Below are positions 1-26,388 of a DNA stretch of 26,388 bases, in pieces (positions within the stretch are counted from its first letter, which is position 1; every line of letters begins with the position of its first letter). Source of the DNA: a virus; IMG/VR virus record IMGVR_UViG_3300032291_000618, positions 1-26,388 of that record. One strand, written 5' to 3'. The translations under genes were made by a program, and so were the position numbers. The notes beneath the pieces were generated by a model, which worked only from the letters and a program-made list of their open reading frames with translations, was not told the DNA's origin and did no database searches.

Positions 1-1
1 C

Positions 2-400
2 ATGAACACAAACCCAGTACAGACACTTGGGTATCAGTCACCATCAAACTTCTATCGCAACACTAACGCAGCAATCTCTGGTGTGCCATTGCAATATACT
101 GTGCTTGCTCAAGAGTTTCAGTTAGCACCTATTCCAGATGGCATCTACACATTGCAGATGATTTACTACGCTACACCACCATATTTAACGACATCTAACA
201 CATCTAACGTATTCTTGGCTAACTGCCCAGACTTGTTGCTGTATGGCGCACTAGGTGAAGCAGAGCCGTACTTAATGAACGATGCAAGGTTGGCAACATG
301 GGCAGCCATGTATGACAGAGCATTGTCTGCACTAACAGTAAGTGACGATCAAGGTGAGTATGGCGGTTCACCACTTTCAATTTCAATAGCAACACGATAG
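2..400 (+). CDS. Phage adaptor protein, SU10-like (5' partial)
   Basis: This is the C-terminal part of a head-to-tail adaptor, the ring protein that joins portal to tail in SU10/P22-like podoviruses. The visible 132 residues carry the family pattern I recognise: an IPDGIYTLQMIYYATPP stretch (about residues 44-60), then ANCPDLLLYGALGEAEPYL (about 73-91) and a helical AAMYDRALSAL end. The Met at position 2 is probably internal, since family members are longer and the window cuts here. It is followed 8 nt later by a fibre-like gene, at the head of the late cluster. The family call is by eye; moderately sure. Confidence 0.7.
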   Translation: MNTNPVQTLGYQSPSNFYRNTNAAISGVPLQYTVLAQEFQLAPIPDGIYTLQMIYYATPPYLTTSNTSNVFLANCPDLLLYGALGEAEPYLMNDARLATWAAMYDRALSALTVSDDQGEYGGSPLSISIATR

Positions 401-408
401 GAATAATC

Positions 409-795
409 ATGGCTGAAATGAGTAACTATTTAGAGAACGCATTAATCAATGTAACTCTACGCAATACTGCATACACATCACCGACAACAATCTATGTGGC
501 TTTATATACAAGTGATCCTACTGATGCCAACACAGGCACAGAGGTATCTGGTGGATCATACGCACGAACAGCAGTCACATTCGCTGCACCAAGCAATGGT
601 GTGTCAGTATCTAGCGCAGATTGCACGTTCCCACAATGTACATCAACATGGGGTACAGTAGGCTGGATCGGCATCATGGATGCTTCTACTTCTGGCAACC
701 TTCTATACCACACAGCACTAGACACATCCAAGACAATTGAAACTGGTGACATCTTTAAGATAGCTTCTGGCAACCTTTCAGTAACATTAGCGTAA
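409..795 (+). CDS. Phage tail-fibre-like structural protein, 128 aa
   Basis: A small protein widely found beside tail genes and usually annotated as tail fibre or minor structural protein. It opens with LENALINVTLRNTAYTSPTTIYVALYTSDP (written here in part: LRNTAYTSP and VALYTSDP are the family signature, about residues 17-38), followed by TEVSGGSYARTAVTF and a Ser/Thr-rich beta-like C-terminus. The start at 409 is supported by AGGA 6 nt upstream; a second Met at codon 4 is possible. It sits between the adaptor and the first long fibre, which suits a virion component. The exact role is not shown by the sequence. Confidence 0.65.
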   Translation: MAEMSNYLENALINVTLRNTAYTSPTTIYVALYTSDPTDANTGTEVSGGSYARTAVTFAAPSNGVSVSSADCTFPQCTSTWGTVGWIGIMDASTSGNLLYHTALDTSKTIETGDIFKIASGNLSVTLA

Positions 796-804
796 GGATA
801 GACA

Positions 805-2079
805 ATGGCTCTAATCGTTAAAGATAGGGTAAGAGAAACTTCTACCACCACAGGCACAGGCACAATTACGCTTGGTGGTGCATTCACAGGCTTCCGTTCA
901 TTCGCTGACATTGGTAACGCTAATACTACTTACTATTGCATCTCAGGCGGATCTCAATTTGAAGTAGGTATCGGCACTTACACAGCATCTGGCACGACAC
1001 TATCTCGTGATACTGTGCTGTCAAATAGCTTAGGCACGACTGCATTGATTGACTTCTCTGCTGGCACTAAGGATGTGTTTGTTACCTATCCATCAGACAA
1101 GGCATTGCTTGGCACTACAGGCGCAGTTTCATCTACAGGCACAGGCTCAGTAGTATTAAGCACATCACCTACATTGGTAACTCCAGTATTAGGTACACCT
1201 ACATCAGCCACACTAACTAATGCAACAGGGCTTCCTATTGTAGATGGTACTACTGGCACATTATCTGTTGCTAGAGGTGGTACAGGCGTTACTACAAGTA
1301 CAGGCACAGGCAATGTCGTGTTAAGTGCATCTCCTACACTAACAGGAACACTAACTGCTGCAACTATAACTGCATCTGCTAATTCTACCTTTAATGGAGT
1401 AGCAATCGGAAAAGGTGCTGCTAATATCTCTACCAATCTTGCTGTCGGGCAAGGTGCTTTAACTAACGCTTTAACAACTGGTGGCAGCAATGTTGGTGTA
1501 GGTGGTACTAGCACTATGACCAGTTTAACTACTGGCACATTTAATATGGCATTAGGTGGAAATGCTTTAGCCAATCTTACTACTGGCTCAGAAAATGTTG
1601 CAATGGGAGTTTCTGCCGTAGAAAGAGTTACTACAGGTATTAGCAATACTGGAGTAGGGGCGCAAGCAATGAGAAGCCCGTATGCTGGCTCTAACAATGT
1701 TGGAATTGGTAAATCTGCTGGTTCATCTAGAACTGGTGCTGAAATGTTTGATACATCAAATGGTGTGTATATTGGCGCACTTTGTTTAGGGGCAGCTAAT
1801 GCAGAAACAAATGCTATTGTTATTGGACAAGGCGCACAAGGTTTAGGCTCTAATACTACAGTAATCGGAAAATCTACTACAACAATAACAAAAGTATTTG
1901 GTGCAATACAATCTACTACCTATACAGTAGGAACACTCCCATCTGCTTCAACAGTAGGTGTAGGTGCAAGGGCTTTTGTAACAGATGCTACATTGCCTGT
2001 GTTTGGTGCTGCTGTAGCTGGCGGTGGCGCAGTTCCAGTTCCAGTATATTCAACAGGTTCAGCTTGGAACGTTGGCTAA
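805..2079 (+). CDS. Tail fibre protein with YadA-head-like repeats
   Basis: A 424-residue Gly/Thr/Ser-rich fibre. The N-terminus (about 1-95; VRETSTTTGTGTITLGGA and TLSRDTVL motifs) is the attachment-type domain common in podovirus fibres. Residues about 150-165 hold the recurrent fibre linker LSVARGGTG. From about 195 to 310 there are roughly 14-residue repeats of the kind N-x-A-x-G-x-x-A-L-x-x-L-T-T-G, resembling the left-handed beta-roll of trimeric autotransporter adhesin heads, so a trimeric beta-roll shaft is likely. AAGGA precedes the start by 6 nt. No chaperone domain is visible at its C-terminus. Function as a host-contacting fibre is inferred from composition and position. Confidence 0.75.
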   Translation: MALIVKDRVRETSTTTGTGTITLGGAFTGFRSFADIGNANTTYYCISGGSQFEVGIGTYTASGTTLSRDTVLSNSLGTTALIDFSAGTKDVFVTYPSDKALLGTTGAVSSTGTGSVVLSTSPTLVTPVLGTPTSATLTNATGLPIVDGTTGTLSVARGGTGVTTSTGTGNVVLSASPTLTGTLTAATITASANSTFNGVAIGKGAANISTNLAVGQGALTNALTTGGSNVGVGGTSTMTSLTTGTFNMALGGNALANLTTGSENVAMGVSAVERVTTGISNTGVGAQAMRSPYAGSNNVGIGKSAGSSRTGAEMFDTSNGVYIGALCLGAANAETNAIVIGQGAQGLGSNTTVIGKSTTTITKVFGAIQSTTYTVGTLPSASTVGVGARAFVTDATLPVFGAAVAGGGAVPVPVYSTGSAWNVG

Positions 2080-2094
2080 TTTAAGGAAAAGAAA

Positions 2095-2349
2095 ATGATT
2101 GATGAAACAACAGAAATTGAAGTGAATGCAGAGCCTGTAGTGATTAAAGAAACACCAGAGCAAATTGCACAACATTACAGAGCAGCAATTGATTCAGTTA
2201 ATCTTATTAATGGTGGCAAGCCTGAGTGGATGTCTGAAGATGAATGGACTGACTGCCTAAAGCGTAACAAAGAACACCTTGTTATTATGCTTGCTAAAGA
2301 CTTCTGGACAAATGAGGATTTAACTCCGTTGCAATTAGCGAGTAACTAA
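2095..2349 (+). CDS. Small acidic tail-region protein, 84 aa, unknown
   Basis: An acidic, mainly helical small protein with the core IAQHYRAAIDSVNLINGGKP (about 24-43) and a Trp-rich WMSEDEWTDCLKRNKEHL segment. It lies between fibre genes, has AAGGA 7 nt before its ATG, and its stop overlaps the next start as TAATG. Similar short ORFs next to tail fibres are often fibre-associated or assembly factors, but nothing here proves that. No signal peptide or membrane segment is visible. Confidence 0.6.
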   Translation: MIDETTEIEVNAEPVVIKETPEQIAQHYRAAIDSVNLINGGKPEWMSEDEWTDCLKRNKEHLVIMLAKDFWTNEDLTPLQLASN

Positions 2350-2864
2350 TGTTTGGATTTAGCTCATTTGCTGAAGCACCATTTGCATCACTAGCAACCA
2401 AGATTTTACTTGGTATTGCAAGCGTAAATGCTTACGCAGATGTTTCATGTAACGCTATTGCGATCAGGACAACTTCGGCTTCTGTAATTGCTACAGGAAG
2501 CGTAACTGCTGATGCGGTAAGGCAAAGACTAAGCTCTGCACAGATAAATGCAATAGCGAGCGTTTCTGCAAGTTCTAACGCTATCTATAGTGGATTTGGC
2601 TCAATAAATGCGTCTGGCACAGTAAGTTGCTATGCAAATGCTAATTATTCTGCGTTTGGCGCAATAACTTGTACGGCAAGTGTTATAGCGAATAACTTTA
2701 CTAACACTTGGGCAAATGTTGCGGTGGGTACAAATACTTGGGTACAAGCAAATAGCAGTTTGTATGTAGATTATAATTATTGGGAAAATGGATATGTATT
2801 AGATGGAACTGCAACATGGACTAATGTTTCAGTAAATAGCAATACTTGGTATAGACAAGGATAA
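2349..2864 (+). CDS. Repetitive Ala/Ser/Asn-rich structural protein, 171 aa
   Basis: A low-complexity protein built from degenerate beta-type repeats such as ASVNAYADVSCNAIA, GSINASGTVSCYANA and GAITCTASVIAN (about residues 23-115), ending in two WANV/WTNV...NTW segments. The Cys residues recur at equivalent repeat positions. This suggests a small fibrous or decoration protein. It is translationally coupled to the preceding gene (TAATG) and followed 2 nt later by the S74 fibre, so it is most likely a tail component. I do not recognise the family. Confidence 0.6.
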   Translation: MFGFSSFAEAPFASLATKILLGIASVNAYADVSCNAIAIRTTSASVIATGSVTADAVRQRLSSAQINAIASVSASSNAIYSGFGSINASGTVSCYANANYSAFGAITCTASVIANNFTNTWANVAVGTNTWVQANSSLYVDYNYWENGYVLDGTATWTNVSVNSNTWYRQG

Positions 2865-2866
2865 TT

Positions 2867-4450
2867 ATGTCAACAATAGTTACAAGAGCAGGAAAAGGAA
2901 GTCCACTCACATTTGATGAGGTTGATGCTAACTTTACCAATTTAAATACAGACAAGATACAAACTGGTGGAACAATTGCTGAGCTAACAATTACTAACGC
3001 AACTATTAATGGTGGCACAATTACTGGGATTACTGATCTTGCTATTGCCGATGGTGGCACAGGTGCAAGTACGGCAGCAAATGCCAGAACTAATCTTGGA
3101 GTAGCGATTGGAACTAATGTACAGGCTTACGATAGCAATCTGACATCATTTGTAAATACATTTACATTGCCAACAACAGATGGAACAGCCAACCAAGTAT
3201 TAAAGACAGATGGTGCTGGTACTTTATCACTAGCAACTATAAATACTGGTGATGCGTATGTAGGATCAACAAACACATTTACTGCTAATCAGATCATCTC
3301 GGTAACAGACAATACCAATGCTGCATTACGAGTAACGCAACTTGGTACTGGCGATGCTATTAGAATAGAAGATTCAGCTAATCCTGATGCAAGCCCATTC
3401 ATAATTAAGAATGATGGTAAGGTAGGTATAGGTATAACAACTCCTAGTTATGAGTTGGAAGTGTCTAGTGCAGAACCAACTGCTAGAGTTTATGGTACTA
3501 ATGCATCATTAGCATCAATGATTTCAATAGCCAATCCATCCAATGCTATGTTTATTGGTAAAGATAGAAATGGCTCTAGTGGAGTGTATGGTAGTGCTGG
3601 TGAATATATTGTTGCTTGTAATGGTGCATTTCCTCTAGACTTCTATACCAATAACACAAAAGCAGTAAGAATAGATGCTAGTCAGAATGTAAGTTTTGGA
3701 GATAGTGTAAGTGTTCCTAGTAGTCTTAGTATTTATAATCAAAATAGTAGTGGTTTTTTATCTTATGTTTACAATAGCGCAAGCGCAATTGGCGGTAGTC
3801 TTTTACGTTTATACAGAGCAAGAGGAACAATTTCTGCTCCAACTCAAGTTTTAGCAGACGATACTTTAGGGGCAATACGAGGATTTGGTTATCAAAGTGG
3901 TGGTGCTTTTTCTGTTGGAACAGTAGGTATTGATTTAATTGCCGCAGAAAATTACACAGCTACTAATCAAGGATCATATATTAATTTTACAACAACACCT
4001 ATTGGCTCTACTGGATTGTCAAGAGTAGAACGTATGCGTATTGATTCTACTGGATCATTAATACTTGTTGGCTCTACTGCTCAAAAAGCTACAGGAACAA
4101 CTTGGTCTAATCCATCAGATATTCGTTTAAAAGATAACGTAACAAGTTATCCAAAAGGTCTTAATGAACTTATGCAAGTCCATGTTAAAGAGTGGACATA
4201 TAATGGAAAGGGCGGTACTACAGCAGGAGTAAAAGGTCTTGGTGTTATTGCAGATGAAGTAATGCAAGTCTTGCCAAATACTGTAGAAAATTACCAAGCA
4301 AAACTTAATGAAGATGATGAAGTTGAAACTAATATTAAGAAGTTTGATGCAACTGAAATTACTTGGCTAATGCTTAAATCCATCCAAGAACTTAAAGCAA
4401 TCGTAGATACACAAGCACAACAAATTAAAGTATTACAGGGAGTAGCATAA
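2867..4450 (+). CDS. Tail fibre with C-terminal S74 intramolecular chaperone
   Basis: A 527-residue fibre. The N-terminal motif (PLTFDEVDANFTNLNTDKI, about 12-30) is a common virion-attachment signature, followed by the GGTGAS linker near residue 64 and a long Ser/Gly/Thr-rich shaft. Residues about 413-527 are a peptidase S74 (endosialidase-type) chaperone: NPSDIRLKDNV holds Ser417 and Lys422, matching the Ser/Lys(+5) dyad of this family, then GVIADEVMQVLP and a terminal coiled coil ending near residue 522. Known members trimerise the fibre and then cleave themselves off just before the Ser, which here would release a 416-residue fibre and a 111-residue chaperone. AAGGA lies 5 nt upstream of the start. 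Confidence 0.88.
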   Translation: MSTIVTRAGKGSPLTFDEVDANFTNLNTDKIQTGGTIAELTITNATINGGTITGITDLAIADGGTGASTAANARTNLGVAIGTNVQAYDSNLTSFVNTFTLPTTDGTANQVLKTDGAGTLSLATINTGDAYVGSTNTFTANQIISVTDNTNAALRVTQLGTGDAIRIEDSANPDASPFIIKNDGKVGIGITTPSYELEVSSAEPTARVYGTNASLASMISIANPSNAMFIGKDRNGSSGVYGSAGEYIVACNGAFPLDFYTNNTKAVRIDASQNVSFGDSVSVPSSLSIYNQNSSGFLSYVYNSASAIGGSLLRLYRARGTISAPTQVLADDTLGAIRGFGYQSGGAFSVGTVGIDLIAAENYTATNQGSYINFTTTPIGSTGLSRVERMRIDSTGSLILVGSTAQKATGTTWSNPSDIRLKDNVTSYPKGLNELMQVHVKEWTYNGKGGTTAGVKGLGVIADEVMQVLPNTVENYQAKLNEDDEVETNIKKFDATEITWLMLKSIQELKAIVDTQAQQIKVLQGVA

Positions 4451-5427
4451 TGCCAAAGAATAAAATTAGTGAATATAGCTCAAATCCAGCTAACAATACC
4501 GACATTGGATCAATTGATATTGCTGAAGGATGCGCACCATCTGGTATTAATAATGCTATCCGTGAGTTGATGGCTCAATTAAAGGATCAGCAATCTGGTA
4601 CGGATGGAGATAGCCTTACAGTAGGTGGAACGCTATCAGTAGCTGGAACTTCTACACTAACAGGTGCTGTAACTGCTACGGCTGGGGTAACAGGCAACTT
4701 GACAGGTAACGTAACAGGTAATATTATTAATAGTGCAACTACACTTCAGCTTCAAGCTAGTGGTGCAACAGTAGCTAACTTCACCAATGTAGGCGGTACA
4801 TCTCCTCGTATTACTGGCTCTGTTGGTAGCGGAACAAAAGCTACTAGATTATTATTTCAAAATAGCGATACTAATGGCAGTACAAATTTTGGGATTATTC
4901 CTAATGGTACTTCTGTAATTTCTCAATTTCAAGCATTTAGTACATCTGACCCAGATAACTGCTCTGTACTTTTTGCTGGTATTAATGGAACTTCCGCTAT
5001 TGCATATTTCAATAGTTCAATTTTTGGAACAGGTACACAACTTCCTTTAGCATTTCAAGTTGGTGGCGCAACTCAAATGCAACTTACCACTACTGGCAAT
5101 TTACAATTCAACTCAGGATACGGTTCAGCAGCAGTTGCATACGGATGTCGTGCTTGGGTAAACTTTAACGGTACAGGTACAGTAGCTATTCGTGGTAGTG
5201 GAAATGTGAGTTCTATTACAGATAATGGAACAGGTGATTACACGGTCAACTTCACTACGGCTATGCCTGATGCTAATTATGCAACAGTATCAACTACTGA
5301 CGCTAACAGAACTGCTGGATACAATGCAACAGCACAAACAACGGCAGCAGTAAATATTTTTGTAGCTACAACTTCCACAACAGCTGCGTATGACCCTACA
5401 TATTGTCATGTTGCTGTATTAAGATAA
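4450..5427 (+). CDS. Tail fibre / receptor-binding tip protein, 325 aa
   Basis: The N-terminus carries a well-known fibre signature (KISEYSSNPANNTDI, then IAEGCAPSGINNAIRELMAQ, about residues 4-44). A short Gly/Thr repeat region follows (VTGNLTGNVTGN). The C-terminal ~110 residues begin near CRAWVNFNGTGTV and contain DNGTGDYTVNFTTAMPD, a tip domain seen at the ends of many aquatic phage fibres. It starts on the stop of the S74 fibre (TAATG) and has no S74 domain of its own. A receptor-binding role is inferred. Confidence 0.75.
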   Translation: MPKNKISEYSSNPANNTDIGSIDIAEGCAPSGINNAIRELMAQLKDQQSGTDGDSLTVGGTLSVAGTSTLTGAVTATAGVTGNLTGNVTGNIINSATTLQLQASGATVANFTNVGGTSPRITGSVGSGTKATRLLFQNSDTNGSTNFGIIPNGTSVISQFQAFSTSDPDNCSVLFAGINGTSAIAYFNSSIFGTGTQLPLAFQVGGATQMQLTTTGNLQFNSGYGSAAVAYGCRAWVNFNGTGTVAIRGSGNVSSITDNGTGDYTVNFTTAMPDANYATVSTTDANRTAGYNATAQTTAAVNIFVATTSTTAAYDPTYCHVAVLR

Positions 5428-5436
5428 GGAATAAAA

Positions 5437-5703
5437 ATGAAACGTATTATTTATCAAAACAACGATGGCGGAGTTTTAATATTAATTCCTACAGGTGAAC
5501 TAGCGATTGAAGAAGTAGCCAAGAAAGATGTACCTGCTGGCGTACCTTACAAGATTGTGGACACAGCATCTATCCCTGAAGATAGAACATTTCGTGGCGC
5601 ATGGGAAGCTAACATCACAGCACCTGATGGCGTAGGACTAGGCTATGACGCTTGGTTTGCATTACAACCAAAACAAGAGGTAACTGTAAATGATAACGAT
5701 TAA
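5437..5703 (+). CDS. Conserved tail-region protein, 88 aa, unknown
   Basis: A small protein of a type that recurs downstream of fibres: KRIIYQNNDGGVLILIPTG at the start, KKDVPAGVPYKIVD in the middle (about 30-43) and DRTFRGAWE. AAGGA lies 7 nt before the ATG. Its 3' end overlaps the next ORF by 14 nt, so the two are probably translated together. It may act as a chaperone or fibre-assembly factor with its partner, but that is conjecture; no catalytic motif is visible. Confidence 0.6.
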   Translation: MKRIIYQNNDGGVLILIPTGELAIEEVAKKDVPAGVPYKIVDTASIPEDRTFRGAWEANITAPDGVGLGYDAWFALQPKQEVTVNDND

Positions 5704-5929
5704 TTTAGATAAAGCTAAAGAGATTACTAAAGAGCGTTTGCGTGAAGAACGTGAGCCATTGTTGGCTGCTCAAGACGTAGCCTTTCAACGTGCTTTAGAA
5801 ACAGGTGCAGATACATCATCAATCGTAGCTGAAAAACAACGCTTGCGTGATATTACTAATTTGGCTGATTCAGCAACCATGCTGGATGAGCTTAAATCAT
5901 TAATGGCAAAGATTGAAGCGTTAAGCTAA
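5690..5929 (+). CDS. Small helical protein, 79 aa, unknown
   Basis: A charged, almost wholly helical protein (LDKAKEITKERLREEREPLL, then EKQRLRDITNLADS) paired with the preceding ORF, which it overlaps by 14 nt. Such pairs are common in fibre clusters of podoviruses. No membrane segment or known catalytic motif. A coiled-coil assembly factor is possible. The stop overlaps the nozzle-gene start as TAATG. Confidence 0.6.
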   Translation: MITINLDKAKEITKERLREEREPLLAAQDVAFQRALETGADTSSIVAEKQRLRDITNLADSATMLDELKSLMAKIEALS

Positions 5930-7359
5930 TGGCAACACAGCGCATAACATTTACAGAGTGGACACCAGATCAACCTAGCATAGTTGAGAACTTGTCTGTT
6001 GCTAAGAACGTAGTTCCTGCTTCCGTAGGATTTACACCATTTCCTACTGCTGTAGATTATTCTGCTGCTGCTAGTGAAAACCTTAATAGCGTATTTGCTG
6101 GTAAATTTAGTACGACAACAAACGTATTTGCTGGCGGTGCTACAAAGCTATTTAAGTTTGATAGTGCAGATCTTTCTATGGACAATGTATCAAAGGCTGG
6201 AAACTATACAAACGTAGAACGATGGAGATTTATTCAGTTCGGTGACACAGTAATTGCTGCTAATAACGTCAATAAGTTGCAGTATTGGACTTTAGGATCA
6301 AGCACGACATTTGATGACTTGGCTGCTGCTGCACCTATTGCTAAATTTGTGACTGTAGTGCGTGACTTTGTGGTGTGTGCTAATTTAGATGCTGGTACAA
6401 ACGCTAACAAGGTTCAATGGTCTAACATCAACGATGAAACTAACTGGACTGCTGGTGCTGCATCTCAATCAGATTTCCAGATACTACCAGATGGTGGCAA
6501 CATTACAGGCATCACAGGCGGAGAAACAGGTCTTATCTTGCTAGAACGTGCCATTGTTCGTATGTCATACATTGGATCGCCCTTGTTCTTTCAGTTTGAT
6601 ACTATCTCTCGCAGTTTAGGATGTGTCGAGAGTAACTCAATTGCCAAGTACGGAAACATGACATACTTCTTGGGTGAGGATGGATTTTATTCTTGCGATG
6701 GAAATAATATTACAGCAATTGGTAACGAAAAAATTGATAGATGGTTCTATGCTAACGCTAACCCATCAAAACTAGATACGATGTCAGCAACAGTTGATCC
6801 ATTCCGCAAGATTGTAGTATGGAATTTCTTGAACACATTCGGTAACAGACTTTTAATGATTTATAACTGGCAGGTTCAGAAATGGACTTATGGAACGACT
6901 GACACAAACTATGTGGCATCTTCAGCAACTGCTGCTATTACATTAGAAGCAATGGACTTGTACGGAAATATGGACACCATTACCACATCATTTGACAGCA
7001 ATCTTTGGACTGGTGGTAAATTCTTATTTGCTGGTGCAAGGGCAACTAATATTGTAACTTTCACAGGACAGCCTATTGGCGCACAGATTGACACAGGTCA
7101 AATTGGTAGCGAGTATCCTTCAGTAGTGACACTTGCAAGACCGATTGTGGATGATGGATCTGCTGACGTAGCAATTACATCTCAGGTTAAACTAGACCAA
7201 GTAGTTGACTTCGGTTCTTACATTCCTGCTGACAGCGAAAATCGTGTACCATTACGGAGTGCAGGAAAATATCACAAGCTATCAATCAAACCTACTGGCG
7301 CACGTTGGTCAAATATCATCGGTGTTGACATCGACATCACAGGACAAGGAACTCGATAA
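5929..7359 (+). CDS. Tail nozzle / DNA-stabilisation protein, P22 gp10-like
   Basis: At 476 residues this has nearly the length of P22 gp10, the packaged-DNA stabilisation protein that forms the tail hub. Recognisable features are repeated beta-propeller-like stretches: FAGGATKLFKFD (about 68-79), RFIQFGDTVIAANN, VCANLDAG...VQWSNINDETNW (about 150-170), LPDGGNITGI and FLGEDGFYSCDGNNI (about 250-264). These match the Asp/Gly-box style of podovirus nozzle proteins. It follows the fibre genes and precedes the internal proteins, as expected. Family assignment is by motif and context, not by search. Confidence 0.72.
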   Translation: MATQRITFTEWTPDQPSIVENLSVAKNVVPASVGFTPFPTAVDYSAAASENLNSVFAGKFSTTTNVFAGGATKLFKFDSADLSMDNVSKAGNYTNVERWRFIQFGDTVIAANNVNKLQYWTLGSSTTFDDLAAAAPIAKFVTVVRDFVVCANLDAGTNANKVQWSNINDETNWTAGAASQSDFQILPDGGNITGITGGETGLILLERAIVRMSYIGSPLFFQFDTISRSLGCVESNSIAKYGNMTYFLGEDGFYSCDGNNITAIGNEKIDRWFYANANPSKLDTMSATVDPFRKIVVWNFLNTFGNRLLMIYNWQVQKWTYGTTDTNYVASSATAAITLEAMDLYGNMDTITTSFDSNLWTGGKFLFAGARATNIVTFTGQPIGAQIDTGQIGSEYPSVVTLARPIVDDGSADVAITSQVKLDQVVDFGSYIPADSENRVPLRSAGKYHKLSIKPTGARWSNIIGVDIDITGQGTR

Positions 7360-7658
7360 TGTTTCGTATCCTTAATCCTGCTGGCGCAAATCCTCGTGAG
7401 ATATCAGAGGTAGTAAATAACACAATGAACGGCAAGACCAATAACACAGGATCAATCACCATAGCTGTAGGTAGCGCAACTTCTACAGTTATTAACGATG
7501 AACGAATTGGTTTTGATTCTGTCGTTATTTTGACACCAACAACTTCTAATGCATCAGGCTACGCTTACTACATTGAAACAGCTAAAGGATCAGCAACTAT
7601 TCGCCATGCAGCCAATACGACTGCTGGTAGAACATTTAGGTATGTGGTGATCGGATGA
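7359..7658 (+). CDS. Small beta-rich structural protein, 99 aa
   Basis: Begins FRILNPAGANPREISEVVNN and continues with NGKTNNTGSITIA and TTSTVINDERIGFDSVVILTPTT-like strands; a Gly/Thr/Ser-rich beta protein without Cys. Short ORFs with this opening accompany nozzle genes in aquatic podoviruses. It is coupled to the nozzle gene (TAATG) and overlaps the next gene as ATGA. Probably a minor virion or decoration protein; the role is inferred from position. Confidence 0.6.
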   Translation: MFRILNPAGANPREISEVVNNTMNGKTNNTGSITIAVGSATSTVINDERIGFDSVVILTPTTSNASGYAYYIETAKGSATIRHAANTTAGRTFRYVVIG

Positions 7659-8050
7659 TGGAAGTTAAATACATACCAAAAGATGAACTCCGCAATTACT
7701 GGGGTTGGGTAAAAGAAGGATTAGAGAAGGTCAGATCAAAAGGTCACGACCAATGGATCGTTGAGGATATTTACTGCGATTGCTTTGAACAGAGATCAAT
7801 GCTGTGGATTGGTTATAGAGATAATAATCCAGTAGGCTTCATGGTATTGCAGCCAATAGGAACTACGTTTCATGTATGGGTAGCGTATCTTACTACACAC
7901 CAAGACTTGGCAGACGGATTTGAACACATTAAGAATATAGCATCAAAGGGTAACTGTGAGAAGATTTCATTTATTTCTCAAAGAAAAGGCTGGGAAAAGA
8001 AAGCAAAACTAATGGGCTTTATGCCTACTACATGGGAATACAAATTATGA
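7655..8050 (+). CDS. GNAT-like acetyltransferase-fold protein, 131 aa
   Basis: Resembles small GNAT-fold proteins encoded among podovirus structural genes: an N-terminal helical part (YWGWVKEGLEKVR, about 15-27), a strand MLWIGYRDNNPVGFMVLQPIG (about 50-70), WVAYLTTHQD, then an amphipathic helix and FISQRKGWEKKAKLMGFMPTTWEY near the end, where GNATs place the final helix and strand. The canonical R/Q-x-x-G-x-G/A acetyl-CoA loop is not clear, so enzymatic activity is doubtful. It overlaps its neighbours by 4 nt on both sides. Confidence 0.6.
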   Translation: MMEVKYIPKDELRNYWGWVKEGLEKVRSKGHDQWIVEDIYCDCFEQRSMLWIGYRDNNPVGFMVLQPIGTTFHVWVAYLTTHQDLADGFEHIKNIASKGNCEKISFISQRKGWEKKAKLMGFMPTTWEYKL

Positions 8051-9153
8051 TTACATTAAGTTCAATATATAACTACTTTGCAACTGGATTTACATTTTAT
8101 GGTGGTGGAGATTCTGGTGGATCATCACAAACATCAACAGGACTTGATCCGACAGTTCGACCATATGTTGAGTATGGTTTAAATGAAGCGAAAAGACTTT
8201 ATCAAAGTCCAGCACCAAGATACTATGCTGGTCAAACATATGTAAGTCCATCTGCTGAAACTAATACTGCATTAAATAGTGCTGCAAATCGTGCGATGGC
8301 TGGCAATCCACTTCTACCTGCTGCACAACAACAACAAAAAGATGTAATTAGCGGTAACTACTTAAACAGCAATCCTTACTTCAATCAAGCATTGGGTGGT
8401 GCTGCACAGGCTGCTCAAACACAATACTTTGATGCAATTAAGCAAGCACAAGGTGGTGCATCTATGGCTGGTCGTTACGGCTCTGGTGTATCTGCTGACT
8501 TGCAGAATCGTGCAGCTAATACGCTTTCAAACACATTGGCTAACAAGTATGGTGAATTGGCTTACCAAAACTATGGTGCTGAACGTGCAAGACAAGAAGC
8601 TGCAGCAGCAGGCGCACCAGCATTGGCTCAAGCTGATTATATAGATATTGCACAACTTCAAAATGTCGGTCAGACAAGAGAATCGTACGATCAGCAAGCA
8701 TTGCAAGATTCTATCAATCGCTTCAACTTCCAAGAAAACTTGCCACAGTCACGCTTAAATCAATACTTGTCACAATCATATGGCGCACCTGCTGGCACAT
8801 CTTCAACGACAACTCAACAGTCTGGCGGTAAGATTGTCTGCACAATGATGAATGAATCTTATGGTATCGGTTCATTCCGCAATCGTGTATGGATCGCTCA
8901 ATCTGCTCGTATGCCACACGCCAAGACTGTGGAAAAAGGTTATCACACACTCTTCTTGCCATTGGTTGCTTTTGCCAAAGGTGAAGGTACATTTAATCGT
9001 ATAGTTAAATATACACTTGAACACATCGCTAAACATCGCACAGCAGACGTTTACAAAGAAATGCGTAACGGTAAGCGTGACACACTAGGGCGCATCTATC
9101 GTGCAGTCTTAGAGCCACTATGCTACGTTGTTGGCAGAATGAAAGGATACTAA
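8047..9153 (+). CDS. Internal virion / DNA-ejection-type protein, 368 aa
   Basis: Ala/Gln/Tyr-rich virion protein. I chose the ATG at 8047 because it makes an ATGA overlap with the previous stop; the in-frame ATG at 8032 would add five residues and has no better ribosome site. The body is a long helical Ala/Gln region (AAQQQQKDVISGNYL, ALGGAAQAAQTQYFDAIKQA, SMAGRYGSGVSADLQNRAANTL), the Gly/Ala-rich style of podovirus ejection proteins. After a STTTQQSGGK linker a distinct C-terminal domain of ~105 residues starts at IVCTMMNESYG and is richer in His and Arg. Placement before two more internal-type genes supports a role in genome delivery; the function is inferred. Confidence 0.6.
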   Translation: MITLSSIYNYFATGFTFYGGGDSGGSSQTSTGLDPTVRPYVEYGLNEAKRLYQSPAPRYYAGQTYVSPSAETNTALNSAANRAMAGNPLLPAAQQQQKDVISGNYLNSNPYFNQALGGAAQAAQTQYFDAIKQAQGGASMAGRYGSGVSADLQNRAANTLSNTLANKYGELAYQNYGAERARQEAAAAGAPALAQADYIDIAQLQNVGQTRESYDQQALQDSINRFNFQENLPQSRLNQYLSQSYGAPAGTSSTTTQQSGGKIVCTMMNESYGIGSFRNRVWIAQSARMPHAKTVEKGYHTLFLPLVAFAKGEGTFNRIVKYTLEHIAKHRTADVYKEMRNGKRDTLGRIYRAVLEPLCYVVGRMKGY

Positions 9154-9154
9154 T

Positions 9155-9898
9155 ATGGGAATGCCAATGTTGGTCGGTGCAGGGGTTGGTGCTTTAAGTT
9201 CAGCAGTAACTGGTGGCAATCCATTTAAGGGTGCATTGCTTGGTGGTGCAACTGGTGGTCTTACTAGCGGTGCTTCTAGTCTTTTAAGTGGCGGTAGTTT
9301 TCTTAATGGTGCTTTAGGTACGGCAGGACAAAACGTAGCAAAAGGTGCAATTAATCAAGGTCTATCTACTGGAGCTGGTTCATCAATTGCTGGTACAGGT
9401 ATTCCAATTAGTGCAATAAATGCAAGCCCTAATGTTCTTTCAAATGGATTATCTTCTGGGTTAAATACTAATATGTCAAATGCAGGAATTATGCTTAATC
9501 AAGCAGCACCTTCTGCTAGTTTGACAGATTTTGGTATTTCTCCATCAGTTGCTGGATCATCAAATTATGGCATGGCTGATTTGTCATTTAATCCAACTGC
9601 AAGTGGATATGGTTTTGGATCTGTGGATAACTTGCGACAATATGCAAATATGTCACCAGATCAGCTATCTATGCTTCAAAAACAAGATCCATCATTCTAC
9701 GAAAAATATAAAAGCTATATTACTCCACAGAATGTTATTGGTGTAACAAACTTGATGACACAAGAACAACCTAGACAGCAATTGCCAGTAGCACCTAGTG
9801 GTGGCATTCAACGTGGTAATTTTCAAGCACCGCAAGGTCAATTATTGAATGTTGAGTTAGTTCCTCGCAGACGTTTACCAAACTCATTATTAGGATAA
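9155..9898 (+). CDS. Gly/Ser-rich virion protein, 247 aa
   Basis: The first ~75 residues form a glycine-zipper-like hydrophobic region (GAGVGALSSAV, GALLGGATGGLTSGASSLL), capable of membrane insertion, followed by a Ser/Asn-rich middle and a basic, Gln/Pro-rich tail (PQGQLLNVELVPRRRLPNSLL). AAGGA lies upstream of 9155; Met3 is an alternative start. It sits among internal-type proteins; glycine-zipper proteins of this kind occur in genome-ejection machinery, but that is inference. No known catalytic domain. Confidence 0.55.
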   Translation: MGMPMLVGAGVGALSSAVTGGNPFKGALLGGATGGLTSGASSLLSGGSFLNGALGTAGQNVAKGAINQGLSTGAGSSIAGTGIPISAINASPNVLSNGLSSGLNTNMSNAGIMLNQAAPSASLTDFGISPSVAGSSNYGMADLSFNPTASGYGFGSVDNLRQYANMSPDQLSMLQKQDPSFYEKYKSYITPQNVIGVTNLMTQEQPRQQLPVAPSGGIQRGNFQAPQGQLLNVELVPRRRLPNSLLG

Positions 9899-9901
9899 AT
9901 C

Positions 9902-11080
9902 ATGGCAGATTTTTTAAGCACAATTGGAAGTTTATTTAACGTACCACAACCAGAGTACATTACTGGATTGCTAGGTGAGGATGCTGCTAATAAATTAAAG
10001 CAGCAAGCTGCTACTACTGGATTGATTAATATGGGCGTTGGTTACTTAGCTCAACCTAAGAATCAACGATATGGTAGCGCATTGCCTTACCTTGCTAGGT
10101 CTTATGTTGCTGGTCAACAAGGCGCACAAGGTGTTTATTCTAGTGCTATCAATGATTATGAAACACAGCAAAAAATAGCTGAAATGAAGCGCAAACAAGA
10201 ACAACAAGCAGCACAACAAGTTGCTATTCGACAAGCATCTTCACAATATCCAGAGTATGCAGATGCTATTAGAGCAAATCCAGAACTCCTTAAAGAAATT
10301 ATTGCTGCAAAAATTAAACCAGCAGAATCTCAAATTGCTAAACTTAATCCAAAAGATTACACACCAGAATCTTGGGCTGCATATATTAATTCAAAAAATG
10401 ATACAACTCAATTGCGTGAAGCTACTACCCCAAAAGATATAAGCCTTACAAACATTCGTGATGCTTATTCTGCTGAAATGAATAATGGTGTTCCATATAA
10501 CAGACTAGATCCTGTAGCAATGAAAGCTGTAAATGATAGAATTTTGCGTGAACAACAAGATATTGAAAAGTTAAAAGTTCCAAGTCAGCAACCTACCTTC
10601 AAAGATGCAACAGAGTTGCGAAAAGAGTTTAGATCTAATCCAGTAGTAAAGGCATTTGATACACAAGAAAATGCTTTTAAAATTATTAGATCTACAATGA
10701 CAAATCCATCCGCTGCTGGTGACTTAGCTGGTGTAACTAAATTTATGAAGCTACTTGATCCAGAATCAGTTGTTCGTGAATCTGAAGTTGGTTTGGCAAG
10801 AAACGCTACAGGGTTGTATGATAAATTAACAAATTACTATCAAACAATAGCAAGTGGTAAGATTTTAACTCCACCACAAAGAGCAGACTTCTTAGATACT
10901 GCAACAAATTTCTACAATGTTGCTAGAGAGCAAAAAAAGCTAGTAGAAAATGAATATGCAAATATTTCAAGAGTTGGTGGATTAGATCCTACTCTTGTTG
11001 TTGGATCTCCAACATCTGAAACTTCATTATCTTCTCAAGATATGGCAAGAAAACTTCTTGAACAAAGAAAAAAAAGGTAA
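9902..11080 (+). CDS. Internal virion protein, 392 aa, helical
   Basis: A long helical protein with a Lys/Gln coiled-coil stretch (about 84-108, KIAEMKRKQEQQAAQQVAIR) and a conserved-looking block MKLLDPESVVRESEVGLAR (about 282-300) that I recognise from phage structural proteins near the tail or ejection cluster. AGGA lies 6 nt before the start. The basic C-terminus ends in EQRKKR. It probably belongs with the neighbouring genes at 8047, 9155 and 11087 as the set of proteins packaged inside the head or tail. A biochemical function cannot be read from it. Confidence 0.6.
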   Translation: MADFLSTIGSLFNVPQPEYITGLLGEDAANKLKQQAATTGLINMGVGYLAQPKNQRYGSALPYLARSYVAGQQGAQGVYSSAINDYETQQKIAEMKRKQEQQAAQQVAIRQASSQYPEYADAIRANPELLKEIIAAKIKPAESQIAKLNPKDYTPESWAAYINSKNDTTQLREATTPKDISLTNIRDAYSAEMNNGVPYNRLDPVAMKAVNDRILREQQDIEKLKVPSQQPTFKDATELRKEFRSNPVVKAFDTQENAFKIIRSTMTNPSAAGDLAGVTKFMKLLDPESVVRESEVGLARNATGLYDKLTNYYQTIASGKILTPPQRADFLDTATNFYNVAREQKKLVENEYANISRVGGLDPTLVVGSPTSETSLSSQDMARKLLEQRKKR

Positions 11081-11086
11081 ATAATT

Positions 11087-12625
11087 ATGGCTATTGATGA
11101 ACAAACATTAAACAAGTTATCTACTAAAGATTTAGAATACTTTGCTGCTAATAAGATGGATAAGATGTCAGATGCTGGATTAAACATCATTGCATCTGCT
11201 CCAACACAGCCATATTCAGCAGATCCTAGTATTCCTACACCTATGGGTACTATTGAACCAAGACGTATTGTTCCAAATAGAACTTTCGGAGAACAAGCAA
11301 TAGGTGTAGGTGAAGCTGCATTGTCAACCTTAACTGGTGCAACAACTGGCACAGCAAGTGGTCTAGCAAATATGTTTACTCCAAAGCCACAAGCAAATCT
11401 TGCAGCAGATAGGGCGCAATTTGAAAAAATGAATCCTAACTTGCAATATATTCCGCAAGAGCAAGCCTTCTTTAGAGGTGCTGAAAGAGCAACATACTCA
11501 CCTAGAACAGAAGCTGGTCAAGAGTATGCAAATAACATGGGTGAATTTATTAACAGTCTTGGGCTTCAAGGCTTGATGGGTATGCCAATTTCCCCTAAGT
11601 CAACTTTGCCAAAAATTAAACCAGAAAAATCTGGACTTACTGCAAATGTTGTAGGAATGACTACAGGTACTGGTGCTGAAGCATTAAGCCAAGCATACAA
11701 GGCTGGTAAAGCTGGCGGAGAAAAAGGTAAGATATTTATTGAAAATATGCGCCAAGAAGTACCTATTGATACTGTATTAAATTCTGCAAAACAAACACTT
11801 CAAACTATGAAAGCAAATAAATCTGCTGACTATGTTGCAAGCAAAGCAGGATGGGCTGCTGATAATACAAGGTTAGATTTTACTCCAATTGAACAAGCAT
11901 TTTTAAATCTTGAAGATTCTTTAAAGGTTAAAGGTAAATGGAAAATTGGTAAAGATGAAGTTGGAAAGGTAAATGAAGTTCGTCAAGTTATTAGAGATTG
12001 GAAAAAGTCACCTTCATTACATACTACTGTAGGACTTGATGCGCTCAAACAACGTATTGATGCTATCTATCCAGACAGCCCAAAACAATCTCAAGCGCAA
12101 CGAGTTATTACTGGTGCAAGCAACTCTGTTAAAGATACGATTATTAAACAAGCATCAGACTATGCTGAAGCAATGAAAGATTATGAGGTGATGTCATCTA
12201 CAATTAAAGAGATTGAAGCTGCATTATCATTGGGCAACAAAGCATCAAAAGATACAGCATTACGCAAATTACAATCTTTAACTCGTAATAATGTGCAAAC
12301 AAATTATGGTGGTCGTTTGGATATGGCAAGACAGCTTGAGCAAGTTGGTGGTGAAAATATTATGCCAGCAGTATCTGGTCAAGCATTAAGTTCTTTAACT
12401 CCTCGTGGTCTTGCTGGTCAAGGCGGTGCTAGTTTGGCTGCTTTAGCTAGTTATTTTAATCCTGCTACATTAGCAACCTTGCCTGTTACTTCACCAAGAC
12501 TAATGGGAGAAACTGCGTATAAATTAGGACAGACATCTAATTATTTGCCATCAATTCCAAGAATCCCATTTAAACAAAATCCGCAAATTTATAGTTTGTT
12601 AATGCAACAAGAGCAAGGACAATAA
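11087..12625 (+). CDS. Large internal virion protein, 512 aa
   Basis: Starts with a short LSTKDLEYFAANKMDKMS motif (about 11-28) typical of phage virion proteins, has a Gly/Ala-rich segment (GVGEAALSTLTGATTGTASGL, about 73-93) and long helices in the middle. The region ALSLGNKASKDTALRKLQS through NYGGRLDMARQLE (about 381-414) is a conserved block I have seen in phage and prophage structural proteins. A Gly/Ala-rich stretch, ALSSLTPRGLAGQGGASLAALAS, follows. Last of the internal-protein group and directly upstream of the lysis genes. The role as an ejection protein is inferred from order and composition; there is no lytic-transglycosylase motif visible. Confidence 0.6.
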   Translation: MAIDEQTLNKLSTKDLEYFAANKMDKMSDAGLNIIASAPTQPYSADPSIPTPMGTIEPRRIVPNRTFGEQAIGVGEAALSTLTGATTGTASGLANMFTPKPQANLAADRAQFEKMNPNLQYIPQEQAFFRGAERATYSPRTEAGQEYANNMGEFINSLGLQGLMGMPISPKSTLPKIKPEKSGLTANVVGMTTGTGAEALSQAYKAGKAGGEKGKIFIENMRQEVPIDTVLNSAKQTLQTMKANKSADYVASKAGWAADNTRLDFTPIEQAFLNLEDSLKVKGKWKIGKDEVGKVNEVRQVIRDWKKSPSLHTTVGLDALKQRIDAIYPDSPKQSQAQRVITGASNSVKDTIIKQASDYAEAMKDYEVMSSTIKEIEAALSLGNKASKDTALRKLQSLTRNNVQTNYGGRLDMARQLEQVGGENIMPAVSGQALSSLTPRGLAGQGGASLAALASYFNPATLATLPVTSPRLMGETAYKLGQTSNYLPSIPRIPFKQNPQIYSLLMQQEQGQ

Positions 12626-12626
12626 C

Positions 12627-12857
12627 ATGGATCAAGACATCATCAACATCGTAATAGGTACTGTTCTCTCTGTTCTTGGTTGGTTTGCTCGTCAACTATG
12701 GGATGCAGTACAAAGTCTTAAATCAGATATGCAGAAGATTGAGATATCACTCCCTACACACTATGTACGCAAGGATGAACTAGAGCAAAGGTTTGACAAA
12801 CTTGAGTCAATGCTAAACAAGATATCTGAGAAACTAGACCATAAGGTTGACAAATGA
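12627..12857 (+). CDS. Membrane-anchored coiled-coil protein, holin/spanin-like size
   Basis: 76 residues: one N-terminal membrane segment (about 5-22, INIVIGTVLSVLGWFA) followed by a charged coiled coil (about 28-76). This is a frequent small protein at podovirus lysis loci, variously labelled holin or hypothetical. The topology would suit an inner-membrane accessory (antiholin or i-spanin-like), but no lipobox partner is adjacent. AAGGA precedes the ATG, and the stop overlaps the next small gene as ATGA. Confidence 0.65.
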   Translation: MDQDIINIVIGTVLSVLGWFARQLWDAVQSLKSDMQKIEISLPTHYVRKDELEQRFDKLESMLNKISEKLDHKVDK

Positions 12858-13027
12858 AGCAATCCTTTATAAACCAAATCACTCTCTGCGATAACTGCAA
12901 ATCAGCATTTATTATTAACGTAGAGGGTGATGGTACGACTTGTGATGGATGTATCGCTGAACGTGAACTAACACACGAGATTATTGATAGCGGTGCTTTA
13001 AGTGGAGTTATATATGACTGTTACTAA
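12854..13027 (+). CDS. 57-aa double-CxxC zinc-ribbon-like protein
   Basis: A short gene starting in an ATGA overlap with the preceding stop. The protein has two CxxC pairs, Cys12/Cys15 (LCDNC) and Cys30/Cys33 (TCDGC), spaced as in small zinc ribbons, then an acidic helix. Its 3' end overlaps the next start by 14 nt. Coupling on both sides supports it being real. Function unknown; it may bind nucleic acid or simply be a structural zinc knuckle. Confidence 0.6.
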   Translation: MKQSFINQITLCDNCKSAFIINVEGDGTTCDGCIAERELTHEIIDSGALSGVIYDCY

Positions 13028-13202
13028 GTTAAGGGGTACGCTACAAGGCTACTTTGAACACATGATTGGCAAGACCATTGAGTCAGTAGGCACGTTTGAT
13101 GATGAACTCATTATCTTACTTGATGACGAATCAGAGGTATGTATCTGGTCTGATGGATCACTATCAATACAGATCAACGAACGACAAGAATTGGATAGCT
13201 AA
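13014..13202 (+). CDS. Small acidic protein, 62 aa, unknown
   Basis: The ATG at 13014 is preceded by GGAG with 6-nt spacing; a GTG at 13002 in frame is less likely. The protein has a basic/amphipathic start (KLRGTLQGYFEHMIGKTIESVG) and an acidic beta-like centre (DDELIILLDDESEVCIWSDG). It is located inside the lysis cluster between two membrane proteins, with TAATG coupling to the next. No family recognised. Confidence 0.55.
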   Translation: MTVTKLRGTLQGYFEHMIGKTIESVGTFDDELIILLDDESEVCIWSDGSLSIQINERQELDS

Positions 13203-13468
13203 TGGATATGTCTAAAATTATACCAATGATATTCCCAGTATTGGTGGCTGCTGTTGGTTGGATGATTTCCAGTGTCAATAATTTGCAAGGTGATTTGATT
13301 GACATTAAATCTAAAATGCCAGCCCTTATTACACCTCAAGGAGTTCCTACGGACAGCCCTATTTCAGCAGAAGCACGAAATAAAATGAAGGAAGATATTA
13401 ACAACAAGATAGGCGAGCTTAATGTTCGCATTCGCATACTTGAAGAACACGATAAGGATAGAAAATAA
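13202..13468 (+). CDS. Inner-membrane coiled-coil protein, 88 aa
   Basis: One N-terminal membrane segment (about 6-24, IIPMIFPVLVAAVGWMI) and a predicted coiled-coil tail (about 60-88). It has the same topology as the protein at 12627 and precedes the holin, so it may be an antiholin, a spanin-like or a holin-associated protein. Translationally coupled both ways by TAATG junctions. The product is clearly a small membrane protein; the lysis role is inferred. Confidence 0.6.
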   Translation: MDMSKIIPMIFPVLVAAVGWMISSVNNLQGDLIDIKSKMPALITPQGVPTDSPISAEARNKMKEDINNKIGELNVRIRILEEHDKDRK

Positions 13469-13959
13469 TGTTCACACTTTTAACTACGGTAGTATCTTTC
13501 CTAGCAGGGAACACCCCTAAGTTCCTTGAGTTCTTTCAGCAGCGTTCAGATCAGAAGCATGAAGTAGCGTTGGCTCAACTTCAAATGACGCAGCAACTAG
13601 AGCTACAAAAAGCAGGGTTTGTTGCACAAAGAGATTTAGAAGAGATTAAATTTAATGAACTAAAAGTACAAACAGACTCTGATAACTATCAAGCACGGCT
13701 TTCTGATATTAATTCAGCTCGCCAAAACGATACTGAAACGTCTAAAGGCGCATCGCAATGGGTTATTAATTTGCGGTCTTTGGTTCGCCCAGCAATCACT
13801 TTTGGTTTGTTTAGTATCTTCCTATTCATTGAACTTTTTGGTTGTTGGTATGCTTACTACAATCACGTGGACTTCAGCGTAGCTTTAGACTTGCTATGGG
13901 ATAATGAAACGCAGATTATTTGGGGCAGTATAATAGGGTTTTGGTTTGGAACTAGATAA
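13468..13959 (+). CDS. Putative holin, 3-TM GTA-type
   Basis: 163 residues with an amphipathic N-terminus, a charged helix (25-70) and a C-terminal membrane domain: RSLVRPAITFGLFSIFLFIEL (about 103-123) and a last segment ending in IIGFWFGTR (155-163). LRSLVRPAIT and the terminal FWFG[ST]R are signatures of the 3-TM holin family first described from gene-transfer agents. Holins of this kind permeabilise the inner membrane so the endolysin reaches the wall. The endolysin lies just downstream, but a GIY-YIG gene is inserted between. AAGGA lies upstream and the start overlaps the preceding stop (TAATG). Confidence 0.72.
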   Translation: MFTLLTTVVSFLAGNTPKFLEFFQQRSDQKHEVALAQLQMTQQLELQKAGFVAQRDLEEIKFNELKVQTDSDNYQARLSDINSARQNDTETSKGASQWVINLRSLVRPAITFGLFSIFLFIELFGCWYAYYNHVDFSVALDLLWDNETQIIWGSIIGFWFGTR

Positions 13960-14564
13960 TGATTGGTGTTTACACAATATTGCATAAGACTTCTGGTAAA
14001 TTTTATGTTGGAAGTTCAAACAACATAAGCAATAGAATTGTGACACATAAACGTGAGTTAAAAAGAAATTCACATCATTGCAATCATTTACAAAGAGCTT
14101 GGAATTTATATGGTGAAAATGAATTTGAATTTAAAGAATTTATTGAAACTATAAATTTGCAAAAAGCTAGAGAAGTGGAACAAGTTTACATTGATTTATT
14201 TATTAAAGATAAATTATACAATACAAAAAATAAAGCTATTGGTGCTGCAAGTGGTGAATTTAATCCAGCAAAAAAATCAAATTGGCACATGAAGTTTGTA
14301 ATGAAAAATGTATCTGATGAAGAACGTAAGCGTAGATATGGAAAAATGCTTGGAGTTAAAAATACTGATGAAACTAAAAAATTAAAATCATTGGCATCTA
14401 AAGCTAGATGGGAAAATACAATTGATACTGAAAAGCGTAAATTAGCCATGAGGGGAAAAAGAGAAGTTGTTAGCTGTCCTCATTGTGATATTAGCGGTGG
14501 CGGTGGAAATATGAAAAGGTATCATTTTGATAAATGTAAAACGCACACAAATGAAAGCGTCTAA
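13959..14564 (+). CDS. GIY-YIG homing endonuclease with C-terminal zinc motif
   Basis: N-terminal GIY-YIG nuclease domain (1-90): G3-V4-Y5 (the GIY element), Y16-V17-G18, Arg26, Glu74 and Asn88 match the catalytic layout of I-TevI-like enzymes. A basic middle (115-165) probably binds DNA, and the end carries CPHC (173-176) with MKRYHFDKC (about 185-193), a zinc-knuckle seen in T4-type homing endonucleases. No group I intron core is evident, so it looks like a free-standing intergenic homing gene. It is more A-rich than its neighbours, starts on the holin stop (TAATG) and overlaps the endolysin start by 14 nt. Confidence 0.85.
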   Translation: MIGVYTILHKTSGKFYVGSSNNISNRIVTHKRELKRNSHHCNHLQRAWNLYGENEFEFKEFIETINLQKAREVEQVYIDLFIKDKLYNTKNKAIGAASGEFNPAKKSNWHMKFVMKNVSDEERKRRYGKMLGVKNTDETKKLKSLASKARWENTIDTEKRKLAMRGKREVVSCPHCDISGGGGNMKRYHFDKCKTHTNESV

Positions 14565-14994
14565 ACAATGTCTAGAAATGTTGGCTCACCATGAAGGAGT
14601 TCGTCAAAAACCATATAGATGCCCTGCTGGTCTGTGGACTGTTGGCGTTGGTCATCTCATTGGGGATGGTCTTACTTTACCTGATAGCTGGAATCGCAAA
14701 TTTAGTTTAGAAGAAGTCTATGCAATACTTGCTATTGATGTCAGAAAGTTTGAACTTGGGGTGGCAAGATATATTAATGTTGAACTTACCCAAAATCAGT
14801 TTGATGCTATTGTCAGCTTTGCTTTTAATTTGGGGCTTGGAACACTTCAACGTAGTACGCTTCGTGCAAGACTTAATCGTGGCGATAAGAAGGGTGCTAT
14901 TGAATCGCTTTTGAAGTACAATAAAGCTGGCGGCAAGGTATTGAAAGGCTTAGATAATCGTAGGAAAGATGAAGCAAAACTTTTTAATTCTTAA
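14551..14994 (+). CDS. Endolysin, GH24 lysozyme (muramidase)
   Basis: Cleaves the NAM-NAG bond of peptidoglycan to lyse the host. Counting from the ATG at 14551 (147 aa), Glu15, Cys24 and Thr30 form the E-8-D/C-5-T triad of phage GH24 lysozymes, with Cys replacing the more usual Asp as in several lambdoid-type enzymes. WTVGVGH (29-35) and LTQNQFDAIVSFAFNLG (about 74-90) are strong family motifs; NNRR-type ending LDNRRKDEAKLF. No signal or anchor segment, so release depends on the holin. A TTG at 14527 would lengthen it by 8 residues; no good Shine-Dalgarno is visible for either, and the first 14 nt lie inside the GIY-YIG gene. Confidence 0.88.
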   Translation: MKASKQCLEMLAHHEGVRQKPYRCPAGLWTVGVGHLIGDGLTLPDSWNRKFSLEEVYAILAIDVRKFELGVARYINVELTQNQFDAIVSFAFNLGLGTLQRSTLRARLNRGDKKGAIESLLKYNKAGGKVLKGLDNRRKDEAKLFNS

Positions 14995-15003
14995 TGAGAG
15001 ATC

Positions 15004-15780
15004 ATGGAAACGAAAAAACCTATCACCCACTTGGTGATACCAGATGTGCAAGCTAAAGATGGAAACGATTTTACCTACCTAAAATGCTTAGGTAACTTTA
15101 TAGTAAAGAAGCAACCAGATGTCTTGATTTGCATAGGCGATTTTGCAGACATGGAATCGTTAAGCACCTATGACAGAGGATTAAAATCTTTTGAGGGTAG
15201 GAGTTACCAAAAGGATATTCAAGCTGCTCGTGAAGCTATGGATGCCTTACTGATACCTTTGTACGAGTTCAACAAGAAAGCCAAGCGTAATAAAGAGAAG
15301 CAATACAAACCTAGAATGGTGCTGACACTCGGCAACCATGAACACAGAATTAACAGGGCAATCAACGAGGATCGGAAGCTAGATGGTCTTATCTCTACGG
15401 ATGACTTGCCTTACCAAGACTGGGAAGTAATTCCATTTCTAGAAGTAATAACGATAGATGGCATTGCGTACTCTCACTACTTTACTAGTGGTGTGATGGG
15501 CAGACCAATTACAAATACGGCAGCACTACTCACCAAGAAGCATATGTCATGCTTTGCAGGTCACCAGCAGGGCAGACAAATATCGTATGGTCGTAGGGCT
15601 GATGGACAGGAGATGACAGCAATTATCTCAGGTTCATTCTACGAGCATAGCGAGGACTACTTAGGCGCGCAAGGCAATCAACATTGGCGAGGGTTCTACG
15701 TCTTGCACGATGTACACGATGGTGCATACGATGAAATGGCTGTTTCAATTAAGTTCTTAAAGGAACGATACAATTATTAG
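15004..15780 (+). CDS. Calcineurin-like metallophosphoesterase
   Basis: 258 residues with the metallophosphoesterase metal-binding motifs in order: D14-V-Q (where the family usually has DxH), G45-D46 (IGDFAD), GNHEH (around 110), and later SHYF and GHQQG. Members act on phosphodiesters, and phage versions are often annotated as phosphatase or nuclease-like; the substrate cannot be told here. The second residue of the DxH motif is Gln rather than His, a known phage variant that may alter metal use. It follows the endolysin by 9 nt, suggesting late expression. Confidence 0.8.
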   Translation: METKKPITHLVIPDVQAKDGNDFTYLKCLGNFIVKKQPDVLICIGDFADMESLSTYDRGLKSFEGRSYQKDIQAAREAMDALLIPLYEFNKKAKRNKEKQYKPRMVLTLGNHEHRINRAINEDRKLDGLISTDDLPYQDWEVIPFLEVITIDGIAYSHYFTSGVMGRPITNTAALLTKKHMSCFAGHQQGRQISYGRRADGQEMTAIISGSFYEHSEDYLGAQGNQHWRGFYVLHDVHDGAYDEMAVSIKFLKERYNY

Positions 15781-15789
15781 AGGTGAAAT

Positions 15790-16455
15790 ATGGCAGGATT
15801 ATTAGACACATTATCAAGTTACGCATCAAGGGCTGCTAGTCCTATTGATTATATGGGTATTCCTGCTAACGCTCGTATGTTGGCTAAAAGTATGTTTTAT
15901 CCTAGCCAAGTAAATGAAAGTAACTTTACTAACCCAGAACTAAATGCATTGCGTGAAGCATATCTAAATACTCAAACACGAGTTGCAAGTCCAGAAGCTG
16001 CATCATCACGAGAAGTATTAAATCGTCTAGCAAGCGTTACACCAGATGAGCAAGTATTATCTAAATTCGGTAAAGGATTTGTACCTTCTGAATTAGAAAA
16101 AGAGATGCTGATCTCAAACATTAGTCCTACGCTACAGTATGAGGACTATCCAGTTTACAAGAATGGTTCACAGTATGGTGTAGGCAATATGCCACTAGCT
16201 AAATCATTTACTGATCCATCATACGCAATGGCTACTACAGTTGGTCGTGCAAAATACGTTACAGATCCACAAGGTAATGTCCATGTAGTTGATACATATG
16301 ACTTTCCTCGTGGTAGCAAGATGCAAGACTATGGCGCATGGTCTATGCCATTTAAGGCTGGTCACGCAATGGGTGAAAAATATAGCAAGTCTATGCCAGT
16401 TGATATCAATCTCGGTCAAATTAAAAGCATACTAGATAAAAAGAAAGTTAAATAG
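15790..16455 (+). CDS. Unknown late protein, 221 aa
   Basis: GAGGTG precedes the ATG by 5-6 nt. The N-terminal half is helical and polar; the C-terminal part (about 145-180) has AMATTVGRAKYVTDPQGNVHVVDTYDF (given here only as the GRAKYV...VVDTYDF pattern), a beta-hairpin motif that recurs in the C-termini of some phage virion-associated proteins. No catalytic residues stand out. It is the last large gene of the late operon, upstream of pqqA. Could be a minor virion protein or a post-lysis-module accessory; low certainty on role. Confidence 0.5.
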   Translation: MAGLLDTLSSYASRAASPIDYMGIPANARMLAKSMFYPSQVNESNFTNPELNALREAYLNTQTRVASPEAASSREVLNRLASVTPDEQVLSKFGKGFVPSELEKEMLISNISPTLQYEDYPVYKNGSQYGVGNMPLAKSFTDPSYAMATTVGRAKYVTDPQGNVHVVDTYDFPRGSKMQDYGAWSMPFKAGHAMGEKYSKSMPVDINLGQIKSILDKKKVK

Positions 16456-16515
16456 CGTAACTGTATTTAATGATAATGCTGATGTTTGTGTCTAATATTT
16501 GTGAGATTATTACAT

Positions 16516-16533
16516 ATAAGCACTTTTGCTTAT
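16516..16533 (+). other. 6-bp hairpin upstream of pqqA
   Basis: ATAAGC (16516-16521) pairs perfectly with GCTTAT (16528-16533) around a six-base ACTTTT loop. It lies 20 nt before the pqqA start, with no T-run after it, so it is not a terminator. It may stabilise the 5' end of a processed pqqA message or be a protein site. No convincing sigma-70 promoter is visible in 16456-16553. Confidence 0.45.
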
Positions 16534-16553
16534 CACATATTAAGGACTATATC

Positions 16554-16625
16554 ATGTGGACAAAACCTACTGCAACAGAGTTAAGATTTGGTATGGAAAT
16601 TACTGCATACGTTATGAATCGCTAG
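16554..16625 (+). CDS. pqqA: PqqA, peptide precursor of pyrroloquinoline quinone
   Basis: A 23-codon gene with AAGGA 7 nt upstream of the ATG and an intrinsic terminator 30 nt downstream. The peptide begins MWTKP, has ELRFG at 9-13, the Glu15-x3-Tyr19 pair (EITAY) and ends NR. Length, Trp2, Pro5, Leu10-Arg11, Gly13, Glu15, Thr17 and Tyr19 all match bacterial PqqA as I remember it. In PQQ synthesis PqqE, with PqqD, crosslinks this Glu and Tyr; proteolysis and PqqB/PqqC then make the cofactor of methanol, glucose and other quinoprotein dehydrogenases. No other pqq gene is in the window, so host enzymes would be needed. As the last gene of the late operon it is probably an auxiliary metabolic gene. 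A decoy role is possible but less likely given the intact crosslink residues. Confidence 0.88.
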   Translation: MWTKPTATELRFGMEITAYVMNR

Positions 16626-16655
16626 TAATTAATCGCAAAAAAGTGATATATAGAG

Positions 16656-16680
16656 AAGCCCTCAAAAGGGGCTTTTTTAT
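16656..16680 (+). terminator. Intrinsic terminator after pqqA / late operon
   Basis: AAGCCC (16656-16661) pairs with GGGCTT (16669-16674) around a seven-base loop, followed by six T residues. It ends the rightward late operon and faces the leftward early operon, whose last small ORF stops within the T-run. On the opposite strand the hairpin lacks a good T-tract. Confidence 0.85.
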
Positions 16681-16781
16681 CTAGCATCCCATATATCAAG
16701 TAACACTAGCCACACTATAGCAAACGGCAACCATAGCGGAAAAGTGATACAGGCTATCAACAGCTTAGTCTTGAGTTTCAT
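16677..16781 (-). CDS. 34-aa single-pass membrane peptide
   Basis: Leftward ORF starting at 16781 and stopping at 16677. After KLKTK it is almost entirely hydrophobic (LLIACITFPLWLPFAIVWLVLL), one membrane helix, then DIWDAR. It overlaps the end of the zinc-protein gene by 17 nt, the same overlap size as the junction upstream, and is the last ORF of the leftward operon. The ribosome site is weak. Could be a small toxin-like or exclusion peptide; function unknown. Confidence 0.5.
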   Translation of the reverse strand: MKLKTKLLIACITFPLWLPFAIVWLVLLDIWDAR

Positions 16782-17064
16782 AGTGTGACTTATATGGAAA
16801 CCCATCTCCATTAGCACCAATAGCATCTATTCTGCTTTCGTTCCAATTAAGCTGGCATCCTGTCCATGCACACTCTTTAGTGCTTGCTAAATGCTTTCCA
16901 CATATTTTACACAATGGATCACTTAATGCTGGTGGCACATACTTCTCTTTCTTAGGCTTCACTCCAAAGATAGCATCAAAGTTATTGCTAAACTTCTCCT
17001 GCTGATCCTTGTCACCAACCTTGCTAACTAGCGCATGACCAGTTACATCATTGTACGTTGCCAT
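16765..17064 (-). CDS. Four-Cys zinc-motif protein, 99 aa
   Basis: I chose the ATG at 17064 (MATYNDVTG) because GGAG lies 7 nt upstream; an earlier ATG at 17079 would place the ribosome site inside the gene. The opening MATYNDVTGHALVSK and a later CKICGKHLASTKECAWTGC (Cys52, 55, 65, 70) are found together in other phage early proteins I recognise, without assigned function. Probably binds one zinc. It overlaps the upstream HTH gene by 17 nt. Confidence 0.7.
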   Translation of the reverse strand: MATYNDVTGHALVSKVGDKDQQEKFSNNFDAIFGVKPKKEKYVPPALSDPLCKICGKHLASTKECAWTGCQLNWNESRIDAIGANGDGFPYKSHYETQD

Positions 17065-17464
17065 AATATCTCCTAACATAGTAAACCTTACTTAAACTTA
17101 TCCCCATGTCTATCGCCACAATCTTTGGGGCTTGACTAGAGAGCCTATTTAATACTTCCGATACAAAGTCATCACCTAGCTTTTTTAATGGCGCATAGGC
17201 TCTTAAAAATGGCTTCTTAGCGTATTCTTTAGGTGTGTATTCACTAAAAGATTCGTAGTGTGTCATTCTCCTACCTAGCGATGGCATTTTAGACTCTCTA
17301 ACCATATATTCATTGCTTAGGTTAATTAATTTTAATCTGATATATGGTAGCGATAATCCTGTGGCTTCTTTAATCTGCGCCATTGACGCTGGATTGTTAT
17401 AAATGTAGCTACAGATATTCTTTTTGCTTATCTCACCTAGATCATGTTTAGTCTTTGCACTCAT
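17048..17464 (-). CDS. HTH-containing early protein, 138 aa
   Basis: Start at 17464 is set by the ATGA overlap with the upstream gene and GGAG 5 nt before; a GTG at 17476 is unlikely. Two helix-turn-helix-like stretches are visible: MAQIKEATGLSLPYIRLKLINL (about 28-49) and a C-terminal PKIVAIDMGISLSKVYYVRRYY (about 112-133). This is the layout of small phage DNA-binding regulators. Its partner upstream is also winged-helix-like, so the pair may act together, perhaps on the palindrome at 17962-17975. Confidence 0.6.
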   Translation of the reverse strand: MSAKTKHDLGEISKKNICSYIYNNPASMAQIKEATGLSLPYIRLKLINLSNEYMVRESKMPSLGRRMTHYESFSEYTPKEYAKKPFLRAYAPLKKLGDDFVSEVLNRLSSQAPKIVAIDMGISLSKVYYVRRYYGNVQ

Positions 17465-17910
17465 GCCGACTCCCACATCGCAAATGAACTTCCGATCCCT
17501 CTGTACTGACTAGCCTTACTTCGTTTTGGCATCTCAACTCTGGTATTTAATCTGCGAATAATGCGTAAGTTTGGGTTAGCCTTCATTGCTTCTAAATCAC
17601 TTGCGTATCTTTTTGTGTACTCCATTTTTTCTTCTTTAGATATATCCAGATCATCCTCAGTCTTGGCAATGTATGGATTATCTGTCTGGCGGTAAGTTGC
17701 TATCCACTTTCCATCCCCAAGCCTTTGCATTTTGGCTGTGATGATGTGTCCACGATTTGTCAAGGTATTTAAATGGTTCTTAATTATCTTATCGCCGATG
17801 CCTGTTTTATTATCAATCGCCCAGACATCTAATACTTCGTTACCGATAGCATCAAATATTGCCTGTCTATTGTTTTCTGCCTTGAGCAGTATCTCTTTTC
17901 TTGTTGCCAT
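17461..17910 (-). CDS. Winged-helix DNA-binding protein, 149 aa
   Basis: The ATG at 17910 has GGAG about 8 nt upstream; an upstream in-frame ATG at 17979 would run through a palindrome and has no ribosome site. Residues about 13-75 look like a winged helix: helix 1 NRQAIFDAIGNEV, helix 2-3 IDNKTGIGDKIIKNHLNTLTNRG, then a wing with IITAKMQRL..GKWIATY. The rest is charged and basic. Likely a repressor or replication regulator of the early region. Its ribosome site is complementary to a loop in the 26146 RNA (see findings). Confidence 0.6.
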   Translation of the reverse strand: MATRKEILLKAENNRQAIFDAIGNEVLDVWAIDNKTGIGDKIIKNHLNTLTNRGHIITAKMQRLGDGKWIATYRQTDNPYIAKTEDDLDISKEEKMEYTKRYASDLEAMKANPNLRIIRRLNTRVEMPKRSKASQYRGIGSSFAMWESA

Positions 17911-17961
17911 TACTCTTCTCCAAAAATAAGTTGGGCTACTCGTGTCGTTAATAAAGTTGAG

Positions 17962-17975
17962 CACAATATATTGTG
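17962..17975. promoter_or_regulatory. Perfect 14-bp palindrome, candidate operator
   Basis: CACAATATATTGTG is a perfect dyad in the gap between ssb and the winged-helix gene, flanked by a further 5-bp inverted pair (GTGTC at 17943 / GACAC at 17975). Next to it, CTTTCG-CC-CGAAAG (17979-17992) is another inverted repeat immediately after the ssb stop. Neither is followed by a T-tract on the leftward strand, so I read them as protein-binding or mRNA-processing sites, not terminators. A half-site CACAATAT also occurs in the early promoter leader near 20103-20110. Confidence 0.55.
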
Positions 17976-17993
17976 ACACTTTCGCCCGAAAGG

Positions 17994-18386
17994 TTAGAAA
18001 GGAATTAAATCGCTATCCATTTCATCTAAAGGTTGGTTCTGGTACGCATTTGCTTTGGCTGCTTCTCTTGGTGCTGCATCCTTTTTACCAAGCAGCGTTA
18101 CATTGCTTACTAGGCACTCTAAAGACGATTTGTTTGTTCCATCCTTAGCAACATACTCATTTAAAGAAATCTCGCCTGTAATTGCTACCTGAAAGCCTTT
18201 ATTGAGCATAGGCGCAAGCGTTTCACCACGTTTACCAATGATGCTGCAACGTAGCCATGTTGTTTTCTTCTTGTCACCATAGCCAGATGACAGGGCAAAG
18301 CTAAAACTTGCAATGGGTGTGCCTTCTTTAGTAAAGCGAACTTCTGCATCCGATCCGATGTTGCCTACTGCGTTTAAGTTATTCAT
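17994..18386 (-). CDS. ssb: Single-stranded DNA-binding protein
   Basis: 130 residues with an OB-fold of the bacterial SSB type (MNNLNAVGNIGSDAEVRFT, SFSFALSSGYG, TTWLRCSIIGKRGETLAPML, GEISLNEYVAKDG) and a short linker leading to the acidic tip DSDLIPF, the variant of the DDDIPF tail that recruits host repair and replication proteins. Coats ssDNA during phage replication and recombination. It is coupled by ATGA to a 44-aa ORF upstream and shares the operon with the SAK3 annealing protein, a usual pairing. Confidence 0.92.
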   Translation of the reverse strand: MNNLNAVGNIGSDAEVRFTKEGTPIASFSFALSSGYGDKKKTTWLRCSIIGKRGETLAPMLNKGFQVAITGEISLNEYVAKDGTNKSSLECLVSNVTLLGKKDAAPREAAKANAYQNQPLDEMDSDLIPF

Positions 18387-18517
18387 ACGTTTCCCTTTTT
18401 AATGGATGTTGCTAATAAATACTTATTGCCAAGATATTCAATGGCTGCCTGTAACTTCTCTTTTTGCTTCTTTGACTGAGCTGGTGTTGTCATTCCGTAA
18501 AGTGATGTGATTATCAT
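18383..18517 (-). CDS. 44-aa basic protein upstream of ssb
   Basis: A short gene with a good GGAG 5 nt before ATG (18517) and an ATGA overlap with the ssb start, both strong signs it is translated. The peptide is Lys-rich and helical: TPAQSKKQKEKLQAAIEYLG (about 11-30) then NKYLLATSIKKGNV. No known family. May be a cofactor of SSB or SAK3, or a coupling peptide that sets SSB translation. Confidence 0.65.
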   Translation of the reverse strand: MIITSLYGMTTPAQSKKQKEKLQAAIEYLGNKYLLATSIKKGNV

Positions 18518-18525
18518 AACTTCTC

Positions 18526-18816
18526 CTATAGGTGATAACTGTTTTTTCTTACACGAAACTTAAAGAACTCCTCGTACTGTGGAAACTCTTTAGCAAACTT
18601 CCTAGCGTAGTGACTGATCCAACCATCATCAATCTTATAATCACCGCCCACATCACCAATGTCTGTTTCCCATCTAACACGATGAAAAATGCTCTTGGCT
18701 GAGTATGATTTTTTTCTTGCAGCAATCTGAAGTGCAAACTGTTTAAACAACTCATAAATGTCTGGGTGTTTGTCGTTGTACTCTTCAAACTTTTCTTTAG
18801 TCCATTTATTAATCAT
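18526..18816 (-). CDS. Conserved phage early protein, 96 aa
   Basis: Aromatic and basic protein with the pattern SIFHRVRWETDIGD then KIDDGWISHYARKFAKEFPQYEEFF, which I recognise from many phages and prophages as a protein of unknown role located near recombination genes. AGGA is 6 nt upstream of ATG 18816, 2 nt after the SAK3 stop. It may bind nucleic acid (basic, Trp/His-rich), but this is inference. Confidence 0.65.
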   Translation of the reverse strand: MINKWTKEKFEEYNDKHPDIYELFKQFALQIAARKKSYSAKSIFHRVRWETDIGDVGGDYKIDDGWISHYARKFAKEFPQYEEFFKFRVRKNSYHL

Positions 18817-18818
18817 GA

Positions 18819-19427
18819 TTATCCTTTCAATGATTCAGCGTGTTTTTTAAGTGTGCTGCGTGTCTTTGAGTCAAGTAAGCTCCACACGGCTAACTTTTCC
18901 TCATTGAGTAGTGTTGTCGTTTTACCATAAGCATCCTCAATGTGTCCACCAGTAACATCGCCAATAATATCCATTGCAAGGTCTTTAATAAACTGTTGCG
19001 ATTCTTCGTCTAGTGCTTCCATTGCGCCAGCAGTAGGTGTGATTGCTTTTGGTGCTTGTACTTTGTCATCCTCTGGCACATCTTCGCCAGCAAAAATGTA
19101 TAAACCTAGACCATGTAACGCAATTGCTTTGGCTAGGCATCGTTGCATCGCTGTATTGACTGCCATGCTGTCTGGGTTAGGGATTGCCTTGTTACGATAG
19201 TCCATAACAGGTAGCTGCGATGTCATTGACTTAGAAAACGCTGTTACTGTACAGAACACCATCAAGGTTTCACCAAATCGTACTGGTTCACCATAAGACC
19301 ATGTTGCTGCTGGATCTTGCATAAGCAACTGGTCAACTGCCCATGCCCATGACAGGTAAGTAAGATTGTTTTTCTTTTCTGTATGTGCGTTTACGTTAAT
19401 TGCTCTTAATACTTGATAGTTACTCAC
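18819..19427 (-). CDS. Single-strand annealing protein, SAK3 family (DUF1071)
   Basis: 202 residues. Family motifs: NNLTYLSWAWAVDQLL (20-35), FGETLMVFCTVTAF (about 51-64), QLPVMDYRNKAIPNPDSMAVNTAMQRCLAKAIALHGLGLYIFAGED (about 71-116, quoted in parts elsewhere). SAK3-type proteins anneal complementary strands in phage recombination, typically with a cognate SSB, which is present in this operon. The start is GTG at 19427 with GGAG 6 nt before it. C-terminal ~70 residues are an acidic/helical tail. No exonuclease partner of the lambda Exo type is seen nearby. Confidence 0.85.
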   Translation of the reverse strand: MSNYQVLRAINVNAHTEKKNNLTYLSWAWAVDQLLMQDPAATWSYGEPVRFGETLMVFCTVTAFSKSMTSQLPVMDYRNKAIPNPDSMAVNTAMQRCLAKAIALHGLGLYIFAGEDVPEDDKVQAPKAITPTAGAMEALDEESQQFIKDLAMDIIGDVTGGHIEDAYGKTTTLLNEEKLAVWSLLDSKTRSTLKKHAESLKG

Positions 19428-19436
19428 TCTGTTCTC

Positions 19437-19658
19437 CTAGTTAAAAATAATATCTTTATTGTCAAAAGATTCTACAACCCAATCCACAAAGTTATCACCA
19501 AAGTTTTCTAGCATCCACTCTTCGTTATGTGCTTTAGGCTCTGTGTCTAACATATGATCCCAGAACTGTTCTCCATATTTATCTTCCATCGCATCCCAGT
19601 CAATAGAATCAATAAAACGCTCTAGATCAAATTCTGCTTGAAACTGTTGCTCGTTCAT
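19437..19658 (-). CDS. Very acidic protein, 73 aa, unknown
   Basis: Start at 19658 is set by an ATGA overlap with the small membrane gene upstream. The protein is rich in Asp/Glu/Trp/Phe (FDLERFIDSIDWDAMEDKYG, FWDHMLDTEP, WVVESFDN) and has few Lys/Arg, so it may be a DNA mimic or bind a basic partner. Phage early operons often carry such acidic inhibitors of host or defence proteins; this is only a hypothesis here. No family recognised. Confidence 0.6.
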   Translation of the reverse strand: MNEQQFQAEFDLERFIDSIDWDAMEDKYGEQFWDHMLDTEPKAHNEEWMLENFGDNFVDWVVESFDNKDIIFN

Positions 19659-19753
19659 TCCCATCCCCTCACTTTAGCTATTATACCAGTTACTACAAAT
19701 ATGGCACAAATTATTGCACCACCTATACAAAGTATTAATAAATTATCTAGCAT
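19655..19753 (-). CDS. 32-aa single-pass membrane peptide
   Basis: GGAG lies 6 nt before the ATG at 19753 (a first ATG at 19756 is closer to it and less likely). One hydrophobic helix, LLILCIGGAIICAIFVVTGIIA, then KVRGWE. It begins within ten nt of the upstream stop and ends in an ATGA overlap with the acidic protein, so it fits the operon precisely. Function unknown; positive-inside rule suggests the C-terminus is cytoplasmic. Confidence 0.6.
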   Translation of the reverse strand: MLDNLLILCIGGAIICAIFVVTGIIAKVRGWE

Positions 19754-19762
19754 CATTATCTC

Positions 19763-20086
19763 CTATTCGTTACTGTAACCAAGTTTTTGATTCTCACGAT
19801 ACTGTGCATCGCTACAAGCAATACTGTGAGCCAACTCTTCTGTGTATCCAGCAGCTAGGTATCTATCCTTGTCTGCTGCAAACAATCTTTTGTACTCTTT
19901 TAACTCTGCTGCATCATTGTCAGCCTTAAGTTCATCTGTAGCTGCACGAAGGATCTCACGAATAGCTTTTAGCTCTTCTTTGATACGTTTATCTTCTGCA
20001 TCACGAGCTGCGCAAAATGCAATTATGTCAGCTTTACGTTCTGCAATTTTTTCTGGTGTATTAAAGTGTGCTTCGTAATCAAACAT
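19763..20086 (-). CDS. Coiled-coil early protein, 107 aa
   Basis: First gene of the leftward early operon, with GGAG before ATG 20086. Mostly alpha-helical with a heptad-like charged core (RDAEDKRIKEELKAIREIL, TDELKADNDAAELKEYKRLF, about 28-70). No DNA-binding motif. Being promoter-proximal suggests very early expression, as for host-takeover proteins; that role is inferred. Confidence 0.65.
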   Translation of the reverse strand: MFDYEAHFNTPEKIAERKADIIAFCAARDAEDKRIKEELKAIREILRAATDELKADNDAAELKEYKRLFAADKDRYLAAGYTEELAHSIACSDAQYRENQKLGYSNE

Positions 20087-20124
20087 TTTCTTCTCCTGTG
20101 TTAATATTGTGTTGCGATGTAGTA

Positions 20125-20152
20125 ACTATACTCTCATAAAAAAGTATTGCAA
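20125..20152 (-). promoter_or_regulatory. Sigma-70-like promoter of leftward early operon
   Basis: On the minus strand: TTGCAA (-35, 20152-20147), 16-bp spacer, TATAGT (-10, 20130-20125). It is followed by a ~30-nt leader to ATG 20086. On the plus strand the same segment holds TATACT (20127-20132), so a divergent rightward promoter for the DUF1064 gene is possible but weaker. Confidence 0.7.
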
Positions 20153-20178
20153 CTATTTTTAACTTTTTGGATAAGTCT

Positions 20179-20514
20179 ATGAAACGTAACAAGTTTAATG
20201 CTGTAAAAACTACAATTGATGGCATAAAATTTCACTCAAAAAAAGAAAGTGTGCGTTATAGCCAGCTAAAACTCTATGAGAAAGGTGGATTGATTACTGA
20301 TCTGCGCTTGCAAGTTCCATATGAGTTGATCCCGAAACTGGTGATTAATGGCAAGACTGAACGTGCTATCAAATACATTGCAGACTTTGTATATTACGAC
20401 ACAGTACATAAGGTAGAGATTTGCGAGGACTGCAAAGGATTTGTAACTGATATTTTTAAATTGAAATACAGGCTAATGAAAATGACTTATGGTATTGACA
20501 TCAAGATCACTTAG
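20179..20514 (+). CDS. DUF1064 family PD-(D/E)xK-like nuclease
   Basis: 111 residues from ATG 20179; a TTG at 20167 is less likely. DUF1064 features: KFNAVKTTIDGIKFHSKKE (5-23, ending in the conserved Glu23), LRLQVPYELIP (42-52), YIADFVY (Asp69) and EDCKGF (Asp84-x-Lys86), ending LFK-like FKLKYRLMKMTYG. The arrangement suggests a PD-(D/E)xK nuclease fold related to small phage resolvase/endonucleases. Sits at the head of the rightward early genes next to replication functions; likely acts in recombination-dependent replication. Confidence 0.72.
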   Translation: MKRNKFNAVKTTIDGIKFHSKKESVRYSQLKLYEKGGLITDLRLQVPYELIPKLVINGKTERAIKYIADFVYYDTVHKVEICEDCKGFVTDIFKLKYRLMKMTYGIDIKIT

Positions 20515-20523
20515 GAGTATATT
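20495..20523 (+). promoter_or_regulatory. Consensus sigma-70 promoter for a structured RNA
   Basis: TTGACA (20495-20500, perfect -35), 17-bp spacer, TATATT (20518-20523, -10). It overlaps the last codons and stop of the DUF1064 gene. The predicted start is near 20530, immediately before the first hairpin of the RNA feature. Confidence 0.75.
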
Positions 20524-20529
20524 AACGAC

Positions 20530-20637
20530 AAATCGCTTGGAGGCGATACTGAGTAAGCCTTAGTCAACACTCTGCTGGTACTCACCAGTCCTCCAACTTC
20601 CCTAAAAAGGATGAGAGTGTTGTCTAGGGCTTTTTTT
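20530..20637 (+). ncRNA. ~108-nt structured RNA or attenuator leader
   Basis: Runs from the consensus promoter to an intrinsic terminator. Hairpin 1: ATCGC (20532-20536) / GCGAT (20543-20547), loop TTGGAG. Long stem: 20555-20572 with 20615-20632, 17 of 18 positions paired including one G-U. Inside it, CTGGT (20575-20579) / ACCAG (20584-20588). The unpaired CTCCAA at 20591-20596 is the exact complement of the hairpin 1 loop, so a pseudoknot is possible. The replication-initiator ATG lies 13 nt after the T-run, leaving no room for another promoter. It is therefore either a free small RNA or the regulated leader of that gene. I cannot match it to a known RNA class. Confidence 0.7.
20555..20637 (+). 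terminator. Intrinsic terminator before the replication gene
   Basis: Long stem 20555-20572/20615-20632 with a branched apical part, followed by seven T residues (20631-20637). It would stop transcripts from both the DUF1064 region and the 20495 promoter unless read through. Confidence 0.8.
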
Positions 20638-20650
20638 ATGGAGTTTTAAC

Positions 20651-21340
20651 ATGGCTGAACGTAGAATGTTTGCAAAGACCATCATTGATAGTGATGCGTT
20701 TTTAGATATGCCCTTATCAACACAGGCTCTTTATTTTCACTTGTCAATGAGAGCTGACGATGATGGGTTCATTAATAACACTAAGAAGATTCAAAGGATG
20801 CTGGGTTGCGCTGATGATGATCTGAAGATACTACTATCCAAGAATTTCATCATTCCATTTGAAACTGGTGTGTGCGTTATCAAGCATTGGAAGATACATA
20901 ACTTGATTCAAAAGGATAGATACAAACCTAGCGTATATGGTGAAGAGAAAGAAAAGTTATCTATTAAAAACAACAATGTTTACACTCTGGATACAGGTTG
21001 TGTACAGGATGTATCCAGTTTGGAATCACAGGTTAGTATAGGTAAGGCTAGTTTAGTCAAGGATAGAAAACCATCTCGTGCTGTCGCACTCGTGAATGAG
21101 TATGTAGATGATGGATTTAATCAGTTCTGGGAAGTGTATCCAAAGAAAGTAGGAAGGGATGCAGCACTAAAGTCTTGGGAAAAGGTTAAGCCACCTATTG
21201 ACGATGTTATCTACTCACTAGCATGGCAGAAGCAAACCGAGCAATGGAGTAAGAACAATGGTCAATTCATACCTAACCCATCTACCTACTTGAATCAAGG
21301 TCGTTGGAAGGATGAAGCACCAGTAGAGGAGTTATGGTAA
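20651..21340 (+). CDS. Replication initiator / replisome-organiser protein
   Basis: 229 residues with GGAG 7 nt upstream. The N-terminal part (1-100) is a winged-helix replisome-organiser domain (RRMFAKTIIDSDAFLDMPLS, ALYFHLSMRADDDGF, KKIQRMLG, VCVIKHWKIHNLIQKDRY). A variable linker follows, then a C-terminal domain FNQFWEVYPKKVGRDAALKSWEKV (about 157-180) and FIPNPSTYLNQGRWKDE, typical of phage O-like replication proteins. It would bind the origin and recruit the helicase-loading machinery. Transcription must cross the terminator at 20555-20637. Its 3' end overlaps the PP-loop gene as TAATG. Confidence 0.8.
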   Translation: MAERRMFAKTIIDSDAFLDMPLSTQALYFHLSMRADDDGFINNTKKIQRMLGCADDDLKILLSKNFIIPFETGVCVIKHWKIHNLIQKDRYKPSVYGEEKEKLSIKNNNVYTLDTGCVQDVSSLESQVSIGKASLVKDRKPSRAVALVNEYVDDGFNQFWEVYPKKVGRDAALKSWEKVKPPIDDVIYSLAWQKQTEQWSKNNGQFIPNPSTYLNQGRWKDEAPVEELW

Positions 21341-22179
21341 TGAATCCATATTTAATTACAGAGCCAACATTTATTAGCTTTAGTGGTGGCAGGACATCTG
21401 GCTATATGCTTCACAAAGTATTAGAGGCGCATGGTGGCAAGTTGCCTAAAGAAGCAATGGTGGTATTTGCTAACACAGGGAAAGAAGAAGAGGCTACATT
21501 AAAGTTTGTTAATGACTGCGCTATTAATTGGAATGTTGATATCACATGGTTAGAGTTTAAGGATAATGAACAGAAGTTTGAGATTGTTAATTATGAAACA
21601 GCTAGTCGCAATGGTGAACCATTTGAAGCATTAATTGTTAAACGCAAGTTTTTACCAAACCCAGTTAGCAGATTTTGTACGGCAGAGTTAAAAATTAAGA
21701 CCATGCAAAGATATGCAAAGTCAATTGGGCTTGAGTCTGTAATTAACATGATTGGAATTAGAGCAGATGAGCAAAGAAGATTAGCAAAAGTTTCTAATAA
21801 TTATGATGGTAAATATGGTGAGAAAGTTGCGCCATTGGGAAGCGATGGAGTAACTAAAGAAATTGTTGGTAACTTTTGGAAGGCTCAGACATTTGATTTA
21901 GGTCTTTATAATAACAATGGCACTACTATGCATGGCAACTGTGACCTATGTTTTCTTAAAGGTGGCAATCAAGTTCAATCTCTTATTGCAGAGAAGCCAG
22001 ATCGTGCGTTATGGTGGGCTAAGATGGAAACGATGGTACAAACTTCAAACCTGTCCTTTGGTGGGGGGGGCAGGTTTAGGAAAGACAGACCAAGTTACCA
22101 ACAGATGTATGACAATGCACATAACCAAAAGACAATAGATTTTGTAGACGAGTCTATTGGATGCTTCTGCGGAGATTGA
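21340..22179 (+). CDS. PAPS-reductase-like PP-loop protein
   Basis: 279 residues from ATG 21340 (AGGAG 8 nt upstream; ATG 21334 is too close to it). SGGRTSG (15-21) is the PP-loop that binds ATP or PAPS; VVFANTGKEEEATLKFV (about 42-58) and the FCTAELKIKTM segment are further family motifs. C-terminal Cys pairs (GNCDLCFLKGG and CFCGD at the very end) suggest a metal site. Phages often carry this family among replication genes; it may be a nucleotide or DNA/RNA sulfur-modifying enzyme rather than a sulfate-assimilation reductase. A run of eight G at 22063-22070 lies in the GGGGRF motif without breaking the frame. Confidence 0.75.
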   Translation: MNPYLITEPTFISFSGGRTSGYMLHKVLEAHGGKLPKEAMVVFANTGKEEEATLKFVNDCAINWNVDITWLEFKDNEQKFEIVNYETASRNGEPFEALIVKRKFLPNPVSRFCTAELKIKTMQRYAKSIGLESVINMIGIRADEQRRLAKVSNNYDGKYGEKVAPLGSDGVTKEIVGNFWKAQTFDLGLYNNNGTTMHGNCDLCFLKGGNQVQSLIAEKPDRALWWAKMETMVQTSNLSFGGGGRFRKDRPSYQQMYDNAHNQKTIDFVDESIGCFCGD

Positions 22180-22180
22180 G

Positions 22181-22513
22181 ATGGTTGATAATGAGAAGGC
22201 ACAATTTAAAGCTATGATGAAGGCACTAACGCAATTGTTTAACAAGCCAGACTTAGACATTGAGTTACTGCGTATCTGGTGGCACAAACTTAATCGCTTT
22301 GAGTTTCGTGTTGTTAGCAAGTCTTTTGATAGCTGGGTGGATAGTAACAAGCGTATGCCGACACCTGCCGACATCTTGGAGTTATGCAAAGCACAAGAGA
22401 ACAAGAATATCCCTGTAGGCATTGGCAGAAAGTTTACACCAGAGCAGAAGGCAGAGAACCATGCAAGGCTACAAAAGATGATGAATGACTTGGGATTGCG
22501 TAAGAGTATGTAA
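22181..22513 (+). CDS. Replication-associated protein, helicase-loader-like
   Basis: 110 residues from ATG 22181 (GGAG 7 nt upstream; a TTG at 22157 is unlikely). Helical, with LFNKPDLDIELLRIWWHKLNRF (about 19-40), FDSWVDSNKRMPTPADILEL (about 51-70): this resembles small phage proteins placed next to O-like initiators, in which the second half carries a P-x-PADI motif. A role in loading the helicase is suggested by family shape and by position directly behind the initiator; not proven. Confidence 0.6.
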   Translation: MVDNEKAQFKAMMKALTQLFNKPDLDIELLRIWWHKLNRFEFRVVSKSFDSWVDSNKRMPTPADILELCKAQENKNIPVGIGRKFTPEQKAENHARLQKMMNDLGLRKSM

Positions 22514-22524
22514 TACAATTAATA

Positions 22525-22533
22525 TGGTATAAT
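22525..22533 (+). promoter_or_regulatory. Extended -10 promoter
   Basis: TGG-TATAAT (22525-22533) is a perfect extended -10 element. No clear -35 is present at the usual distance. It sits 25 nt before the Pro-rich secreted gene and would let that gene be expressed independently of the upstream operon. Confidence 0.6.
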
Positions 22534-22558
22534 GTATTGCATCAACAAGGAGAATGAG

Positions 22559-22750
22559 ATGAGTAAATATCTAGTATTACTATTGGCATCATGTAGTAGT
22601 CAGGCATATGCCTGTTATGTTGTCAATGGATATGTGCAATGTCCACCAACACCGCAGATTGTATATGTGCCACCACCAGTTATTATTATTCAGCAATCAC
22701 AGCCTTTTACTCCACAACCACCATTAAATACAGGAACATTAGTAAAATGA
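22559..22750 (+). CDS. Secreted Pro-rich small protein, possible lipoprotein
   Basis: 63 residues from ATG 22559, with AAGGAG and 6-nt spacing; an upstream in-frame ATG (22532) lies inside the -10 element. A short export signal (KYLVLLLASCSSQAYA) can be read as a lipobox LAS-Cys12 or as signal peptidase I cleavage after AYA. The mature part is Pro/Gln-rich (CPPTPQIVYVPPPVIIIQQ) and would be periplasmic or outer-membrane. Pro-rich lipoproteins of this size recall Rz1-type o-spanins, but it is far from the lysis genes and no i-spanin overlaps. With its own promoter it resembles a moron, for instance a superinfection-exclusion protein. Confidence 0.65.
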   Translation: MSKYLVLLLASCSSQAYACYVVNGYVQCPPTPQIVYVPPPVIIIQQSQPFTPQPPLNTGTLVK

Positions 22751-22947
22751 ATGAAATCAAGCGTGGTAGAAAACCATTACCAGAACACATGAAGGCAGTA
22801 ACAACATCGCTACGATTGCGCCCAGATCGTCTGACTGTGTTTAAGCAGTTAGGTGGTACTAAGTGGCTCAATGCTATGTTAGACGAGGAACTATACTTCA
22901 ACACAATGTTTGAGGATGTCATATATCATGAAGTGGGAAAAGGGTGA
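22747..22947 (+). CDS. RHH-like small DNA-binding protein, 66 aa
   Basis: Starts in an ATGA overlap with the Pro-rich gene. After a basic segment (KRGRKPLPEHM) comes AVTTSLRLRPDRLTVFKQLGG, a beta-strand then helix pattern resembling ribbon-helix-helix (MetJ/Arc) proteins, followed by TKWLNAMLDEE. Could autoregulate the 22525 promoter. The fold is inferred from pattern only; there are no Cys or catalytic residues. Confidence 0.6.
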   Translation: MNEIKRGRKPLPEHMKAVTTSLRLRPDRLTVFKQLGGTKWLNAMLDEELYFNTMFEDVIYHEVGKG

Positions 22948-23119
22948 TAAGTATTACATTAAAGGCAAGATGGGGGATTTATCATTTACCATAAGTAAAT
23001 CAATGATATACGATAAAGTTATTTACGAACTGTGGAATGGTACTAAATGGTTATATAAATCAAATGATGTAGAAGATGCAAAGCAGTATGCTACACAAGT
23101 AGCAAAAGATAATGTATAA
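22928..23119 (+). CDS. Small unknown protein, 63 aa
   Basis: Likely start ATG 22928, overlapping the preceding gene by 20 nt; ATG 22916 and a TTG at 22910 are alternatives and the ribosome site is unclear. Beta-strand-rich and aromatic (KYYIKGKMGDLSFTISKS, YELWNGTKWLYKS) with a helical end (VEDAKQYATQVA). No family recognised. It ends just before the gap that precedes the HNH endonuclease gene. Confidence 0.5.
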   Translation: MKWEKGDKYYIKGKMGDLSFTISKSMIYDKVIYELWNGTKWLYKSNDVEDAKQYATQVAKDNV

Positions 23120-23210
23120 TTTATTTGTGGTCGTAGGAGTACGGGTAAGTGATATGATGCTAATCCATCTGTCAGCCACATTACTCACTCAATGTTGATT
23201 AGGACACATC
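23120..23210 (+). other. Structured gap before the HNH gene
   Basis: This 91-nt gap can form a stem pairing TGATG-CTAATC (23155-23165) with GATTAG (23197-23202) and CATCA (23207-23211) across a GACA bulge. The right arm includes the AGGA ribosome site of the HNH gene and its start A, so the fold would lower its translation. No promoter of good quality is seen. It may be part of the mobile homing unit. Confidence 0.4.
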
Positions 23211-23696
23211 ATGATTACACAAGACGAATTAAAACATAAGTTACATTACAATCCAGATACAGGTATTTTTACTTGGATTAATCCGATTAAAAAAACAAAT
23301 ATTGGAAAAGTTGCTGGTTGCACTATGGCTAATGGATATTCATACATAAAAATAAATAAAAAATTATATCTATCTCATAGGCTTGCTTGGATATACATTA
23401 ATGGTGAAGTTACAAAAGAATTAGATCATATTAACAATAATAGAAGTGATAATAAAATTTCTAATTTAAGAATAGCTAGTAAATTTCAAAATCAATGTAA
23501 TAAAAAAGTAAATAAAAACAATATTTATGGGATTAAAGGAATAACATTACATTCAAAATGTAATAAATTTCAAGCAAGAATTGGATTGAATAATAAAACA
23601 ATTTATGTTGGATTATATGATGACTTTTTTGAAGCGTGTTGTTCAATAATTTCAGTTAGAAATAAATTACATGGGAAGTTTTTTAAAAATGCTTAA
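23211..23696 (+). CDS. HNH homing endonuclease (HNH + AP2-like)
   Basis: 161 residues. N-terminal repeat-like segment (YNPDTGIFTWI), then the HNH core: His56 in LSHRLAW, Asp72-His73 in LDHINNN, Asn85 in NKISNLR. The C-terminus (105-141) is an AP2-like DNA-binding domain (IYGIKGITLHSKCNKFQARIGLNN, IYVGLYDDFFEA). This is a standard free-standing phage homing endonuclease. The gene is clearly more A/T-rich than its neighbours and its last 8 nt overlap the ninB start, so it was inserted directly against ninB. Confidence 0.88.
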   Translation: MITQDELKHKLHYNPDTGIFTWINPIKKTNIGKVAGCTMANGYSYIKINKKLYLSHRLAWIYINGEVTKELDHINNNRSDNKISNLRIASKFQNQCNKKVNKNNIYGIKGITLHSKCNKFQARIGLNNKTIYVGLYDDFFEACCSIISVRNKLHGKFFKNA

Positions 23697-24051
23697 GCAA
23701 CCGCCATTCAATATCACCAAGAGCAATCTACCAGTATTGGTAGCAAGGCTTAATGACTTGGTAGAGCAGGGTAACAACTGGCAGGTGATTGTTAAAGAGA
23801 AGGATAGTGATCGCAGCCTAGAGCAGAACTCAAGACTGTGGGAACTGTACACCAGCGTAGGCAACTACTTGGGATACACAGCACAGGATGTACACGACTT
23901 AATGGGATACAAGTTCCTGCTAATTGAGAAGAACGTAGGCAGGGATAAGATAACAAAGGTGCAGTCAACCACCAAGCTATCGGTTAAGGACATGGCTGAG
24001 TATCAAGAGAAAATAGAAGCCTTTGCATCGAATTTGGGCTGGTCGTGGTAA
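23689..24051 (+). CDS. NinB-family recombination protein
   Basis: 120 residues from ATG 23689 (an in-frame ATG at 23671 lies within the HNH gene and would add six residues). NinB (Orf of lambda) is a recombination mediator acting with SSB on single-stranded DNA. Motifs: DLVEQGNNWQVIVKEKDSDRSLEQNSRLWELY (about 22-53, quoted in part), GYTAQDVHDLMGYKFL, and TTKLSVKDMAEYQEKIEAFASNLGW at the end. Fits the SAK3/SSB recombination set. Its original leader may have been replaced by the HNH insertion. Confidence 0.85.
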   Translation: MLKQPPFNITKSNLPVLVARLNDLVEQGNNWQVIVKEKDSDRSLEQNSRLWELYTSVGNYLGYTAQDVHDLMGYKFLLIEKNVGRDKITKVQSTTKLSVKDMAEYQEKIEAFASNLGWSW

Positions 24052-24275
24052 TGTGGAATTATCGAATAATGGAGATTGAGGATGATGGAGAGAAATACTA
24101 CGAGATTAAAGAGGTCTATTATCATAGGGATGGCAGCCTTATGGGTTATTGTAACGCTAGTGTTAGTGGCGAGTCTTTTGGCGACATTATTAGTACCCTA
24201 GACATGATGAAAACAGACGCACATAAAGCCGTGCTGAAACCTAGTGACTTTGAGGGAGAGCAAGATGGAAATTAA
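24051..24275 (+). CDS. Small unknown protein, 74 aa
   Basis: Coupled to ninB by a TAATG junction at 24051; the in-frame GTG at 24045 is unlikely. Beta-rich and charged: WNYRIMEIEDDGEKYYEIKEVYY, then HRDGSLMGYC. Short ORFs with this pattern (rime-EIxDDGE-xYYxIxEVYY) are common beside ninB in phages, without known function. It overlaps the next gene by 11 nt. Confidence 0.65.
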   Translation: MWNYRIMEIEDDGEKYYEIKEVYYHRDGSLMGYCNASVSGESFGDIISTLDMMKTDAHKAVLKPSDFEGEQDGN

Positions 24276-24471
24276 GTTTGACATGGAAGATAACAGCATT
24301 ATTCAAGATGTGATGGATGGTGTTTTTGTTTCGTTACTAAAACGGCAGTTAAGAGACAGTAAAGAGTTTTTAGTGGCTGCATACAACGATGAAGATAAGC
24401 GCATGAACCAAGCTAACATTGATGCATGTCGGGTGTTATTAAATCATTACACGGGGAAAGATGATGACTAA
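24265..24471 (+). CDS. Small unknown protein, 68 aa
   Basis: ATG 24265 has GGGAG about 6 nt upstream; a GTG at 24244 is possible but poor. Acidic N-terminus (KFDMEDNSIIQDVMDG) then a helical, basic middle (LLKRQLRDSKEFLVAAY) and NHYTGKDDD. No recognised family; part of the tightly overlapped small-gene series after ninB. Confidence 0.6.
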   Translation: MEIKFDMEDNSIIQDVMDGVFVSLLKRQLRDSKEFLVAAYNDEDKRMNQANIDACRVLLNHYTGKDDD

Positions 24472-24739
24472 AGATGAAGCATTAAAGATGGCGATTGATT
24501 TTCTTGATGGTAGCTATGAAGCACATAATGTTAGGAAGGCGTGTCAAGAAGCACTAGAACAACCAGCGCAAGAGCCAATTGCATGGATGGCTAAAGATGA
24601 AAATTGTACAGATTGTATTGTTTGGGAAAGAGATGAAGAACACACAATGCCACTCTACACCCACCCTGTACAGCCAAAACCATTAACGGATGCAGAAAGA
24701 CAGGCAGCAGGCGCATTAAATCCTGACCCTCTTTATTAA
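24461..24739 (+). CDS. Small phage protein, 92 aa, PLYT-type
   Basis: Starts within the end of the preceding gene (tandem ATGs at 24461 and 24464). N-terminal helix MTKDEALKMAIDFL, then a variable centre EPIAWMAKDENC, and the PLYTHPVQ motif. This N-terminal helix / EPxAW / PLYT pattern is widespread in proteobacterial phages with unknown role. It ends at the operator-rich gap. Confidence 0.65.
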   Translation: MMTKDEALKMAIDFLDGSYEAHNVRKACQEALEQPAQEPIAWMAKDENCTDCIVWERDEEHTMPLYTHPVQPKPLTDAERQAAGALNPDPLY

Positions 24740-24749
24740 AGGAAAAGAA

Positions 24750-24792
24750 TACCCCATAGGGTGTAGCAATAAAACATACCTTGTAGGGTGTA
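24750..24792 (+). repeat. Two 16-bp direct repeats, iteron/operator-like
   Basis: TACC-NNN-TAGGGTGTA occurs at 24750-24765 and 24777-24792, 27 bp apart, with 13 of 16 positions identical. Each copy is a loose dyad (TACC...GGTGTA). Just downstream TATGAGTA is repeated at 24803 and 24822. They lie in the non-coding gap 24740-24946 and look like binding sites for a regulator or an initiator. Confidence 0.6.
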
Positions 24793-24853
24793 AGTATTAG
24801 TTTATGAGTATTTATGTACGCTATGAGTAACAATTTACACATTACTATGGGTT

Positions 24854-24920
24854 ATGTTACCGATAAGTAACATTGCTACAAAATGTAGTCAACTGGAGCG
24901 TTTGTGGCTACAATTGTAGC
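24854..24920. promoter_or_regulatory. Cluster of three palindromes, candidate operators
   Basis: ATGTTAC-CGATAA-GTAACAT (24854-24873), CTACA-AAA-TGTAG (24876-24888) and GCTACAATTGTAGC (24907-24920, perfect 14-bp). The last two share the CTACA/TGTAG half-sites, with centres about 31 bp (three helical turns) apart. TTGTGG (24902-24907) and TATGAA (24924-24929) flank the third palindrome at 16-bp spacing, so a bound protein would block a weak promoter for the gene at 24947. Confidence 0.6.
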
Positions 24921-24946
24921 GATTATGAATACATAGGAGAAGCTGA

Positions 24947-25180
24947 ATGAGTAACATACAAGACCTAGAGCAAGAAGTATTACGTTGTTGGGAAGTATCA
25001 CAAGACCTAGATTTGTTAGCGCAAGAGTACGAGCATGACGATGATTTGTGTAACAGGGTGCTAGGAATTAAGCACGTTTATGATATGCGATTCAGTAAGG
25101 CATGGGATACCTACGAGAAGTTAGTTAAAGAACATTACGCATGGAAACCAAGAGAGGTAAACTTTGATGATGACAATTAA
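24947..25180 (+). CDS. Small acidic phage protein, 77 aa
   Basis: GGAG lies about 9 nt upstream. Helical and acidic: IQDLEQEVLRCWEVSQDLDLLAQ (about 4-26) and VYDMRFSKAWDTYEKLVKEHY (about 44-64). I recognise the DLEQ-xLxCW...DLDLL / LRFxKxWDTxE pattern as a common small podovirus protein of unknown function. First gene after the operator cluster, so probably the regulated one. Confidence 0.65.
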   Translation: MSNIQDLEQEVLRCWEVSQDLDLLAQEYEHDDDLCNRVLGIKHVYDMRFSKAWDTYEKLVKEHYAWKPREVNFDDDN

Positions 25181-25298
25181 GGATTACATTTTGTGTTACT
25201 CACCAGCTTACTTTATTGGTGTGGCTAATGGATTACTGTTAGCGTGGGCGTTGATGCCTAATAGGGAAAAGAGAAATCATGGAAATCGCAGTATTTAA
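25167..25298 (+). CDS. 43-aa membrane peptide
   Basis: ATG 25167 lies 9 nt after GAGG, inside the end of the preceding gene; a second ATG follows directly. The peptide has a short polar start (MTIKDYILCYS) and one membrane helix (AYFIGVANGLLLAWALM), then a basic tail PNREKRNHGNR. It overlaps the next ORF by 20 nt. Unknown function. Confidence 0.55.
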   Translation: MMTIKDYILCYSPAYFIGVANGLLLAWALMPNREKRNHGNRSI

Positions 25299-25443
25299 TG
25301 CAGGTCAGTTAGGCTATTGTGCAAAGCTGCCATCAGGAACGTGGACTGATCCACATGGTAATAAGCATAAACGGCAATATCTTTATTTGATATGCTTTAA
25401 GTTTGATAACAAGTTTCATTCAGATATTAGATTGTCAAAATAA
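25279..25443 (+). CDS. 54-aa unknown protein
   Basis: ATG 25279 has a purine-rich region (GGGAAAAGAG) upstream; the stop TAA is directly followed by the ATG of the next gene at 25444. The peptide is aromatic and basic (LGYCAKLPSGTWTDPHGNKHKRQYLYLICFKFDNKF), beta-like, resembling small phage proteins of unknown role. Tight packing on both sides supports it. Confidence 0.55.
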   Translation: MEIAVFNAGQLGYCAKLPSGTWTDPHGNKHKRQYLYLICFKFDNKFHSDIRLSK

Positions 25444-25629
25444 ATGACAGCTAACGAGTTTATAAAGAACATGGCATCAGCAGGGTTTAGCGGTACGTTC
25501 CGAGCAACTAACGGTGAGCATACCTATCGCGGATCTATTGAAGATGGTAAAATAAGCATTGTTAAGGTGCAGTCTGTAGCTGAAAGCAAAGCAAAGATTA
25601 GGGAGTTATTTGGAGATGACCAAAGATGA
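25444..25629 (+). CDS. 61-aa unknown protein
   Basis: Begins immediately after the preceding stop and overlaps the Ref-like gene by 14 nt. Sequence: TANEFIKNMASAGFSGTFRATNG then TYRGSIEDGKISIVKVQ and a helical end ESKAKIRELFGDD. Small alpha-beta protein; no family recognised. Confidence 0.6.
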   Translation: MTANEFIKNMASAGFSGTFRATNGEHTYRGSIEDGKISIVKVQSVAESKAKIRELFGDDQR

Positions 25630-25912
25630 ACGCAGACATTACGATAAGATTGCTCAAGCTGGCTGCATTGCTTGTCATGTACTAGAACACGGATTTAGCC
25701 CATGCGAGATACATCACATTCGTACGGGAACTGGGGCAGGATTACGCAGCCATTGGTCAAAAGCTATTGGATTGTGTCCTCTACACCACAGACTAGGAAA
25801 CGCAGGTACAGCGATCCATGCAGGGATTGCATCATTTGAAGAGGCTATTGGTATGAGTGAAGTAGAGCTGCTTGCAAAACAACTTGATTTATTAAATGGA
25901 GTAACAGAATGA
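25616..25912 (+). CDS. Ref-like RecA-dependent HNH nuclease
   Basis: 98 residues from ATG 25616 (GGGAG 10 nt upstream; a TTG at 25610 is possible). Cys17-x2-Cys20, CEIHHIRTG (His33-His34), then SHWSKAIGLCPLHHR (Cys54, His57-His58) and GNAGTAIHAG match the phage P1 Ref / DUF968-like HNH family. Ref cuts DNA within RecA filaments and stimulates recombination. It is shorter than P1 Ref and lacks its N-terminal DNA-binding extension, as do most phage homologues I recall. Fits the recombination module; it could also be an HNH of resolvase type. Confidence 0.75.
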   Translation: MTKDERRHYDKIAQAGCIACHVLEHGFSPCEIHHIRTGTGAGLRSHWSKAIGLCPLHHRLGNAGTAIHAGIASFEEAIGMSEVELLAKQLDLLNGVTE

Positions 25913-26133
25913 TATTATGTATAGACTGTATTAACTACAAGGCTAGCACTACAGCTAAGTCTGATATGTGCGCCCACTACGCTGAGTTTGAGATGGTGAG
26001 AGGTGAACCAAACATTAAGGACTACTGTCTAGAGGAGCGATCACCAACAGGAAGGTGCAGACCACAAGGCTTAAACTTTAAACCAGTAAAGACTGCAATT
26101 GTCAACAAAGTTGCAAAGAGTAAGAAAATCTGA
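25909..26133 (+). CDS. Cys-rich small phage protein, 74 aa
   Basis: Starts in an ATGA overlap with the Ref-like gene. Cys4-x2-Cys7 (CIDC), Cys21, Cys40 and Cys50, with a basic tail (NKVAKSKKI). The CxxC-(x13)-C-(x18)-C-(x9)-C spacing recalls small zinc proteins common in phages and prophages. The next promoter's -35 falls inside its coding end. Unknown role. Confidence 0.65.
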   Translation: MILCIDCINYKASTTAKSDMCAHYAEFEMVRGEPNIKDYCLEERSPTGRCRPQGLNFKPVKTAIVNKVAKSKKI

Positions 26134-26139
26134 TATAGT
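26111..26139 (+). promoter_or_regulatory. Sigma-70-like promoter for the right-end RNA
   Basis: TTGCAA (26111-26116), 17-bp spacer, TATAGT (26134-26139). The hexamers are identical to those of the leftward early promoter (spacer 16 there). The predicted start is near 26146, directly at the base of a 10-bp hairpin. Confidence 0.7.
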
Positions 26140-26145
26140 TTCGTT

Positions 26146-26379
26146 TGTCTAAATATAAATTTAGATAACTCTTCTCCGAGTGATCTTGGACTTCGTTAGG
26201 TGGATGCTACCAAGAGCGTTGAAGCCTAGCACTTTTATTGAACATTGCATGATGACTGATCCTTGTCATGTAATTTAGGGATGAACCGAGACGGCTACCG
26301 AGTTCATGTTGAATACTAGATACAACCAGAGTCTGAGATACTTTGCCCTATAAAATCTCCTTAACATAAGGGTGTAGAT
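26146..26379 (+). ncRNA. ~234-nt structured leader RNA or ncRNA
   Basis: No ORF of note lies between the promoter and 26380. Several helices are visible: 26145-26154/26159-26168 (10 bp, one G-U), ACTC/GAGT 26168-26171/26178-26181, TCTTGG/CCAAGA 26184-26189/26210-26215, 26244-26252/26266-26274 (9 bp, one G-U), ATGAAC/GTTCAT 26281-26286/26302-26307 with an inner CGG/CCG, GTTG/CAAC 26308-26311/26323-26326, TAGGG/CCCTA 26276-26280/26346-26350 closing the last two, and CCTTA/TAAGG 26359-26363/26367-26371. I cannot assign it to a known class. Confidence 0.6.
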
Positions 26380-26388
26380 ATGATTAAA
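26380..26388 (+). CDS. Start of a further gene (3' partial)
   Basis: ATG-ATT-AAA at the very end of the window, with AAGGG about 8 nt upstream inside the CCTTA/TAAGG hairpin. Only three codons are visible, so neither the frame nor the product can be judged. Confidence 0.3.

Follow-up and report, generated by a model that had tools for sequence, protein, structure and literature searches.

A solitary pqqA gene in a phage contig

The window analyzed here is the complete viral record IMGVR_UViG_3300032291_000618, a stretch of 26,388 bases that carries phage genes coding for virion proteins, an endolysin, a metallo-phosphoesterase, an SSB and a Sak-like annealing protein. A small gene, pqqA, stands alone between the rightward late block and a convergent leftward block. 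The locus is organized as follows.

15004 to 15780, plus strand: metallo-phosphoesterase (phrog_221, E 3e-46), used as the anchor for finding relatives
15790 to 16455, plus strand: 221-aa protein of unknown family at the end of the rightward late operon (ORF list; no PHROG match)
16467 to 16484, plus strand: version of the PQQ-gene palindrome, TTAATGATAATGCTGATG, a putative activator site (host-trained matrix)
16508 to 16513, plus strand: candidate -10 box TATTAC, weak (4/6) and tentative, read from the sequence
16516 to 16533, plus strand: short 5' leader hairpin, weak (54-nt upstream fold, -7.7 kcal/mol, z only -1.2)
16542 to 16546, plus strand: ribosome-binding site AAGGA, 7 nt before the ATG (from the sequence)
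16554 to 16625, plus strand: pqqA, PQQ precursor peptide gene (PF08042, TIGR02107; Glu15 and Tyr19 conserved in relatives)
16650 to 16680, plus strand: intrinsic terminator hairpin and U tract (13-bp stem; 65-nt fold, -19.8 kcal/mol)
16765 to 17079, minus strand: nearest gene of the convergent leftward block (ORF list)

The gene extends from the ATG at 16554 to the TAG ending at 16625 (23 codons and a stop), and its product is MWTKPTATELRFGMEITAYVMNR. The original prediction took this peptide for PqqA and proposed a search against the family profile as a check. The match lies above both curated cut-offs, with 40.7 bits for Pfam PqqA PF08042 (cut-off 21.1, E 2e-10) and 37.1 bits for NCBIfam TIGR02107 (cut-off 20, E 2e-9), and Klebsiella PqqA, the positive control for the two profiles, behaved in the same way. 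No other PqqA match was found in the entire record, and a PDB sequence search with the 23-residue peptide returned no match. The peptide shares with the family its length, Trp2, Pro5, Arg11-x-Gly13 and Glu15-x3-Tyr19, the last being the pair that PqqE crosslinks, but it departs from known PqqA by standing solitary in a phage, away from pqqBCDE, and by its Met14 and Ala18. Positions 14 and 18 are thus changed relative to the common host form (GMEITAY versus GFEVTMY). At the DNA level the gene is divergent, with a best identity of 71% in the host set and 82% among viral copies.

The ribosome-binding site and the dedicated terminator that had been noticed from the letters alone were both recovered at the positions given above. 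A site of the same type precedes 197 of 199 viral pqqA copies. The terminator fold has a z of -4.9, none of 200 shuffles being as good; a simple terminator scan of the window did not pick up this hairpin, and no sigma-70 site in the window passed a consensus scan. Neither pqqB-E, nor a methanol dehydrogenase, nor a modifying enzyme was seen among the listed or scanned ORFs of the window. Elsewhere on the contig, positions 21334-22179 code for a PAPS-reductase-family protein (phrog_424, listed as a moron/auxiliary gene), and positions 13959-14564 for a GIY-YIG-type homing endonuclease beside the lysis gene, the end of which overlaps the start of the endolysin ORF.

Recurrence in unrelated methylophages

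When the peptide was compared by tblastn with 50,697 phage records, the only matches were phages of Methylophilales/Methylophilaceae, an uncultured podovirus and two entries named "Acinetobacter phage MD-2021a". One of the latter (CAKLQF020000010.1) was rejected as a phage, as pqqBCDE directly follow pqqA and the record is probably bacterial contamination. All cultured Methylophilales phages that surfaced carry pqqA, i.e., Venkman, P19250A, MEP301, MEP401/402 and four Melnitz isolates; beyond this positive set, the taxonomy also holds the cultured methylophages MEP431-434, phiMB624-A, Venkman EXVC038S, MG-MtP1 and RSA-MfP1. The positive isolates belong to unrelated lineages, MEP401/402 being Zobellviridae and the 141-kb Melnitz group Kyanoviridae.

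In IMG/VR, each of two scans gave at least 120 viral pqqA matches, and members of this peptide family turn up in hundreds of viral contigs. These scans relied on degenerate DNA patterns that force most residues, hence the addition of a scan with free codons and of the two neighbor-gene sets described below. None of the viral loci listed among the matches of the first IMG/VR scan contains pqqB, C, D or E, which indicates that they are not host pqq operons; host contamination was rejected on this ground as the source of viral pqqA. Many viral peptides are letter-for-letter equal to host peptides. Among 226 viral coding sequences, a single one equals a host sequence at the DNA level and the median best identity is 91%, and most viral copies are therefore not very recent host DNA.

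The suspicion that gene callers overlook pqqA proved well founded, since none of the six phage regions that were opened annotates it as such, the position being either left without a feature or covered by a hypothetical ORF of the opposite strand. Its 23 codons likely explain why annotation missed it in methylophages. In MZ577097 (76140-76205) and MW202481 (2119-2187), the deposited hypothetical ORF overlies pqqA on the opposite strand.

Three further observations concern the diversity of these copies. Four viral loci (L003, L008, L013, and L026) hold a second, operon-embedded PqqA type (IRLGFE[VI]TMYF) without the palindrome, possibly from phages of other PQQ users. Four relatives of the window phage (L326, L341, L372, and L386) have a divergent PqqA that ends in HRIGFE[VI]TCYAM[CT]R and keeps both Glu and Tyr. 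Finally, on a contig from a bacterial bin (CAIYXB010000030.1), both flanks of pqqA are very like phage P19250A, suggesting that some "host" copies in genome bins are viral.

Purifying selection on the peptide

Conservation of Glu15 and Tyr19 in related phages, on which the original prediction had staked the identification, is complete in every set. With those two codons left free, both residues are kept in 120 of 120 viral copies among the matches listed, with synonymous variation. They are also kept in 41/41 and 43/43 distinct coding sequences from two neighbor-gene sets, which were found via flanking genes rather than pqqA, were scored with positions 15 and 19 masked, and have some contigs in common. 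In the first of these sets, pS is 0.51 and pN 0.15, with a pN/pS of 0.28 (bootstrap 0.15-0.46). Viral pqqA is thus under purifying selection.

Gain and loss of the pqqA cassette

Scanning related phages at the end of the late operon, as had been suggested, located pqqA in 50 of the 69 loci of relatives that reach 1.5 kb or more downstream of the phosphoesterase, in every case on the same strand (this count includes the window itself, as well as a few loci that had first been retrieved by way of pqqA); the second neighbor-gene set has it in 55 of 80 loci. No PqqA match was found in the whole records of 27 relatives lacking pqqA at the locus, many of these records being fragments. Because about 30% of the related loci show no pqqA, the gene is not essential. 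The exchange is seen by comparing two loci (L329/L330) with six others (L331-L335/L368), in which ~430 bp and ~130 bp, respectively, separate flanks that are 88-96% identical. The ~430-bp segment swapped in those loci comprises the palindrome, pqqA and the terminator, so that, in the relatives of the window phage, pqqA is a cassette that is cleanly either present or absent where the late operon ends.

This behavior is reminiscent of phage morons and auxiliary metabolic genes, which are likewise small independent units located at operon junctions and absent from close relatives. Viral pqqA differs from them in coding for a consumed cofactor precursor instead of an enzyme, and in bearing the site of the regulon of a host pathway. 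The terminator expected of a moron is present in the window (16650-16680), and a promoter of its own is suggested by the palindrome and -10 spacing across relatives, the signal being weak in the window itself.

A version of a host PQQ palindrome upstream of phage pqqA

A genome scan for EMRFGFEVTMY matched almost only Methylophilaceae, the genomes of which contain 1-12 pqqA copies as well as pqqBCDE. Members of this family were previously described as holding 3-12 pqqA copies, typically with a single pqqBCDE (PMC4109929). Motif discovery run separately on host and phage upstream regions yielded the same element. In hosts it is the palindrome CTMATGAWWWTCATKAG, located ~115-146 nt before the ATG. 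Allowing at most one mismatch, six host genomes contain 19 sites, of which 12 lie at pqqA, 3 at pqqB, 1 at a TonB receptor and 3 elsewhere, i.e., 16 of 19 at pqqA, pqqB or a pqqU-like PQQ transporter; the reversed pattern, used as a control, gave no site in these genomes. In the PDB, the TonB receptor is matched best by YncD and by the PQQ transporter 9c4o (E about 1e-85), and pqqB was called from the start MHI.VLG.GAGGGFPQWNCNC, a metallo-beta-lactamase-type domain and a pqqC-like gene after it. The palindrome therefore probably marks a PQQ regulon of Methylophilaceae that includes the pqqA copies, pqqB and the PqqU-like transporter. Host palindrome loci include L400 (1501-1517), L405, L412, L413 and the G009 sites. 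The literature was also searched for a palindrome at pqqA, without result.

The phage version of the element reads TTAATGATTTTCnnKAKG, lies mostly ~85-97 nt before the ATG and is carried by ~60-80% of phage pqqA copies. When a matrix built solely from the sequences preceding host pqqA genes was applied to viral pqqA upstream regions, 81% of them exceeded the 95th percentile of shuffles, and sites of this matrix are 40- to 494-fold denser there, depending on the threshold, than elsewhere in the same viral DNA. Among held-out new upstream regions, 4 of 11 passed 8 bits, compared with 3% of controls. In the window, the segment 16467-16484 is the best match to the host matrix (10.7 bits; next best 9.6), and the 18-nt pattern occurs once, 0.33 occurrences being expected. 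The perfect palindrome has no match in the window at up to three mismatches, and the window site is therefore regarded as a decayed copy.

The distance between the palindrome and a -10-like box is also constrained. In hosts, such a box lies 60-62 nt from the palindrome at 36 of 98 sites (shuffles 1.9). In phages it lies at 39-41 nt in 22 of 101 sites (shuffles 4.5), with nine more at 62-63 nt (2.6), and the TATTAC of the window, 41 nt from the start of the palindrome, falls near the spacing enriched in phage copies. The shift between host and phage amounts to about two helical turns, which would suit a bound activator that has to present the same side to RNA polymerase. A plain sigma-70 promoter was rejected, -35 boxes being no more frequent than in shuffles in either phage or host copies and absent from the window; this lack of enrichment also fits activator dependence. 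The 5' leader hairpin was discarded as a conserved element, as it is only slightly better than shuffles (mean z about -1). The solitary multi-copy pqqA genes of Methylophilaceae (PMC4109929) are thus the closest known counterpart, being stand-alone with a palindrome, a -10 box, a terminator and a near-identical peptide, whereas the largest phage group has a palindrome-to--10 spacing about two turns shorter and a decayed right half-site.

The site is present in 86 of 121 stand-alone phage copies but in only 2 of 8 operon-embedded ones (p 0.013), and a clear site is absent from MEP401 and from ~30% to a third of stand-alone copies. Given that phage copies carry a version of the host palindrome, the host PQQ regulator probably controls phage pqqA.

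This bears on the timing of expression, which the original prediction had placed late in infection. That part finds no support at the locus, where pqqA is preceded by a module of its own that includes a host-type palindrome and a -10-like box. Furthermore, in several isolates pqqA occupies the opposite strand by itself or lies between convergent operons. Such a module and such placements make control by the host RNA polymerase more likely, and they point to a timing of pqqA expression set by the host regulator through the host polymerase.

A proposed supply of the PQQ precursor during infection

We propose that the window encodes a genuine PqqA within a self-contained cassette endowed with a host-type PQQ operator, which would support the supply of PQQ during infection, and we give this reading a probability of roughly three in four. 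The 72-bp gene would produce PqqA, whose Glu15 and Tyr19 would be crosslinked by PqqD/PqqE of the host. PqqA is consumed in the process, one molecule being used per PQQ. The cassette would consist of operator, promoter, leader, ribosome-binding site, pqqA and terminator, and would be gained and lost by phages of Methylophilaceae at operon ends. In the infected cell, the PQQ regulator would drive it through the palindrome version, adding pqqA gene dose to a host that already keeps several solitary copies. Since hosts maintain numerous stand-alone pqqA genes alongside a single set of modifying enzymes, precursor dose likely matters, and because the added gene has a host-type control site, viral supply should follow the PQQ demand of the host. 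The phage gene may thereby raise PQQ or methanol oxidation, so that methanol dehydrogenase activity and energy would be kept up during infection, presumably to the benefit of the phage. Judging from its relatives, the window phage likely infects a member of Methylophilaceae, and the assumption that the host makes PQQ holds insofar as related phages infect methylotrophs that make PQQ and PQQ synthesis occurs in the presumed host family.

On a wider scale, unrelated methylophages may have repeatedly captured or exchanged the operator and pqqA as a unit, the host regulator setting precursor supply. We lean towards this view, and towards regarding the unit as a near-general property of methylophages, with somewhat less assurance than we have in the reading of the window itself.

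The most serious alternative is that a functional PqqA is expressed from a phage promoter of the usual kind, and that the sequence resembling the palindrome is a passive remnant of host DNA, taken up together with the gene and without regulatory role. The decayed right half-site of phage copies would fit such a remnant, as would MEP401 and the four operon-embedded loci mentioned above, which keep the peptide without the palindrome. Yet the palindrome and its -10 spacing were kept while the remaining upstream region diverged, the spacing differs from that of the host by about two helical turns rather than by random drift, and the palindrome distinguishes stand-alone from embedded copies (86/121 versus 2/8, p 0.013). 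We consider this alternative unlikely.

Far less probable is an antagonistic role, in which replicated operator copies would titrate the host regulator and shut the PQQ genes of the host, or in which a decoy peptide would block PqqD/PqqE. A host site on phage DNA would presumably become multicopy during replication, as titration requires. Nevertheless, the strong conservation of both crosslinked residues together with purifying selection speaks for a substrate, not a decoy, and so does the identity of many phage peptides to host PqqA. Even more doubtful is a PqqA-like peptide dedicated to another crosslinked product (RiPP) instead of PQQ: residues 14 and 18 of the window copy do depart from the common host form, but these changes are small, the score exceeds the equivalog cut-off, no modifying enzyme was seen in the window and relatives share exact host sequences. 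A chance ORF or host contamination, suggested only by the shortness of the ORF, is already refuted by the profile matches, the recurrence in viral contigs, the invariant Glu15 and Tyr19, and the endolysin, virion, SSB and Sak genes of the contig.

Implications for methylophages and their hosts

The passages of Coutinho et al. (2020; PMC7678222) that deal with the T4-like Lake Baikal phage population VP_266 report a PqqA in this population, which also codes for methanol dehydrogenase. VP_266 resembles the present case in being a Methylophilaceae phage for whose PqqA the same role was proposed. As far as those passages extend, the present analysis differs by covering several unrelated small and large phages, the shared host-type palindrome, cassette gain and loss, and selection tests. 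The Melnitz and MEP401 papers make no mention of pqqA, and no other report of pqq in methylophage papers was found in the open-access literature. Within this literature, the general occurrence of pqqA, its missed annotation, its cassette behavior, the selection test and the shared host palindrome appear to be new.

Even in published genomes of isolates, auxiliary genes evidently escape notice because of gene-size cut-offs, and pqqA provides a simple sequence marker for methylophages in metagenomes. Moreover, the palindrome exposes a putative PQQ regulon of Methylophilaceae, comprising the pqqA copies, pqqB and the PQQ transporter, and offers a way to its regulator, while PqqA supply becomes a directly testable limit on PQQ synthesis. 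If the proposed reading is true, viruses of abundant aquatic bacteria that feed on one-carbon compounds would commonly top up the cofactor of methanol oxidation, and would do so under the control of their host.

Follow-up and report, generated by a model that had tools for sequence, protein, structure and literature searches.

Protein regulators are the usual explanation of the onset of phage replication. The lambda OOP RNA adjoins the replication genes and has a terminator, and in plasmids the pseudoknots PK-repZ and PK-repBA act on the translation of the initiator. Among the described RNAs, the excerpts of PMC12197685 present OOP as having its own promoter and as antisense to cII, and those of PMC9378689 present the putL RNA, which starts right at the promoter, ahead of the operon, and the put nascent RNA, which binds the beta' zinc-binding domain and thereby leads to read-through. 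A riboswitch or attenuator candidate, in which the terminator stem-loop may pair with a preceding hairpin and so prevent termination, is outlined in the excerpted text of PMC11109978. Here, we report on a structured RNA of about 107 nt, designated family A, no apparent description of which was found in the open-licence literature searched, including the excerpted text of PMC9378689, PMC11109978, PMC12370729 and PMC12197685.

The window, i.e., the whole stretch of DNA analysed, is the 26,388-base IMG/VR virus record IMGVR_UViG_3300032291_000618. The family A RNA lies on its plus strand at 20531-20637, as delimited by the covariance model R1 and by covariation; R1 matches 20531-20636 with 118 bits, the window itself being among the sequences from which R1 was built, and model matches on the opposite strand are weak (20-23 bits). 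A plus-strand gene of the DUF1064/Holliday junction resolvase family (20179-20514) is located on the 5' side of the RNA. On the 3' side are the gene for a DnaD-like helicase loader/replication initiator (20651-21340, plus strand; phrog_8489, E 2.4e-75) and, immediately 3' of the loader, a PAPS-reductase-type gene (21334-22179). The RNA is thereby placed beside replication genes, near the point where two gene blocks diverge. The initial annotation of this DNA had proposed a discrete structured RNA, adjacent to a replication initiator and equipped with a promoter and a terminator, and this proposal is strongly supported by covariation, promoter placement and synteny. The expected sigma-70-type promoter is found at 20495-20523 on the plus strand as a motif match whose placement is conserved in homologues: the -35 hexamer TTGACA (20495-20500), which falls within the 3' end of the upstream gene, is followed by a 17-nt spacer and the -10 hexamer TATATT (20518-20523). 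This site scores 11/12 and is the top promoter-like match in 19000-22000, and no second promoter-like site is listed on the plus strand of that region. Since promoter-like matches overall are no more common there than in shuffled sequences (7 vs 9.7), the promoter match alone proves little. Transcription probably starts at about 20530, and the transcript would end at the T-run (20631-20637, plus strand) of a putative intrinsic terminator. The T-run has at least five T in the homologues listed, which is partly built in, as their ends were set at the T-run. The terminator is missing from the list of our terminator scan because the scan allows loops of 3-8 only. The high degree of pairing that had been predicted is also reflected in the folding energy, which is -42.1 kcal/mol compared with a shuffled mean of -25.2 (z -4.96; none of 200 shuffles as low).

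The fold was compared in two samples of homologues. Sample A1 contains 47 distinct family A sequences (50 distinct ones minus L001, L111 and L129), and sample A3 contains 34 chosen, more diverse sequences, 12 of which were found by R1 in neighbouring-protein loci; A3 takes in three members of 58-61% GC, obtained via neighbouring proteins. All elements of the fold are on the plus strand. The hairpin P1 (ATCGC-TTGGAG-GCGAT; 20532-20547), which had been expected at the predicted start, pairs 20532-20536 with 20543-20547 around the loop TTGGAG; in A3, the four inner pairs of P1 are formed in 98.5% of cells. The closing helix P2 (20555-20632) is at the same time the terminator stem and pairs 20555-20572 with 20615-20632; as paired by hand from the sequence, 17 of its 18 positions are paired in the window, including one T-G, with one T.T mismatch, as the initial annotation had it. 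The hairpin P3 (20575-20588) pairs 20575-20578 with 20585-20588, and its cells are paired in 79.3% of cases in A1 and 88.5% in A3. The hairpin P4 (20598-20612), identified by covariation, has an A-rich loop and is 98.0% paired over three pairs in A3, the outermost pair being T.T in the window. In L333, L337 and L025 the A-rich loop is replaced by short loops (such as GCAA, ACCA or GAAA), which indicates that the sequence of the P4 loop is not essential to the fold. The strand lengths of P2 are fixed in A3 (5' strand of 19 nt in 33 of 34 sequences, 3' strand of 18 nt in all 34), whereas the P4 region ranges in length between 12 and 17 nt. This would point to a geometric constraint that a plain terminator does not need; a fixed length is equally compatible with a rigid object and with a switch. 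As a separate observation, the terminator stem of a family A copy at L001:287-380 is about 12 nt short on its 5' strand; the L001 loader is 97% identical to that of the window, and the short copy may be a natural variant or an assembly error.

Two pseudoknots, which like the fourth hairpin were absent from the initial annotation, complete the predicted fold. In PK1 (20537-20596), the P1 loop (20537-20542) pairs with 20591-20596, inside the terminator stem. Its cells are paired in 98.6% of cases, with 45 double-change cells compared with 10.6 in shuffles, and its two central pairs form a standard pair in all 47 sequences of A1, with three pair types each. The central letters were free in the search patterns for 41 of these 47 rows, and the other six (L002-L005, L009 and L014) were chosen by a regular expression that fixed them; the P1 letters and the PK1 flanks formed part of the scan pattern. 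In the PK1 test, shuffles reached three both-side-changed pairs in 48 of 500 cases and the observed 'further pair types' in 500 of 500. In PK2 (20550-20584), the junction 20550-20555 pairs with the P3 loop (20579-20584), and position 20555 is able to pair in either PK2 or P2. PK2 was absent from the scan pattern. MAFFT misregisters PK2 and P3 in some subtypes, PK2 being 81.7% paired in A1, and PK2 was therefore also tested by partner swapping and over its three central pairs. The mean longest complement was 5.76 nt with matched partners compared with 3.92 +/- 0.15 with swapped ones (38 distinct combinations, 2000 swaps, swapped maximum 4.5), and the weak rows among the 47 were L157 with three Watson-Crick pairs and L027, L106 and L128 with four. 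Both predicted pseudoknots are supported individually. Over the whole structure, 90.3% of cells pair in A1 compared with 73.8% in shuffles, and 281 cells show double changes compared with 83. In A3, 95.8% of 1183 pair cells are canonical, compared with 71.7% in shuffled controls, which ignore relatedness, and 32-46% in slid controls, which keep it, and changes on both sides are found in 29 of 35 pairs. The 'further pair types' are not above shuffles in A1, where 422 of 500 shuffles reach the observed value, and are reached by 10 of 500 in A3. The compensatory changes by which the initial annotation had proposed to check the RNA in homologues are thus present in A1, A3, PK1 and PK2, and on this comparative evidence family A constitutes a new RNA family with a conserved, doubly pseudoknotted fold.

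Family A was seen solely in uncultured viral contigs within the collections searched. A protein search with the loader provided the best 80 related loci, and many of the 50 upstream regions inspected show a family A RNA with matched changes. A degenerate pattern, in which the two central letters of PK1 and their partners were free, matched 90 stretches in viral contigs, 82 of which R1 scores as family A; the eight false matches (L082, L101, L105, L127, L141, L155, L159 and L163) were left out. In 84,980 species genomes (257 Gb), the pattern gave 10 matches, none of them genuine and none found by R1, and the exact-pattern scan therefore points to no prophage home or host. None of the 4227 families of Rfam 15 matched anywhere in the window at the gathering score, and up to E 10 the region 20450-20700 gave just a 13-nt minus-strand match to a viral splice-donor model (E 0.5). 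When cultured phages were searched with DNA, the window had two matches at E 0.8, and L018 and L083 had none; one structural protein that was tried gave weak matches only, to Caulobacter and Sinorhizobium phages. Neither R1 nor R2 matched the related-initiator loci of eight named phages at E <=1 (301 nt upstream in the case of L374), where covariance-model E-values rest on a shortened calibration, and these loci gave no Rfam match at the gathering score. In the named phages L373, L375 and L377, a small DNA-binding regulator gene is annotated close upstream of the initiator, in the position that the RNA takes in the window.

The placement of the RNA between a promoter and an initiator is also found in its relatives. 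For promoter comparison, 53 deduplicated upstream sequences (38 of family A and 15 of the family B described below) of 70 nt each were used, with the letter two bases inside P1 as the RNA anchor for family A. The -10 element of the best sigma-70 match ends 6-12 nt upstream of the anchor in 40 of the 53; the spacer of these matches is mostly 17 nt, and many score just 7-8 of 12. A match of at least 9/12 occurs anywhere in the 70 nt in 51% of sequences compared with 16% in shuffles, and one with the -10 ending 4-16 nt upstream in 40% compared with 4% (maximum 11%). In L084, L090, L116 and L125, the best promoter match is 24-27 nt upstream of the RNA, and a small additional hairpin (ACGAA...TTCGT) lies between it and P1. 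Synteny was assessed in 139 loci of families A and B with a recognisable 3' end, with duplicated contigs counted, 137 of which have a downstream ORF. A gene of replication-initiator type is directly downstream in 107 of the 137, 106 of them from one BLASTP cluster, plus L153; the initiator N-termini are of several types, and PHROG identity was checked for the window, L187 and L153. Within that BLASTP cluster, 9-19 nt separate the T-run from the ATG. In the other 30 loci, the first gene encodes a homing endonuclease, DNA methyltransferase, helicase or small ORF; an initiator motif follows 298-1271 nt past the RNA start in 19 of them, and none was found in 11 with three motifs, which miss several initiator types. 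HNH-type and endonuclease-like or unassigned genes (GIY-YIG-like by eye) separate the RNA from the next gene in L083, L107, L093, L147 and L033, and there the intervening gene leaves the RNA together with its promoter. By our own ORF rules, 14 of 132 loci have an upstream gene that points the other way, which makes the promoter of the RNA the natural one for the operon. Because there is no room for a promoter between the T-run and the start codon, a point that the initial annotation had not included, and none is found on the plus strand within the RNA, the anatomy implies that the initiator mRNA would have to cross the terminator. Taken as a whole, the comparison shows a promoter-like signal at the foot of P1, a closing helix that is a terminator-like stem, and an initiator that is usually next.

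Alternative RNA families in the same place, also absent from the initial annotation, were found in related loci. Family B is a second, unrelated pseudoknotted RNA that occupies the family A slot; the loop of its long 5' hairpin kisses the loop of the terminator hairpin through a predicted 7-bp kissing interaction. Its examples (sample A2) include L007:2384-2487, L030:2379-2482 and L023:2381-2482, among others; L186, L196 and L202, which are unlike the family, and L209, which is cut, were left out. In 18 distinct sequences, 95.5% of cells are paired compared with 89.2% in shuffles, and there are 31 double-change cells compared with 6.4, many single double-changes coming from the divergent L023 and L030. 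No Rfam match was obtained for the four family B loci scanned (L007, L011, L023 and L030). R1 on family B loci and R2 on family A loci likewise gave no match at E <=1 (window and 80 loci). In three protein-based searches, family A was present in 68 of 240 loci (20, 22 and 26 of the best 80 each) and family B in 29 of 240 (12, 12 and 5 of the best 80 each), and the two occurred together in none of the 240, some contigs recurring between searches. The 31 whole records chosen for holding A or B contain one A in 22 cases and one B in nine, and none contains both; the lone weak extra match among them is the antisense of the same place. Particularly, L006 (family A) and L007 (family B) have an identity of 93.5% across 248 nt upstream and of 98% in the initial 300 nt of the loader gene, whereas their RNAs are 58.3% identical, which is the shuffled level (mean 57.6%).

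A third RNA in the slot is int-alpA (RF02996), reportedly described in Weinberg 2017, which Rfam files as 'Gene; sRNA'. At the gathering score, it was found directly upstream of the initiator in five of 40 hand-chosen, non-random loci (L019:2403-2484, L328:1409-1477, L345:1411-1477, L343:1411-1478 and L344:1406-1484), a position before replication initiators in addition to the one between int and alpA implied by its name. Its covariance model has no match in the window and none for 20450-20700 up to E 10. An uncalibrated int-alpA motif matched 2 of 80 loci in the first search, 1 of 80 in the second and 20 of 80 in the third, and once elsewhere in L088. At L025:706-910, one operon is preceded by a family A RNA in tandem with a match to an int-alpA-like motif, so that the slot is not strictly single-RNA once int-alpA is counted. 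Like family A, int-alpA is a short structured RNA with a long-range closing helix and the slot upstream of the initiator, but its sequence and fold differ, and most int-alpA copies listed are without a run of six T. We tentatively suggest, at somewhat less than even probability, that in a large group of uncultured phages the slot is filled by one of at least three unrelated RNAs (A, B and int-alpA), each of which would start at the operon promoter, and that these are swapped as cassettes and perform one job, namely gating the transcription of the replication genes via a target common to them all, for instance RNA polymerase or an RNA-binding protein of the host.

The mechanism that we consider best, with slightly better than even confidence, is that family A is a terminator-ended leader RNA which heads the phage replication operon and gates the expression of the replication genes. 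From the operon promoter, transcripts would begin at the foot of P1. Most of them would end at the terminator, setting free a stable RNA of about 107 nt, and the initiator would be expressed only from those that cross it. The pseudoknotted body may be the part that a factor acting in trans recognises, be it RNA polymerase or a protein of the host or the phage, and the RNA would in this way gate replication-gene expression. The covariation, promoter placement and synteny described above support this reading, and so does family B, which would be equivalent in function, through the same slot, one RNA per record and the clean swap. We count against it that the P2 strands are of fixed length, that another gene comes first in 30 of the 137 loci and that no antiterminator helix with covariation support was found in the column-pair scans of A1 or A3. 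In A1, 13 column pairs within the structure and 49 beyond it are at least 90% canonical with at least three double changes; the corresponding counts in A3 are 24 and 13. Those outside include two two-pair stacks in A1 and none in A3. Beyond the structure, A1 has 14 helices with at least three pairs at 90% canonical and A3 has 11, and the 11 in A3, mostly an A-run or purines against a T-run, contain no double changes. A recurrent alternative helix, low in complexity, joins the A-rich P4 loop with the T-run, and the P4 loops GCAA (L333) and GAAA (L025) have no A-run for such pairing. A competition between pseudoknot and stem at the terminator is possible. As no antiterminator helix with such support was found, a classical self-contained attenuator is not supported and a simple two-state one is less likely. 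Three routes are left: a factor that acts in trans at the terminator, put-like polymerase binding, or a released RNA acting in trans. The attenuator suggested in the initial annotation is possible and is our leading reading, although no covariation-supported helix competing with the terminator was found in A1 or A3.

Several other explanations have to be weighed against the leader RNA. Somewhat unlikely, in our view, is a trans-acting phage small RNA, for which the released RNA is the product, e.g., by binding a host protein, and the operon-head position is merely where early transcription begins. The strong predicted terminator kept in the homologues listed, the compact and almost wholly structured body with its fixed P2 length, the persistence of the RNA with other genes between it and the initiator, and the Rfam filing of the slot-sharing int-alpA would all fit such a product. 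However, a free RNA does not need a fixed place before initiators of several N-terminal types, and an antisense mode would be without a conserved unpaired seed. An antisense RNA had also been suggested in the initial annotation, and this suggestion is not supported by the locus: the RNA is on the same strand as the gene, its variable loops have internal partners and no conserved free seed is visible. A cis-encoded antisense RNA was rejected, as promoter and terminator share their strand with the initiator. It is improbable that the RNA is a put-like element, the nascent form of which would bind RNA polymerase and make it resist pausing and termination, including at its own terminator. Family A resembles putL, as excerpted in PMC9378689, in being a short folded RNA that starts at the promoter ahead of the operon, and several unrelated folds in one slot would fit a generic target such as RNA polymerase; against this, family A ends in a predicted intrinsic terminator of its own, and the put of that excerpt consists of two stem-loops in about 70 nt.

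An origin element, in which a transcript or a structured DNA strand would prime or mark replication beside the loader, seems very improbable. The site is beside the replication genes, near the divergence of the two gene blocks, and lambda OOP was formerly believed to be a primer, but OOP was later found not to prime according to the excerpted text of PMC12197685, and the placement of promoter and terminator indicates transcription. The region 20090-21340 contains just two 2-copy repeats of 11-12 nt, and the iteron/origin model was rejected because this region has no repeat cluster. That the structure is due to chance, or that this is an ordinary terminator with no other role, is almost certainly wrong. 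Any strong terminator folds well, but here all helices and both pseudoknots covary, by which this explanation is refuted, and family A accounts for 82 of the 90 pattern matches in viral contigs compared with none of the 10 in genome contigs.

In conclusion, a conserved, doubly pseudoknotted RNA sits between a promoter and a replication initiator in uncultured phages, and an unrelated RNA replaces it in near-identical genomes. If the gating proposed here is true, this would be a hitherto unrecognised RNA-level control point of phage replication. These RNAs would also be a naturally occurring collection of exchangeable devices coupled to a terminator, and would offer a clue to what the orphan int-alpA RNA does.

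Compared with the known systems, family A has both shared and distinct features. Like PK-repZ and PK-repBA, its pseudoknots lie 5' of a replication initiator gene; family A is without any Rfam match. It shares with lambda OOP the features of a small phage RNA with its own promoter beside replication genes, but unlike the antisense OOP it reads in the same direction as the genes of the operon, and the partners of its loops lie within the RNA. Both HK022 put and family A are structured RNAs that open an early phage transcript; compared by description from the excerpts of PMC9378689, put has two stem-loops in about 70 nt, whereas family A, at about 107 nt, comprises four helices and two pseudoknots and ends in a terminator of its own. 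As in a self-contained attenuator or riboswitch, a predicted intrinsic terminator precedes the start codon in family A. The candidate motif in the excerpted text of PMC11109978 belongs to a bacterial metabolic gene, not a phage, and its sequences were compared through Rfam only, but its topology is shared by both PK1 of family A and the kissing loop of family B.
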